A stretch of 64,000 nucleotides of DNA from Verrucomicrobiales bacterium (GCA_028033615.1 JAOFDG010000003.1:1-64000); one strand, 5' to 3'; positions 1 to 64,000 are shown, numbered from the stretch's first letter. The notes: generated by a model not told the origin, from the letters alone. Numbers and translations: made by a program.

Positions 1-585
1 AAAGCTCTCCCCAAGAAAGAGGTTAAAAAGAAAATTGCAGTTAAGAAAAGTATAAAAAGTGCTGCTGCTAAGAAAAAACAAGAGGAAGAAGAGGTTCTTC
101 CTATTCCCATAAGGCCTAAGCTTAGGAAATCTCTTAAGCTTAGTAACTTTGAGGCTAAACAGCAGCAGAAACTTCGTGATCTCCGTGATTCTTTGTTAGA
201 TACTATGGCTGGAGTTGCTAGAGATAATTTAAGATCAGATTCGGATGGGGGAGACTCATCCGCTTTTGGAATGCATCAAGCTGATGCAGGTAGTGACGCT
301 TATGATAGGGATTTTGCATTAAATTTACTATCACAAGAGCAGGATGCTTTGCATGAGATTGAGGAAGCTTTAAAGAGAATAGACTATGGAACATATGGAA
401 TATGTGAAATGTCTAAGAAAAAAATCATAAATGCTCGTCTTGAGGCGATTCCATTTGCGCGATTTACAGTAGAATGCCAAGCTCAAATTGAGAAAGAAAG
501 TGGAATTAGAGGGGGAAGAAGGTTGCCTGATAGGAGTAATATGGTTGGTTATATGGAAGATACATCTGGGGTTGAAAAGGCTTAA
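1..585 (+). CDS. TraR/DksA-family protein with Lys-rich N-terminal extension (5' end outside the window)
   Basis: Frame 1 is open from base 1 (KALPKKEVKKKIAVKKSIKSAAAKKKQEEE...), so the 193 start in the ORF track is internal. C-terminal motif YGTYGICEMSKKKIINARLEAIPFARFTVECQ is DksA/TraR-like. Confidence 0.85.
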   Translation, partial: KALPKKEVKKKIAVKKSIKSAAAKKKQEEEEVLPIPIRPKLRKSLKLSNFEAKQQQKLRDLRDSLLDTMAGVARDNLRSDSDGGDSSAFGMHQADAGSDAYDRDFALNLLSQEQDALHEIEEALKRIDYGTYGICEMSKKKIINARLEAIPFARFTVECQAQIEKESGIRGGRRLPDRSNMVGYMEDTSGVEKA

Positions 586-625
586 ATCTGAGTTTAATAT
601 TATTATCCCTCAATAAAATACTAAA

Positions 626-799
626 ATGGCACGAGATACTATTATTTTGGAATGTACAGAAGCACGTGAAAAAGGTGTTCCTCCATCCAGATATACTACA
701 ACTAGAAATAAGAAGAGCTTAAGAACACCAGGCCGATTAGAAAAAGTGAAGTATAATCCCTTCTTAAAAAAGAGAACTCTTCACCGTGAACTTAGGTAA
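626..799 (+). CDS. rpmG: 50S ribosomal protein L33
   Basis: Translated by hand: [57 protein letters not shown]. 57 aa, missing from the ORF track because of length. Confidence 0.92.
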
Positions 800-809
800 T
801 TAAATTATT

Positions 810-1049
810 ATGGAACCTAAAAACGAACAGCGCGCATACAATTTAAGAAAAGCTAATAGAAAAATGCCACGTAGGCGTTTGGATATACCTGTGGAGCAAA
901 TTGATTACAAAAATCCAGAGGTCTTAACTCTTTTCACCACAGATACTGGCAAGATTTTACCAAGACGAATTACCGGTGTATCTGCCAAAATTCATAGAAA
1001 GATCACCAGAGAGATTAAGCGTTCTAGGGCAGTAAATTTACTTAAATAA
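810..1049 (+). CDS. rpsR: 30S ribosomal protein S18
   Basis: IDYKNPEVLTLFTTDTGKILPRRITGVSAKIHRKITREIKRSRAVNLL is S18-like. Confidence 0.93.
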   Translation: MEPKNEQRAYNLRKANRKMPRRRLDIPVEQIDYKNPEVLTLFTTDTGKILPRRITGVSAKIHRKITREIKRSRAVNLLK

Positions 1050-1068
1050 ATATTTTAAATATTTATTT
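1044..1068 (+). terminator. AT-rich inverted repeat at the end of rpsR
   Basis: aaataaatatt-tta-aatatttattt, 11-bp perfect stem overlapping the rpsR stop codon. No clear U-tract. Confidence 0.35.
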
Positions 1069-1163
1069 AATGCCGATAAATCTGTTTCACAGATTTACAA
1101 ATATTAATTCGCGACATAATCTAGCACTAGAAGCATAATTCTTTTGTTTGTACATAGTTTGAT

Positions 1164-1943
1164 ATGGAGGAATTGAATGATACGCAATCAGAGATTGATG
1201 ATAGGGGAATTGATATTAATTGGGTTGGTGTAAGCTCCTTTAAATTTCCTGTTAATGTACAGGATAAAGCTTCATTTCAGCCCACTATTTCAGAATTTTC
1301 ATTGGCTGTTGATCTTTCAAAAGATCAAAGAGGTACACACATGAGTAGATTTATAGAAGTCTTAAATGAGCACGGGAATTGTATAAGTGTTAAGAATATA
1401 TCGATTTTGAATAGACATTTACTCGAAAAACTTAAGGCTCAAAAATCTCGAGTTAATTCTAGGTTTTCATATTTTGTTGAGAAAAAAGCACCTGAGACAG
1501 GTTTAAAGGGTCCAATAGACTATTTAGTAAACATTGAAAGTATACTGGACGGTGAACGCTTTGAATCAGAGATTACCGTAAATGTTCCGGTAACGACATT
1601 GTGTCCCTGTTCTAAAGCAATAAGTAACAGGGGGGCTCATAATCAAAGAGGAAACGTTAAATTCTCAGTTAGATCATCTGATCCGATATGGATTGAAGAT
1701 TTGATTTCACTCGTCGAATCGTCCGCCAGTTCAGAGCTTTATAGTGTTTTGAAAAGGCCAGATGAAAAGGTTGTGACTGAAAGAGCGTATGACAATCCTG
1801 TTTTTGTGGAGGATTTAGTTCGTAATGTGGCGCTTAAGGCTAATGAAATGAGTAATATTAATTGGTATAAAGTTGAAGCCGAGAATTTTGAGTCAATTCA
1901 TAATCACAATGCTTATGCTGTTATTGTTAAGGAGCTTAAATAA
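1164..1943 (+). CDS. folE2: GTP cyclohydrolase FolE2 (type IB)
   Basis: FolE2 motifs: VSSFKFPVNV, QRGTHMSRFIE, VPVTTLCPCSKAIS..GAHNQRG. Confidence 0.93.
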   Translation: MEELNDTQSEIDDRGIDINWVGVSSFKFPVNVQDKASFQPTISEFSLAVDLSKDQRGTHMSRFIEVLNEHGNCISVKNISILNRHLLEKLKAQKSRVNSRFSYFVEKKAPETGLKGPIDYLVNIESILDGERFESEITVNVPVTTLCPCSKAISNRGAHNQRGNVKFSVRSSDPIWIEDLISLVESSASSELYSVLKRPDEKVVTERAYDNPVFVEDLVRNVALKANEMSNINWYKVEAENFESIHNHNAYAVIVKELK

Positions 1944-1964
1944 ACATTTTAGATTCTAAAATGT
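1944..1964. repeat. Inverted repeat directly after the folE2 stop
   Basis: acattttaga-t-tctaaaatgt, perfect 10-bp arms. Confidence 0.5.
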
Positions 1965-2169
1965 GTTGAACACTAAAGTGCACTTTGAGACTTTCCGCTT
2001 GTAATAGGGATGGCTAAGGTTATTTTTATTTATAGTTTAGAAAGATGTATCTCCCAATTCGAATTTCTATTATATGGACAATTAATGCTTAGGCGTTGGT
2101 TCATTAGGTTAACGTGTCTCAATAAATTTTTAGCGCCGATGGGAAAAAATCCTAAATCAAATCATTAAC

Positions 2170-3741
2170 ATGAATACTCCTGATTCAGTTGTAATTTACG
2201 ATACCACACTGCGTGATGGTACTCAGGGACTAGGCCTTTCATTTAGCTCATTAGATAAACTTCGAGTTGCTGAAAGGCTGGATGACTTTGGTGTCAATTA
2301 TATTGAAGGTGGTTGGCCGGGATCAAATCCAAAGGATGTTGATTTTTTCTCTGAAGCAAAAAAGATAAACTGGAAGAATGCAAAGGTAGCTGCATTTGGA
2401 AGCACTAGAAGGGCAGATAAAGAAGTAGAATCTGATCCGCAAGTTAGAACTCTTCTAGAAGCTGAGACTCCTGTAATTACCTTTTTTGGTAAAACCTGGA
2501 AACTTCATGTTACAGAAGTTCTTAGGACCTCGGAAGAGGAGAATCAATCGATGATAAGAGATACAGCAAGATATCTGAAGAGTGAAGGGCGAGAGGTGAT
2601 ATATGATGCAGAACATTTTTTTGATGGGTACAAAGATGACCCTAGGCATGCTATTGCTACATTGATTGCAGCCAAAGAGGGGGGTGCTGATGCGATAGTC
2701 CTATGTGATACCAATGGAGGAACAATGCCGCATGAAATATATAAAATGACTGAGGAAGTTGTAAACACGATAAATGCTCCAGTAGGTATACATACTCATG
2801 ATGATACTGGAGTTGGTGTAGCAAATGCTCTTTCTGCCGTTACTGCAGGTGCAGTTCATGTTCAAGGAACTATTAACGGATATGGCGAGCGTACAGGTAA
2901 TTGCAATCTAACTTCTGCTGTTCCAAATCTATCACTTAAAATGGGTATTGGTATTTCTGCTGATGTATCAAAACTTACTCAGATATCTCATTTCGTTGAT
3001 GATCTTGGAAATAATTCTCATAATGAACGTGCGCCATACGTTGGGAGGACTGCTTTCTCGCATAAGGGTGGAATGCACGTTAATGCAGTACAAAAATTAT
3101 CCAGAACGTATGAGCATATTACTCCTGAAAGCGTAGGTAATTCACAGGTTATTCTTATTTCTGAGCTGTCTGGTCAGAGTAACATTCTAATGAAAGCAAA
3201 AGAATTAGGGCATAATCTCGAGAAAGGTAGTGAAACAGCTCTAGGAATTTTATCTCAATTAAAGGACCTTGAAAAAGATGGATATGAATTTGAAGCAGCT
3301 GAAGGATCTTTTGAAATCTTAATAAGAAAAGCTATAAATGATTATCGCAGTTTATTTAAACTTACTGAATATCATTGTACAACGAGAAGGCATCCAGAAA
3401 GTTATTTTGAAACTTGTGAAGCAACGGTTAAATTAGAGGTAAATGATCAGCCTGCTTATACTGTTGCGCAGGGAGATGGACCGGTTAATGCACTTGATAG
3501 TGCTTTAAGAAAAGCTTTAGAGCCATTCTATCCATCCATCAAAGGTATTGAGTTAAGAGATTATAAAGTCAGAATTATAGATAGTCATACTGGGACTGCT
3601 GCTAAAACAAGAGTTTTGATAGTATCTTCAGATGGAGAAAATAGTTGGGGTACTGTGGGAGTTTCAGAAAATATAATAGTTGCTAGTTGGAGAGCCCTCG
3701 TAGACAGCATTGAGTATTATTTGCTCAAACAAGAAAATTAA
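2170..3741 (+). CDS. cimA: (R)-citramalate synthase / alpha-isopropylmalate synthase family
   Basis: VVIYDTTLRDGTQGLGLSFSSLDKLRVAERLDDFGVNYIEGGWPGSNPKD; C-terminal LeuA dimer-like domain. Confidence 0.9.
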   Translation: MNTPDSVVIYDTTLRDGTQGLGLSFSSLDKLRVAERLDDFGVNYIEGGWPGSNPKDVDFFSEAKKINWKNAKVAAFGSTRRADKEVESDPQVRTLLEAETPVITFFGKTWKLHVTEVLRTSEEENQSMIRDTARYLKSEGREVIYDAEHFFDGYKDDPRHAIATLIAAKEGGADAIVLCDTNGGTMPHEIYKMTEEVVNTINAPVGIHTHDDTGVGVANALSAVTAGAVHVQGTINGYGERTGNCNLTSAVPNLSLKMGIGISADVSKLTQISHFVDDLGNNSHNERAPYVGRTAFSHKGGMHVNAVQKLSRTYEHITPESVGNSQVILISELSGQSNILMKAKELGHNLEKGSETALGILSQLKDLEKDGYEFEAAEGSFEILIRKAINDYRSLFKLTEYHCTTRRHPESYFETCEATVKLEVNDQPAYTVAQGDGPVNALDSALRKALEPFYPSIKGIELRDYKVRIIDSHTGTAAKTRVLIVSSDGENSWGTVGVSENIIVASWRALVDSIEYYLLKQEN

Positions 3742-3763
3742 ATATAGTAAATTTATAATTTTT

Positions 3764-4708
3764 CTATGGTCTTTTACGTGGAGAGAATCGACTCCTTTTG
3801 ACTTTTCTTGTAGAATCTTTTGAGCCGGTATAGCGAGCCCGGATTCTTGCCAATAAGCCTAGTTTTTCTTTCTTAGGTTCAGTCTTTATAACTGGATCTT
3901 TCTTAGGTTTTTTTAAAATTATCCCTCTGATTTTTGGGTCCAATGTTGAAAGTAAAGTTTTTTTAATGGGTTGATCGTTTTTTTTTGGTTTTAGTATTTT
4001 ATTAGTATTTGTCTCAGATTTTAATGGGAGGCTTTTTGAGGCCAGATTTTGATTTTTGTCCTTTGGATAGGTTCCTGGATATGGAGCGAATGTGTTAATT
4101 GGAACTTTGTAAGTCCTATTATTTTGTTTGCAATTCTGGTGGGATCTAATGAAGGATGTAGGACTATAATAATTGGAGTAAGTTTTTGCAAAACTTGACC
4201 TGTGCATTCCGATTGATAGGTTTTTACGAGTTTCAAAATGTAAGTGGGCCAAGTACATTCCTCTGTTGTTTCCAATTGCTCCAATTCTTTGTCCCCTTTT
4301 CACTATTTGATTAAGAACGACATTACGAGAGTCAAGATGGGCATAAAGAGAATCCATTAACTTGATTGTTGAATTTTTATCCATAAACACATGTCGAATT
4401 ATGATAACGTTACCCCATCCTCTGCGCACATCTCTTGATTGCACTACGATACCATCACCTATTGAATATACTGGATCACCCAAATCAGTGTTTCCACCGC
4501 CTTTCCCATTCCAATCCTCTCCCACGTGTCCATTAGGCCAGAATCCCCTAGCCTTGTAATATCCACTTCCTGTCGGTGCTCCTACAGGGAAATCGAAGCC
4601 TGAAGCCAAAGGTAGTTTTGCGTAATCTGATAGAGATATTGAAATGAAGAGATGGCTTATTAATAAAAGGAATACCTTTAATGGAATTTTAATTATATAT
4701 TCAACCAC
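3764..4708 (-). CDS. M23-family metallopeptidase with basic C-terminal tail
   Basis: VYSIGDGIVVQSRDVRRGWGNVIIIRH...LYAHLDSRNVVLNQIVKRGQRIGAIGNNRGMYLAHLHFETRK. Confidence 0.85.
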   Translation of the reverse strand: MVEYIIKIPLKVFLLLISHLFISISLSDYAKLPLASGFDFPVGAPTGSGYYKARGFWPNGHVGEDWNGKGGGNTDLGDPVYSIGDGIVVQSRDVRRGWGNVIIIRHVFMDKNSTIKLMDSLYAHLDSRNVVLNQIVKRGQRIGAIGNNRGMYLAHLHFETRKNLSIGMHRSSFAKTYSNYYSPTSFIRSHQNCKQNNRTYKVPINTFAPYPGTYPKDKNQNLASKSLPLKSETNTNKILKPKKNDQPIKKTLLSTLDPKIRGIILKKPKKDPVIKTEPKKEKLGLLARIRARYTGSKDSTRKVKRSRFSPRKRP

Positions 4709-4747
4709 GAGACGTCTAATTCTTTTTTGTTTTCTATTTAAAGAGTC

Positions 4748-5539
4748 TTAACTGTAAGTAAAATAGATCAACCCTGTAATTCCAATTAAGAGGCAATAAA
4801 AACCAAAGTATTTAAATTTCCCTTTAGCTATTAAATTCAGAACACAAAAAATTGCTATTAATCCAGTCAGAAACGCGGCGATCATGCCTGCTGAGTAAAC
4901 AATTAAAAGATCAGCTTTAAGAGATGAAATCTCTTTCATTTTTAAAACCATTGCGCCACAAATAGCAGGAATACCCAATAGGAACGAGAATTCTGCGCAT
5001 CGTTTGGGTGGGATTCCCAGAAGCATACCCATTGTAATTGTACTGCCAGATCGGCTTATTCCAGGCAGTAAAGCAATGGCCTGTGCTATTCCAATAATAA
5101 ATGAACGGCCCACAGTAACTTCCTTATTACTGATCGATTTTTTTATGAAGCTGGGTAAAAACAAAATCAGACCAGTAATAGATAGGTAAATGCACACTAG
5201 AATAGGGTCTTCACTTATCACTTCTACTTTGTCTTTAAACAAAAAACCAATGATTACAATGGGTATAGTTCCTACTATGAGAAATGTAATTAGTTTTTTT
5301 TCATCTGTGTAGCCATTTCTAAAAACGCTAAAGAATAGAGATATTAATCTTTTTCGGAAGTAAAGTACAACAGCTAGAAGAGTCGAGAAGTGTAACAGAA
5401 GATCAAATTCAATTGTTGAAGACTCTTGGCTGAAGCCAAGTGCTTCCTCCATTAATGCTAGATGCCCAGAGGATGATATTGGTAAGAATTCAGTTAAGCC
5501 CTGGACGATCCCAAGGATGATTGCCTCTATCAGGTTCAT
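4748..5539 (-). CDS. uppP: Undecaprenyl-diphosphate phosphatase (BacA/UppP)
   Basis: IILGIVQGLTEFLPISSSGHLAL and LLPGISRSGSTITMGMLLGI. Confidence 0.95.
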   Translation of the reverse strand: MNLIEAIILGIVQGLTEFLPISSSGHLALMEEALGFSQESSTIEFDLLLHFSTLLAVVLYFRKRLISLFFSVFRNGYTDEKKLITFLIVGTIPIVIIGFLFKDKVEVISEDPILVCIYLSITGLILFLPSFIKKSISNKEVTVGRSFIIGIAQAIALLPGISRSGSTITMGMLLGIPPKRCAEFSFLLGIPAICGAMVLKMKEISSLKADLLIVYSAGMIAAFLTGLIAIFCVLNLIAKGKFKYFGFYCLLIGITGLIYFTYS

Positions 5540-5599
5540 ATTATTTTAGTGACTTTTAAAGTATCTATGATTCTAATAGATCTTGTGAGTGATTAAAAG

Positions 5600-5689
5600 T
5601 GGCGGTGAGAGTGGGATTCGAACCCACGGAACCCTTTCAGGTTCACTTCTTTAGCAAAGAAGCGCTTTCGACCACTCAGCCATCTCACC
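5600..5689 (-). tRNA. tRNA-Ser(GCT), CCA encoded
   Basis: Minus strand ggtgaga..cttctttGCTaaagaagt..ttcgaatcccac..tctcaccgCCA; long variable arm, discriminator G. Confidence 0.93.
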
Positions 5690-5829
5690 ATTGTAGGATA
5701 GAATTTATAAAGAGGTTGATTTTAGTGACTAAAACAAAGCTTCAGCGGTGCGTCAATAATTAGCTATATTAAAATAATGATAAACACTATAAGAATTTCA
5801 TTATTTCTAATGACTTGGCCTTTAGTTAG

Positions 5830-7038
5830 ATGTCGAATTATGGAATTATGATTGAAGAAGAAGAGGCATTAGAAATAATCATATCAACTACCCCAACACC
5901 TATTCACCATAGAGTAGCAATTGAGAGGGCGAAAAACCAATATTTATTAAATGACGTACGGGCTTCTAATTATTCTCCAAAAGCAAATCAATCAGCTGTG
6001 GATGGCTATGGAGTTCGTGCAGGGAATATAGAATCATTAGAATTTAGAGTAATAGGTGAAAGTTTTGCGGGATCACCTTTTATGGGAATAATATCTGAGA
6101 GTGAAGCGGTACGTGTTTTTACAGGATCTAACCTTCCAGCCGAAGTTAATGCAGTCGTTATGCAGGAGGAGGTGAAAATTGTTGATGGTATAATGGTACT
6201 AGATAAGTCGCCTAAAGTTGGACAGTTTATAAGAAAGAAGGGTGAAGTTTATTGTGAGGGCCAAACGATTGGAAAAAAAGGGCAAAAAATTAACCCAGCG
6301 CTTTTAGGAACACTTATTTCAGACGGAGTAAATCAATTAGAAGTTAGTAAGAAATTAAGAGTAGGGGTTATTACAACAGGTGATGAAATTCAGCCTATTG
6401 AGCATGAGGGAATAAATGATTATCAGATTTATGATTCAAATAAGTATATGCTAAAAACACTACTTGAAGCCCAAGGTATAGAGGTTGATTTATCTACATC
6501 TGTTAATGATGATCGTGATGAACTTAGAAGAATTATTTCAAAAATGCTCGAGGAAACAGATATTTTACTAATATCTGGAGGGATAAGTATAGGGGAAAGA
6601 GATTATGTGCATGGTGTGCTTAAGGAATGTGGGGTATTTAAGGATTTTTGGAAGGTAAGAGTTAAGCCATCAAAGCCAATATTCTATGGAAGGTTCAATG
6701 ATTCATGCCAAGTTTTTGCATTACCTGGTAATCCAGTTTCTTCATATATCGGATTTCTTATATTTGTACTACCGGCGATTCAATATCGTAATGGGGCAAT
6801 GAAATCATCTTTAGGTTTAGATGAGACTAAGGTGAACCTTGGATCTGATATTGAAAATATCGAGAGTCGTGTGAATTACATTTTAGGCAATATCAATGAA
6901 GACGGGACTTTTCTGAGTCATAGGAATCAAAGATCCAATAATATTTTAGCTCTGAGTAATTCAAATGCATTTGTAAGATTTGAACCCCGAGCAAAATCGA
7001 GTAAGGGGACTGAGTTTAAAGCTTTCTTATTACCTTAA
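5830..7038 (+). CDS. moeA: Molybdopterin molybdenumtransferase
   Basis: NQSAVDGYGVRAGN, VFTGSNLPAEVNAVVMQEEV, VGVITTGDEI, DILLISGGISIGERDYV, FALPGNPVSSYIGF. Confidence 0.95.
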   Translation: MSNYGIMIEEEEALEIIISTTPTPIHHRVAIERAKNQYLLNDVRASNYSPKANQSAVDGYGVRAGNIESLEFRVIGESFAGSPFMGIISESEAVRVFTGSNLPAEVNAVVMQEEVKIVDGIMVLDKSPKVGQFIRKKGEVYCEGQTIGKKGQKINPALLGTLISDGVNQLEVSKKLRVGVITTGDEIQPIEHEGINDYQIYDSNKYMLKTLLEAQGIEVDLSTSVNDDRDELRRIISKMLEETDILLISGGISIGERDYVHGVLKECGVFKDFWKVRVKPSKPIFYGRFNDSCQVFALPGNPVSSYIGFLIFVLPAIQYRNGAMKSSLGLDETKVNLGSDIENIESRVNYILGNINEDGTFLSHRNQRSNNILALSNSNAFVRFEPRAKSSKGTEFKAFLLP

Positions 7039-7305
7039 ATTTATGTTTTTAAAAAAATCTTTTATTTAAAGGATTCCGATCATAAGTAGGGGAAAAATAT
7101 TAAAAATTTCACCATCTACCGACTATCAAAAATGATAATTTTAAAAAAAATGCAAAACAAATTTGATATAATTCATTATTTGGGTATTAGTTAATTAAGG
7201 AAATGCTAATATTTCAGATATTCAGAAATTTTTAAAAATTACATTAGACATAAATACTTTAATTAGTATAATATCAATAATTACTATAATAAAAAATATA
7301 AAGAT

Positions 7306-7749
7306 ATGGAAATTGTAACTGAAAACAATCAAACTGTAAGGAAGGATGCTGGAAGACTGGCTGACTTCATCATGTTCACTCAGAGATCCTTTTTATTAAA
7401 CCTCTCAAAGGAATTAAATAAAGGGAATGTATCATACGCTCAATTTTTTCTTTTAGGTTATTTAGCCAAAGAAGATTATTTAACAATGACTCATATTTCA
7501 CAGAAAATGGGTCATTCTACTGCTGCTGCTACTGGTCTAGTTGATCGACTTGAAAAACTAGGATACGTACAACGCTTGCATGCTTCAGACGATAGAAGAA
7601 AAGTTATGGTTCAAATAACTAGGAAGGGAATTGATCTAGTTGATAAAATGAGAGAAGATATCATTGATAACCTTGTCGAAGTCATGGCAGAAATGGATAA
7701 TGGAATAACATCTGCGGTAATGGATGCATCTAATAAAATTTCAGAATAG
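7306..7749 (+). CDS. MarR-family transcriptional regulator
   Basis: MTHISQKMGHSTAAATGLVDRLEKLGYVQRLHASDDRRKVMVQITRKG winged-helix pattern. Confidence 0.9.
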   Translation: MEIVTENNQTVRKDAGRLADFIMFTQRSFLLNLSKELNKGNVSYAQFFLLGYLAKEDYLTMTHISQKMGHSTAAATGLVDRLEKLGYVQRLHASDDRRKVMVQITRKGIDLVDKMREDIIDNLVEVMAEMDNGITSAVMDASNKISE

Positions 7750-7777
7750 AATTTTTATATTAGTTTTGTTTATAAAG

Positions 7778-7806
7778 CCTCAGTCGATTAGACTGAGGTT
7801 TTTTTT
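7778..7806 (+). terminator. Rho-independent terminator after the MarR gene
   Basis: cctcagtc-gatta-gactgagg followed by 8 T; 8-bp perfect stem. Confidence 0.88.
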
Positions 7807-8466
7807 ATGGATGGTGGATTATTACAATTTAAGTCACTAAATACAATTTGTGGTCTTACTCATGGCTTTGTATTGAGAAATGATAAAATTTCCGTCAATT
7901 GCCATAAGAGTGAGGCGCTAGATAGATTAAAACCTTACCATCAGGCCATGGTATGCTCATTAGGATTTACTCCCGATGACCTTTGTTTTACTGAACAAAT
8001 TCATGGAGATTTTGTTGCTACAGTTACTAATTCTAGAGGTTTTAATGATGCAATACCAGGTGCTGACGGTTTAATTACTTTTGAAAAAAGAGTTCTTTTA
8101 GGTGTTTTCGTTGCTGATTGCTGTGCAGTATTGATTGCTGACAGGCGGAGGCGAGGTGTCTCAATTATTCACTCTGGAAAAGTTGGAAGTGAATTAGGAA
8201 TTGTAAAAAAAGCTATTAGGAAGTTTCATGATCAAGGCATCATATCAAGTGATTTGATAGTTCAGCTTAGCCCATGTATCAGACCTCCTGCATACGAAAT
8301 TGATTTTGCAGATACTATTATTCAAGACTCTCTTTCGCTTGGCGTCCCAGAATACTCTATATTTGATTCTAATGAATGCACGTCATTGAACTTAGAGAGA
8401 TTTTACTCTTACAGAACAGAGAAAGGTTTTACCGGAAGAATGTTGGGCCTTATTGGCTTGCATTGA
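7807..8466 (+). CDS. pgeF: Laccase-domain polyphenol oxidase/purine nucleoside phosphorylase family (PgeF/YfiH)
   Basis: FTEQIHGDFVATV, GADGLITFEKRVLLGVFVADCCAVLIADRRRRGVSIIHSGKVGSELGIV, LSPCIRPPAYEID. Confidence 0.88.
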   Translation: MDGGLLQFKSLNTICGLTHGFVLRNDKISVNCHKSEALDRLKPYHQAMVCSLGFTPDDLCFTEQIHGDFVATVTNSRGFNDAIPGADGLITFEKRVLLGVFVADCCAVLIADRRRRGVSIIHSGKVGSELGIVKKAIRKFHDQGIISSDLIVQLSPCIRPPAYEIDFADTIIQDSLSLGVPEYSIFDSNECTSLNLERFYSYRTEKGFTGRMLGLIGLH

Positions 8467-8475
8467 GTTTTTTTG

Positions 8476-8772
8476 TTAATTGATGCTTTCTGAGTCATAA
8501 ACTAGAACCTTTTCCCACATATCCTTGCAAATATTTACAAACTCTTTATGAGCTGAGTGTTTTTGATATGAATCATGATTCTCAACGTTAAGGAAATTTA
8601 GGGATAGATGATAAGCAAAGCTTTTATCGGTAACTTCCCTACAAGGAGTCGGTGCATTTTTGCCCAATGAACCTGACTCTACGATGTCAATTTCAGTTAG
8701 TTTTAATGCCAGTGTTTCAAAAACTTGTAGTTTTTGATTTTCCTTCATCCAGAAATATACATTATGGGTCAT
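8476..8772 (-). CDS. Dabb (stress-responsive alpha/beta barrel) domain protein
   Basis: MTHNVYFWMKEN..., SFAYHLSLNFLNVENHDSYQKHSAHKEFV pattern. Confidence 0.75.
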   Translation of the reverse strand: MTHNVYFWMKENQKLQVFETLALKLTEIDIVESGSLGKNAPTPCREVTDKSFAYHLSLNFLNVENHDSYQKHSAHKEFVNICKDMWEKVLVYDSESIN

Positions 8773-8815
8773 TTTGTTTTGGGTTATACTGATTTTGATT
8801 TAATTATTATAAGAT

Positions 8816-9667
8816 ATGAAACATTCTCAGATTGCTCCAGCCAAATTAAATTTATGGCTTAAAGTGCTTGGAAAGAGGGGTGATGGTTTTCACGATATTG
8901 AATCTTTAATTGTTCCTATCTCTGGTCTTAATGATGTATTACGATTTGATGTAAGAGAAGGGAATTCTGGTCTTAACATTAGCTGTAATTTATCTGAACT
9001 GTCTGTCGGTGAAGATAATTTAATCAGCAAGGCGGTAGCTTTAATCGAAAATGAATTGGATATTAAGATAGAGGGCTATATTGAACTGGAAAAGAATATA
9101 CCAATTGGAGCTGGTCTTGGTGGAGGGAGTGCGGACGCTGCGGCAACTCTTAGTTCATTAAATTGTATTTTTAAATCTTCACTTTCATTTAGTAAGCTTA
9201 CTAATATGGCTGCAGATTTAGGTAGTGATGTTCCGTTCTTCGTTGATTCTAAGCCATCTATTTGCAAGGGGAGAGGAGATGAGTTAATCCCTTACTTAGG
9301 AGCTCTAACTAATAAACCTATTGTTTTAATTAAGCCTCCATTCGAGGTTTCAAGCGCATGGGCTTATTCTAATTGGATTGAAGGGAATCAATTACATAAA
9401 GGGTTAGGTGATGTTCAGAGAGCAGATTGGGGTGAAGTGATTAATGATTTGGAAACGCCGGTTTTTAAGAAATTTTTGGTTTTGCCTACTATAAAAACTT
9501 GGTTTTTGGAGTGTGACGGGACTGAATTAGCGTTGATGTCAGGTTCAGGGTCAACTATGTTTGCTGTTTGCGTAGATTTACCAGCTGCTAAAAAAATTTT
9601 AAAAAAAGCACAAGAGTATTTTGGATCAAGTGTATGGACTAAGATCGTAGAGATAGAGAGGGGATAA
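8816..9667 (+). CDS. ispE: 4-diphosphocytidyl-2-C-methyl-D-erythritol kinase
   Basis: APAKLNLWLKVLGKRGDGFHDIESL and NIPIGAGLGGGSADAAATL. Confidence 0.94.
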   Translation: MKHSQIAPAKLNLWLKVLGKRGDGFHDIESLIVPISGLNDVLRFDVREGNSGLNISCNLSELSVGEDNLISKAVALIENELDIKIEGYIELEKNIPIGAGLGGGSADAAATLSSLNCIFKSSLSFSKLTNMAADLGSDVPFFVDSKPSICKGRGDELIPYLGALTNKPIVLIKPPFEVSSAWAYSNWIEGNQLHKGLGDVQRADWGEVINDLETPVFKKFLVLPTIKTWFLECDGTELALMSGSGSTMFAVCVDLPAAKKILKKAQEYFGSSVWTKIVEIERG

Positions 9668-9678
9668 AAAATTACAGC

Positions 9679-10335
9679 TTAGGGGCTGAGTCGTGACTTT
9701 ATCCAATTTTTATCAACTGTTTTATATAAGACCCTATCGTGAAATCGATTTTCACGCCCCTGCCAAAACTCAACTTCCTTAGGCTCCACATTAAAGCCAC
9801 CCCAAAATTCTGGATAGGGGATTTTTTCTGAACCAAATCTAGAAGCTATTTTTTCTTCTCTATCGACCATCCATTGCCTATTGGGTATTTCTGCGCTTTG
9901 AGTTGAAGCCCAAGCGCTAATTTGGTGACCTTTTGGGCGGCTGCTAAAATACTGCTTAGATGTTTTTTGCGATGTTCTTTCTGCTTTCCCCCTAATTGTT
10001 ACCTGTCGCTCAAGCTCTTTCCATAAAAAACAAAGACTCACTTTGCTGTTCTCGTTGATTTCATTGCCCTTTCGGCTTTCATAATTTGTATAGAAAACAA
10101 AACCGTTTTCGGTAATGCCTTTTAGTAAAACAGTTCTTAAGGAAGGTTGCCCTGAATCGCTTACCGTCGCTAATGACATAGCAGTTGGTTCAAGTGTTTT
10201 TAAGTCAATTGCATCTTCAAGCCAAGTTTTGAATTGCTCAATTGGGTTATATGCTAAATCATCAATTTTTAATTGTGCTTTTTTGTAAGAAATTCGCAAG
10301 TTATGAATATTGTTGATAGTCGAGTTGTCAGACAT
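9679..10335 (-). CDS. pdxH: Pyridoxamine 5'-phosphate oxidase
   Basis: AMSLATVSDSGQPSLRTVLLKGITENGFVFYTNYESRKG...RGKAERTS...RPKGHQISAWASTQS...WGGFNVEPKEVEFWQGRENRFHDR. Confidence 0.95.
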   Translation of the reverse strand: MSDNSTINNIHNLRISYKKAQLKIDDLAYNPIEQFKTWLEDAIDLKTLEPTAMSLATVSDSGQPSLRTVLLKGITENGFVFYTNYESRKGNEINENSKVSLCFLWKELERQVTIRGKAERTSQKTSKQYFSSRPKGHQISAWASTQSAEIPNRQWMVDREEKIASRFGSEKIPYPEFWGGFNVEPKEVEFWQGRENRFHDRVLYKTVDKNWIKSRLSP

Positions 10336-10375
10336 TTTGAGTCAAATTGAATTTTTTGTTAAAAGAGGTATTTAG

Positions 10376-10936
10376 ATGATCGGAAAAAAATATGGGATTG
10401 AGGATTTAGATCGGGTGGTTCTTTCGCCAAACGAGATAAATAATATTTTAGAAGATATGGCCAATGAAATATCTAATGATTTTCAAAATCTTGACTTAAC
10501 AATATTGTCTATAATGAATGGTGGTTTGTTTATGAGTGTAGATCTCATACGTCTTCTCAGAGTGTCCTGCCAAATTGATTCAATTAAAGTTAATAGTTAT
10601 ATTGGTGATGTACAAAGTGAAGATGGTTTTTTTATTACTAACGATGATATGTTACTTTTGAAAAATAGAGATGTTTTGATAGTAGATGAAATTTATGATT
10701 CTGGGGTCACAATGAGAAGTGTTGTTAACAAATTGAATTTGATTCCTGGAATATCTAGTGTTCGGTCAGCAGCATTATTGATGAAAAACAGAATACGTGA
10801 AATAGAATATGTTCCAGATTATATTGGATTTAACGTTGAAGATGTTTTTATGGTTGGTTACGGGTTAGACTTTTTTGGAAATTATCGTGATTTGCCATAT
10901 ATTGGAGTTTTGAAATCAGATAAGATTTGTAAGTGA
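10376..10936 (+). CDS. hpt: Hypoxanthine(-guanine) phosphoribosyltransferase
   Basis: ILSIMNGGLFMSVDLIR..., DVLIVDEIYDSGVTM PRTase motif, VGYGLDFFGNYRDLPYIGVL. Confidence 0.88.
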   Translation: MIGKKYGIEDLDRVVLSPNEINNILEDMANEISNDFQNLDLTILSIMNGGLFMSVDLIRLLRVSCQIDSIKVNSYIGDVQSEDGFFITNDDMLLLKNRDVLIVDEIYDSGVTMRSVVNKLNLIPGISSVRSAALLMKNRIREIEYVPDYIGFNVEDVFMVGYGLDFFGNYRDLPYIGVLKSDKICK

Positions 10937-10943
10937 ATATACG

Positions 10944-11192
10944 ATGACTGTAAGAATTCTTTTTTTTTCACTTTTGGAAGATATTGTTGGTAAAAGAGAG
11001 TGTGATTTCAATCTTCCAGATGGAAAATACACTGTAAAATTAATATTAGATCAGATTTACTTAGAGTGGCCAGAATTAAAAGAATGGGATACTAAAATGC
11101 TTGTAGCTTTGGATCTCAATTATGTAGATACAGCTACCGAAGTCGTTGAGGGTCAAACATTAGCTTTAATGCCACCCTTACAAGGTGGGTGA
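10944..11192 (+). CDS. moaD: MoaD/ThiS-family sulfur carrier, molybdopterin synthase small subunit-like
   Basis: Ubiquitin-fold length; ends ALMPPLQGG with C-terminal GG. Confidence 0.82.
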   Translation: MTVRILFFSLLEDIVGKRECDFNLPDGKYTVKLILDQIYLEWPELKEWDTKMLVALDLNYVDTATEVVEGQTLALMPPLQGG

Positions 11193-11288
11193 TCCTCTTT
11201 ACATTTAGGTTGCAGAGAACTAACGTGCCATCTCCCTAGAGGATCTTTAATTCAATGTCTAAATTATATTTAAAATTCAATCAGAAGT

Positions 11289-13091
11289 ATGGAAACTGAG
11301 CTGACCAGGAATTTTTCGATAATTGCACACATTGATCATGGCAAAACAACATTGTCTGATAGATTGCTAGAGTTTACTCAAACGATTTCAGAAAGAGAAA
11401 AACAAGATCAACTCCTGGACTCTATGGACCTTGAAAGGGAGAGAGGTATTACTATCAAATCGCATCCTGTCACAATGGATTATAAAGCTAAAGATGGTAA
11501 TACTTATAAACTTAATTTGCTTGATACTCCAGGGCATGTTGATTTTTCATATGAAGTCTCTAGAAGTTTGGCAGCATGTGAGGGTGCTATTTTGATTGTT
11601 GACGCTGCTCAAGGTGTTGAGGCCCAAACTGTCGCCAATTTAAACCTTGCTGTTGAGCAAGATTTAACAATTATACCAGTTGTTAATAAAATCGACCTTC
11701 CAAGCGCTGATCTGGACATGGCGCATCAGCAATTAGAAGATATTTTAGCAATTCCCTCTGAGGATGCAATTCATGCTAGTGCTAAAACGGGTGTAGGAAT
11801 TGAGGAGATCTTAGAGGCTATTATTGAGAGGATTCCTCCTCCTGAATTACCGGACGATGAAATTCTAAGAGCTTCTGTTTTTGATTCTGTTTTTGATTCA
11901 TTTAGGGGAGTTGTTTCTTATTTGCGAGTTATGTCTGGTTCTTTAGTTAGGGGTACGGCAATACGCATGATGAGTACTAATAAAAGTTACGAGGTTAAAG
12001 AAGTTGGCGTCTTTACTCCTAAGATGGAGAAAAGAAACGAACTTAAGACTGGTGATGTTGGTTACCTTATTGCTAATATGAAGACATCATCAGAGGTTAA
12101 GATTGGAGATACTGTAACGGAATCTCAGAAGCCAGCTTCTGAACCTTTGCCAGGTTTCAAGGAGATTCGCCCGATGGTTTTTTCTGGTATATACCCAGTT
12201 ACGACTGATGATTTTGAGCAACTGAAATTAGCTATGGGGAAGCTCCAGATCAATGATGCCGCATTCCAGTTTTCTGCTGAAAGCTCTGCTGCACTAGGTT
12301 TTGGTTTCAGGTGTGGGTTTTTAGGGCTTTTACATATGGAGATAATTCAGGAGCGTTTGCGAAGAGAGTTTGATATGGACGTAATTTCTACTTATCCGAG
12401 TGTAATTTATAAAGTTAATAAAACTAATGGTGATGAGATTACCGTGGATAATCCAACTTTCTTGCCTGATCCGGCTGAGATTGATAAGATTAGTGAGCCA
12501 ACTGTTAAATCGTTTATAATCACGCCAAATGAATTCATTGGTGACCTTATTCAATTAGTTATGGAGAAAAGAGGATTGATTGAGCATACTGAAACTTTAG
12601 ATTCAACTAGGGTTATGCTAACAGCAGTATTACCTCTTAATGAGATTTTGGTTGATTTTAATGACCGTATGAAAAGTATGACAAGAGGTTATGGTTCAAT
12701 GGACTATGAGCATTCTGAGTATCAAGCCGCCAAACTTGTTAAAATGGATATTCGTATTAACGAAGAGCCGGTTGACGCATTTAGCTCAATTGTGCATACT
12801 GATAAAGCTCAATCCTATGGGAGGAAGTTATGCTCAAAACTTAAAGAGGTTATACCTCAACAGTTATTTAAGGTTCCAATACAAGCAGCAGTAGGTGGAA
12901 ATATAATAGCTCGTGAAACCATTACTGCTATGAGGAAAAACGTCACGGCCAAGTGTTACGGTGGAGATATTACACGAAAGCGAAAACTTCTTGAAAAACA
13001 AAAGGAAGGAAAGAAAAAAATGAAAGCAATAGGTAAAGTTAATATTCCTCAAGAAGCTTTTATAAAAGTTCTTAAATCATCATCCAAGTAA
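11289..13091 (+). CDS. lepA: Elongation factor 4
   Basis: NFSIIAHIDHGKTTLSDRLLE, RERGITIKSHPVTM, CYGGDITRKRKLLEKQKEGKKKMKAIGKVNIPQEAFIKVL. Confidence 0.97.
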   Translation: METELTRNFSIIAHIDHGKTTLSDRLLEFTQTISEREKQDQLLDSMDLERERGITIKSHPVTMDYKAKDGNTYKLNLLDTPGHVDFSYEVSRSLAACEGAILIVDAAQGVEAQTVANLNLAVEQDLTIIPVVNKIDLPSADLDMAHQQLEDILAIPSEDAIHASAKTGVGIEEILEAIIERIPPPELPDDEILRASVFDSVFDSFRGVVSYLRVMSGSLVRGTAIRMMSTNKSYEVKEVGVFTPKMEKRNELKTGDVGYLIANMKTSSEVKIGDTVTESQKPASEPLPGFKEIRPMVFSGIYPVTTDDFEQLKLAMGKLQINDAAFQFSAESSAALGFGFRCGFLGLLHMEIIQERLRREFDMDVISTYPSVIYKVNKTNGDEITVDNPTFLPDPAEIDKISEPTVKSFIITPNEFIGDLIQLVMEKRGLIEHTETLDSTRVMLTAVLPLNEILVDFNDRMKSMTRGYGSMDYEHSEYQAAKLVKMDIRINEEPVDAFSSIVHTDKAQSYGRKLCSKLKEVIPQQLFKVPIQAAVGGNIIARETITAMRKNVTAKCYGGDITRKRKLLEKQKEGKKKMKAIGKVNIPQEAFIKVLKSSSK

Positions 13092-14290
13092 TGCTCATTT
13101 TTAAACCAAGATATCTTAAAAAAGCCAAACTTTTAAGAAAGGGAGTAGTAAAATTTTTATCTTACAAAAAAGATTTAATTTCTGAAAATCTATTCTCTGA
13201 AATCACACAAAGTTTGGAGGAATTTGATCTTGATGTAAAATCAAAGGACAAGGATAAGATTAAAGTGTCTGCCAAGACTTTGACAAGTTTATGTGAGAAA
13301 TCTGTACCTCCTCCAAGAAACCCAATAATCAGAGAGAACCTTGAGGTGATATTTGTTGCAATTATTATTGCAATTGGAATTAGATCATATTGTCTTCAGC
13401 CATTTAGAATACCCACTGGATCGATGCAGCCGACTCTTAATGGTATCATTTGTCATGTTGCTGACCAAGATGAATCGGATAATTATAATCCTGGGTTCAT
13501 AAAATCTGCATGGGAAAAATTTTCTGAAGGGCGGACATATGTTGATATTAGGATTCCTGCGGGTTCTAAAATAGAGAGGTTTGAAGAAACAACTCGTTTT
13601 AAATTTTTCACTTCTACAAAAATACATTTTCAAAACCCTGACCTTGATGCAATAAAAGTTGGAGTCCCGATGAAGAATCTTTTCCAAGAAAAGAATAGAG
13701 GGGGGCTTGGTCTTAGGTCAGCCTTAAATATTTCCAGATCTTTCAATGGTTCTAGAGAGTCAAGCAAGGAGTTTTTTGTCAATGGTCGGCATAAGGATAT
13801 TGATTACGATTTCAGGTTGCAAGGTCATTGCGACACAGGTGACCAGGTTTTAGTCAATAAGATGATATACCATTTCCGCAATCCTATGCGTGGTGAGATT
13901 TTTGTTTTTAATACTAAAGGGATTTTAGGTATTAATGGAGGCATCCAATCTCAGCATTACATTAAAAGGTTATGTGGCATTCCAGGTGACGATTTAGAAA
14001 TTAAAAGTAACGGAGGGCCTCTGTATGTTAATGGCGAGGTTGCCAAGGAAAATGGAATAGTTAAAGTATTTGAGGAATATGATGGGTACTCAATAATTAG
14101 AAAAATTAGGTCTCCTGATTATCAAGGAATAAATAAAACTTTATTGCAAAATAATGAATATTTTGCTCTTGGTGATAATAGTGATGACAGCGCTGATAGT
14201 AGAATGTGGGGGGGCGTCCCAGAGGAAAATTTATTAGGGCCTGGATTAATGGTGTATTGGCCATTAGAGCACTGGGGTTTAATGAAATAA
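13091..14290 (+). CDS. lepB: Signal peptidase I (S26) with large insertion
   Basis: PFRIPTGSMQPTLNG (Ser box), GDQVLVNKMIYHFRNPMRGEIFVF (Lys box), IKRLCGIPGDDLEI, FALGDNSDDSADSRMWGGVPEENLLG. Confidence 0.92.
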   Translation: MLIFKPRYLKKAKLLRKGVVKFLSYKKDLISENLFSEITQSLEEFDLDVKSKDKDKIKVSAKTLTSLCEKSVPPPRNPIIRENLEVIFVAIIIAIGIRSYCLQPFRIPTGSMQPTLNGIICHVADQDESDNYNPGFIKSAWEKFSEGRTYVDIRIPAGSKIERFEETTRFKFFTSTKIHFQNPDLDAIKVGVPMKNLFQEKNRGGLGLRSALNISRSFNGSRESSKEFFVNGRHKDIDYDFRLQGHCDTGDQVLVNKMIYHFRNPMRGEIFVFNTKGILGINGGIQSQHYIKRLCGIPGDDLEIKSNGGPLYVNGEVAKENGIVKVFEEYDGYSIIRKIRSPDYQGINKTLLQNNEYFALGDNSDDSADSRMWGGVPEENLLGPGLMVYWPLEHWGLMK

Positions 14291-14310
14291 TTTTTTGGCT
14301 TTCCTGATTA

Positions 14311-15126
14311 GTGAGTGAATTTAGTGCTGAGGAAATTACAAGAAGGTCAAAGTCAAATTTGGCTTTCGCTTTACGATGCTTATCAAAAGGAAGGAGGGGT
14401 GATATGGTCACTTTTTATGCGTTTTGCCGTATCGTTGATGATCTTGCTGATGAGCCAGATAGAATCCTTGAGGACAGAGAAAAGGAGTTGGAACTATGGA
14501 AGCGTGGTTTGAATGATGGTTTTGATAATGCTAATTTAATCCAAGTTGGTATCGAAAATTTGATATCTAAGTATAATATTGATAGAAGTCTTTTCATTCA
14601 ACTCATTGAAGGCATGGAAATGGATCTTAAGGGGGTTACCTATACAAGTTTTGAGGAGTTAAAGGCTTACTGTTACAAGGTTGCTTCTGTTGTAGGTTTA
14701 ATAAGTTTGAAAATTTTTGGTGCAAATTATGAAAATTCCAAGGACTACGCCATTAATCTTGGATATGCTTTACAATTAACTAATATAATTCGTGACTTTT
14801 CAGAGGACTATTTAATGGGAAGAATATACTTACCAGCTGATGAAATAAATAGCTTTGGGCTCAAGAGTGAATTGCTTCTTGATTCTGCAGAAACCAAGGA
14901 GTTTCAGTTAATGATGCAGTTTCAAGCAGATAGAGCTGAATCCTATTATAAACTTGCAGACCAAAGTTTAAATGATGCTGATTATAAGATTTTAAAGTCA
15001 GCTAGAAGTATGGGTAAGATATACAGAAACCTCCTTAATTTAATGAGGAAAGATGGATTTAAAGTCGCCAGTAAAAGATATCGTGTAAGTACGCTTAAGA
15101 AAATGTTCATAATGCTTAGTTCCTGA
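14311..15126 (+). CDS. Squalene/phytoene synthase family protein
   Basis: FYAFCRIVDDLADEPD and LGYALQLTNIIRDFSEDYLMGRIYLPADEI. Confidence 0.9.
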   Translation: MSEFSAEEITRRSKSNLAFALRCLSKGRRGDMVTFYAFCRIVDDLADEPDRILEDREKELELWKRGLNDGFDNANLIQVGIENLISKYNIDRSLFIQLIEGMEMDLKGVTYTSFEELKAYCYKVASVVGLISLKIFGANYENSKDYAINLGYALQLTNIIRDFSEDYLMGRIYLPADEINSFGLKSELLLDSAETKEFQLMMQFQADRAESYYKLADQSLNDADYKILKSARSMGKIYRNLLNLMRKDGFKVASKRYRVSTLKKMFIMLSS

Positions 15127-15129
15127 TTG

Positions 15130-15657
15130 TCAATTTTGCTCGTTGGACAGCCAAACTGAAACCTCTTCTTGTATCTTATCTATTTCGTCAAGCTTTAACA
15201 CAGGGTCCCTAATAATGAAAACTTCACCACTTTTGTGGTGCTCGTAAAAGAGCATCATCGCTTTTTTCTCTTTTTTGACATCTGTTGGAAGTAATATTTT
15301 TTTTCTCTCAAGCATTACAGCTAAAATGTATCTAGCGTTTTCGCTGTTTGGATCATTTTCATCTATGAGTCTGCGGAGCATGACTTCAGCGCTCTCTTTT
15401 TCAACAACCTCTCGCGCCTTCCCATTCTCTTCTTTCTTTTCGAATGTTGACCGCCAAAAAGAAAACAGTGAAGAGGTTTCTTCGGAATGAGCGGTTCTGT
15501 CCCAAGCTTCAACACTGAAGTCAGATCGTTCGTAGAAATTAGTTTCTTGATTAAGAAATATGGCAGCATAAAAAATTTCTCCATCCTTAAATTCTTTGTT
15601 AGTTACGCTACATTGGTTGGATCTTGGTCTTATGTTCCATGAATTGCTGATTGGCAT
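15130..15657 (-). CDS. Hypothetical protein, 175 aa
   Basis: Intact ORF convergent with the preceding gene: MPISNSWNIRPRSNQCSVTNKEFKDGEIFYAAIF.... No family recognised with certainty. Confidence 0.6.
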   Translation of the reverse strand: MPISNSWNIRPRSNQCSVTNKEFKDGEIFYAAIFLNQETNFYERSDFSVEAWDRTAHSEETSSLFSFWRSTFEKKEENGKAREVVEKESAEVMLRRLIDENDPNSENARYILAVMLERKKILLPTDVKKEKKAMMLFYEHHKSGEVFIIRDPVLKLDEIDKIQEEVSVWLSNEQN

Positions 15658-15676
15658 AGTATTTTGAAAATATTTG

Positions 15677-17074
15677 TTAGCGAGTTTGTTCTAAAGGTTT
15701 TTTGATTAATTTTTTTATATATGTTTGTAAGGGTTTTATTATAGAAAGCATTTGTATTTCAATCTGCTTTTCCTTAAACCGAAAGAGAATAATTCCTGAA
15801 ACTATTAAAATTATATTTGTTGACCATGCTCCCAAAAATGGACTAATACGCATTCCTTGCCCGAGTGCTAGAAATAAATTGTTAAGCATTATCACTATGA
15901 AATATATTACTAAAGCTATGGTTCCACTTCCTTTAAGGTTACTTCTGGAATTGGTTATTCCTATTGGGCATGCAATCAGAGCTATGGCTATGCAACTAAG
16001 AGGCAAGGCCCATCTGTAGTGTAGATGAGTTTTAAATGGAGCCATTGTTTTTTGCGATTTTTCAGGATTGCGTTTTAAATGATAAATTAAGTTTATTATT
16101 CCAAGTTGGTCAGGTATTAAGCTGTCTGTATATATTTTCCAAGGTGTTTCTCTCCAATTGTTCAATTTTAAATCATTAAATGGTTCCTGCTTAATTTTTT
16201 CAGAACTATTTCCAAAACTAATACGCATTCCGTTGCGGAGAGACCAACTCTTTGCCTCTTTAGACCAATGTGCCGTTTCTGCATAATAAACTTCGGCAAT
16301 CTGTCCTTTAGTTTCTGTTTGAAAGATTTCTACATTTCTTAGTTTGCCGCTATGTAGATTTGAGGGCATCGCCCCAATGAACCAAGTTCTAGAATCTAAT
16401 TTGTTTTTATATAGCTTTGAATTGATTCTATATTCTTTGTTTTTGGCATGTTCTTCTCCCCTTATGAATGATGATAAAACTGTTTCTTTCTGAGCCTCCG
16501 CCTCTGGAGCCCATTGGTAGTTTAAGGATAATGAAATTAGTGAAATGTATATACTGATAAAAAGAATGGGTGAAAGTATTTTGAAGTAACTTTTTCCAGC
16601 CCCTTGCATAGACATTATTTCATTGCTCCTTGATAGTCTCCCGAGGCTGTAAAGAGTGGATAGAAGGATTGATATAGGTATAATTGTTACAATTATTTGA
16701 GGGGATTGGACTAAATAATATTTTAAATAACCAATGATATTTGCACCGGCACTTGCGAGGTCTGCCCCGTTGTCGCTTAGATCAATTATAAGCCATACAG
16801 CAATGAATCCTGTGAGGCAGAAAATGAAAGGAATACAAAACTCTTGAATTACATATTTGGTTAACAGTTTAGATCGGGAATAAATAATGAGCAAAAATGG
16901 TGGGCTTAAAATTAGTATTCCTGTTAAGATTCTCCAAAATAGTGAATGAGAATTAATAGATCCTATTTTGGTAGATAAGTCGGCTTTTGATAAATCAATA
17001 TTTCTTTCAAACTTAAACCAGATAAAGAAAATCACTAAGCTGATTAATGTGGTTGAGATATATTTTAATTTCAC
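15677..17074 (-). CDS. LptF/LptG (YjgP/YjgQ) family permease
   Basis: LLTKYVIQEFCIPFIFCLTGFIAVWLIIDL..., RLSRSNEIMSMQGAGKSYFKILSPILF, C-terminal TM cluster. Confidence 0.85.
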   Translation of the reverse strand: MKLKYISTTLISLVIFFIWFKFERNIDLSKADLSTKIGSINSHSLFWRILTGILILSPPFLLIIYSRSKLLTKYVIQEFCIPFIFCLTGFIAVWLIIDLSDNGADLASAGANIIGYLKYYLVQSPQIIVTIIPISILLSTLYSLGRLSRSNEIMSMQGAGKSYFKILSPILFISIYISLISLSLNYQWAPEAEAQKETVLSSFIRGEEHAKNKEYRINSKLYKNKLDSRTWFIGAMPSNLHSGKLRNVEIFQTETKGQIAEVYYAETAHWSKEAKSWSLRNGMRISFGNSSEKIKQEPFNDLKLNNWRETPWKIYTDSLIPDQLGIINLIYHLKRNPEKSQKTMAPFKTHLHYRWALPLSCIAIALIACPIGITNSRSNLKGSGTIALVIYFIVIMLNNLFLALGQGMRISPFLGAWSTNIILIVSGIILFRFKEKQIEIQMLSIIKPLQTYIKKLIKKPLEQTR

Positions 17075-17092
17075 AATTAATATTTGTTAATT

Positions 17093-17959
17093 TTAGATGC
17101 TATTTGATTGTTCAGGTAATATCGCTTCGACTCCTTTGTTGATGGAGCAAAAATTAATTATTTCATTCTCTGTCATTACTAGAAATGCTGTTGATAAGGC
17201 ATCTGATAGCGCAGCATAAGGAGCAAGTGCCCATGCATTTATTTTTTCGATACAAATTCTGCAATGTTTTCTTGGATCAATTATATGTTCTCCCTGTTCA
17301 CTAAATCCAGATCCACTTAATGCGTTGTTTTCTAAATTTATGATTGGAGAGTTTGATAGGCCAAGGCTTGCTGGCCATCCGTCTCCTTCTGGTCCTTCGC
17401 CGAATGCTAGCAAAGTGCTGCTTCCAGCGTCAAGCATGGCGTTTGTAATGCCGCTTCCTTTTAAGCTTAATGCCATCTGGTCTAGTGCATAGCCCTTACC
17501 GATGCCGCCAAGATCAATCCATAAATCTTCTGACTTTACTGATACAGTTAAGGAATTTACATCAGTTTTTAAATTATCCATCCCAATGGATGAAGTGGCC
17601 TTTTTAATTTCTTTTTCACTTGGCTCTCGAGGGCTTTTGTCAGGGTTGGTGAATATTGCTAACAGTGGTCCTAGTGTTATGTCGAAAGCTCCATTAGTTT
17701 TGTGATGAATGTCCCTAGCCAGTTCGATGCAATCAATAGCAGCATGTCCTACTGGGGTTGATTGTCCTTTTGGTAGTTGATTAATTCGATGGATATCGCT
17801 ATTCCCTTTAAATCGACTCAGCTCTGACTCTAGTGTTTCGAGGTCGCGGAGAGCCGTAGATGCTGCGGTTAACGCCTTAGCTTCAGAAGTTGCAGTTATA
17901 AAAATTTGAAATTCTGTTGCCATTGCATGAGCGCCAAGTCGATGAATTTCAGAAGCCAT
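17093..17959 (-). CDS. apbE: FAD:protein FMN transferase (ApbE)
   Basis: HAMATEFQIFI, LESELSRFKGNSDIHRIN, NGAFDITLGPLL, DLGGIGKGYALD, MLDAGSSTLLAFG. Confidence 0.9.
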   Translation of the reverse strand: MASEIHRLGAHAMATEFQIFITATSEAKALTAASTALRDLETLESELSRFKGNSDIHRINQLPKGQSTPVGHAAIDCIELARDIHHKTNGAFDITLGPLLAIFTNPDKSPREPSEKEIKKATSSIGMDNLKTDVNSLTVSVKSEDLWIDLGGIGKGYALDQMALSLKGSGITNAMLDAGSSTLLAFGEGPEGDGWPASLGLSNSPIINLENNALSGSGFSEQGEHIIDPRKHCRICIEKINAWALAPYAALSDALSTAFLVMTENEIINFCSINKGVEAILPEQSNSI

Positions 17960-19530
17960 TAATTTTGTACTGATCTTTTATTAACAAGTTGAAAAAAGAG
18001 CTCCTTTTCTATGTACAAGTGAAGCATTACATTATCTCTTAGATTCATAAGGTCTGGTCCAATATAATTGTCCCCAATTTTTTTTGTTATATCATCATCA
18101 TATGCTGCATCTGATATTATTACATCTGATGATATGTTACCAACCACATTTGGGTAGTAACCACTATTTTCAATTCCTCTAAAATAATATGGAAGAGGCC
18201 ATCCAGTTTCTGGGTGAAAAACTTTTATGGACAAGTCATTCTTGATTTCTTTAAGTTCTTCAACTTGTTTTACGAGTTTGGATACTAAGCTAGGAGAAGT
18301 GTGCCCATATGCGTATGGAGTTCTGTCGGGGTTCGCGGGAAATTTCAGAGCATTTTGATTTTGTGTATATAAGTTTAAGGTAACCCCTATCGATATGGCA
18401 ACTAAAGCTATGCGAGAAATGTATCGCAATTTTAAAGACCTGTTTGAAAGTTCGTAAATTGAAGTGAATCCGAATCCTGCTAGAATGATTGAACCTTGGA
18501 GAAAGGGTAGTATCGACCAAGGGGTTTTATAAGGTATTATAGAATAGGTTAACAAAGTTATAATGGTGTAAAGGGAAAGGACCCTTAGAAATATTGTTCT
18601 TTTTGTAGGATTATTATTTTTTAGGAAAGAAAAAATCACACCAACAGAAGCTAGTGTTAGCGTCGCCAGTTCATTCCAGGTGTACAACTCCATCCTATTC
18701 CAGGCTATTAGTCTCAGATAATAATAAAATGGTTTCTCATGGCCGCTGCCTTCAGCTCGAGATAGGTAATTTAAATAAGACGTGTAGCTCTCTTTTATCG
18801 CAGTGAGATTATCAAAAAACATTGAGTATAAAGCTGCAGATACTAGAGCCATGAGGATGAACCCTATAGAAAAATTTTTAATTAAATCTTTTAGTTTAAG
18901 TCTTGCTTTTGTGCTTTTATTTATTTCTTCGTATATGAAAACAACTGTGGCTGCTATCACTAGCGCGGCGACTGAAATTATAAATGTTTCTTTGGTGGCA
19001 TGCATTGCTCCGCAAACAATACCAGCTCCTATCATCCAGCGTAGTTTCTGAAGTTCTAAATATTTCCACGAAAAAAATAGGAATAACATCAACAACACGA
19101 GCATCGGAATTTCCATTATATAATATTTGCTGTAGTAGACGTGCATAGGTGACAGAGCCATAAGAGCTGCCGCGGCAGTAATTCCTGGAGCTTTGATAAG
19201 CCGCCTGAATAAGATCATTAATATTATTAGAAGTGACCCATATATTGCTGGAGCTGCCCTTATGATGTGTTCTTCCAATCCTATGTAATCATTAATAGAT
19301 TTAATCCATAAAACTGGAAGAGTAAGAAATAGTAGTCCTGGGCCATGACCATCATCGGGAAGATATTCGAAGCCCTCTCCCTCTATGAGGTTTCCGAGTC
19401 TCCACGCTTGAATGGCCTCGTCAGTATGCATCGGACGAGAATCCAGATTTTCAAATCTTAAACAGACTCCTACTATTACAAATATTATGAATATAATATA
19501 AAATAGTGATTTAGATTTTACCTGCTGCAT
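17959..19530 (-). CDS. ArnT/PMT-like membrane glycosyltransferase (Agl23/TIGR03663-like)
   Basis: RPMHTDEAIQAWRLGNLIEGEGFEYLPDDGHGPGLLFLTLPVLW N-terminal signature; many TM segments. Confidence 0.8.
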   Translation of the reverse strand: MQQVKSKSLFYIIFIIFVIVGVCLRFENLDSRPMHTDEAIQAWRLGNLIEGEGFEYLPDDGHGPGLLFLTLPVLWIKSINDYIGLEEHIIRAAPAIYGSLLIILMILFRRLIKAPGITAAAALMALSPMHVYYSKYYIMEIPMLVLLMLFLFFSWKYLELQKLRWMIGAGIVCGAMHATKETFIISVAALVIAATVVFIYEEINKSTKARLKLKDLIKNFSIGFILMALVSAALYSMFFDNLTAIKESYTSYLNYLSRAEGSGHEKPFYYYLRLIAWNRMELYTWNELATLTLASVGVIFSFLKNNNPTKRTIFLRVLSLYTIITLLTYSIIPYKTPWSILPFLQGSIILAGFGFTSIYELSNRSLKLRYISRIALVAISIGVTLNLYTQNQNALKFPANPDRTPYAYGHTSPSLVSKLVKQVEELKEIKNDLSIKVFHPETGWPLPYYFRGIENSGYYPNVVGNISSDVIISDAAYDDDITKKIGDNYIGPDLMNLRDNVMLHLYIEKELFFQLVNKRSVQN

Positions 19531-19631
19531 TCTTATTTTAACTTATGAGAATTAAAATAATGATATTAGCACCGCGTTGCAATAAATCATAATTGAAAGG
19601 AGGCTTGCCTTTTTGTGTGTTCTCTTCTTGA

Positions 19632-21455
19632 GTGAATCTCTTAATTAAAGTGGCTAATTTATCAAATACAAAGAATAACGTTAGATCGAAAACTAGTTTA
19701 AGAGAGTTGCGAGAGCTTTTCTCCTATATATTGCCATATAAGAGAAAATTTCATTTAGCTCTTTGTTGTTTATTTTTCACAGCAACTCTTTCGCTTGCGT
19801 TTCCATATTTAATGGGAAGCCTTATTGGTGGAGCAATGAGGTCAACTGGAGAGTTAGCTAATCCAGAACATGTTGGTAGTTCAATTGATGGCGTGACTAA
19901 AATACTTATTGTCGTTCTTGGACTTCAAGCATTCATAGCCTATTGGCGAATCAAGTGGTTCGCTTTTGCTGGAGAATCTGCGCTTGCAGACATAAGGAAA
20001 GAAGTTTTTGAAAGGCTCGTCATGTTGCCGCTGTCTTATTTTTCAGATAATAGAGTAGGTGAAATCAGCAGCCGCCTATCTGCAGATTTAAGCTTAATAC
20101 GAGACACGCTAATTATAACATTGCCTCAGATTATTCGTCAGACTGTAATGTTAATAGGTGGAATAATATTTATAGCATGGTCTTCTCCAAAATTGACAGG
20201 GGTTATGTTGCTCTGCATACCTATAGTCATAATTTTTCTAGCTGTCTTTGGAAGAGGAATTAAAAGTAAAACAGCAAGAGCTCAAGATGAGCTTGCCAAA
20301 AGTAATGTTGTTGTTGAGGAGTCCTTACATGGCATTTCAAATGTTAAGGCATTCACAAATGAACAGTATGAAAAAAATAGATACTCAAGTTCCTTGAGCG
20401 AATTCATTGAATTGACAATTCATGCTGCCAAGGCTCGTGCTTTTTTTGTTTCTTTTATAATTTTTGCACTTTTTGGAGTTATTACTTTGGTCGTATGGTT
20501 TGGAGCAGGAATGCTTTCTAATGGTCAAATTGATGCAGAAAAGTTTACTCAATTTGTATTATTTAGTATTTTTGTTGGAGCTGCTATGGGCTCTTTTCCA
20601 GAAATAATGAGTCAATTGTATAAAGCAGTTGGAGCCACTGAGAGAATAAGGGAGATATTATCAGAAAAAACAGAGCATTGTCATGATAAAGGAAGCAGCG
20701 ATCATATGCTTAGGGGGAAAATAGAATTTGAAAACCTATGTTTTTCTTACCCATCTAGAAATAATACAATGGTTATTGATAACCTTAACCTTTCTGTTTC
20801 TCCTGGTGAAAGGATTGCAATTGTTGGCGCGAGTGGGGCTGGTAAGTCAACGTTGATTAAGCTGCTTTTACGTTTTTATGAGCCTTCATCTGGAAGTATA
20901 AAGTATGATGGTAAAGGTGCTAGCGAGATTTCAATTAGCTCATTGAGAAACCAAATCTCAATCGTGCCCCAGGAAGTTTTTCTTTTTGGTGGTACTATTG
21001 GTGAGAATATTGGGTATGGCGCTCCAGGATCAGACGAATCAAAAATCAAGGAAGCAGCTGTCACGGCTAATGCTCACGATTTTATAGTAAAGCTACCTGA
21101 AGGCTATGATACCTTTGTCGGAGAGAGGGGGGTGAAGCTTTCAGGTGGACAGCGTCAAAGAATTGCAATTGCAAGAGCTATTCTTTCTGATCCTTCAGTC
21201 TTACTATTGGATGAGGCTACGAGTTCTTTAGATTCAAAAAGTGAAATTCTTGTTCAAGAAGGGCTAGAGAGTTTGATGGCTGAAAGAACTTGTATGATTG
21301 TTGCTCATAGACTCTCAACTGTGAGGAGTGTTGATCGAATTATTGTACTAAAGAACGGTAGGATCGTTGAGTCAGGAACCCATGAAGAGCTTTATCAAAA
21401 AGATAGTGGAGTCTATAAAACTTTGTATGAGTTGCAGTTTGGTGGGCTAAGTTAG
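19632..21455 (+). CDS. ABC transporter, fused permease/ATPase (MsbA-like)
   Basis: Walker A GASGAGKST, signature LSGGQRQRIAIARAIL, Walker B VLLLDEATSSLD; GTG start. Confidence 0.92.
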   Translation: MNLLIKVANLSNTKNNVRSKTSLRELRELFSYILPYKRKFHLALCCLFFTATLSLAFPYLMGSLIGGAMRSTGELANPEHVGSSIDGVTKILIVVLGLQAFIAYWRIKWFAFAGESALADIRKEVFERLVMLPLSYFSDNRVGEISSRLSADLSLIRDTLIITLPQIIRQTVMLIGGIIFIAWSSPKLTGVMLLCIPIVIIFLAVFGRGIKSKTARAQDELAKSNVVVEESLHGISNVKAFTNEQYEKNRYSSSLSEFIELTIHAAKARAFFVSFIIFALFGVITLVVWFGAGMLSNGQIDAEKFTQFVLFSIFVGAAMGSFPEIMSQLYKAVGATERIREILSEKTEHCHDKGSSDHMLRGKIEFENLCFSYPSRNNTMVIDNLNLSVSPGERIAIVGASGAGKSTLIKLLLRFYEPSSGSIKYDGKGASEISISSLRNQISIVPQEVFLFGGTIGENIGYGAPGSDESKIKEAAVTANAHDFIVKLPEGYDTFVGERGVKLSGGQRQRIAIARAILSDPSVLLLDEATSSLDSKSEILVQEGLESLMAERTCMIVAHRLSTVRSVDRIIVLKNGRIVESGTHEELYQKDSGVYKTLYELQFGGLS

Positions 21456-21478
21456 CAACCTACTTAGGTTTAAGAAAG

Positions 21479-21551
21479 TACGCGGACTGGGACTCGAACC
21501 CAGGACCAATTGGTTAAAAGCCAACTGCTCTACCAACTGAGCTATCCGCGC
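21479..21551 (-). tRNA. tRNA-Lys(TTT)
   Basis: Minus strand gcgcgga-ta-gctcagttggtagagc..gttggctTTTaaccaat..ctgggttcgagtcccag-tccgcgt. Confidence 0.94.
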
Positions 21552-21745
21552 TTTATTTTGAGCATGTGACATTACTAGTTTACGAGTATGTCGCAAGTTG
21601 GATTTTTAATTAAATAACACTAAATTTTTTTAAACTATCAACTTTAAATTGGATTTTTCACATTAAAAATACATTATTAATAGGATTAAATGTTCTAACT
21701 TTTAAATTTTAGAACCGTAGGTTTATTTTGTGTCGATTATTAATG

Positions 21746-21819
21746 CGCTCCCTGCAGGACTTGAACCTGCGACCTACGGATTAGAAATCCGTTGCTCTAT
21801 CCAGCTGAGCTAAGGGAGC
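21746..21819 (-). tRNA. tRNA-Arg(TCT), target and left junction of the integrative element
   Basis: Minus strand gctccct-ta-gctcagctggatagagc-a-acgga-ttTCTaa-tccgt-aggtc-gcaggttcaagtcctgc-agggagc-g. Confidence 0.95.
21779..21819. repeat. Left attachment repeat (attL), 41 bp, within the 5' half of tRNA-Arg
   Basis: gattagaaatccgttgctctatccagctgagctaagggagc, identical to 29575-29615. Confidence 0.95.
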
Positions 21820-21864
21820 CTGTTGTAAATCAGTGAGTTATGGCTTAATTTATTTAGCCTCTTG

Positions 21865-21887
21865 ATTTTTCTACGGCCTTTTTCTAC
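21865..21887 (+). repeat. Left arm-type repeat (putative Int/Xis binding sites)
   Basis: atttttctacggcctttttctac: two TTTTTCTAC 9-mers separated by GGCC; exact copy at 29427-29449. Confidence 0.75.
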
Positions 21888-21914
21888 AGTTGTGAAGATA
21901 TCGTTCAGCACAAC

Positions 21915-23054
21915 ATGCAAAAGAAAGCGGCTAAAAAAAAGGTTAAATGGATTAAAACTAAGCATAGTAACTTGTATCGCAATAGCGATTCAGAAACGTA
22001 CTATGCAAGGATTCAAATCAACGGCAAGGAAAAATGGAAGTCTCTTAGAACTAAGGTTCAAGAGCAAGCCAAGCATCACTTAAGGGAATTGCAGAGCCAG
22101 TTGGCTGAGGCTGCAACCATTGTTACGGGGAAAGAGGCTAGTGTGCGAATGGGCCTCTTTATCGAAGAAGAGATTCAAGAAATAGAAAAAGATTCAAGTA
22201 TTAAGCCAAGCTCTAAGAAATATAAAAAAGAGAATTTCAAAGCCATTCTTAAAAACTGGAAGGGCTTAGAGGATACGCCATTGAAATCTGTTAACGAGAA
22301 GCAATGCAAAGACTTCTTTAATCGAATGTGGAAGAGGTATTCTGCAACCAGATATAACAATATGGTTTGGGCATTAAAAAATATTTTTAAGAAAGCTAAG
22401 AAGGTTGGAATTGTTTTCAATAATCCAGTTGAGGACGTAAAACTAAAATCGCTTAAATCCGAAACTCAGAAAAAGATACTGCCTACAAATGACCAGTTTG
22501 AAGCCTTGGTAAAAGAGGTTGATTCAGTGGTGGGCAGGGGAGGTAAGGCAAGAGGCCAATTAATAAGGTTTTTGGCGTTTACTGGGTTAAGGGCAAACAG
22601 CGAAGCAAGATGGGTCACATGGGGTGATATCGATTTCGAGCGAGATTGGCTCATAGTGCGCGGACACCCAGAAACAGGGACAAAGAACCAAAGGGAGACG
22701 CACAGGCGCTCTAGAGGCCAGTATTCGCATAAATTGCCCCTTCACGGCCGTCTTAAAGAACTTCTAGAGGAAATGAGGAAGGGAAGAGAGGAAGAGGGGC
22801 CTAATGAGCGTGTCTTGCAAGTACTGGAATGTCAGAAAAGCATTGATAGGGCTTGTGAAAAATTAGGTATACCCAGAATGACGCCTCATGATTTCAGACA
22901 TTTCTATACAACAAAAGGCGTAGAAAATGGCGTACCTATGTCAGTCTTAGGCAGTTGGCGCGGAGATGTTAATGGTGGAGCTACAGCACTTACTCATTAT
23001 TATCATATCCGTGATGAGGAACATCAGAAGATAGCTTCAAAACTAAAATTCTAG
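21915..23054 (+). CDS. int: Tyrosine recombinase/integrase
   Basis: FLAFTGLRANSEARWVTWGDIDFERD (catalytic Arg region), MTPHDFRHFYTTKGVENG (HxxR), LTHYYHI (Tyr). Confidence 0.92.
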   Translation: MQKKAAKKKVKWIKTKHSNLYRNSDSETYYARIQINGKEKWKSLRTKVQEQAKHHLRELQSQLAEAATIVTGKEASVRMGLFIEEEIQEIEKDSSIKPSSKKYKKENFKAILKNWKGLEDTPLKSVNEKQCKDFFNRMWKRYSATRYNNMVWALKNIFKKAKKVGIVFNNPVEDVKLKSLKSETQKKILPTNDQFEALVKEVDSVVGRGGKARGQLIRFLAFTGLRANSEARWVTWGDIDFERDWLIVRGHPETGTKNQRETHRRSRGQYSHKLPLHGRLKELLEEMRKGREEEGPNERVLQVLECQKSIDRACEKLGIPRMTPHDFRHFYTTKGVENGVPMSVLGSWRGDVNGGATALTHYYHIRDEEHQKIASKLKF

Positions 23055-23055
23055 G

Positions 23056-23592
23056 ATGTCTGAGAGTTTTATCACCAAATACGAAAGCCCGTTCAGATGG
23101 GAGGAAAAATGGCACAAAGCTATTTATGGCCGTATTAGCGATAATCCTCTTTCTAACCTATTTATTGACCTGTTCATCATTGGTCAAACTTTAGAATTTG
23201 TAGAAGACCCAAGGAAAGTAAAAGCCAAGGGGTTGCCAGAGCAAATTTTGGAGCGCCATGCAGTTTTAGAGCTAAAAGAATTTAAGAAAAAATTAGAGCT
23301 TAAACTTGGTAAACATGTTAATGCCTGTTTTCAGGCTGGTGATTCAAAAAAAATCCGCTCTTTAGAAAAGGTTGCTAAAACTGTTACTGAAAAATTTGAT
23401 ACAATTTGTGACGGAGATTTTTCAAATGATGTTATGGCTTTAAGTTTTGTTGAGGACATGGCGATGTCAGAGAAGCGATTTACTAGGTATTGCCTTAGGG
23501 AGCATTTCGAAAGTAAAGGAAGAGTTTTATCTGATGACCAGTTTTATGGAATTATAAAAAGGTTAGATATGGGTCCTTATTTTGTGAGCTAA
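23056..23592 (+). CDS. Hypothetical protein, 178 aa, directly after int
   Basis: ATG 2 nt after the int stop region; MSESFITKYESPFRWEEKWHKAIYGR.... No family recognised. Confidence 0.65.
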   Translation: MSESFITKYESPFRWEEKWHKAIYGRISDNPLSNLFIDLFIIGQTLEFVEDPRKVKAKGLPEQILERHAVLELKEFKKKLELKLGKHVNACFQAGDSKKIRSLEKVAKTVTEKFDTICDGDFSNDVMALSFVEDMAMSEKRFTRYCLREHFESKGRVLSDDQFYGIIKRLDMGPYFVS

Positions 23593-23723
23593 ATGCCTAT
23601 AAATACCTCAAAGTTCCTTTGTTGCTCTTAAGTGCTTTAAACGTCTTACTTTAGTATTTTTGGTGCAACCTTAATCCAAAGCGTTTTTCTGTATTAAGTT
23701 ATTTGTTGTTATTTATTCAATGA

Positions 23724-23924
23724 ATGACAAATACAACACTAAATAAATCAGAGCGCGCAGCTTATACACCTGATGAATTCGCTAAGCTATTTGGACGCGA
23801 AAGAACATGGACATATCGCCAAATTTATAAGGGCAAGATTAAACCTATTAAAGGTTTTGGAAGTCTGTTAATTCCAGCTAAAGAGGTTGAAAATATAATA
23901 GAAAAGGGGACTTCAGTTCGCTAA
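23724..23924 (+). CDS. Excisionase/AlpA-like helix-turn-helix protein, 66 aa
   Basis: AYTPDEFAKLFGRERTWTYRQIYKGKIKPIKGFGSLLIPAKEVENIIEKG is HTH/excisionase-like. Confidence 0.75.
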   Translation: MTNTTLNKSERAAYTPDEFAKLFGRERTWTYRQIYKGKIKPIKGFGSLLIPAKEVENIIEKGTSVR

Positions 23925-23928
23925 ATCG

Positions 23929-24240
23929 TTGGACTGCGAACTCTACTTTGACGAAGACAACCGGCCTATTCCTATAGAATGGCACGAGTCTATGCGTGAA
24001 GAGGAATTGGAAGCTAACACTCCAGAGCCTATTGAAGCCGTTCGTCTTTTAGAATTAGCAATAGCAGAGCAAGACAATCCAGAACAGTTAGGGAAAGACT
24101 TCATAGCTTTGGCTCACTTTGTTACCGCTGAAGGCACGCAGCCACTAAGCCAAGCAGAAATAGCTAAACGAATGAACGAAGACCGAATGGCAACATGTCG
24201 AAGGTTTAAGAGGTGGAGAAAACGAGGACTAAATATTTAA
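23929..24240 (+). CDS. Small protein with C-terminal HTH-like segment
   Basis: ...PLSQAEIAKRMNEDRMATCRRFKRWRKRGLNI*. Start (TTG or further upstream) uncertain. Confidence 0.55.
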   Translation: MDCELYFDEDNRPIPIEWHESMREEELEANTPEPIEAVRLLELAIAEQDNPEQLGKDFIALAHFVTAEGTQPLSQAEIAKRMNEDRMATCRRFKRWRKRGLNI

Positions 24241-24243
24241 AAG

Positions 24244-24278
24244 AAAAAACCCGGCGCTCTTGGAAAGCTAACCGGGTT
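24244..24278 (-). terminator. Putative minus-strand intrinsic terminator
   Basis: aacccgg (24248-24254) pairs with ccgggtt (24272-24278); on the minus strand the hairpin is followed by a U-rich tract, while the plus strand has none. Confidence 0.5.
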
Positions 24279-24280
24279 GA

Positions 24281-25018
24281 ATGAAGGGAATGGATAATTT
24301 AAAAAAGGATGAATGGAAGACAAGTAAGAACTTCTTAATGTTTCCACTAAGGTTAATAGAGCCAGAGCTTAACCCTCAGAGAATTCTATTATCAGCGGCA
24401 AGGCATTGGGGAGCTAATATGAATTTTCATTTAAGGAGCAAGCTGAAAGATGAATATATTGAAGAAAATTACATTGATAAATATCAAAGACAAAAATGGA
24501 CTGAAGATTCTGAATTTACAGCTGCTGGTCTCCAGGGTTTTGATTTTAAATCGACAAGCGAAAACCCATCCTACGGCTTAAAGGATGGGCATTTTAAGAA
24601 TACTGACACAATTATTAGATTAAGGCAGGACTACTTTGATTCGTGGTATAAAAATCATTGGTCAGACAAGCTGTTTACTACCCTATGCGCTATAATATCT
24701 AAGGTCGGAGCCAAACCTTTTTGTCCTGTCTCATGGCAAGAAGTTGCAGCTAGACAAGTTGGCTCAACAGACCATTTAGACTCTATAAGTCATCAGACAT
24801 TAACAAGGCAGGAAGTAAGAACGGTCGTAAATCAAATTCTGGAAAAAGGACTTCTAAGCAGAGTGGTATTCAAAAAACGTATTTCTTACTATTCTGTAAG
24901 ACTTAGGAAGGATGAATTAAAGGAGGCTATTTTGAAATACAAAACAGAGGGGGCTAAACGGAAAGGCCTAAACTTTGATATGAGTGCCAACCACTTTAAT
25001 AGCAATCAACCACTTTAA
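24281..25018 (+). CDS. Candidate replication-initiation/winged-helix protein
   Basis: Location directly upstream of and overlapping the iteron-like array; WQEVAARQVGSTDHLDSISHQTLTRQEVRTVVNQILEKGLLSRV reads as a wHTH. Family not established. Confidence 0.5.
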   Translation: MKGMDNLKKDEWKTSKNFLMFPLRLIEPELNPQRILLSAARHWGANMNFHLRSKLKDEYIEENYIDKYQRQKWTEDSEFTAAGLQGFDFKSTSENPSYGLKDGHFKNTDTIIRLRQDYFDSWYKNHWSDKLFTTLCAIISKVGAKPFCPVSWQEVAARQVGSTDHLDSISHQTLTRQEVRTVVNQILEKGLLSRVVFKKRISYYSVRLRKDELKEAILKYKTEGAKRKGLNFDMSANHFNSNQPL

Positions 25019-25078
25019 TAGAATTCAACCACATACCAACCACATACCAACCACATACCAACCACATACCAACCACTA
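24988..25078 (+). repeat. Iteron-like direct repeats (seven CAACCAC motifs; four exact 11-bp CAACCACATAC units)
   Basis: CAACCACTTTAATAG at 24988 and 25007; CAACCACATAC at 25026, 25037, 25048, 25059; CAACCACTA at 25070. AT-rich DNA follows. Confidence 0.85.
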
Positions 25079-25168
25079 TAATAGAAACACTATAGAAACA
25101 CATATAAACATATAAAATCACTCTACGTCTGACGACCGAGAGAGACTGACAAAAAGAAAAAGCAATTT

Positions 25169-25324
25169 ATGAAATACAAAGAAACGCACATGATAAGCGC
25201 CGAGATAGTAGAGGCTATTGAGAAGCTAGCAGAACAAGAGGGCAAAGAGGTTATAGACTTAGCTACAGAGCTAGTGGAAGATGGTTTTAAGTTAATAAGG
25301 CCTGAGAGGTATATTATTTTCTAG
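25169..25324 (+). CDS. Small hypothetical protein, 51 aa
   Basis: MKYKETHMISAEIVEAIEKLAEQEGKEVIDLATELVEDGFKLIRPERYIIF*; below the length cutoff of the ORF track. Confidence 0.5.
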   Translation: MKYKETHMISAEIVEAIEKLAEQEGKEVIDLATELVEDGFKLIRPERYIIF

Positions 25325-25873
25325 GTCGTAAATTCTTATCCACTCAATTTCTTTTTTAATCAACGTTCTTGGTGTTAATGTTCTTTGAATTACGATTGTT
25401 TCGTCAGTTATTGAAAGTATTTTGCCCGTATGCCTAATTATATTTCCACTAAATTCTTGATTGAAAAGTTTCCACTCAATCTCATCACCTACTTTCAACC
25501 CACTTAGCACATTTTCCCTATATCCAGGTCTTAATAAATTCTTTATTACTTTCTCCCTCTCTTTTTGACGCTCCTTATAACGTTCAGTTACTTCAGCTTC
25601 CCACTCTAACGATGCTTTGTGATCCTTAATTTTTTTACACTCATTTGCACCCCCAATAATTAATATTAAAACTAGAATGCTAATGAGCCACTTTTTGTAA
25701 TTTTTTCTCTTATTAAAATTGGATTTAATACTGTCTGATTTTTCTTTTTCAAATTCATCTTTACTCCTAAAAAGGTTAGTTGAACCGCACTCAATACAGC
25801 AATGAGTTAGCATACCTCCCACATCGAGAGACTTAAACTCAACGTCTTTATCACAATCAGAACAGTACAGCAT
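25292..25873 (-). CDS. Zinc-ribbon plus single-TM hypothetical protein
   Basis: MLYCSDCDKDVEF...THCCIECGSTNLF then WLISILVLILIIGGANECKK (TM), then a soluble C-terminus. Confidence 0.65.
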   Translation of the reverse strand: MLYCSDCDKDVEFKSLDVGGMLTHCCIECGSTNLFRSKDEFEKEKSDSIKSNFNKRKNYKKWLISILVLILIIGGANECKKIKDHKASLEWEAEVTERYKERQKEREKVIKNLLRPGYRENVLSGLKVGDEIEWKLFNQEFSGNIIRHTGKILSITDETIVIQRTLTPRTLIKKEIEWIRIYDLENNIPLRPY

Positions 25874-25888
25874 ATTTAAGGACTGGAG

Positions 25889-26413
25889 TTATTCTCTATG
25901 ATATATTCTCTTAAGCTGTTTCCAAACACAATAGTTGTCAGAAATTTCAGGTTTAACGAAATAGTCTAACTTTAATTTCTCACAAAACGATTCAAGATTA
26001 ATGTCTCTGTACCCGTTCTTTCTTAAAATTAGAGCAAAACACATTACCAAGTCTACGTGCCCGAAAGCTTTGAATTTTGGTTTTATTTCACCAAAATCTA
26101 ACTCCACTTCATATGAAAAGTAATATGGAATTGTATGATTATCTAATATTTCAATTTTACGAAGTTGAGAAAGATAAATGCGCTCAAATTTTCTGAAGAT
26201 AAAAAACCGCATCTGTTCAGTTGGTATATCCAAGTAATCACCCACTAATTCAACAGGAGTATGATGTGTTCTGTAAGTAGCAAAGCAACCAGATTGAACC
26301 TTTAACATTAGTTCTTCATGAATTACACCATGAGTGTTTGTCGGAGTTTGCACGCTTGCTTTTGGTTCCTGAACTAACTTCCACAAAAACTTTCTTTTTA
26401 CCTCTTCACTCAT
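25889..26413 (-). CDS. Hypothetical protein, 174 aa
   Basis: Intact ORF in the minus-strand cargo cassette; no family recognised. Confidence 0.6.
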   Translation of the reverse strand: MSEEVKRKFLWKLVQEPKASVQTPTNTHGVIHEELMLKVQSGCFATYRTHHTPVELVGDYLDIPTEQMRFFIFRKFERIYLSQLRKIEILDNHTIPYYFSYEVELDFGEIKPKFKAFGHVDLVMCFALILRKNGYRDINLESFCEKLKLDYFVKPEISDNYCVWKQLKRIYHRE

Positions 26414-26444
26414 AACCTAACAGGCGCGCGGGGTTCATGGGTTA

Positions 26445-27092
26445 TTATTCGTAAGTTTCTTGTAGTGAATTAACGGACTTACCTTTGTAGTTCCAAAACT
26501 TTTCAGAACCTTCTACAAGCTTGCCGTTCTTGTAGTTTTGTTCACTTCTTTTTCTTTCTCCATTCGGAAACCACCTAGTGGTCAATCCCTCCCTTACGCC
26601 ATCCTTATAGTTTATTGTCGCCTCCGACCCTTCTTCATGATAAAAAAACCACTCCCCATTCCTCTTACCTTCATTGTAGCTACATTTAGCCGCCAAATCC
26701 CCTGTATTATGCCAAGCAGTAAACGATTCACGAATTTTTGAACCATCCTCAGCCCCTAAATACCAAGAGTCTATTTGCTCTTGAGGAACAATTTTACCGT
26801 TAAATTTTATTCCGCAACCAGAACAATGTTTATGATTTTTTTTGGATGGTTGAAAACAATACCCGCAATAATATTTTACGAAAAACTTTGTATTAAAAAG
26901 TTCATTACTCATTGTTGTTAAAAAATAACCTCGATCTATACCCGAAGACCACGAGTGAGGTGCACGCTCAAGCAAAGGTACTGATGACCACATAAGTTCA
27001 CATGTTGAACATATGTATTTATTTGGTTCCACAAGCATTAGCAAATACTTGTAACTACATTTTCTGCAACGTGGATGACTTAAACTGGCCAT
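26445..27092 (-). CDS. Zinc-ribbon protein with MORN-like repeats
   Basis: CRKCSYKYL..YICSTC and YYCGYCFQPSKKNHKHCSGCG, then SYNEGKRNGEWFFYHEEGSEATINYKDGVREGLTTRWFPNGERKRSEQNYKNGKLVEG. Confidence 0.7.
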   Translation of the reverse strand: MASLSHPRCRKCSYKYLLMLVEPNKYICSTCELMWSSVPLLERAPHSWSSGIDRGYFLTTMSNELFNTKFFVKYYCGYCFQPSKKNHKHCSGCGIKFNGKIVPQEQIDSWYLGAEDGSKIRESFTAWHNTGDLAAKCSYNEGKRNGEWFFYHEEGSEATINYKDGVREGLTTRWFPNGERKRSEQNYKNGKLVEGSEKFWNYKGKSVNSLQETYE

Positions 27093-27237
27093 TATTTAGA
27101 CTAAGTAACTATAGAGTATTTTAATTGTCTAACAAACGTAGTAAATTTCAAGCCAAGTGTTACAAGGCTAAATCTAGTATAATAGATTCTAACCAACCTT
27201 TTGCCTATTCGGGTGTTACAGCACCCCTATAGGTAGA

Positions 27238-27783
27238 ATGAACATTATCGAAACTTACAGCCATGTCGCAAGCATCGCCGACATTGTGGCTAAGAATAAA
27301 ACGGAGCTGCTAAAGGGTATTAAAGCACCACTAAATAAAGCAGTACAAGAACACCAGGCTATTACCGATGAGGTAGAAGCACATAGCTATGGACGCGCTA
27401 GAGAGATGTGGAGAAGCGCCATCGATACAGGAAACATCGACTTCATAAAAGAGCATAAGAACAAAGATAGTTTTCAGGCTCATATGATTACGCTCAAGAA
27501 TGCTTACAGGCGAAAAGCAGAACAGTATTTTGATGATAACTTGAAACAGCATTTGGTAATTCTTCAGGAGCGCCTCAATGAAACTTTAGATAAAGAAATA
27601 ACTAAGCAGGAAGACGCAGACAAGAAAGCTTGTGAAGCTCTTTCCATTCCATTTGAGCCATCAGCACCAGCTAGAGCGCTAGCTAGGAAGAAACAGATTA
27701 TAAACAACAGCAGTTTCTCAAAGACCGGCTCACCAATTCAACAGATTAAAACAATTACCGACCATGAAGACTTCCTTAAATAA
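27238..27783 (+). CDS. Hypothetical protein, 181 aa, helical
   Basis: First gene of an overlapping plus-strand operon; no family recognised. Confidence 0.65.
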   Translation: MNIIETYSHVASIADIVAKNKTELLKGIKAPLNKAVQEHQAITDEVEAHSYGRAREMWRSAIDTGNIDFIKEHKNKDSFQAHMITLKNAYRRKAEQYFDDNLKQHLVILQERLNETLDKEITKQEDADKKACEALSIPFEPSAPARALARKKQIINNSSFSKTGSPIQQIKTITDHEDFLK

Positions 27784-28147
27784 AAAGAAGGGCGCTTTCA
27801 GTCGTTGGCTCAATAGCCTCACTAAAGATAAAGCACCTGAGAATACATTTACAAAACCTGAAGTAATCGAACCTGTAGACAATACAGACATAGAAAAGCT
27901 TAAGGCAGAACTAAAAGCTAAAGACGAAGTTATTAAAGATTTACAAGGCCGTTTAGATGCTGGTGGAGACGTAGCCATTACTCTCGCAGCATTAGGCTTT
28001 GAACCTTCAAGCCTTCCAGAACAGGAATGTATGGATGAAAGAATGAACCGTGAAGAACTTTGGGATTCGTACAGCAAGTTACCAGTCGAAGAGAGAAACG
28101 CTTTTTATTCTAAGTACAGAAATGAAATGGCCACATGGAATACATAA
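27764..28147 (+). CDS. Hypothetical protein, 127 aa, coiled-coil centre
   Basis: Overlaps the previous ORF by 20 nt; DIEKLKAELKAKDEVIKDLQGRLDAGG... REELWDSYSKLPVEERNAFYSKYR. Confidence 0.65.
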   Translation: MKTSLNKKKGAFSRWLNSLTKDKAPENTFTKPEVIEPVDNTDIEKLKAELKAKDEVIKDLQGRLDAGGDVAITLAALGFEPSSLPEQECMDERMNREELWDSYSKLPVEERNAFYSKYRNEMATWNT

Positions 28148-28311
28148 CCCCGGAACTTCAGAAGTCGGTGGCTTTAGCTCGATTGCGTTGTTCGATAATA
28201 ACAAACGAGATTCAAGAACTACAGGGGCGAATCAAGGACAACCAAGCTTACTTGGAGACGGTGAAAGAACGTTTAGAAGCAGCAATAGCCGCACACAATG
28301 AATTTTCTTAA
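28135..28311 (+). CDS. Small hypothetical protein, 58 aa
   Basis: MEYITPELQKSVALARLRCSIITNEIQELQGRIKDNQAYLETVKERLEAAIAAHNEFS*; ATG overlaps the previous stop by 13 nt. Confidence 0.6.
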   Translation: MEYITPELQKSVALARLRCSIITNEIQELQGRIKDNQAYLETVKERLEAAIAAHNEFS

Positions 28312-28462
28312 TCTGGTAGCGGTCGACATTATGGCAATTCGTCTTGTCACTAGTGGACAGTTTAACGGCCGTTACCTTTTAAGAAATCTATTAGCTGAAC
28401 AGCTACAAGTGGTTTCGGCAGCCTTCATTATTTTTTACGCATTTGATTACAGAAACTTTTAA
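28298..28462 (+). CDS. Small hypothetical protein, 54 aa
   Basis: MNFLNLVAVDIMAIRLVTSGQFNGRYLLRNLLAEQLQVVSAAFIIFYAFDYRNF*; overlaps the previous ORF by 14 nt. Confidence 0.45.
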   Translation: MNFLNLVAVDIMAIRLVTSGQFNGRYLLRNLLAEQLQVVSAAFIIFYAFDYRNF

Positions 28463-28466
28463 GAAA

Positions 28467-28721
28467 ATGAAAACGGCAACTATAACAAACAAGAGCGACA
28501 TTACTAATTTCTTAGCAGAGCTTACATACGCACATGCGAATGCTACAAGTGACGCTTCTATAAACCCTTCTGTAAATGTAACCGTTAAGGAGATTGAGAA
28601 AGCTCATAAGTTGGGACTCTTAGCGGATAGATATTACGAAACTAAACGTACTCTCATGGCCGCTCAGACACTTGAGAGAGGTAAAGAACTTTACGCCGGA
28701 ATTCTTCCATACGGCATATAG
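28467..28721 (+). CDS. Small hypothetical protein, 84 aa
   Basis: ATG at 28467 (MKTATITNKSDITNFLAELTYAHANATSDA...), 4 nt after the previous stop; the track's 28443 start is probably too far upstream. Confidence 0.6.
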   Translation: MKTATITNKSDITNFLAELTYAHANATSDASINPSVNVTVKEIEKAHKLGLLADRYYETKRTLMAAQTLERGKELYAGILPYGI

Positions 28722-28755
28722 ATTTGGACTAGACCGCAATTAATCCAATAAACGG

Positions 28756-28794
28756 CGCTCACCTTGTTATCATTCATTTCAAGGTGGGCGTTTT
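28756..28794 (+). terminator. Rho-independent terminator of the 27238-28721 operon
   Basis: cgctcaccttg-(13 nt)-caaggtgggcg then TTTT; ~11-bp stem with one GU. Confidence 0.8.
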
Positions 28795-28838
28795 ATTAAG
28801 TATAACCCACTTTATAGGCGAGTGTTATTGAACAAGGA

Positions 28839-29132
28839 TTAATCTTTGTGGTTGTTAGCCATCTTTTTTAGGTACCACCGCATGTCCGTTAGAACATCAA
28901 TTACAAAACCTGCAAAAAACATTTGAAGTGATACTGCAAGACAAATTGCAAAATTTGCAAAGCCTTCTTCTTCATCAATTGCGTTCACAAGAAATATAAA
29001 TGTGGGTATAATTCCTAGTGCTCCAAAAATTTTAAACAATATCGCCCATCCCGATGAAGCGGGAGACTCAGCTTCCTTCTCGGAAGAACCTTGTTTTTCT
29101 ATGCCTAAAAAATCTTCTGTTTCAGTGCTCAT
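28839..29132 (-). CDS. Small membrane protein, 97 aa
   Basis: SGWAILFKIFGALGIIPTFIFLVNAI...FANFAICLAVSLQMFFAGFVIDVL, two TM segments. Confidence 0.6.
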   Translation of the reverse strand: MSTETEDFLGIEKQGSSEKEAESPASSGWAILFKIFGALGIIPTFIFLVNAIDEEEGFANFAICLAVSLQMFFAGFVIDVLTDMRWYLKKMANNHKD

Positions 29133-29371
29133 GACTTTTGTTTAGCAAAAAGAGCCATCAAGAAAATAGCTAGTGGCAGATTGATTAAAATAGGTCTAGC
29201 AAAATAATACCAACTAGCCAAATCAAAACTCTCAGTATCACCCCCATACCTATCTAACCAAACAACATAATATATGATAAAATCTATTGAAAGTCCGATT
29301 GAAGCGATCAACGCTAATGTCCGCAATAGTTTCATATTCATAGAATACTCAAAAAGAATCTTGAGCGTCAA
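29129..29371 (-). CDS. Small membrane protein, 80 aa
   Basis: 4-nt overlap with the next minus ORF; LIASIGLSIDFIIYYVVWLD and PILINLPLAIFLMALFA TM segments. Confidence 0.55.
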   Translation of the reverse strand: MTLKILFEYSMNMKLLRTLALIASIGLSIDFIIYYVVWLDRYGGDTESFDLASWYYFARPILINLPLAIFLMALFAKQKS

Positions 29372-29426
29372 TCATTACAGCGAGCATTAAGTGATAGGCG
29401 ATTGTGGTTATAGGGTTATGATTAAA

Positions 29427-29449
29427 ATTTTTCTACGGCCTTTTTCTAC
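29427..29449 (+). repeat. Right arm-type repeat (putative Int/Xis binding sites)
   Basis: atttttctacggcctttttctac, identical to 21865-21887 and in the same orientation. Confidence 0.75.
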
Positions 29450-29574
29450 GGTCATGCACCAAATTTATCGCAAACTGTGAAAAGCAGTGCAATGGGGAGA
29501 AAACGAAAGAGCTATTTTTGTAGGAAAATGAACGTTTAGCAACGTCTTGCAAAAAGGGAAAATGCTCAAATTGT

Positions 29575-29615
29575 GATTAGAAATCCGTTGCTCTATCCAG
29601 CTGAGCTAAGGGAGC
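29575..29615. repeat. Right attachment repeat (attR), partial tRNA-Arg 5' half
   Basis: Exact copy of 21779-21819. The 3' half of the tRNA is absent here. Confidence 0.95.
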
Positions 29616-29773
29616 AGTCTTAAAATTAATTTAATCGACACTTAACATCTGGTAGGTTGATATGCAAATAAACTGAGTATCATTGCTAAATTAATATTCT
29701 TCCTAAAAATAAAGTGCATTTACTTATACTAATTCATTGTAAGATAGATATAATTTGCTATTAAATCTTAGTT

Positions 29774-30511
29774 TTGGAAGCTGAAAATAGAGTATCCCTG
29801 GAAATTTTTGAAGGTCCACTTGACCTCCTTCTTTATTTAATAAAGAAGGACGAGGTAGATATTTACGAGGTGTCTGTCGAGAGGATTACCGATCAGTACT
29901 TAGAGTATATAGATACGTTTAAAATTCTCAATATTGAATTGGCCAGTGAATTCATAGTTATGGCTGCTAATTTAATGTATATTAAAAGTAGGACTCTTTT
30001 GCCGAGAAATGAACAGGCACCAGAAGAGGATATAGATGAAGAGGACCCTCGTTGGGAACTTATCCGACAGTTAGTAGAATATAAAAAATTTAAAGATGCC
30101 GCAAATTATCTTGAAAAAAGAGAGGTCGAAAATCAAAAATTTTATTCTGCTGAACAGCAATTTTGTGATGATCTAGAGGAGGAGGGTGAGCCAATTGTCA
30201 ATGTTGGTATTTTTGAGCTTATACAGGCTTTTCAGGGTGTTTTAAAAAGGTTCGACGACGAGGATGATTTAACTGAGATAGCTGATGATAGATTCACTGT
30301 TAGTGATAAAATAGATTATCTTATCACAAATGTTTCCAAAGGTCAGAAGGTTAAGTTTTATCAATTATTTGAGGAGGCTAGTACAAAAAGTGAGGTTTTA
30401 GTCACCTTTCTTGCATTGCTCGAATTAATTCGCCTAAATGAGTTTCAAGTGCGCCAAAATGGAGTTCTAGGGGAAATTGAGCTAACTAGGACTAATTTGG
30501 GCGAGATTTAA
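29774..30511 (+). CDS. scpA: Segregation and condensation protein A
   Basis: VSLEIFEGPLDLLLYLIKKDEVDIYEVSVERITDQYLEYI...; TTG start. Confidence 0.92.
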   Translation: MEAENRVSLEIFEGPLDLLLYLIKKDEVDIYEVSVERITDQYLEYIDTFKILNIELASEFIVMAANLMYIKSRTLLPRNEQAPEEDIDEEDPRWELIRQLVEYKKFKDAANYLEKREVENQKFYSAEQQFCDDLEEEGEPIVNVGIFELIQAFQGVLKRFDDEDDLTEIADDRFTVSDKIDYLITNVSKGQKVKFYQLFEEASTKSEVLVTFLALLELIRLNEFQVRQNGVLGEIELTRTNLGEI

Positions 30512-30635
30512 TCGATTAGATACTCTTCCTATTGGGTTTACAACTTGACGCTAAGAAGACTAATTATATAGTTATTATCTTCGATAAAAAGGGTGGACTT
30601 GTAGTTCCGCTCTTTTTTCGTCTCAATGTAAAAAA

Positions 30636-32009
30636 ATGACTAGCGAAATACAGGTTCTCTTTGAGTATTACGAAAAGGAAAAAGGAATACCTCGTGACAC
30701 TATGGTTGAGGCTCTTGAAACTGCCTTGCTTTCTGCTGCGCGTAAGAGTGTTGGCCCTGCCCGAGAGTTACGGGTAGATGTTAATCCAGAAAAAGGTGAT
30801 ATTGTCGCAGTTGCAAAATTAATTGCCTCAGAAACAGTAAAATCTCCATACGAAGAGATCTCAATGGAGATAGCTCGAAAAATTAATCCTGAAGCTCAAC
30901 TTGGAGATGAGATTGAAGTCAAAGTGACGCCAACGGATTTTGGCAGAATCGCGGCTCAAACTGCCAGACAAACAATGATGCAACAACTTCGCATTGCTGA
31001 AAAGGCAATGATTTACGACGAGTTTAAAGATCGTGCAGGTGACATTGTGGGAGGTACAGTAAGACGGTTTGATAAATCCGACGTCATGGTAGACCTAGGT
31101 AAATTCGAGGGGACTATGCCCTCTAGAGAGCGGGTAACTACAGATCAGTACAGTATAGGTGATAGAATTCGAGCTTATGTTGTGGCGGTTGAAAATGGTT
31201 CTAGAGGTCCTGAAATCATATTGTCGCGAAGTCATCCAAATTTTGTTAGAAGATTATTTGAGTTTGAGGTTAGTGAAATTGCAGATCAAACTGTTGAAAT
31301 TCGAGGTATTGCAAGGGAGCCAGGTTTTAGAACAAAAGTAGCTGTGTATTCAGATGATCCTAAAGTAGACCCCGTAGGAGCTTGCGTGGGCCTTCGTGGC
31401 GCTAGAGTGAAGAATATAGTTAGAGAATTAAATAACGAAAAAGTTGATATAATAAGATGGAGTGAGGATCTTACCGAGTTCGTTACAGATGCATTGAAAC
31501 CAGCAATCATAAGGTCTATTGAGATTGATGAAGGGCAGAAACAGGTAAGGGTCACCGTTGATGAAGAGGAGTTATCAAAAGCTATTGGAAGGAGAGGCCA
31601 AAATGCAAGATTAACTTCAAGATTGCTTGGATGGGATGTTCAAATAGACAAGGATGCATCGAAGACGGAGATTTTTGAGAAAAGAGTTATTGATGCGGCT
31701 GATGAATTTGTTTCGAAAATTGGAGAGGACATTATTGATTCAGATACGGCAATAAAATTAGTTAAGGGTGGAATCGTTAATTTGGAGTTCTTTTCAATGG
31801 TTGATGTCAGTGACGTTGCGGAAATATTGGAAGGTGACCATGATACAGCAACAAAAATATGCGATGCGGCTAAAAAAATAGCTCCTGAAACTGGAGGTGA
31901 GCCAGCTTCAGGCAACAATGTTATTGGGCAATCAAATGATGAAAACAATGATTCGAAGGAGGATGAAAAATCTGAAGAGTCTAAGGGTGAACAAGAGTCC
32001 GAGCAGTAG
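30636..32009 (+). CDS. nusA: Transcription termination/antitermination protein NusA
   Basis: S1/KH content: PEIILSRSHPNFVRRLFEFEV, DPVGACVGLRGARVKNIVREL, LSKAIGRRGQNARLTSRLLGW; acidic C-terminal tail. Confidence 0.95.
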   Translation: MTSEIQVLFEYYEKEKGIPRDTMVEALETALLSAARKSVGPARELRVDVNPEKGDIVAVAKLIASETVKSPYEEISMEIARKINPEAQLGDEIEVKVTPTDFGRIAAQTARQTMMQQLRIAEKAMIYDEFKDRAGDIVGGTVRRFDKSDVMVDLGKFEGTMPSRERVTTDQYSIGDRIRAYVVAVENGSRGPEIILSRSHPNFVRRLFEFEVSEIADQTVEIRGIAREPGFRTKVAVYSDDPKVDPVGACVGLRGARVKNIVRELNNEKVDIIRWSEDLTEFVTDALKPAIIRSIEIDEGQKQVRVTVDEEELSKAIGRRGQNARLTSRLLGWDVQIDKDASKTEIFEKRVIDAADEFVSKIGEDIIDSDTAIKLVKGGIVNLEFFSMVDVSDVAEILEGDHDTATKICDAAKKIAPETGGEPASGNNVIGQSNDENNDSKEDEKSEESKGEQESEQ

Positions 32010-32048
32010 TACCGGAATTCGCACCTATGAAAAAAAAAGAACAACTTA

Positions 32049-34097
32049 ATGCCAAAAAACTTAAATTCGGAAGAATCCGATCAAAAAAATGAGGAGGCTT
32101 CTTCTAATAAGGAGGGTATAAATTCACCTGGTAAAGAGGCTCTATCTCTGTTCGAGGAGCAGGAGAAAAGAGAAGCCCGAAAGAATAAAAAAAGGGAGCC
32201 TGGCATTTCGGCAAATAAAGTGGGAGGAATTTTACCGCCGATATCTAAACTTATTGATGATGATTCAGCGGAGTCTACACTCGATAGTAATAAAGAAGAG
32301 ACTAGTTCCGAAGAATCAAAGGTTATCCATATTAAGCCTCCAATTATATTAAAAGACCTTTCTGACAAAATGGGCATTAAGCCTTTTAATGTCATTCGCG
32401 ATCTAATGGAGTTAGATGTTTTTGCGAGTCTTGATAGTTCGATTGAGCCAGAGGTTGCTACTGAAATTTGCGAGAAACATGGTTTTGTTTTTGAGAAGGA
32501 AAAAAGAGAGAAAGGCGGAGGAATTCATAAAGTTGAAGAGGTTATCGAGGAGCCTCCACCACCGGAGCCAGAATTAAAAGGAGAAGAAGAATTACCTTTG
32601 CGCCCTCCTGTAGTTACAGTAATGGGGCATGTTGATCATGGTAAAACCTCAATTTTGGACGCTATCCGCAAAAGTCGAGTAGCCGCCGGAGAGGCTGGTG
32701 GAATAACTCAGCATATTAATGCTTATAGTGTAGATCATAATGATGATTCTATTACTTTTATCGATACTCCTGGTCATGCGGCATTTACTGAGATGCGGGC
32801 TAGGGGAGCAAATATCACTGATATAGTGGTTCTTGTAATTGCTGCAAACGATGGAATTATGCCAACGACGCATGAAGCTATTAGTCATGCTCGTGCAGCG
32901 GGTGTAACTATTATAGTTGCCATAAATAAGATTGATCTTCCGAATGCTGATCTCAACAAAGTAATAGGACAGCTTCAAGAAAATGATCTTACTCCAGAGG
33001 ATTGGGGTGGTGAAACCATTTGTGTACAAACTTCTGCCACACAAGGGCTGGGAGTAGATGATTTGCTCGAAATGATATCTCTTCAATCTGAAGTTATGGA
33101 GCTTAGGGCAAATCCTGAAGGAGCTGCTCGGGGTATTGTGATTGAAGCTAGTAGTAAGGCAGGTAAGGGTGCTACTGCAAGTATAATAGTTAGAACTGGT
33201 AATCTTATAATTGGAGATTCTTTTATATGTGGTCCTTACTATGGTAAAGTAAAGCTTCTTCTAGATGATCGTGGTAACCAATTAAAGGAAGCTGGTCCTT
33301 CTATGCCCATTGAGGTTTTGGGCTTTAGCGGTGTTCCTAAAGTCGGCGATGAGTTGGTTGTCATGGAGAGTGAGCGCGCAGTTAAAAAGCTAAGTGAGGA
33401 AAGGCTTGAAGAGTTAAGGCATGAAAAGTTGATGAAGCCTGTTAAGGCAAGGCTTCAAGATATCTGGGCGGATGTAGGCTCGACTAAGAAAACTTTAAAG
33501 CTTGTCCTTAAAGCTGATGTACAGGGTTCAATTCAAGCTATCGAAGGGTCTCTAATGGAGATAAAAAGCGACAAGGTGGAAGTTGAAATTTTACATAAAG
33601 CAGCTGGACCCATATCTGAGTCAGACGTTTTACTTTGCAGCGCTTCTAATGCAATCATTATTGGATTTGGTGTTAAGGTTGAAAATAAGGCTCTTAGGTT
33701 GAGTAAAAAAGAGAGTGTTGAAATAAGATTATACAGCGTTATTTATGAGCTTATTGATCAGATAAAGGATGCCATGTTAGGCATGCTTGACACTGTGAGT
33801 AGAGAAAAAGTGTTGGGAAGAGCAGAAGTTAAACAAGTATTTAAGATAAAGAGGGGTCGAGTTGGTGGTTGTATTGTTAATGAAGGCTTAGTTAACAGAA
33901 AAGCTAGAGCTAGAGTTATTCGTGAAGGTCAGGCTGTATATGATGGAGGCTTTCAGACCTTAAAGAGATTTCAAGATGAAGCTGAGACTGTTAAGATGGG
34001 GCTCGAGTGTGGTATTCGTTTAGGTAGTTACTTGGAATATGAGGTTGGTGATATTATTGAGTGTTATGAACTAGAAAAGGTTGAACAAACTTTATAG
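32049..34097 (+). CDS. infB: Translation initiation factor IF-2
   Basis: PPVVTVMGHVDHGKTSILDAIRKSRVAAGEAGGITQHI... Confidence 0.97.
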   Translation: MPKNLNSEESDQKNEEASSNKEGINSPGKEALSLFEEQEKREARKNKKREPGISANKVGGILPPISKLIDDDSAESTLDSNKEETSSEESKVIHIKPPIILKDLSDKMGIKPFNVIRDLMELDVFASLDSSIEPEVATEICEKHGFVFEKEKREKGGGIHKVEEVIEEPPPPEPELKGEEELPLRPPVVTVMGHVDHGKTSILDAIRKSRVAAGEAGGITQHINAYSVDHNDDSITFIDTPGHAAFTEMRARGANITDIVVLVIAANDGIMPTTHEAISHARAAGVTIIVAINKIDLPNADLNKVIGQLQENDLTPEDWGGETICVQTSATQGLGVDDLLEMISLQSEVMELRANPEGAARGIVIEASSKAGKGATASIIVRTGNLIIGDSFICGPYYGKVKLLLDDRGNQLKEAGPSMPIEVLGFSGVPKVGDELVVMESERAVKKLSEERLEELRHEKLMKPVKARLQDIWADVGSTKKTLKLVLKADVQGSIQAIEGSLMEIKSDKVEVEILHKAAGPISESDVLLCSASNAIIIGFGVKVENKALRLSKKESVEIRLYSVIYELIDQIKDAMLGMLDTVSREKVLGRAEVKQVFKIKRGRVGGCIVNEGLVNRKARARVIREGQAVYDGGFQTLKRFQDEAETVKMGLECGIRLGSYLEYEVGDIIECYELEKVEQTL

Positions 34098-34176
34098 TAA
34101 ATTAACCTAATACTAATAAGCGGTTCATGGCTAAAAGCAGAATCATTAAACAGTAAAATTAGATTTAAATTGAAAT

Positions 34177-34566
34177 ATGAGTCAACGCCTTTTACGTGTT
34201 CGTGAATTGCTTAAGAGGGAAGTTGGCTCATTGCTTACTAATGACTATTCATTTAATGCATTAGTTACCGTTAATGACGTTGATGTGACTCCTGATTTAA
34301 AGAATGCCCATATATTTATCGGAATAATTGGTAATGAATCCGAGAAGATTAAGATAGTTAACAGGCTTAATAAAGACAGGGGATCCATTCAGCACAAGGT
34401 TTCTAAACGTGTGGTTATGAAGTTCACTCCAAAAATGCACTTTAAATCCGACCTTTCCATAGAGCGCGGCGTTAGAACACTGTCGATTATTGAGAGTTTA
34501 GATTCTGCAGAAGGACTCAATAGCGATGAATTAGATTCTACCCTTTACGAGAACAACGAGGATTAG
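34177..34566 (+). CDS. rbfA: Ribosome-binding factor A
   Basis: Small KH-like protein immediately after infB; TVNDVDVTPDLKNAHIFIGIIG and RVVMKFTPKMHFKSDLSIERG. Confidence 0.9.
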   Translation: MSQRLLRVRELLKREVGSLLTNDYSFNALVTVNDVDVTPDLKNAHIFIGIIGNESEKIKIVNRLNKDRGSIQHKVSKRVVMKFTPKMHFKSDLSIERGVRTLSIIESLDSAEGLNSDELDSTLYENNED

Positions 34567-34580
34567 GAGTAAATTATAAA

Positions 34581-35570
34581 ATGAGTTCTAATTTACAAAA
34601 TTGTTCATTTGAGGACATTGGAAATAAGATTCGTAATTCCTCGAGAGTATTGATTTTATCTCATGTTCGCCCTGATGGTGATGCGATAGGCTCACAGATT
34701 GCATTTGGTTCTAGTTTAGAAGAGATTGGTAAGGAAGTTATTCTTATGAATGAGGATGGGTGCCCTTCTAATCTATCATTCTTAAAAGGCTCTGATAAAG
34801 TTATTACGCCAACTGGGGATAAGATAGAGGCTGATTTATGTCTAGTTCTAGATACTGCTAATTATGAGAGAATAGGATTAGGCTGTGCTAGTATAGTTGA
34901 AAGCATTGAAAATGTTATCAATATCGACCATCACATCACAAATGAGATGTACGGAGATTTGTACTATGTAGATCCCAGCTCACCGGCGACAGCACAAATA
35001 ATTTTTGAATTTTTAAGTGATCAAAAATTACCAATTAATCCGACTTCTAGAGATGCTGTTTTTATAGGTCTCTCTACGGATACAGGTGGTTTCAGATACC
35101 CAGCGACAACAGCTCGCTCTTTTGAGATTGGTGCCGATTTGTTGAAACTAGGTGCTGACTGTGGGGAGCTATCCTCAATGGTCTATGAAAGATATTCCTT
35201 TAAAAGAATAGAACTTTTGAGGGAGCTTTTGGGGAATTTAAAGATTACTTCCAATGGGAAAGTCGCCTCGTGGGTTTTAAGTATGGAAATAAAAAATCGA
35301 CTTTCTTTAAGACCTGAGGATAGCGAGAATTTAACTGATGTTATCAGGGGAATTGAAACTGTTCAAGTTGCTGTCTTCTTTGAAGAATTAAAAAGCCGAG
35401 ACATAAGAATAAGTATGAGGTCTAAGAATGTTAATTTCGCGGACGTTAGTAAGATTTGTGGAAATTTTGGTGGTGGTGGGCATCCCCTAGCAGCGGGAGC
35501 AAAGGTTGAAGGCGATATAATTAATGTAGCAGAGGAAGTTTTAAATCATATTGATAGACTCATTATTTAA
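34581..35570 (+). CDS. DHH-family phosphoesterase (NrnA-like)
   Basis: VLILSHVRPDGDAIGSQIAFG, NIDHHITNEMYGDLYYVDPSSPATAQII, GNFGGGGHPLAAGAKVEG. Confidence 0.9.
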   Translation: MSSNLQNCSFEDIGNKIRNSSRVLILSHVRPDGDAIGSQIAFGSSLEEIGKEVILMNEDGCPSNLSFLKGSDKVITPTGDKIEADLCLVLDTANYERIGLGCASIVESIENVINIDHHITNEMYGDLYYVDPSSPATAQIIFEFLSDQKLPINPTSRDAVFIGLSTDTGGFRYPATTARSFEIGADLLKLGADCGELSSMVYERYSFKRIELLRELLGNLKITSNGKVASWVLSMEIKNRLSLRPEDSENLTDVIRGIETVQVAVFFEELKSRDIRISMRSKNVNFADVSKICGNFGGGGHPLAAGAKVEGDIINVAEEVLNHIDRLII

Positions 35571-35572
35571 GT

Positions 35573-36286
35573 ATGGAAAATGTAGATGGAGTATTATTAG
35601 TAGACAAAGATCCTGATATGACATCCCACGATGTAGTCGCAGTGGCAAGGAAAACGCTTGGACAGAAAAAGGTAGGTCATTGTGGAACATTGGACCCGAT
35701 GGCAACTGGATTACTCATTCTGACTTTAGGAAAAGGTACCAAAATACAGGACCTCTTGATGGCTGAAGACAAAGAATATGTTGGAACAGTGAAGTTGGGA
35801 GAAGAGACAACGACTCAAGATGGGCAGGGAGAAATTGTTTCTTCAAAAGATGTTCCCGAACTAAGTGATGAGGAAATTATTTCAGTATTGGAAGAGTTTA
35901 GAGGAGACTTTTATCAGACTCCACCTATGGTGAGTGCTATAAAGAAAGATGGGGTGCCATTATATAAATTAGCTAGACAAGGTAAGGAAGTTAAGCGAGA
36001 TCCACGGCTCGTTCATGTGTACGACTATGAGTTAACTTCTTTAGATTTACCTAAATTTGATTTTCGGGTAGTTTGCAGCAAAGGATTTTATGTCAGGACG
36101 TACGCACATGAAATTGGTTCCAAAATTGGGTGCGGTGCACACTTGAGTGCTTTAAGAAGAACTAAGTCTGGAAAATTCAGTGCTGCTGGGGCCATTAGTT
36201 TTAGTGAATTAAAAAACGGTACTAGGGATAGTGTTGCTGATAGAGCAATGAGCCTTGCAGAAGTTTCTAGATTAAGGGGCGTTTGA
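35573..36286 (+). CDS. truB: tRNA pseudouridine(55) synthase
   Basis: GVLLVDKDPDMTSHDVVAVARKTLGQKKVGHCGTLDPMATGLLIL. Confidence 0.95.
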   Translation: MENVDGVLLVDKDPDMTSHDVVAVARKTLGQKKVGHCGTLDPMATGLLILTLGKGTKIQDLLMAEDKEYVGTVKLGEETTTQDGQGEIVSSKDVPELSDEEIISVLEEFRGDFYQTPPMVSAIKKDGVPLYKLARQGKEVKRDPRLVHVYDYELTSLDLPKFDFRVVCSKGFYVRTYAHEIGSKIGCGAHLSALRRTKSGKFSAAGAISFSELKNGTRDSVADRAMSLAEVSRLRGV

Positions 36287-36304
36287 ATTAATTTTTTTAC
36301 TTAA

Positions 36305-37216
36305 GTGAGAATAGAAAGTTTTAGTGAGCTAAATTCAATAAAAGGTGTAGTCAATATTGCGATTGGTATTTTTGATGGGCTTCATCGTGGTCACTTAAAA
36401 GTCATTAGTAAGGCATGTTCTAAACCAGAAGTTTCTGTTGTTCTTACTTTTGAACCTCACCCTATGAGTATTATTAGCCCTGAAAAAGCTCCACCATTTA
36501 TTAGCTCAATAGATTGCAGACAAATGCTCTTAAATGAATTAGGAGTTAATAAATTCATGGTTCTTCCATTTGATAAATTAAGAGCCAGTCAAGAGCCTGA
36601 AGAATTTGTTGAGGAATTGGTTAGTAATTGTGATCTAGGTTCAATAAGCGTTGGGGATGATTTTCGGTTTGGAAAAGGAAGAAAGGGGGATGTTAAATTA
36701 CTCAAAAAGTTCTCTGAAAAGTATCAATTTGAGGTTTTTGAAATTGAAAGATTAAAAGATAAAAATGGATTGGTTATAAGTAGTAGCAGGGTAAGAGAAA
36801 AATTATTGGAGGGTGACTTTAAGACTGTTAGCGATCTGCTTGGTAGAGATTTTGCCCTTTCTGGATCGGTAGTAAAGGGAAAGGGATTGGGGCGTCAAAT
36901 TGGGGCGCCTACTGCGAATGTTGATTGTAATGTGCCTAGAATGTTGAGGTATGGGGTCTATGCTGTCAAAGTTTTCTTCGAGAATCAAGAGTTTCAAGGC
37001 ATAGCCAATTTAGGTTTTCGGCCAACTGTTAACAGAGATGATAATGTAAGCCCTTTACTCGAGGTTCATTTATTTAACTTCAATACAAACATATATGGGA
37101 AGAAGTTGGCTGTTAATTTCAAAAATTTTATAAGGCCTGAAATCAAGTTTAATAGTTTAGATGAACTAAAGTCACAAATTAACCAAGATATTAATTGTGC
37201 TCAAAAAAGTTTTTAA
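36305..37216 (+). CDS. ribF: Bifunctional riboflavin kinase/FAD synthetase
   Basis: IGIFDGLHRGHLKVI, SSSRVREKLLEGDF, GKGLGRQIGAPTANVD, YGVYAV; GTG start. Confidence 0.94.
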   Translation: MRIESFSELNSIKGVVNIAIGIFDGLHRGHLKVISKACSKPEVSVVLTFEPHPMSIISPEKAPPFISSIDCRQMLLNELGVNKFMVLPFDKLRASQEPEEFVEELVSNCDLGSISVGDDFRFGKGRKGDVKLLKKFSEKYQFEVFEIERLKDKNGLVISSSRVREKLLEGDFKTVSDLLGRDFALSGSVVKGKGLGRQIGAPTANVDCNVPRMLRYGVYAVKVFFENQEFQGIANLGFRPTVNRDDNVSPLLEVHLFNFNTNIYGKKLAVNFKNFIRPEIKFNSLDELKSQINQDINCAQKSF

Positions 37217-37236
37217 AAGATATCGAGGCATTCTTA

Positions 37237-37989
37237 TTAATCCAGTTCAATGGTAACGGGGCAGTGATCTGAACCCATTATTTCATTCATTATTGAGGCA
37301 GACCTTAATCGTTCTTTCAATTGATGAGAGACACACCAATAATCGATCCTCCACCCGATGTTCCGCTCCCTTGCTCTCGCTCTATAACTCCACCATGAAT
37401 AATAACCTTCACCAATTTCGAATTCTCTAAAAGTATCGATGAAACCGGAAGCTATTATTTTATTAAAACCCTCTCGTTCTTCTGGTGAGAACCCTGGATT
37501 TTTAATGTTTTGTTTAGGTCTAGCTAAATCGATTTCCTTGTGGGCAACGTTTAGATCGCCACATATTATAACAGGCAGCGTTTTTTCAAGATTTAATACG
37601 TAAGATAAGAAGCTACTGTCCCAATCTTTTCTATAACTTAGTCTCTTTAATTCATTTTGAGAATTTGGTGTGTAAACATTAACGAGAAAAAAGTCATTAT
37701 ACTTTAGTGTAATAACTCTACCTTCTTTATCATGTTGGGATATTCCAATTCCATAAATTGCTTCTAGAGGCTCTTTCTTTGAAAAAATAGCAGTGCCAGA
37801 ATACCCAGGTTTTTCTGCAGAGTTCCAAAAACTATAATAATTTTTTGCCCATTTGTCGTCGACCTGTTCTTTTTTTGCCTTAGTTTCTTGTATGCAGAAG
37901 AAATCAGCATTTTGGCTAGAGAAGTATTCAGAAAACCCTTTTTTAAGGGCTGCTCTTACGCCATTGACGTTCCAAGATATGAATTTCAT
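37237..37989 (-). CDS. xth: Exodeoxyribonuclease III
   Basis: MKFISWNVNGVRAALKKGFSEYF...FCIQETKA...NVYTPNS...GDLNVAH...GSDHCPVTIELD; internal ATG at 37989 preferred over 38037. Confidence 0.93.
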   Translation of the reverse strand: MKFISWNVNGVRAALKKGFSEYFSSQNADFFCIQETKAKKEQVDDKWAKNYYSFWNSAEKPGYSGTAIFSKKEPLEAIYGIGISQHDKEGRVITLKYNDFFLVNVYTPNSQNELKRLSYRKDWDSSFLSYVLNLEKTLPVIICGDLNVAHKEIDLARPKQNIKNPGFSPEEREGFNKIIASGFIDTFREFEIGEGYYSWWSYRARARERNIGWRIDYWCVSHQLKERLRSASIMNEIMGSDHCPVTIELD

Positions 37990-38120
37990 GAATTTTTTAT
38001 GCTTTTTAAAGTTATTACTACTTGAAAAAATCTCCAATCAAGTAAACAAATTTCTTTGCCTTACTCGCTAACTTAATAATTGAATCATCTTATTAAACTC
38101 TAATCTAGACCTCTCCAAAT

Positions 38121-39083
38121 ATGATATCAGTAAAAAACTTGTCCAAAAGCTTTGGTAAGAAGTTGGCGGTTGACTCCATTTCTTTTGAAGTTAAAAAAGG
38201 TGAGGTCCTCGGTTTTCTTGGTCCCAATGGAGCTGGTAAATCTACAACTATGAGAATGGTCACAGGATACCTTCCTCCTACTGGTGGTGAGGTTCTGATT
38301 GATGGAGTTAATGTTTCTGAAAAACCTATATCTGCTAAGAAAAAAATTGGTTACTTGCCTGAGTCTGCACCATTGTATTCAGATATGACAGTTTCATCTT
38401 TTCTAGCCTTTACTGGCGAAATTAGAGGCAAGGGATCTGCGGAGGTAAAGGATGCAATTGAAACTTGTTTTTTGGAGCCAGTTAAAAATCAAAGTATTGA
38501 TACTCTATCTAAGGGGTATCGTCACAGAACTTGTCTTGCGCAGTCAATACTTCATGATCCTGAAATTTTGATTCTTGATGAACCTACTGATGGGCTTGAT
38601 CCAAACCAAAAGCAGGAGGTAAGGAATCTCATAAAGAGAATGGGTGAGGACAAAGCAATCATATTTTCTACTCATATTTTAGAAGAGGTAGAGGCTGCAT
38701 GTACAAGGGCAATTATTATCGATCAAGGCAGGGTTGTTGCCGATGGAACACCTGATGAACTGAAATCTAAGTCTAAGTCCGCGGGAGCTATCGCAGTTAG
38801 TATTAGTGGAATGGCTGGTAGTGGTATCTCTTCAGAAATTAAATCTCTCCCTGATGTATCCGATGTAATTGAATTGGCTTCCAGTGATAGTTCATTCAAG
38901 GGCCAAATAATCCCAGCAAAGAAAAACAACTCTTTGTCAGAAGGTGTTTTCAATATTTGTAAGGAAAAGGGGCTGTTACTCCAAGAATTGAAGGTCGAGG
39001 AAGGGAGGCTGGACGATGTCTTTAGGGAGCTGACCGTTGCAGATACGATAATTGAAGAAAAACCAAATTCATCTCAGTCTTAA
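38121..39083 (+). CDS. ABC transporter ATP-binding protein (GldA-like)
   Basis: GFLGPNGAGKSTTMRMVTGYLPPTGGEVLIDG, ILILDEPTDGLDPNQ. Confidence 0.92.
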   Translation: MISVKNLSKSFGKKLAVDSISFEVKKGEVLGFLGPNGAGKSTTMRMVTGYLPPTGGEVLIDGVNVSEKPISAKKKIGYLPESAPLYSDMTVSSFLAFTGEIRGKGSAEVKDAIETCFLEPVKNQSIDTLSKGYRHRTCLAQSILHDPEILILDEPTDGLDPNQKQEVRNLIKRMGEDKAIIFSTHILEEVEAACTRAIIIDQGRVVADGTPDELKSKSKSAGAIAVSISGMAGSGISSEIKSLPDVSDVIELASSDSSFKGQIIPAKKNNSLSEGVFNICKEKGLLLQELKVEEGRLDDVFRELTVADTIIEEKPNSSQS

Positions 39084-39112
39084 TGAGCTTAATAAAATTC
39101 ATAGAATAAAAT

Positions 39113-39871
39113 TTGATAGCAATGTATGCCTTAAAAAATATTAGTATCGTATATAAAAGGGAGCTGAAGGCGCAGTTTAACTCTATGTTGGCCTACGTTT
39201 TCATCGTTATATTTGTATTACTTTCGATGTCGTTAACATTCCTTTTGGATGATTTTTTTGCACCTAATGCACAAGATGCTTCCCTTGAGTTTTCTTTTTT
39301 TCGTTGGCCTATGTGGCTCTTGATGTTTCTCGCCCCTGCGGTAGGAATGAGATTGTGGGCCGAAGAGCAAAGAACAGGAACGATTGAGCTTCTTTTAACT
39401 ATGCCCATCTCGGTGTGGCATGCAATAGTAGGGAAATTCCTTGCCGCCCTCAGTGTTATAACTATTGCAATTTTATGTACCTTTCCAGTCGTTATAACGG
39501 TCTCCTTTTTAGGTGACCCAGACAATGGTACTATTTGGGGGGGGTACTTAGCTTGTATTTTTTATGCAGCGGGAGCTCTTGCTATAACCTGTGCGGTTAG
39601 TGCTTTAACTAGAAGTTCTGTGGCTTGCTTGATAATAGCGCTGTCTATTTGTTTTGGTCAATTGCTTATAGCAATCCCTCCAGTGCTTGAATATGCTGCT
39701 GATAATTGGGGCGGAGGAGTAGCTGATGTGCTTGGTTCATTAGGAACATGGTCACACTATACGGAAATGAAGAAAGGGGTTATTTCATTGGCCAATATTA
39801 TTTTCTACTTATCAATGATTGGATTTAGCCTATTTTTAACAAGTGTGGTTATAAAATCAAAAAGGTCATAA
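39113..39871 (+). CDS. ABC transporter permease (GldF/ABC-2 type)
   Basis: RLWAEEQRTGTIELLLTMPISVWHAIVGKFLAALSVI; six hydrophobic segments. Confidence 0.88.
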   Translation: MIAMYALKNISIVYKRELKAQFNSMLAYVFIVIFVLLSMSLTFLLDDFFAPNAQDASLEFSFFRWPMWLLMFLAPAVGMRLWAEEQRTGTIELLLTMPISVWHAIVGKFLAALSVITIAILCTFPVVITVSFLGDPDNGTIWGGYLACIFYAAGALAITCAVSALTRSSVACLIIALSICFGQLLIAIPPVLEYAADNWGGGVADVLGSLGTWSHYTEMKKGVISLANIIFYLSMIGFSLFLTSVVIKSKRS

Positions 39872-39887
39872 AAAATAAATATTTATC

Positions 39888-41867
39888 ATGTCTTCCGAAA
39901 ACGAAAATTCAGAAAGTAAGAAATCTTTGGTGTGGTTGTATTCAGGTCTTGGAGTCGTTCTCTCCTTTTTAATACTTCTCATACTAAATCTTATTGTCTC
40001 AACATCTGTTCCATTTAAACTAGATCTAACTGAAGATAAAGTTTATACCCTGTCTGCGGGAACTAAAAAAATCTTAAATGATCTAGATACCACGGTAACA
40101 ATGTCATTCTTTGTTTCTAAGGATAAAGATAACATGCCGCCTGAACTCATTCCCTTTACTAAAAGTGTAGATTCTTTATTGAAGGAGTACTCCAGTAGAG
40201 CTAGTGGAGGTCTAATTGAAATTGAGAGAATTGACCCATCACCTGATTCTGAGGACGAGGACAGAGCGAAACTTAATAATCTTCAAGAAATACCTGGTAG
40301 ATTAAATGAACCTGCTTACCTAGGTTTGACTGTCACCTGCTTAGATCGGAAATCTACAATTCCTTTTATTCACCCAAATCGAGAGCAAATGCTGGAGTAC
40401 GATATTTCTCGTGCAATTGTTGAGGTCACAAGAGAAGATTCCCCTAAAGTTGGTGTTATAAGTGCTCTTCCTATACAAGGAGGTCCTGCTTCACCATTCC
40501 CTCAACCAGGTCAAGGCCAGCAGAGTAGACCTTGGCAATTTTATACCCAACTAAAGAGAGACTACGACCCTGACCCGACAGACATTGGGAGTAATCTTGT
40601 GGATTTAGGATTAGATATCGAAGAAATTCCAAATGATATGGATGTTGTGATACTTGTCCATCCAGCAGGAGTTTCTGAAAATACTCAATACGCTTTGGAT
40701 CAATTTTTATTAGGAGGAGGGCAGATTATTGCATTTTTAGATCCATTTAGTGTTGTTGCTGCTCAATCACAGCCTCAAAGACCGCAATTCGGAGGAGCTC
40801 CACAAAGTCCAGGAATTCCCACATCTTCAAATATGAATAAACTTCTTAGTGCTTGGGGTGTCAGTTTTGAATCTAATCAAGTACTTGCAGATAGGGCCTA
40901 TGAAACAGCGCAATCTCAGACGTCCAGCAACCCAGCAATTCTCACTATAACATCTGATGGTATTGATGATGAGAACACTTTAACAACTTCGATACGTGAT
41001 CTTCTTATGTATTTTGCTGGTACTTTTTATATTAACAAAAAAGATGGGGTAGAGGTACAAAATTTAGTGTTATCAAGCAAGAACTCACAACTTGTTACCC
41101 CACAAACAGCTCAATTTAATCCTGATCAAATAGTCGACAACTTTACTAAATCTGATGAAGAGTACCCTTTAGCAATTAGGTTATCTGGAAGTTTTAATAC
41201 CGCATTCCCAAGTGGAAAACCTAAATCTGAGCCAGAAGATCCAGAAGATCCAGAAGATCCAGAAGATCCAGAAGATCCAGAAGATCCAGAAGAGAAGTCA
41301 CTCAAAAAATCAAAAGATGGATCGGATGGAGCTGTTATTCTCTTTGCAGATTCTGATATGCTCTTCGATGCACTGTCAGTTGGAAGAGATATGTTTGGTA
41401 GAATGACATACCGGAACCATAATATTCCTTTATTAGAAAATGCTGTTGAGCAGGCCTCGGGTGGAGGAAGTTTAATGTCAATCAGAACTAGAGGCAGTGG
41501 TCGGCGTCCATTCACCAAATTTAAAGAACTCAGGGCGGAAGCTTCAGAAAAACTTTCTGACGAGTTTGAAAAAGTTACAGAGAAAGAGCAAGAGCTTGCT
41601 AGTAAAATTTCTGAACTAATGCAGGAGCAGGGTAATGATCAAATGATAGTGATCGGACCGGAGGCAGAAAATTCAATTAAACGCTTAAAGGCACAGCAAG
41701 TCCAGGCATCCGAGAAAAGGAGGGAGTTGAGTAGACAGTTACGCAAAGATATTACAAAAATTGAAAACGGTATAAAAAATTGGAATATAGCTGGCATTCC
41801 TGCGTTGGTTATTATTCTGGGCATAATTCATTTATTAGTAAGAAGAAGTAGAATCTCAGCTCGATAA
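39888..41867 (+). CDS. GldG-like ABC-associated membrane protein
   Basis: FKLDLTEDKVYTLSAGTKKILNDLDTTVTMSFFVSKD...; N- and C-terminal TM segments. Confidence 0.85.
   Translation: MSSENENSESKKSLVWLYSGLGVVLSFLILLILNLIVSTSVPFKLDLTEDKVYTLSAGTKKILNDLDTTVTMSFFVSKDKDNMPPELIPFTKSVDSLLKEYSSRASGGLIEIERIDPSPDSEDEDRAKLNNLQEIPGRLNEPAYLGLTVTCLDRKSTIPFIHPNREQMLEYDISRAIVEVTREDSPKVGVISALPIQGGPASPFPQPGQGQQSRPWQFYTQLKRDYDPDPTDIGSNLVDLGLDIEEIPNDMDVVILVHPAGVSENTQYALDQFLLGGGQIIAFLDPFSVVAAQSQPQRPQFGGAPQSPGIPTSSNMNKLLSAWGVSFESNQVLADRAYETAQSQTSSNPAILTITSDGIDDENTLTTSIRDLLMYFAGTFYINKKDGVEVQNLVLSSKNSQLVTPQTAQFNPDQIVDNFTKSDEEYPLAIRLSGSFNTAFPSGKPKSEPEDPEDPEDPEDPEDPEDPEEKSLKKSKDGSDGAVILFADSDMLFDALSVGRDMFGRMTYRNHNIPLLENAVEQASGGGSLMSIRTRGSGRRPFTKFKELRAEASEKLSDEFEKVTEKEQELASKISELMQEQGNDQMIVIGPEAENSIKRLKAQQVQASEKRRELSRQLRKDITKIENGIKNWNIAGIPALVIILGIIHLLVRRSRISAR
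41232..41294 (+). repeat. 9-bp minisatellite encoding (PED)n
   Basis: Six exact CCAGAAGAT units from 41232 plus a final CCAGAAGAG; encodes PEDPEDPEDPEDPEDPEDPEE. Confidence 0.95.
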
Positions 41868-41897
41868 AATATTTTTAACAAAACAAAAAAATTTCTT

Positions 41898-43244
41898 ATG
41901 AAGATGAAGCAATTGATAGTCCTTGGGGTCGTTCTTGTCGCGTTATTTGCATTTTACTCAAATTCAAACAAGATAAAGAAAGTAGTTTCAAATGATGGGC
42001 TCGAGGCTGGCGATTTACTAATATCATCTGAAAAATTAAAGGTTAACGATATTTCAGGACTAAAAATCACTGATTCCAATGACTCTGTTCATTTAGTGAG
42101 GGAAGATGGGGCATGGACTGTTGCCAATAGGGACAATTATAAAGCTGACTTCTCCAAAATAAGTAGAGTGCTTAAAAATTTAATTGATTTAGAAGTGGCA
42201 GAACAACTTCGGGTTGGTCCTAAAAATTATTCAAGATTTGATTTGAATTCACCTGCTGAGGGTAAGGCAATAAAAGTTGATTTGATAAAGGGAGGCGAAA
42301 AGCAGGCTCAAATTGAATTACTAATAGGTAAAGCCTTTAGAGGAGCGACGGTTGATTCAGGTCAGCAGGGAGGTGGAAATGGTAAATATTTGCGATTGGG
42401 TGATAATGGAAAACAAGTTTTTATTGTTGAAGACTCACTCTACGATATTGAATCAACTTCAAGTGGCTGGTTAGAGAAAAGCCCCTTTGCCATTGATAAG
42501 CCAAAAGATGTTTCAGTCACGCATTCTGATGAAGTTAAATTTAATTTTATTCGCACTGAAGAAGGATCAGATGCAACTTTAGAAGGCACTGGAGAAGATG
42601 AAGAATTAAATACCTCGAACACTTCTAGTATTGTTTCACCGTTCGCTAATTTTAGTTTTAAAGATGTTGTTGTTGGAGAAAAAGCGAAACCTGAAAATAC
42701 GGGGTTAGACAAACCTGTGCAAGTAGCTGTTTCTACGTTTGATGGGTTTAATTATAAAATAACTCTTGGTAAAGGTGAAGGAGAGAATGTAGATAGTGCC
42801 GCTCAAGAAGCTTCTTTAACCAATTCAACTTATTATTTGAGTTATACAGTCGAAGCGAAGTTTCCAAAATTAGAACTCCAGCCTAGAGAACCTCAGGATG
42901 ATGAGACTGTGAAAGATGATGCCAGTGAAGAGGATAAAGGTAAAGCATTAGAACTGAAGAAAACCAGAGATAATGAGGATAAAGAAAAGCAGCAGAAGGA
43001 ATATAATGAAAAAAAGAAGTCTTGGCAGGAAAAACTAGAAAAGGAAAAAAGTTTTGTTGGTACTATCTATGAGGTTGATAGCTGGAGCGCTGAAAAGTTT
43101 TTTATGAAAAGAGAGGATTTAGTAAAAAAGAAAGAGGTTGAGGAAAAGGGTGAAGTGGAAGCTAACCCTTTAGGCACCCCTCCAGATAATAAAAACGCAA
43201 TACCGGGTTTGCCTGGAGGGCTTATTCCTGGAATTTCTCCCTAG
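41898..43244 (+). CDS. DUF4340-like protein
   Basis: N-terminal TM; VHLVREDGAWTVANRDNYKADFSKISRVLKNLIDLEVAEQLRV... follows the GldG-like gene as is common for DUF4340. Confidence 0.8.
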   Translation: MKMKQLIVLGVVLVALFAFYSNSNKIKKVVSNDGLEAGDLLISSEKLKVNDISGLKITDSNDSVHLVREDGAWTVANRDNYKADFSKISRVLKNLIDLEVAEQLRVGPKNYSRFDLNSPAEGKAIKVDLIKGGEKQAQIELLIGKAFRGATVDSGQQGGGNGKYLRLGDNGKQVFIVEDSLYDIESTSSGWLEKSPFAIDKPKDVSVTHSDEVKFNFIRTEEGSDATLEGTGEDEELNTSNTSSIVSPFANFSFKDVVVGEKAKPENTGLDKPVQVAVSTFDGFNYKITLGKGEGENVDSAAQEASLTNSTYYLSYTVEAKFPKLELQPREPQDDETVKDDASEEDKGKALELKKTRDNEDKEKQQKEYNEKKKSWQEKLEKEKSFVGTIYEVDSWSAEKFFMKREDLVKKKEVEEKGEVEANPLGTPPDNKNAIPGLPGGLIPGISP

Positions 43245-43591
43245 TCTGAATATTTCGAATAAAAAAATTTCATCTCAAGTAATTGCGATTGATGTGAGGT
43301 AGGGTTGAATGAGAAGCATCTTGTGTGCTGTTTGAGAAGTTCTTTTTATTAAAAGAGTAAACCCTTTCAGGGGAAAATTAGCACGTGGTTTTTAAGAGGC
43401 CGTATTCGAATATACTGTATTAAAACTTTAATAGATAAGAAACGATACAAGAATGTAGTTACACTAAGTATCGAAAGTTCATATGAGGCGTATTATAAGA
43501 ATGTCTTTCATTACTATCTGCTAATGATTGAGCTATTGGTTTTTATGTTGATTAACTTGTGCTTAAATAAACAAATATAAATAATAAAAGT

Positions 43592-44671
43592 ATGACCGAA
43601 GAAACAATAGGAAAAATGTCTGAATTTTCAGACGATGAGCTAGAATTGCTAAAGAAGACAAGTGAAGCCACTTCAAGTATTCGTAAAGAGCTAAGTAAAG
43701 TTATAATTGGTCAAGAAAAAGTCATTGATCAGTTGTTAATCGCTATCTTTTCAAAAGGTCATTGTCTTTTAGAAGGTGTTCCCGGACTAGCTAAAACTTT
43801 GATGGTAAGTACCCTTGCCAAATGTCTTCGAATGGACTTTAGCAGAATTCAATTCACTCCAGATTTGATGCCTTCTGATATAACGGGCACGGAAGTTATT
43901 CAAGAGGATAAAATGACAGGATCTCGTGAGTTTAAATTTTTGAATGGTCCAGTTTTTGCCAATGTTGTACTTGCTGATGAGATTAACCGAACTCCTCCAA
44001 AGACTCAGGCGGCAATGCTTGAGGCTATGCAGGAAAGACAAGTTACAGTTGGGATGACTATGCACCAATTACCTGACCCATTTTTTGTTCTTGCAACTCA
44101 GAATCCCATAGAACAAGAGGGTACATATACGCTTCCTGAGGCACAACAAGATAGGTTTATGTTCAAGGTTTTTGTTGATTACCCAAGTTACGAAGAAGAA
44201 TACAAAGTAGCTGATTCAACTACTCAAGCCGAGTCAGTTTCTGTTAATGAAATACTATCTGGAGAAGATATTAAGACTACCCAAGATTTGGTTAGAAGAG
44301 TACCTGTCCCTCCTCATGTTATTCACTATGCGTTAAGGCTTGTTAGGGCCACTAGGATAGAGGAGAAGGAGGGTGTTCCTGAAAGTGTTAAAGATTTATT
44401 GAGCTGGGGAGCTGGACCGAGAGCTGTGCAGTTTCTTCTTCTTGGAGCCAAAGCAATGGCAGTAATGGAAGGAAGAACAAGTGCTACAATTTCAGATGTT
44501 AGAGAAATAGCGCATCCCGTATTGAGGCACAGAATTATAACTACTTTCAATGCAGAATCTTCTGGGGTAACCACCGATGATGTGGTTGATAAATTAATTG
44601 AGGAAATATCTGAGCGTGATGAAAGCGATAAAGTTCCTCCAACTTTATCAGGTGCCTTCACTGCTGAATGA
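43592..44671 (+). CDS. MoxR-family AAA+ ATPase (copy 1)
   Basis: [67 protein letters not shown]. Confidence 0.95.
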
Positions 44672-44712
44672 TGCATTCGTAAATTTATAAATATAAAATA
44701 TAAAGTGCATTA

Positions 44713-45630
44713 ATGTCAGCTGTTGATAAACCTAATTATCTTAATCCTCGCGTTTTGGAGAGGATTAAAAGGCTTGATGTTCGTGCAAGATTGGTTGTTG
44801 AAGGTTTTGTCACAGGACAACATAAAAGCCCATATAACGGGTTTGCGGTAGAGTTCGCAAGCCATAGGGAATACTCTCCAGGAGACGAGATTAAGCACAT
44901 AGACTGGAAGGTTTGGTCTAAAACTGATAAGTTTTATATAAAAGAATACGAGGAAGAGACTAATCTTAAAACAACTTTGATTGTTGATTGCTCTAAGTCA
45001 ATGGGATATGGAAGAGAGGGTTGGAGTAAATTTGATTATGCTGCTACTGCTGGTTCAAGCTTGGGGCACCTCCTTCAAAGTCAAGGTGATGCAGTAGGAA
45101 TGATTACCTTTAATACGGGAGTTAAAGATGTGCTTCCGGTAAGCGCAAGGCATAATCATTTGAAGGAACTTGTGCATGTTCTGGAGGAGACTATTCCAGA
45201 TGACAAGACTGATGTTGGGGAGGCGTTTATGGAGTTGATACCACAAATAAAGTCTAGAGGCATGGTTGTTATTATTTCAGATCTATTTGCTGATATTGAT
45301 ATTATAAGGAATGCATTACAGCAGTTTCGTTTACGTAAACAGGAAGTCATTGTTTTTCATGTAATGGATCATGATGAATTAGAGTTTCCATTCGAAGACA
45401 ATACAAGATTTCTTGGATTGGAGGAGCCTAATCAAATTCATGTAGATCCAAGAGCATTACGGAAAAGTTATTTAGAAATTGTTGAAAAATATCAAGAAAA
45501 TGTCAAAAAGACGTGTGATAAGTTAGGGGTTGATTATGCTCTGCTAGATACAGGTGAGCCTTTAGATACTTTTTTGACTAGGTACTTGGCTTTTCGAAAA
45601 AGACACATAAGAAAGGGAAGGTCTAGATAA
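44713..45630 (+). CDS. DUF58 domain protein
   Basis: FASHREYSPGDEIKHIDWKVWSKTDKFYIKEYEEETNLKTTLIVDCSKSMGYG. Confidence 0.93.
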   Translation: MSAVDKPNYLNPRVLERIKRLDVRARLVVEGFVTGQHKSPYNGFAVEFASHREYSPGDEIKHIDWKVWSKTDKFYIKEYEEETNLKTTLIVDCSKSMGYGREGWSKFDYAATAGSSLGHLLQSQGDAVGMITFNTGVKDVLPVSARHNHLKELVHVLEETIPDDKTDVGEAFMELIPQIKSRGMVVIISDLFADIDIIRNALQQFRLRKQEVIVFHVMDHDELEFPFEDNTRFLGLEEPNQIHVDPRALRKSYLEIVEKYQENVKKTCDKLGVDYALLDTGEPLDTFLTRYLAFRKRHIRKGRSR

Positions 45631-45634
45631 AGAA

Positions 45635-47893
45635 GTGTCTAATTTTTTTATAAATCCAGGGTTTCTCATTGCAGGTATTTTAGCTATTTCTGCACCCATA
45701 ATAATTCATTTACTTAATAGACGAAGATTTAAGAAGATTGATTGGGCTGCGATGGATTTCCTCCTTGAGGCGCAACGTTTAAACCGTCGACGAGTTAGAC
45801 TTGAGGAGATTATTTTATTATTTTTGAGATGTTTGGCAATGATCTTAATTGGCTTATTTATATCAAGGCCTTCGTTGAATGTTAATATGGTCGGGGTTTT
45901 TAATGCTGGGCAGACTGAGAGGATTATTATACTAGATGACTCGTTAAGCATGGGAAGTGGATTAAAGGGTGAAAAACCGATAGATAAACTTTCACTATCA
46001 CTGATTAAAGGATTTGAATCCCTCGCAAACAATAATGATCAGGATCTGATTACAGTGGTAAAAACGACTGATCCTGCCCGATTTTCTCCAAACGCACAGG
46101 CGTTGAACGAGGATTCTGTAGGCGAGTTGTTGAATAGTTTTAAAGAAATTGATGCTTCCGATAAACAAGGAGATCTTATTTCTGCCCTCAATCAAGTTAA
46201 TAGCAGTTTTGAATCTAAGGAGTCAAATTTTGAGAAAGTTGTCTATTTGTTGTCTGATTTAAGAAAAACTGATTGGCAAGATATCGGAACTGCTAACTCA
46301 AATGAATCTGTTACGGACTTAATTAAGAAGATTTCGCAGAAAGCTTCTGGATTTTATATTGTTGATTTGGGTGATGGTGATGAAGGTAATGTGTTAATTG
46401 AGTCAGTAGGACCTGTTGATAAAATCATAGTTAATGGTGTCCCATCAGACTTTGAGGTCAGTGTACGAAATTATGGTGATAAGAGTATAAATGACATTGA
46501 AGTCAATTTCTCGGCTCAGGGATCTTTGCCATTGAAAAAAGTTATCTCGAATATTGAGGCTGGCGAATCTGAAGTAGTTCAATTCACTTATATTTTTAAT
46601 GAGAGGGAAAGAGATAAAACCTATGTTCCAATTGAGGTATCCATTAATAGTGATAGTTCTACAGGTAGTGACTCTTTGGATGATGATAATAAATACTTTT
46701 TTCCGGCACCTGTCACTAGCGGTATTAGAACTCTTGTAGTGGATGGTGACCCCTCAGGAATATCAGGAAGAGGGGAGTCTTTCTATTTGTCTAATGCCTT
46801 GGCCCCAATTGGCCCTGCCCCCTCGGGAGTAGAAGTCACTATTTTGGATGATACAGACTTTGTGTCAGCAAATTTATCACAGTTTGACGTAATATTTATT
46901 GCAAATTTGTACCGAATTAATGAGGAAATTGTTTCTAGGTTGGAATCTTGGGTGAGCCAGGGGGGGGGCTTAGTTTTTTTATTGGGTGATCAGATTGATG
47001 AAGATGTTTATAATGATTTATTATATAAAAATGGTTCAGGTATTCTACCATTGAAACTACTTAAGGTAAAAGGTGATGATAAAGAGGAGGAATGGGTGAA
47101 TTTTAAAAAACAAAAAGAAAACCACCCGCTATTTCGATTTTTTGAAGGAGATAACAATCAACTTTTGGATGCAGTTAAGGTATTTAGATGGTGGGATACT
47201 GAATTTAATGCTGAGCTTGATGATTTGAATTCTACTGAACTACTTGCATCATACGCTCCTGACGATAATGCAGCGGCTATAGTCGAAAAAAAAATAGGAT
47301 TAGGAAAGGTTTTAGCAATGACAACTCCTTTAGATAACGATTGGAGTAATTTCCCTGAAAATGGAGCATCTTTTTTGATTACATCTCAGGAATTAGTCAG
47401 GTATATGAGTCCAAATTTAGTTTCTGATGGACTTATTTCTGTTTCTGAACCTATAGCACATAAATTAGATGTGCGTGAGTTCAGGCAACAGGCAAAAATG
47501 ATAACCCCCATTACAACTGATGCTTTTCAAGTAGATGCCCTCCCAATGAGTAAGAGCCAAAGTGAATTTGACTGGTTAATAAATTTTGAAAATACCGAGT
47601 ATCAAGGCTTTTACGAGATTCAAAAAGCTAGAGCTGATGGGAGTGGAGATTATTCTGTTCTCTTTGCAGCAAATACAGACCCTAAGGAAAGCAAACTAGA
47701 GCGAATAAATCTCAATGATATTAAATCTGTATTTAGTTCAGATAATGTTATGTTTTTAAATTCTTCCCAACCTATTTTGGAGAATCAATCGAGTGTTTCT
47801 AAAAGTGAATTATGGAAGCTAGTCCTAATAGTTTTAAGCGCACTTCTAATGGTTGAGTTGTTTTATGGTTGGTGGATAGGAGCACGAAGATAG
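45635..47893 (+). CDS. BatA/VWA-domain membrane protein
   Basis: FLIAGILAISAPIIIHLLNRRRFKKIDWAAMDFLLEA; IILDDSLSMGSG; GTG start. Confidence 0.9.
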   Translation: MSNFFINPGFLIAGILAISAPIIIHLLNRRRFKKIDWAAMDFLLEAQRLNRRRVRLEEIILLFLRCLAMILIGLFISRPSLNVNMVGVFNAGQTERIIILDDSLSMGSGLKGEKPIDKLSLSLIKGFESLANNNDQDLITVVKTTDPARFSPNAQALNEDSVGELLNSFKEIDASDKQGDLISALNQVNSSFESKESNFEKVVYLLSDLRKTDWQDIGTANSNESVTDLIKKISQKASGFYIVDLGDGDEGNVLIESVGPVDKIIVNGVPSDFEVSVRNYGDKSINDIEVNFSAQGSLPLKKVISNIEAGESEVVQFTYIFNERERDKTYVPIEVSINSDSSTGSDSLDDDNKYFFPAPVTSGIRTLVVDGDPSGISGRGESFYLSNALAPIGPAPSGVEVTILDDTDFVSANLSQFDVIFIANLYRINEEIVSRLESWVSQGGGLVFLLGDQIDEDVYNDLLYKNGSGILPLKLLKVKGDDKEEEWVNFKKQKENHPLFRFFEGDNNQLLDAVKVFRWWDTEFNAELDDLNSTELLASYAPDDNAAAIVEKKIGLGKVLAMTTPLDNDWSNFPENGASFLITSQELVRYMSPNLVSDGLISVSEPIAHKLDVREFRQQAKMITPITTDAFQVDALPMSKSQSEFDWLINFENTEYQGFYEIQKARADGSGDYSVLFAANTDPKESKLERINLNDIKSVFSSDNVMFLNSSQPILENQSSVSKSELWKLVLIVLSALLMVELFYGWWIGARR

Positions 47894-47894
47894 A

Positions 47895-50360
47895 ATGGTA
47901 AATGTTGTAATGAATTTTTTGTATATGATCCCAAGCAAGCAGAAAGCTTTTTGGCCTACCATTTGTTTCGTCATACTCTTGATTGTTAATGCAGGTTCTG
48001 TCCCTCCTGACAATAAACTAAATATTTCCAGTAAATCCCAATGGATAGAGGGAGCTACACTAAAGACTGATTCCAATGTTGATGAGTTAATGGCAAGAGC
48101 GAAGCAGTTCTCAAATGAGGGAAGATATGATCTAGCGAGTAGCCTTTGGCAAAAGGTCATAGACTCCAGTAACGACCTTGTTTTCGGAAGTGAAGAATGG
48201 TTGGAGAAAACATTATCTCATGAATATCAGATATATAAATCTGTTTCTCGTGAGATCGAGAATACGTTGGCTAAATTGCCTAATGAGGGTTTGGAGGGTT
48301 ACCGAATTGATGCAGATAGCCAGGCTAAGATAATTCTTTCATCTTATAAGGATGATCAAGGAAGAGAAAATGCACTATCTGAGTTGGTGAAAAGATATTT
48401 TCTCAGTTCATTAGGAGATGATGCGGCTTATGAATTAGCATGTCTTAAGCTTGATCGATATGAATTTCTTCCCGCGATAAGGTTAATCGATAAAATTTTA
48501 GATGATTATCCTGACACTGATATTGAGCGTTCACAGCTGCTAATACGTGCGGCCGTTCTTAGTGCTCGAATAGGTGATTTAGATAGGGCTAAGAACTTAT
48601 TAAATAGAGTAAAAAATGAAAAAGATTCAAAAATTACAAAATCAGTTTTAGAAATTGTTGAACAAGACATTATGCAATCCGGAGTAATAGGTATTGTGAG
48701 TCAAAAATTAAGTGAGCCTTGGTCAATGAATATGGGTGGGGCTAAAAGATCAGGGCTAATGCAGACACCTTTAAATCAGCCCATTGAGAAAGGTAAGTCA
48801 TCATGGGTTCAGACATATGATCTAACGTTACCAAAAGGTTGGCCGGAGCTTCCAATAGTAGAAAACAAACCAGACATAGTTAATTTGACGGCACCATTTG
48901 GGGGTGGAATTGGCGGATCGTCATCATTAAATGGAAATAATAAGTTAACAATTGATCAGATTCTTATCACTTGGAAAAAAGAGGGCTGGATGCCTTGTGC
49001 TCAGATGTTGTTCGGTTCGCAGTTTTTATATTTTAAAAACGAAGATCGTTTAGTATGTGCTGATTCTGAGACGGGCACTGTGAAATGGTTAGGGTTTAGG
49101 ACTCAATATGCACAGCCAAACTTTTCAAAAAATTTCAGATTTAGGCGCCCTACATCTAAAGATGTTAAAAGAATTCCTCGTGATGTTAAAGAGATTCAAT
49201 ACTTTTCCGATCATGCTAATCAATCGATGTGTTTAGTGGGAGGTAAGATTATTACTGTACAAGGTATACCTGTTGACTTTACTGAAGAAGAAGAACCGAT
49301 TGAGCTGGAAGCTGATAATAATTTGCAAAGAGGAGTTTGGCAGAATCGTATCGCTGGTGGCGTACCAAGAATGAGAAAAAATCGTCTCGTAGCATATCAT
49401 GCCATAAATGGTAAGCTTCAATGGATGCGTTCTGCGGTTGAGGAAAAAGAGGGCTTGATTTCAGAGAGTTGTTTTATTGGTGACCCAGTGCCGTATGGCA
49501 ACCTTCTTTTGGTTCCCGTTCTCGAGGGAGCTGGCATGTATCTAACTGCGATAAATTTAGAAACTGGGGTTACTCAATGGAGGACTTTTCTTGGGGATGA
49601 GCCTCAATCTGGGATTGCCCCAAATGCGTCGGTAATGGTAGCTGTTGATGGAGGTGAGGCATATGTTTCTACTGGTGCCGGTTTAGTTTTCTCCCTTGAT
49701 GCTATATCTGGTTCATTAAACTGGGTGGTAAGATACCCTAGGACAGTTAGAAATAATGCCTCGCGCATGCAAGAATTACAAAGATTTGGTGGATTTGCTC
49801 GTGGTAATGTTGCAACACCTGACTTTGATGGTTGGGATATTGATACGATCTTGCCGTCTACAAAGGTTGTGGTCTTTGCCCCAAGCGACTTTAATCAATT
49901 AGTAGCCTTAGATCGGAGATCAGGAAGTTTAATTTGGGAGACTGCACGGGTTCCATTGAGAGGAGGTAATGAGGGTAGTTATGTCCTAGGGCTTTTAGAT
50001 GAGAAGCTATATGTTGGTGGAACTAACGTGGTAAGGTGTTATGACGTTAATGGTGGGAAAATGTTATGGGAGAATTCATTCCCTAGAGGCTATGGAAGGG
50101 GTGCTTTAACAGAAGGAGTTATTTTTATTCCATCTGGAGACAATGAAATAATTAAACTCAACATCAATAATGGTTCTATTGAAGGTCAGATAACCGTTAA
50201 TCTTCAGAATGATCACCCAATTGGTAATTTGTTTTCCAACGGAAAGAACATTTATATAATGGGTCTACGTCAAATTCATTCAGTGGTTGATGTGAGTAAA
50301 AAAGGGAATCAAAATATTAAGCGAAAGGTGTCTCAAGGGCAAGAAGGTAAAACTCAATAG
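47895..50360 (+). CDS. PQQ-like beta-propeller protein with N-terminal helical repeats
   Basis: LVCADSETGTVKWLGFRT, LNLETGVTQWRTFLG-like blades, VALDRRSGSLIWETARV, RCYDVNGGKMLWENSF. Confidence 0.85.
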   Translation: MVNVVMNFLYMIPSKQKAFWPTICFVILLIVNAGSVPPDNKLNISSKSQWIEGATLKTDSNVDELMARAKQFSNEGRYDLASSLWQKVIDSSNDLVFGSEEWLEKTLSHEYQIYKSVSREIENTLAKLPNEGLEGYRIDADSQAKIILSSYKDDQGRENALSELVKRYFLSSLGDDAAYELACLKLDRYEFLPAIRLIDKILDDYPDTDIERSQLLIRAAVLSARIGDLDRAKNLLNRVKNEKDSKITKSVLEIVEQDIMQSGVIGIVSQKLSEPWSMNMGGAKRSGLMQTPLNQPIEKGKSSWVQTYDLTLPKGWPELPIVENKPDIVNLTAPFGGGIGGSSSLNGNNKLTIDQILITWKKEGWMPCAQMLFGSQFLYFKNEDRLVCADSETGTVKWLGFRTQYAQPNFSKNFRFRRPTSKDVKRIPRDVKEIQYFSDHANQSMCLVGGKIITVQGIPVDFTEEEEPIELEADNNLQRGVWQNRIAGGVPRMRKNRLVAYHAINGKLQWMRSAVEEKEGLISESCFIGDPVPYGNLLLVPVLEGAGMYLTAINLETGVTQWRTFLGDEPQSGIAPNASVMVAVDGGEAYVSTGAGLVFSLDAISGSLNWVVRYPRTVRNNASRMQELQRFGGFARGNVATPDFDGWDIDTILPSTKVVVFAPSDFNQLVALDRRSGSLIWETARVPLRGGNEGSYVLGLLDEKLYVGGTNVVRCYDVNGGKMLWENSFPRGYGRGALTEGVIFIPSGDNEIIKLNINNGSIEGQITVNLQNDHPIGNLFSNGKNIYIMGLRQIHSVVDVSKKGNQNIKRKVSQGQEGKTQ

Positions 50361-50391
50361 GAATATAATTCAAGGCTCCTATAAAATAAGA

Positions 50392-51456
50392 ATGACTAAT
50401 AAAAATACAACTAATTCTAGCCATGTTAAGAGAAGAGCATGCCTTAAGTTACTGGCTCCTTTAGGTGCAGCTCAATTTGTTAACGAGCGACTCAATGGAG
50501 AAAATGAAAAAACCGCAGATGAGCTTCTTGATGACAGGGCTCGCAAAGCAATAGACCGTGGTTTAAGATTTCTTTCAGGAAGGCAGGTGCAAAGAGGAGT
50601 TGATAGAGGGGGCTTCGGGTCTTCAGGTTATTCCGGTAGCGTAGGGATTTGTGGTCTTGCAGGTTTGGCATTCATGAGTGAGGGAAGCACTCCAGGTGTT
50701 GGGCGATTTGGTAAGGAGGTTGACCTTTGTACTGAATTCCTTATGAGACACACTGGTCCGACGGGTTATATAGCTCGCGGATCTGGAGCTATTGGTAATA
50801 TGTATGCGCATGGTTTTGCGATGTTGTGTATGACTCAGGCTTACGGTATGTCGAGGAAAAGAGAATTGGGGCAGAAGTTAAGAGCTGCAGTTAGATGCAC
50901 GTTAGGTGCTCAAAATGAGCAAGGGGGATGGAGGTATAAGCCAGTTAAAAGTGACGCTGATTTATCAGTAACAGTTTGCCAAATTATGGCTTTGCGTGCG
51001 GCAAGAGATTCAGGTGTTAATGTTCCTGATGAAGCTCGTGAAAAGTGCATCGATTATGTAAAAAAAAGCCAAACTGCAGATGGGAGTTTTCGCTATACTA
51101 TGCGCGGAGGGCATACAACTTTTGCATTAACTGCAGCGGGATGTGTTTCACTCTTTAGTGCAGGTATTTATGATGGACCTCAAATTGAGAAAGGCCTTAA
51201 GTATTTGAAAAAAAGAAAGAATAGTGCTGAACGACATTATTTTTATTATGGTCACTATTATGCTGTGCAAGCTATGTGGCATGCTGGTGGTGAATGGTGG
51301 AATGACTGGTATCCAAGTATTAGAGACAAACTAATTTCCTCTCAGAGTGCAAATGGCGGATGGAGTAATTCTTCTTACGGTCAAGAGTTTGCTACGGCAA
51401 TGGCATGTATTATTCTTCAAATGCCAAATGATATGCTGCCTATTTTTGCTAGATAA
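50392..51456 (+). CDS. Prenyltransferase/squalene-cyclase-fold repeat protein with Tat-like N-terminus
   Basis: KRRACLKLLAPLGAAQ twin-Arg-like; repeats GAQNEQGGWRYKP, KKSQTADGSFRYT, SQSANGGWSNS. Confidence 0.85.
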   Translation: MTNKNTTNSSHVKRRACLKLLAPLGAAQFVNERLNGENEKTADELLDDRARKAIDRGLRFLSGRQVQRGVDRGGFGSSGYSGSVGICGLAGLAFMSEGSTPGVGRFGKEVDLCTEFLMRHTGPTGYIARGSGAIGNMYAHGFAMLCMTQAYGMSRKRELGQKLRAAVRCTLGAQNEQGGWRYKPVKSDADLSVTVCQIMALRAARDSGVNVPDEAREKCIDYVKKSQTADGSFRYTMRGGHTTFALTAAGCVSLFSAGIYDGPQIEKGLKYLKKRKNSAERHYFYYGHYYAVQAMWHAGGEWWNDWYPSIRDKLISSQSANGGWSNSSYGQEFATAMACIILQMPNDMLPIFAR

Positions 51457-51495
51457 AATTTTCATTATACACATCTAATATTATTAAATAATAAA

Positions 51496-53976
51496 TTGAT
51501 AAAAATACTACAGTGGTTTGGTTTTGATAGAGAAAGTATTCCCAAGGATGCTGACGTTTCCTTTAGTTTTGCAAATTTTCCTGATTCTTGGAGAGTTTTT
51601 GTTCTATTAGCATTGATTCTATCTGTTGGCTGGATTGTTTTCAAAATTTACCAAAAAGAAAACGAATCCTGCCCTAAAGGAATTAGAAAGCTGTTGTTTA
51701 TAATCAGATTCTCAGTTTGTTTGCTTTTGATTACCGTTTTTTTAGAGCCATCAGTCGTTTATACTCAATCAAGGTCATTGCGCCCGATTGTGAGACTTAT
51801 TAGAGACGCTTCACAATCTATGAATATCAAAGATAGTTATGCCGAAGAGGAGTCTGCTAGCTCAGCTGCTTCGGTTATGGACTTAAGTATTGATGCTCTG
51901 CGTGAAACGAAACCTTCAAGGGTTGATGTTGTGAACAAAGTTCTAGGTGATGGTAATCTTAATTTTTTCAGAGAATTGAGTAAGAAAGGGCGAGTCAAGA
52001 TTTTGGATTTTGGAGAAACATCTGTTGAGGTGGGAGTAAAAGAAAAAAACATTGAATATAAATCACCAAATAATGAGGAATCAGATTTGTTCGAAATAGA
52101 ATTTCCAAAATTAAACGCTAATGGGGTTGGGACTGATATTTCAGGGGCTATTCGCGAGTCGCTCGAAGATAAATTGACCTCTTCAATCGTTATATTTACT
52201 GATGGTCAGCATAATACTTCATCTGACGTAAACAATGCTATAAAGTTGGCTGAAAATAGAAAGGTTCCTATTTTTTTTGTTGGAATAGGTGATGCTGATA
52301 GGCCAAGGAATATTAGTATTTCTAATTTATATGCAGATCCTCAGGTGTGGAATAATGATCCTTTTCAAATTCAAGCAATAGTTGGTTCAGAGGGAATTGA
52401 TAAGGATAACGTTAAGGTAAATCTTGTTGAAATAGTAAAATCTGAGGACGGGGAGGAAATAGACAATATAATAAGTTCCAAAAATATTGACCTTAATTCT
52501 ACGACAGGAAGAATTAAGATTGATTTCAGTCATACTCCCACGACACCAGGAGAGAAATTATACACTGTAAGAGCTGAAGTCATTGAAGGAGAATCAAATG
52601 CAGATGACAATTCGGCAGCTTCCCCAACCAGGGTAAATGTGCTTGATGATAACGCGAAAGTTTTACTGATTTCAGGGGACCCTAGTTGGGAATATAGAGC
52701 GCTCGTAAGATTGCTTACAAGAGAGAAGATGATTAACCTTTCATGCTGGCTTCAGAGTTTGGACGATGGCCGGCGGCAACAAGGGAATTCTCAGATTGAA
52801 AGCCTACCTGTTACAAAAGAGGCCCTTTTTGAATATGATGTAATTATCATGCTTGATCCTAATCCAGCTGAATTCAATAAGGATTTGATAGATTTATTTA
52901 AAAACTTTGTGAGTGAACATTCGGGTGGGTTCTTGTATATGCCTGGTCCAGTCTATGCGGGCAGGTTTTTAACTGATTCTAGAGCTTCTGGAATCAAAGA
53001 CCTCTTGCCGGTATCCCTCGGGGACGTGGGAAGTATGGAAGTGAGTGGTTTGCTTTCTTTAAATAATCGCGAGTGGCCTCTTACAATTGTTGCCGCAAAT
53101 GCCGATCAACCTATAATGAGATTCTATGAAGATCCACAGAGGACATTGGATCAGTGGAAAAAATTACCTGGAACTTTTTGGAGCTTTCCTGCGCTTGAGG
53201 CTAAACCAGCTACAAGGGTTTTGATTGAACATTCTGATCCAACATTGAGAAGAAAAGAAATTTCGAGGCCGCTTCTTGTTACAGGTCAATTTGGGACTGG
53301 GCGAACAACATACTTAGGATTTGATGGAACATGGCGCTGGCGGACTAAAGGACTTGATGCTGAATTTTTTAAAAGGTTTTGGGTTCAAACTACTCGGTAT
53401 TTAGTTGAAGGTCGCTCCTTAGTGGGAAAGAGGAGAGGTCAAATTGAGTCTGAAAGGTTTCAGTATCAAGTCGGTGATAGAATTCGACTTACGGCGTCAT
53501 TGAGACAAAAAAACTTTGATTGGCTTGATCTTCCTAATGTTAAAGCGGTTTTAACACAGCCAAATCAAGATGTTAAAAATATTACTTTTGATAAATTGCC
53601 TAATCAGCCCGGAGTATATGAGACAACTGTGGTTGCATCTAATGATGGATCCTATTCAGTTTCTATTGAGCTTGATGAGGAAGGAGATGAGAACGTTACT
53701 ATTAATTCAAATTTTGTGGTTGTAGTTCCATTTAAGGAAATAAAAGATACATGGCTTGATAGAGATAAACTGAAATCCTTTTCTGCGTCAACCGGTGGGG
53801 CTTACTTTAGTCCAGACAAAATATCAGATATCCCAACTGTGCTGCCAGATCTTTCGAGAAGACTGACTTATGATAGTCCTCCGATGCCATTATGGGATAA
53901 TCGAATTCTATTCATTTCGCTTTTTATACTCTTAGTCTTAGAGTGGGCTCTTCGTAAGAAATTTAAATTGATATAA
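51496..53976 (+). CDS. VWA / glutamine amidotransferase-like large membrane protein
   Basis: RPIVRLIRDASQSMNIKD, SIVIFTDGQHNTSSDV, KVLLISGDPSWEYRALVRLL, GQFGTGRTTYLGFDGTWRWR; TTG start. Confidence 0.85.
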   Translation: MIKILQWFGFDRESIPKDADVSFSFANFPDSWRVFVLLALILSVGWIVFKIYQKENESCPKGIRKLLFIIRFSVCLLLITVFLEPSVVYTQSRSLRPIVRLIRDASQSMNIKDSYAEEESASSAASVMDLSIDALRETKPSRVDVVNKVLGDGNLNFFRELSKKGRVKILDFGETSVEVGVKEKNIEYKSPNNEESDLFEIEFPKLNANGVGTDISGAIRESLEDKLTSSIVIFTDGQHNTSSDVNNAIKLAENRKVPIFFVGIGDADRPRNISISNLYADPQVWNNDPFQIQAIVGSEGIDKDNVKVNLVEIVKSEDGEEIDNIISSKNIDLNSTTGRIKIDFSHTPTTPGEKLYTVRAEVIEGESNADDNSAASPTRVNVLDDNAKVLLISGDPSWEYRALVRLLTREKMINLSCWLQSLDDGRRQQGNSQIESLPVTKEALFEYDVIIMLDPNPAEFNKDLIDLFKNFVSEHSGGFLYMPGPVYAGRFLTDSRASGIKDLLPVSLGDVGSMEVSGLLSLNNREWPLTIVAANADQPIMRFYEDPQRTLDQWKKLPGTFWSFPALEAKPATRVLIEHSDPTLRRKEISRPLLVTGQFGTGRTTYLGFDGTWRWRTKGLDAEFFKRFWVQTTRYLVEGRSLVGKRRGQIESERFQYQVGDRIRLTASLRQKNFDWLDLPNVKAVLTQPNQDVKNITFDKLPNQPGVYETTVVASNDGSYSVSIELDEEGDENVTINSNFVVVVPFKEIKDTWLDRDKLKSFSASTGGAYFSPDKISDIPTVLPDLSRRLTYDSPPMPLWDNRILFISLFILLVLEWALRKKFKLI

Positions 53977-53997
53977 ATATAAATATAAAAACAAGCC

Positions 53998-56235
53998 ATG
54001 CCGTCAGTATCTAAAGAGATGATTCCAAAGCAGATAAATTCTGTCCTTGGCAGGATGCGTAGAGCGGTTCAGCGGTATTTTATTATTAATGGTTTAAAAA
54101 ATATATTTTTCGTTTTACTGCTTATTGTAATCTCTGATTTCTTTATCGATAAGTCATTCCGAATGGATAAACCTCAACGCCTTATAATGTTGATCTTAGG
54201 TCTTGGTTGTATTCTTTTTCTTACTTATAAGAAGCTAATTCTGCCCCTTTTATCAAAATTAAGTGACGATGCTTTGATTCTTGAGTTAGAGCGAACTCAA
54301 GGTGGTATGAATGAGTCTCTAATTAGTGCTCTGGAATTATCCAGAATGAAAAATTACAAAAATTCGGACGTTTCGTTAAAAATGATCGAAGAGACTATCG
54401 AAGCTGGTGCTCAGATAGCTGATGGAGTGAAGGTTGGTCCAGCATTCAAAAGAGGTAAGATGAAAGCAAATTTTTATGTTTTGGCTTCCCTTACTTTAGT
54501 TTTAATTGTTGGCGGGTTTGGGGTTGTTAATTCTAACGACCTAAATACTTGGTATAAACGGAATGTTTTACTGATGGAATTGCAATGGCCGAGCGATTAT
54601 GAACTGCTGGTAGTAGGTTCATATGGGGGTAAAATAAGAGTTGCGAAAGGACAAGACTTTTCAATTGAGGTCCAAGTTAAAGATGGAAATAAATCAGTTC
54701 CTGAATCTATTAAGATTGAATTTAAATCAAATGCTTACAAAAAGTCCGAAGAGCTGTTCATAAATCAAGATGGCACGTTTGTTTCATCAGCGGTTGATAC
54801 TGTGGAGGAGTCAGAATTTAGAGTTATAAGTAAAGAGTATGAAACACAATGGCTTTCATTGGAATTAGTTGATAGGCCTGAATTGGTTAAATTATCTCTT
54901 AGTGCAACTTTCCCAGAATATACGGAACTAGGTAGAACTGATCTTGCTACTGGAGAAGGCCCTCATGAGCTGTTAGGTGGCTCAGAGTTAGAAGTTTCAG
55001 GAAAGGTAAATAAGGCTCTGAAAAATGCCTACGCTATGCTAGATGAATCTAAATTTTCTTTAAAAGTAGAAGGTGACTCTTTTATTGGTATCATACCAAA
55101 AGATAAATTAAATTCGGGATCATACTCTATAATTGTTGAGGATAACGAGGAGGGTATATTGAATGGATCGGGTGATTTGCTTGGCCTTGGTTTTAAAGAT
55201 CCTCCGAACTTTAGAGTCCGGGTTGTGAATGACCGTAAACCAAAACTTACTATTAAATCTAATGGTCTCAGTGGTATGATTGTTCCAGGGGCTCGCATCC
55301 CTTATGTCGGAGAGATCAATGACGATTTTTCAATAGAGGGCGTGGAAATTCATTATTCACTAAAAGAGGACACAGGTGAGCGGAGAGAAGTATCTGGAAA
55401 ATTAGTTCCTTATGGAATTCAAAAAAAGATAGGAAGTAAAGAAATTATGATGGAGGGTGCCATTGATCTGGAACCCCTGGATCTAACAATTAATTCAAGG
55501 TTTAGTGTTTATTTTTCTGCTAAAGATAATAATACTGAATCTGGTCCTGGTGTTGGAGAATCCACTAGAATTCTCTTCAGGGTTGTTGGGGAAGCAGAAT
55601 TGCGAACAGATCTATTAAGACGAGAAAAAGAACAGCGTCAAATCGTCAATGAGGTAACAAAAAAACAGGACATTTTATTAACTGATCTAGGTGCTTTGGC
55701 AGCTGAATTTGTAGAGATTGATATTTTGGATCGATCAAGCAAGGAACGATTGGCTAATTTACAGAAAGCTCAAAAGAATTTAAGTATCGATGTCGGAAAT
55801 ATAGTAAAAAGGTTAAAAGGAATGGTGCTAGAAATAAAAAATAATCGGCTTGAGGAAGAAAAAGGTATCCTGCAAAGCCGTTTAAACGAGAAAATTATAG
55901 CCCCGCTAGAATCGTTAACTCAACAGACTTTCCCTTCAATATCTCTAGAACTTGATGCTGCACGGAGAATGAATGATAAACTTAATAGAGATAAGTCATT
56001 TAAAGTTATTAATGCAGCGCAAAGATATACTGTCCAAGTACTAAAGGGAGTTTTAGTGCACATGGTTAGAAATGAAGGCTATCAACAAGCCTTAAATCTC
56101 CTTTATGAAATACAAAAGGAACAAGAGAGAATGAACCAGATGACAAATAATGCTAAGGAGAAATCTTTAGAAGGAATCGTTGAGGATAAGAAGGCTGAGT
56201 CTAAAGCTAATAAAGAAGAAAAATCAAAAAAATAA
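53998..56235 (+). CDS. DUF4175-like membrane protein
   Basis: N-terminal TM pair, LELERTQGGMNESLISALELSR, large beta-rich region, coiled C-terminus. Confidence 0.65.
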   Translation: MPSVSKEMIPKQINSVLGRMRRAVQRYFIINGLKNIFFVLLLIVISDFFIDKSFRMDKPQRLIMLILGLGCILFLTYKKLILPLLSKLSDDALILELERTQGGMNESLISALELSRMKNYKNSDVSLKMIEETIEAGAQIADGVKVGPAFKRGKMKANFYVLASLTLVLIVGGFGVVNSNDLNTWYKRNVLLMELQWPSDYELLVVGSYGGKIRVAKGQDFSIEVQVKDGNKSVPESIKIEFKSNAYKKSEELFINQDGTFVSSAVDTVEESEFRVISKEYETQWLSLELVDRPELVKLSLSATFPEYTELGRTDLATGEGPHELLGGSELEVSGKVNKALKNAYAMLDESKFSLKVEGDSFIGIIPKDKLNSGSYSIIVEDNEEGILNGSGDLLGLGFKDPPNFRVRVVNDRKPKLTIKSNGLSGMIVPGARIPYVGEINDDFSIEGVEIHYSLKEDTGERREVSGKLVPYGIQKKIGSKEIMMEGAIDLEPLDLTINSRFSVYFSAKDNNTESGPGVGESTRILFRVVGEAELRTDLLRREKEQRQIVNEVTKKQDILLTDLGALAAEFVEIDILDRSSKERLANLQKAQKNLSIDVGNIVKRLKGMVLEIKNNRLEEEKGILQSRLNEKIIAPLESLTQQTFPSISLELDAARRMNDKLNRDKSFKVINAAQRYTVQVLKGVLVHMVRNEGYQQALNLLYEIQKEQERMNQMTNNAKEKSLEGIVEDKKAESKANKEEKSKK

Positions 56236-56282
56236 AAAACATTCGAATATAGTTAATAGGTGATAAGTTAAATGGGGTAGAA

Positions 56283-58178
56283 ATGATTATGTATATTTTT
56301 AATGAATTAAAAGCTCTTGTTATTTTTCTTGGAATAACGTTTTTATTTAATCTAGAATCCAATGGTTCAGAGGTATTGGATTTAGGTATTGATATAGAGG
56401 ATTCTAAAAAAAGCCCATTAGGTGTCCGTCAGCAAAGGATTAAGAGAATGGTATCTGAACTTGAAAATCAATTTTCAGAGTTGGCTCGCTTATTGCAAAA
56501 AGAAAATCCTGAACAAGCTGAAAAGCTAGTGGATGCGTTTAAAGCCTCTAAAGAACTGCTTCTTGAGAAAAGAATGGATGATATTACTAAATTGTTAGAT
56601 CTATCAAAGTTAGACAGCGCAAATGAGGAGCAGAAAAAAACTATTTATGATATCAAAGGTTTAATTGATTTCTTACTTAAGGATGAAGATGAAGCCGAAG
56701 GGGTTAAGGAAGAAATAAAAAAATTAGAGGAATGGAAAGGTAAGCTAGAAGATTTAATTCAAGATGAAAATGATTTAAAAGAAGAGAGTGATATTCACTC
56801 AGATAAGGATAGTGCTCTGAAGAAAATGGATCAAAATATTTCAGAACTTAGTAATTTAATTGAAAAGCAAGAAGATCTCAAGAGTGATACAGAAAAAGAA
56901 TCGTCTAAGGGTATTGATGGTCTTGATGAGCTTGCCGAACAGCAGGACCAGTTAAATAAAGCCACGGAAAAACTTAGTGATGATATTGCCAGTAAGAATG
57001 GTGAGAATTCTGAAAGTGAACCTAGCGCGTTAATGAGGGAGGCAATGGACAACCAAAAGTTGGCTGAACAAAAGCTGGGCGAAGGTAAAGCTAAATTGGC
57101 TATTGAGTCAGAGGACAATGCTATCGAGGATATGAAGGAAGTTTTGGAGCAGCTTAAAAAAGAGAGGGATAGGGTTGCTGAGCTTAAGCCAGAAGACTTA
57201 CAAGGGCTGGCTGATAATCAAAAAGAGACGGCTGATAGCGCTGGAAAATTATCAGAAGAGATGAAAAAAGATAATGGAACTGATAAAGAGATGGAGCAAC
57301 AACAAGATCCATTAGCAGAGGGGCAAAAAAAAGCGCAGGATGCTATTGATGAAGCAAATAAGAAAATGGATTCAGCTTCTGGACAACTTGCACAAGGCAA
57401 GCCAGCTCAAGCGGGCGAGCAACAAAAGCAGGCAATAGAAGATCTAAATAGAGCGAAGGAGGAAATAGATAAACAGTTAGAAGAATTGAGAGAGCAAGAA
57501 AAAATGGATGCTTTGGTACAGCTCGAGCAGATGTTTTCTGAAATGCTTGAGAAGCAAAAAGAAGGTTCGGCACAAGTCTTGGTTTTAGAAGAAAAAAGGA
57601 AAGAACAGAATGGAAAGCTGAAAAGGGGAGATAGAATTGAATTGAGATCAGTTGAGATTCTAGAAAGAAGTCTTTCAGAAAAGTCTGGAGAAGCCTTGTC
57701 TCTTCTAAACGATGAGGGATCTAGTGTGGTTGTGAGAAATGTAGTTGAGGGGATGCAGAATGATCTTGTTGCAATAGCAGATAGAATAGATGATAGCGAG
57801 ACGGGTTCTTTTGTTCAACGTTCTCAGAAAGAAGTTGAGCTTACTCTTAATGAGTTAATTGAAGCAGTGAAAATCGCTCAAAAAATGGAGGAGCAGCAGC
57901 AGCAGCAACAGCAACAACAACAGCAACAGCAACAACAACAACAGCAACAACAAAACTTATTGCCTCCTAGTGCAGAATTAAAATTGTTACGTCTTACTCA
58001 ATTAAGAATTAATAGAAGAACGATTGATTTTGAAGGTCAATTAAAGATACGAGATAAACAAAACGAAGTGCTTAAGCGGCAAGTTTCAGAAGTAACTGTG
58101 TTACAGAAAAAAGTTACCGAGTCGGCAAGAGAACTAGCCGCTAGAGGTCAGCAGTCAACTGAATCCGAGATAGATTAA
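56283..58178 (+). CDS. Long coiled-coil protein with polyglutamine tract
   Basis: N-terminal hydrophobic signal; extended E/K/Q-rich heptads; Q20 tract. Confidence 0.8.
   Translation: MIMYIFNELKALVIFLGITFLFNLESNGSEVLDLGIDIEDSKKSPLGVRQQRIKRMVSELENQFSELARLLQKENPEQAEKLVDAFKASKELLLEKRMDDITKLLDLSKLDSANEEQKKTIYDIKGLIDFLLKDEDEAEGVKEEIKKLEEWKGKLEDLIQDENDLKEESDIHSDKDSALKKMDQNISELSNLIEKQEDLKSDTEKESSKGIDGLDELAEQQDQLNKATEKLSDDIASKNGENSESEPSALMREAMDNQKLAEQKLGEGKAKLAIESEDNAIEDMKEVLEQLKKERDRVAELKPEDLQGLADNQKETADSAGKLSEEMKKDNGTDKEMEQQQDPLAEGQKKAQDAIDEANKKMDSASGQLAQGKPAQAGEQQKQAIEDLNRAKEEIDKQLEELREQEKMDALVQLEQMFSEMLEKQKEGSAQVLVLEEKRKEQNGKLKRGDRIELRSVEILERSLSEKSGEALSLLNDEGSSVVVRNVVEGMQNDLVAIADRIDDSETGSFVQRSQKEVELTLNELIEAVKIAQKMEEQQQQQQQQQQQQQQQQQQQQNLLPPSAELKLLRLTQLRINRRTIDFEGQLKIRDKQNEVLKRQVSEVTVLQKKVTESARELAARGQQSTESEID
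57894..57953 (+). repeat. (CAG/CAA)20 polyglutamine-encoding tract
   Basis: 20 consecutive Gln codons (mixed CAG and CAA) read directly. Confidence 0.95.
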
Positions 58179-58183
58179 CAGTT

Positions 58184-59233
58184 ATGAGTTTCAAAGAATT
58201 AGCCATTTTGGTAACAGTTTACTTTTTGTTTCTAGGTTTCTTGGGTGCGGTTCCTGAGTATTCTAAAAAAAATGTTTTAAATAATTTTCTAGAGAAGAAT
58301 TCAGAGAAAAATGAGATAGCGTTCAACCGTATAAATGGGCTTTTAAGTGATACAGATAAAGCTGATTTTAAATCTAATATTCTTACTGAGTCATTACGCG
58401 AGATGTATCCATCTTTCTCGAAAGCATTAGAGAAAGCTGCTGACGATCCTGTTGAGGGAATGAATTTCATGGAGAAAATGACTAATGCAGAAGACAGATT
58501 CCTTGCTGCAGAAGCATCTTATTTTCTTTCTAGATTATTAATTGGTGAAGGCCGTTATGAAGATGCGTTACCGTATCTAAAAAACATCAGGTCAAAATGG
58601 CGAAATGAGTCATTAAGATTTGGAGAGGCGCTATATTATGAAGGTGTGTGCTACTCAAATATGTTACAGAGAACAGCTGCGTCCGATGCGTTAAATGGTT
58701 TTGTGGAAAATCACAGTAATGAGTCTCCTCGATTATTAGGTGCGGCCGTCGATATAATTGCCTCTCTTGAGAGGGTGAACCGAGGTAGTTTAGATGATGT
58801 TGCCACTCATATGGAGTTTTCTAGGAGGAAACTTGATATAAAAGATCCTGGAGAAGAGACTCAATTCGCTCAGATCAAAATTGTTGAAATGTTAAATGAA
58901 TTGATCGAAAGAGCCGAAAAACAAGAGAACCCTCCACCTCCAGATCCAAATTCCTCTCAAAGTCAGGGTTTAGGTGGTTCTCCCGGGCAACCCAGTGGTG
59001 GACAAGGAAATGGGCTGAGTAATGCGCAACAAGGTAACCCAAACGCGCAAAGTCCTCCTCGTGTTATCCGTCGAGTAAGAGGTGCTGCTGAAAGTGCATG
59101 GGATGATTTAAGAAAAAGAGATAGAGGCGCTGAAGCTTTGGGTGCATTAAAATCTAAGTATCCAGCTAGATACAAAACCCTTGTAGACCAGTATTACCGT
59201 TCACTTCAAGGTGGCAAGAGAGAGCGGGAATAA
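58184..59233 (+). CDS. TPR-like protein with Pro/Gly/Gln-rich linker
   Basis: AEASYFLSRLLIGEGRYEDALPYLKNI...; PPPPDPNSSQSQGLGGSPGQPSGGQGNGLSNAQQGNPN. Confidence 0.7.
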   Translation: MSFKELAILVTVYFLFLGFLGAVPEYSKKNVLNNFLEKNSEKNEIAFNRINGLLSDTDKADFKSNILTESLREMYPSFSKALEKAADDPVEGMNFMEKMTNAEDRFLAAEASYFLSRLLIGEGRYEDALPYLKNIRSKWRNESLRFGEALYYEGVCYSNMLQRTAASDALNGFVENHSNESPRLLGAAVDIIASLERVNRGSLDDVATHMEFSRRKLDIKDPGEETQFAQIKIVEMLNELIERAEKQENPPPPDPNSSQSQGLGGSPGQPSGGQGNGLSNAQQGNPNAQSPPRVIRRVRGAAESAWDDLRKRDRGAEALGALKSKYPARYKTLVDQYYRSLQGGKRERE

Positions 59234-59269
59234 TCTCAAAAAAATCCAGACATTTAAATCATATTATAA

Positions 59270-60454
59270 ATGAATAAGGTTCGACTATGTGGGTTTATAT
59301 TTTTTTTAGGGAACGTTTTTTCTGTTTTATTTGCTGAACCTAGATTGATTACTTTAGAGGGCGACGTAATAGAGGGAAATATTACACGAATTAGCAGTCA
59401 AGGAGTTGTTAGTATTAAAGACAAAGAGTTCACCCTTGATAGTTTGAGGAGTATTGTTGCAAGTGGTGACTCTAATCAAATTGATGAATCTGAGGGCAGA
59501 GTGGTTTTAATATGTGGCACTGAGTTCGCTTTCACTAAAATTAGTTTACTCGAAGAAGAGTTCAATCTTTCTGCTCAAGGTTTAGGTGACATAATAGTGC
59601 CTATCGATTCAGTCAGGGCTTTAAGATTTGGGAAAATTCGAAGAGGATCACGTTTTCAAAAAGGCTTGCTTGATTGGAAAGAAACTAAGGAGTTAGATAC
59701 TGTTTTTATAAGTGGAGGTGCAGAGTTACAAGAAGTTGAAGGATTGATAGAGGAATTGAGCCAGGATTCGATGGTGTTTGATAGAGACGATAAATTACAG
59801 GCTGTGCCACTTAACAAAACTTATGGAGTCGTTCTTGCTTCACCTTTGTTAGAACAAGAGGATCGCCCACCGTGCTTACTGTCTTTAGAGGGTGGGAGTC
59901 GTATAAGAGCTAACATTATTGAATTGAAGGACGGTCAGGTTCGTCTAAGCATGATTGAAGATATTGAATTGAGTATTCCATGGAAAAAAGTTAAAAGAAT
60001 TAGCCTAAGGTCTCCTCGATTAGTCTTTGTTTCTGATCTTGAGCCGGTTTCTTATAAAGCTAATCCTATTGTTACTTTTCGACGAGAATTTCAGAAAGAT
60101 AGAACTGTATCGGGCTTGCCAATTCAAATAAATAAACAAGTTTATGACAAGGGGCTCGGCTTTGCATCTGGAATGCAGCTTGAGTTTTTAAACGAAGGTC
60201 CTTATGACTTGTTTCTTGCCGAGATCGGCATTGATGATGATGCTGAAGGGCTAGGAGATTGTGAATTCGTTGTTAAGTCTGATGAAGGTGAATTGTATAG
60301 AGGACGAGTGAAGGGCGGTGAGGCTGCAAAGCTAATCAAGGTTGATATCACCGGATGTAATAGGATTATTTTACAGGTTGATCCTGGCCTAGACTTAGAT
60401 ATTGCGGATCATGCTGATTGGGCGGATGCCTGCTTTTTGCAAACAACAAAATGA
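59270..60454 (+). CDS. NPCBM/NEW2-domain secreted protein
   Basis: C-terminal PIQINKQVYDKGLGFASGMQLEFLNEGPYDLFLAEIGIDDDAEGLGDCEFVVKSDGE-like. Confidence 0.75.
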   Translation: MNKVRLCGFIFFLGNVFSVLFAEPRLITLEGDVIEGNITRISSQGVVSIKDKEFTLDSLRSIVASGDSNQIDESEGRVVLICGTEFAFTKISLLEEEFNLSAQGLGDIIVPIDSVRALRFGKIRRGSRFQKGLLDWKETKELDTVFISGGAELQEVEGLIEELSQDSMVFDRDDKLQAVPLNKTYGVVLASPLLEQEDRPPCLLSLEGGSRIRANIIELKDGQVRLSMIEDIELSIPWKKVKRISLRSPRLVFVSDLEPVSYKANPIVTFRREFQKDRTVSGLPIQINKQVYDKGLGFASGMQLEFLNEGPYDLFLAEIGIDDDAEGLGDCEFVVKSDEGELYRGRVKGGEAAKLIKVDITGCNRIILQVDPGLDLDIADHADWADACFLQTTK

Positions 60455-60477
60455 AATCAAGTTAACTTTAATATTAT

Positions 60478-61404
60478 ATGTCCAATAAATTAGAATCTAT
60501 TCGAAACAGGTTAACAGATGTCATTATTGGCTCAGAGGAGCCATCATATTTGATGATTTTAGGCTTAATTACTGATGGCCATATTCTTATTCAGGGTGCG
60601 CCTGGTATTGGCAAAACAACTCTGGCTGAAACTTTAGCTAAATCAATCAATGGAAGCTTTAGTAGAGTTCAGTTTACTCCTGATATTTTATCGTCAGACT
60701 TATTAGGATATTCAATTTACCACCAAGGTAGAGAGGAATTCGAATTTGTTAGAGGCCCTGTTTTTAGTAATGTGCTTCTTGCAGATGAAATTAACCGTAC
60801 TAGCCCGAGAGTTCAAAGCTCATTATTAGAGTGTATGAATGAGAGACAAGTTTCCATAGATGGATATACGCATAAATTGTCACTACCTTTCATGGTGATT
60901 GCTACTCAAAATAATGTTCACTCTACGGGAACTTTTGCTTTACCCGAACCTCAGCTCGACAGATTCATGCTGTCTATTTCAATGGGGATACCCGACTCAG
61001 AGACACAAACAAAAATATTACTGAAACACTCTAATGAGGAGGCAGAGTCTCGAGATTTCGATCCTCTAATAGAGTTAGAAGAAATTATAGACTTTCAGTC
61101 TCAGGTTAAATTAATTCACGTCAGTGAAAACATTTGTAGTTATATTACAGAAATTTGTGATTGTGCTCGCAGAAAAAAAGGGATGACGCACTCAATTAGT
61201 TCTAGAGCAGCAATATCATTAATGAGGGCGTCTCAGGCAGTTGCTTGGCTTGAAGGTAATAAAGCAGTTTATCCAGAAGACGTTAAAAGCGTAGTTGGTT
61301 CAGTTCTATCACATAGGATAGCCTCTAATGAGGATATTGATATTGGAGGTGTTTCGGGAGCTGAACTAGTTATAGAAATATTGAATGAAGTAGACGTTCC
61401 ATGA
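60478..61404 (+). CDS. MoxR-family AAA+ ATPase (copy 2)
   Basis: [77 protein letters not shown]. Confidence 0.95.
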   Translation: MSNKLESIRNRLTDVIIGSEEPSYLMILGLITDGHILIQGAPGIGKTTLAETLAKSINGSFSRVQFTPDILSSDLLGYSIYHQGREEFEFVRGPVFSNVLLADEINRTSPRVQSSLLECMNERQVSIDGYTHKLSLPFMVIATQNNVHSTGTFALPEPQLDRFMLSISMGIPDSETQTKILLKHSNEEAESRDFDPLIELEEIIDFQSQVKLIHVSENICSYITEICDCARRKKGMTHSISSRAAISLMRASQAVAWLEGNKAVYPEDVKSVVGSVLSHRIASNEDIDIGGVSGAELVIEILNEVDVP

Positions 61405-61406
61405 AT

Positions 61407-61673
61407 CTATTTGATTTCATCTTCAAGTCGTTCACTGAGCCATTGTTTCATCATGCTCTGATAGTTGAGAAATCTTGATCGTGCTATTCTTTTTATTCTA
61501 GCAAGCATTCTTGGGTCAAATCTAAGGGTGATGGTGGTAGACTCTCTTGAGTCTGGTTGATGAATAGATGAATTCATGAGGGATGGAGAAAGCTGATGTT
61601 GACTCCAGTAATTCACTTCATCTTCTTCCTCATCAAGTAGAGGAATCTCTTCCCAATTATTTATTGTATCCAT
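61407..61673 (-). CDS. BrnA/CopG-like ribbon-helix-helix antitoxin
   Basis: STTITLRFDPRMLARIKRIARSRFLNYQSMMKQWLSERLEDE; paired with the BrnT-like gene. Confidence 0.82.
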   Translation of the reverse strand: MDTINNWEEIPLLDEEEDEVNYWSQHQLSPSLMNSSIHQPDSRESTTITLRFDPRMLARIKRIARSRFLNYQSMMKQWLSERLEDEIK

Positions 61674-61676
61674 ATT

Positions 61677-61955
61677 TTATATAGCTTGGGCTTTTTGGCG
61701 GTCGTAGAAACTTCTTTCTTCTTCAGACATTTCTCTGGCCACTATAACTCTATATTTTTTTCCATCAGTCCAGAAAAGGCTAAAAATAGGTCTATTGCTA
61801 ACTGATGAACCTAAGCAAAAAAAACGATTGTTACTTTCGGCATAATCACCATCTGGTAATAATCTGAGGGCAAAAGGATCTTCAAAAGATTCCTCTATTT
61901 CCTTTGCTGATACATCGGATAGATCAAAACTTGGTTCTTGCCAGTCAAACTCCAT
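61677..61955 (-). CDS. BrnT-family RelE-fold toxin
   Basis: EFDWQEPSFDLSDVSAKEIEESFEDPFALRL...FCLGSSVSNRPIFSLFWTDGKKYRVIVAREMSEEERSFYDRQ. Confidence 0.85.
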   Translation of the reverse strand: MEFDWQEPSFDLSDVSAKEIEESFEDPFALRLLPDGDYAESNNRFFCLGSSVSNRPIFSLFWTDGKKYRVIVAREMSEEERSFYDRQKAQAI

Positions 61956-62074
61956 GATTCTTTACTTACACTATATTCGTGTAAAAGTTAACAATAGGAT
62001 ATTAAAATTCTACAAATGGGCAAGAATAGCTTACATATTGATTAATAACAGTAACCCATTAAAAGGTATTTGAG

Positions 62075-63568
62075 ATGATTTTTATAGGTATTGATAGTGG
62101 AACACAGAGTACTAAGGCAGTGGCATTAGACTCTGAATCAGGAAAAATTTTAGTATCTGCTCAAGAGTCCTATGAGCTGATTGGAGGGTTGCCAAGTGGC
62201 CATATGGAGCAACATCCCCAAGATTGGTTAACTGCCACGAAGAATGTAATTCGTCGTTGTGTGTGTGACCTTGGAGAATTGAGTGAAAAGATTAAGGCCA
62301 TTGGAGTTAGTGGGCAACAACACGGTTTGGTGGTCCTTGATGAGAATGATGATGTGATTAGACCTGCTAAGTTATGGTGTGATACGTCAACAGTAGAACA
62401 ATGTCAGCAATTTTCCGATGAATTTGGAGGTCCATCAGGTCTAATTAAGATTAGTGGTAATAATATGCTTCCAGGTTATACGGTTCCTAAAGTTCTTTGG
62501 CTGAAACAAAATGAGCCAGAGAGTTATAATAGAGTGAGGTCAGTACTTCTTCCGCATGATTATATTAACTTTTGGTTAACGGGAGAAAAAAAAATGGAGT
62601 ACGGTGATGCTTCTGGTACTGGTTTATTAAATATCAGAAAAAGAGAATGGTGTAAGGAATTGGTAGATTTTGTTGGTTCTGAAATGCAAGATATGCTTCC
62701 TGAAGTTGGATCCTCTTTGAGTATACACGGAGGAGTTATATCTGAGGTCCAAAAAGAATGTGGTTTACCTGATGGTGTTGTAGTTAGCGCTGGGGGAGGT
62801 GACAATATGATGGGGGCTATTGGAACTGGTAATGTGAAGTCTGGTGTAATAACTGCGAGTTTTGGAACTTCAGGAACTCTTTATGGAGTGAGTGATACTC
62901 CTGCAATAGACGATAATGGTGAGGTTGCTGCTTTTTGTGATAGTACAGATAAATGGCTGCCGCTTGTCTGTACCATGAACGTGACTGTAGTAACGGAGCA
63001 GGCTAGAGAACTTTTTGGGCTAAGTCTTGGAGATATGGAGGGTGCTGTTTCTCAAGTTGATCCTGGTTCAGGAGGTTTAACTTTTTTACCATACTTAAAT
63101 GGTGAGAGGACGCCCAATTTGCCGAATGGTAAAGGAGTCATTCATGGGCTAACTACTGACAATATGAGGCCCGAATATATAATCAGATCTGCTATGGAAG
63201 GTGCTACAATGGGACTCGCTTACGGCATGAGAAAATTCAATGAAATGGGTGTAAGCCCCTCAGAAATCAGAGTCACTGGAGGCGGAAGCCAGAGCCTAGC
63301 CTGGAGGCAGATTTCCGCAGATGTTTTTAATGCTTCAGTAGTGCCTCTCGCAACATCGGAGGGTGCAAGTTTGGGTGCAGCAATACAGGCCATGCATTGC
63401 ATTCAAGAGTCAGAGGGTGATACTTATGAGAGGTTATGTGAAAGATTTGTTAAGGTTGATGATTCTAGCCGGTGTGATCCTAAATCAGAAAACGTTTCTA
63501 TCTATGAAGAGTTGATTGATAGGCAGACTCGTTTGACTCGCGATTTAAATGAGGCAGATCACATCTAA
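62075..63568 (+). CDS. xylB: Xylulokinase
   Basis: FIGIDSGTQSTKAVALD, GVSGQQHGLVVLDENDDVIRPAKLWCDTST, VTGGGSQSLAWRQISADVF. Confidence 0.93.
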   Translation: MIFIGIDSGTQSTKAVALDSESGKILVSAQESYELIGGLPSGHMEQHPQDWLTATKNVIRRCVCDLGELSEKIKAIGVSGQQHGLVVLDENDDVIRPAKLWCDTSTVEQCQQFSDEFGGPSGLIKISGNNMLPGYTVPKVLWLKQNEPESYNRVRSVLLPHDYINFWLTGEKKMEYGDASGTGLLNIRKREWCKELVDFVGSEMQDMLPEVGSSLSIHGGVISEVQKECGLPDGVVVSAGGGDNMMGAIGTGNVKSGVITASFGTSGTLYGVSDTPAIDDNGEVAAFCDSTDKWLPLVCTMNVTVVTEQARELFGLSLGDMEGAVSQVDPGSGGLTFLPYLNGERTPNLPNGKGVIHGLTTDNMRPEYIIRSAMEGATMGLAYGMRKFNEMGVSPSEIRVTGGGSQSLAWRQISADVFNASVVPLATSEGASLGAAIQAMHCIQESEGDTYERLCERFVKVDDSSRCDPKSENVSIYEELIDRQTRLTRDLNEADHI

Positions 63569-63570
63569 AA

Positions 63571-64000
63571 GTGAAAGCTAAACTATTTGGTAATTTCATA
63601 GTTTTTATAATTAAGGCGATAAGTAGAACACTTAAACTGCGCCTTGATGATAGATGTGGTCTGTCCGAAGAAGTGACGAGTGAGAATTCGGTTATCTGGG
63701 CATTTTGGCATTCAAAAGTTTTTTTAATGCCAATAATTTACAAGAGATTTTTATCAAAAAGAAAAGGAACAGTTTTGACTAGTCCAAGTAGAGATGGTCA
63801 GATCATTGTTGAGGTAGTGAAAAAATTTGGAGTCAGTGCAATAAGAGGCTCAAGTAACAGGTCTCCTGTTAGGGCTCTTAGAGAATTGATTAAATATTTG
63901 CAAAATAATACTCAATCAGATTTGGCAATCACTCCAGACGGTCCCAGGGGGCCATCAAAAGTGTTACAGCCAGGTGTAATTAAGTTAGCGCAACAAACAG
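63571..64000 (+). CDS. DUF374/LPLAT-family acyltransferase-like protein (3' end outside the window)
   Basis: GTG start; VIWAFWHSKVFLMPIIYKRF...LTSPSRDGQIIVEVVKKFGVSAIRGSSNRSPVRALRELI...LAITPDGPRGPSKVLQPGVIKLAQ. Confidence 0.88.
   Translation, partial: MKAKLFGNFIVFIIKAISRTLKLRLDDRCGLSEEVTSENSVIWAFWHSKVFLMPIIYKRFLSKRKGTVLTSPSRDGQIIVEVVKKFGVSAIRGSSNRSPVRALRELIKYLQNNTQSDLAITPDGPRGPSKVLQPGVIKLAQQT

Follow-up and report, generated by a model that had tools for sequence, protein, structure and literature searches.

The window, by which we mean the whole stretch of 64,000 nt analysed here (Verrucomicrobiales bacterium, GCA_028033615.1, JAOFDG010000003.1:1-64000), very probably holds an element that was inserted into tRNA-Arg(TCT) by a tyrosine integrase, that supplied the 5' half of the tRNA gene itself, and that belongs to, or is a divergent relative of, what looks like a lineage of integrases using tRNA 5' halves. 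Islands replacing the 5' half of a tRNA are a known minority class. A description of an integrase group with this polarity as its rule was not found in open-access text, which is weak evidence. The features are as follows.

21745..21819, minus strand: reconstituted tRNA-Arg(TCT) (ARAGORN, Rfam, empty-site comparison)
21779..21819, minus strand: attL-side copy of the 41-bp core, tRNA nt 1-41 (exact direct repeat)
21820..21914, minus strand: element-derived DNA now at the 5' flank and promoter position of the tRNA (no counterpart 5' of the tRNA in the empty-site congener)
21828..21840, minus strand: tentative IHF-consensus-like site TAACTCACTGATT, 1 mismatch to YAANNNNTTGATW
21865..21890, plus strand: proximal tandem arm-type repeat TTTTTCTACGG-CC-TTTTTCTACAG, 13-bp period (near-perfect repeat pair)
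21915..23054, plus strand: tyrosine integrase, 379 aa (Phage_integrase E 3e-12; phrog_1 E 3e-36)
23724..23924, plus strand: HTH_17 (excisionase/AlpA-like) protein (domain matches; homologues in 26 fetched loci)
Within 23056..29371, no strand given: other element ORFs, uncharacterised cargo of no confident family: 23056-23592, 23929-24240, 24281-25018, 25292-25873, 25889-26413, 26445-27092, 27238-27783, 27764-28147, 28443-28721, 28839-29132 and 29129-29371
29427..29452, plus strand: distal tandem arm-type repeat (25/26 identical to 21865-21890)
29575..29615, minus strand: attR-side core copy, the displaced native 5' half of tRNA-Arg (repeat comparison)
29616..29773, minus strand: original tRNA-Arg 5' flank, split off by the element (matches the tRNA upstream region of congener G003)

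The tRNA-Arg(TCT) gene and its empty site

ARAGORN placed tRNA-Arg(TCT) at 21745-21819 on the minus strand, with the anticodon at position 35, and Rfam found the same gene at 21746-21819 (73 bits). An exact direct repeat of 41 nt (21779-21819, 29575-29615) corresponds to tRNA nt 1-41; it takes in the acceptor 5' strand, the D arm and the anticodon arm through its loop, and stops two bases into the 3' anticodon strand. A perfect 41-nt repeat of a tRNA half is not due to chance. The earlier note had claimed this repeat, a minus-strand tRNA with its 5' end at 21819 and nt 1-41 repeated, and an intact tRNA at the integrase end; the direct repeat search, the two tRNA predictions and an integrase ORF, divergent from the tRNA and beginning at 21915, 95 bp beyond the tRNA 5' end, bear this out. 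As in Islander-type islands, the tRNA and a tRNA fragment of the same orientation flank an integrase gene, and as in the 5'-fragment subclass the displaced nt 1-41 (29575-29615) lies upstream of the tRNA. The 3' part of the rebuilt gene (21745-21778) is native, and its 5' part (21779-21819) lies inside the crossover or identity block. One full-length copy only was found when the incomplete host genome (a draft of 108 contigs, 54% complete) and congeners were searched, the weaker matches resembling other tRNAs, and tRNA-Arg(TCT) appears to be single-copy in the host.

Although islands using tRNA 3' halves are about 24 times commoner (PMC4383910), an ordinary island of that kind with its orientation misread has practically no probability and is refuted by the sequence, as the repeat is tRNA nt 1-41 and the complete tRNA is found next to the integrase gene, which is divergent from it. 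A mirror-image arrangement, in which the ancestral state would be the intact tRNA with what lies right of 21819, and the element would have brought the 29575 fragment as its attP core, is formally equivalent; the 41-bp blocks are identical and therefore cannot tell which copy is native. Empty-site relatives were sought via the scpA-like protein encoded right of the element. Congener G003 (locus L005) carries tRNA-Lys, tRNA-Arg and scpA in the same order as the window, with the element absent. Its left flank through the tRNA is 94% identical to the window, and its right flank is 96% identical from 29575 (within the tRNA) onward. In the 120 bp 5' of its tRNA-Arg, G003 has the sequence that lies right of 29615 in the window and lacks the element sequence found from 21820 onward. 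An ancestral flank beginning at 21820 is refuted by this empty site, and the mirror-image arrangement is very improbable. Four further congeners (G009, G006, G005 and G007) have the tRNA directly upstream of the scpA-like gene and lack the element; together with G003 they show that the polarity is real, and from the G003 empty site it follows that the element replaced the tRNA 5' half and upstream region. A precise empty site in a relative, as is asked of Islander-type islands, is hence at hand. The comparison had been set beforehand as the refuting test for the claim that the 5' half and upstream region are element-derived and the original upstream region is stranded right of 29615; G003 has the sequence from 29616 onward upstream of its tRNA, and the claim survived.

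A different insert of ~0.9 kb, in which no integrase was seen, lies in the same tRNA-Arg of G008 (L010:349-382, 1279-1353) with the 3' end duplicated. Taken with the element in the window, the same tRNA gene has been hit with both polarities within one genus.

We propose that a tyrosine integrase brought the 7.8-kb element (21820-29574 and one copy of the core) into tRNA-Arg(TCT), by recombining an attP that holds the first 41 nt of the tRNA with the chromosomal tRNA gene. The identity block and both element junctions are seen directly; the crossover would fall in the anticodon-arm region, at a point that we infer. By bringing its own 5' half the element has rebuilt the tRNA at the integrase end, divergent from the integrase gene, and has pushed the native 5' half and native upstream region to the far end, as the empty site shows. 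The recombination module would comprise paired arm sites by each core copy, the integrase and the HTH excisionase-like protein.

The integrase and its relatives

The integrase has the catalytic residues R226, K257, H325, R328 and Y362, with D351 at the H/W position. Among 95 integrase sequences, 92 have the catalytic H at that position, and D was found only in the window integrase and in viral contig L183. The window integrase is a long branch (best identity about 38%), and this and D351 make the current mobility of the element uncertain.

Single-query integrase scans of viral and genome contigs gave no relatives; a query built from a 14-sequence integrase alignment found them. The best 80 loci were kept from genome contigs, mostly Verrucomicrobiota drafts, and at least three of the 80 coincide with family genomes already examined. 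A tRNA was present within 600 bp of the integrase gene in 72 among these 80 best relatives kept. In 67 of the 72 it was divergent on the 5' side, in three (L149, L160 and L170) a tRNA of the same orientation preceded the integrase gene, and two loci were called convergent, where a degenerate tRNA-like sequence nevertheless precedes the integrase gene. The three same-orientation loci, whose integrases are of the 5'-half group, suggest an occasional reversal to 3'-half use. If the 5'-half integrase group is defined by a divergent tRNA 70-300 bp from the integrase gene, and by tandem repeats of period 13 that lie near -64 to -78 relative to the tRNA and again some 125-145 bp within the far end, the window fits on both counts, its tRNA being 95 bp away. 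These loci include 16 tRNA types, to which Val(TAC) and Lys(TTT) were added from other loci; Arg, Ser, Thr, Met, Leu, Lys, Pro, His and Cys are among the types used.

Displaced fragments running from nt 1 to about 37-46 were detected in 13 relatives, namely seven loci (L105, L112, L113, L130, L146, L151 and L173) and six family genomes, and no 3' fragment was seen at any of the 13 far ends. For G098 the fragment is on the integrase contig, giving an element of ~79 kb, and most far-end fragments of the family genomes sit on contigs other than that of the integrase, including those of G024 and G041 (94% match). The far-end fragments of the family relatives were missed when the search was confined to 20 kb or to the contig, some elements being large and contigs often ending at the repeat, and came to light when whole genomes were searched. 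These short repeats fragment draft assemblies, so islands of this kind are probably underrepresented in counts.

Some single loci may be mentioned here. The contig of L064 (G018:C40 end) stops at about nt 41 of a tRNA-Leu beside an integrase of the 5'-half group. Contig G041:C37 carries two nearly full-length copies of tRNA-Arg(CCT), one at 232-305 of locus L053 and the other ~57 kb away at C37:61589-61660, with 72 nt identical; one of them adjoins an integrase of the 5'-half group. The one 3' fragment noted close to a divergent locus, L116, is on the opposite side of the tRNA and probably belongs to a separate element.

In the integrase tree the divergent label was clustered beyond shuffles (0/500 as low). 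The window integrase was joined to viral contig L183 with support of 81/92, a placement that is unsure under the long-branch warning. The 15 other integrase loci of the host family showed no tRNA in the stretch fetched, and the best PF00589 loci of the family appear, from score and length, to be housekeeping Xer recombinases; hence neither gave a usable control. It looks as if the element is a member, or a divergent relative, of a Verrucomicrobiota integrase lineage habitually using tRNA 5' halves.

Putative arm-type repeats and other element features

Each 26-bp block is made of two TTTTTCTACRG units with a period of 13 bp, and one block lies just inside each core copy (-68 from the tRNA; -147/-134 at the far end). 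Tandem repeats so placed, beside each core copy, are the layout expected of arm-type sites of lambda-type integrases. Judged from position, repeat structure and conservation, the blocks are putative integrase arm sites. A period of 13 was found for the best tandem repeat in 69 of the 80 intergenic regions of the relatives, and in nearly all cases this repeat lies 64-78 nt 5' of the tRNA. Where the far end of a relative was examined, corresponding repeats are found again some 120-145 bp inward of the displaced fragment, but in L151 and L173 one of the units is weak or absent; the fetched stretches of G098 and G100 begin within or close to the far-end repeat. The three polarity-reversed relatives have an arm-to-anticodon distance of 87-92 against a median of 88, and the repeat is weak in two of them.

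The 26-bp repeats at 21865 and 29427 are unlikely to serve as promoter or repressor operators in place of integrase arm sites. By inspection, the proximal repeat of related loci does overlap a plausible integrase promoter (TTGACA-like, then nATACT-like, on the integrase strand). On the other hand, the distance of the repeat to the integrase gene varies from 4 to 236 bp while that to the tRNA, and so to the core, is near constant, and the repeats hence track the core and not the integrase start. Moreover the pair recurs at the far end, and its sequence differs from element to element with the spacing kept. Arm-site and operator roles could also be combined, by analogy with KplE1 (PMC2951348). 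A role of the tandem repeats as -10 boxes of the tRNA promoter was set aside, given their position some 70 bp upstream of the tRNA and their second occurrence at the far end.

At L140 (before 1359) and L157 (before 10001) two elements with different arm-repeat sequences appear to sit at one tRNA. On inspection these are apparent tandem arrays, in which an arm repeat and 5' core are joined to the arm and integrase gene of another element.

An IHF-like motif with at most two mismatches was present ~23 nt 5' of the tRNA in 37 of 77 relatives, compared with 17.6 +/- 3.6 in shuffles, a moderate signal that is no more than suggestive of an IHF-type site near the tRNA in the group.

From its position and conservation, the HTH_17 protein at 23724-23924 is a probable recombination directionality factor. 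PADLOC gave no match in ten cargo proteins, NCBIfam tried on cargo proteins gave only two weak matches (25295-25873), both far below cut-off. A tblastn search of phage records gave no match. The predicted structure of ORF 24281-25018 was uninformative (pLDDT 35). The end of this ORF holds tandem repeats at 24987-25087, with 19-nt and 11-nt units (CAACCACATAC x4.6), possibly iterons of a replication origin.

Known systems and transcription of the rebuilt tRNA

Of 3919 islands in Islander, 159 carry a 5' tDNA fragment and 3760 a 3' fragment (PMC4383910), in line with the earlier statement that most tRNA islands duplicate the 3' half. The element resembles the 5'-fragment islands in having an intact tRNA at one end, a 5' fragment at the other and a tyrosine integrase between; that class is defined by anatomy and is a small minority, whereas here most members of one integrase group have the arrangement. 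The archaeal pTN3 of Thermococcales (IntpTN3) likewise has a 41-bp core made of the tRNA 5' half including the anticodon (PMC5495485, PMC8371274), and its rebuilt tRNA is separated from the original promoter (PMC5495485), as is that of the window. Such separation is seldom seen in bacteria, according to PMC8371274 citing Williams 2002. In contrast to pTN3, where the integrase gene is split on integration, the ORF at 21915-23054 is intact beside the tRNA, and the element has arm-like repeats. In a survey of 1273 tRNA-integrase pairs, the SIT and OD (opposite, divergent) classes together made up less than 8%, and OD pairs had att arm sites between integrase gene and tRNA, with the integrase predicted to be negatively autoregulated (PMC2951348). 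The window pair is also divergent with arm-like sites between, but OD accounts for 67 of 72 pairs in the relatives of its integrase. When HK022 integrates at torS/torT, a host gene loses its native promoter and receives one from the phage (PMC6814406). Here too the native upstream region is removed, but the HK022 target is protein-coding with demonstrated promoter activity, while the window target is a tRNA for which we infer the promoter.

Element DNA likely drives tRNA-Arg expression now, which follows from the anatomy if the tRNA is expressed; transcription would come from a promoter in 21820-21914 or by read-through. A consensus promoter scan on the tRNA strand close to the tRNA gave none above chance in either the element or the native upstream region. 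Conserved columns point to a candidate native promoter at ~29641-29667 (TTGCAT-N14-TGTTAAG-like).

We give even chances to a functionally neutral junction, where a weak or incidental element promoter or read-through serves the tRNA and has no regulatory meaning. The element's tRNA flank, in which no consensus promoter was found, fits such neutrality, as do the 77 non-redundant related regions, where no canonical promoter pattern stands out 5' of the tRNAs and the most conserved motif matches a promoter no better than an IHF-like site. Against it, tRNA-Arg(TCT) appears single-copy and the arrangement occurs with 16 or more tRNA types, which means that some transcription from the element side has to suffice in most cases.

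Elements taking a tRNA 5' half must supply the tRNA promoter, a rarely studied dependency, and the window offers a clean empty site together with relatives in which the 5'-half arrangement is the rule. With at least 16 tRNA types, they provide a natural set in which to study the expression of hijacked tRNA genes and the reasons why this polarity is shunned by most islands. More speculatively, and as less likely than not, we suggest a Verrucomicrobiota-centred integrase lineage that is specialised on the 5' halves of many tRNAs, has a fixed attP geometry and places the tRNAs under element DNA. If so, each insertion would bring a host tRNA, in many cases probably present in a single copy, under element DNA, with integrase arm sites and a possible IHF-type site occupying its 5' flank, and an essential tRNA whose expression is linked to the element could make the element more stable or come under integrase regulation.
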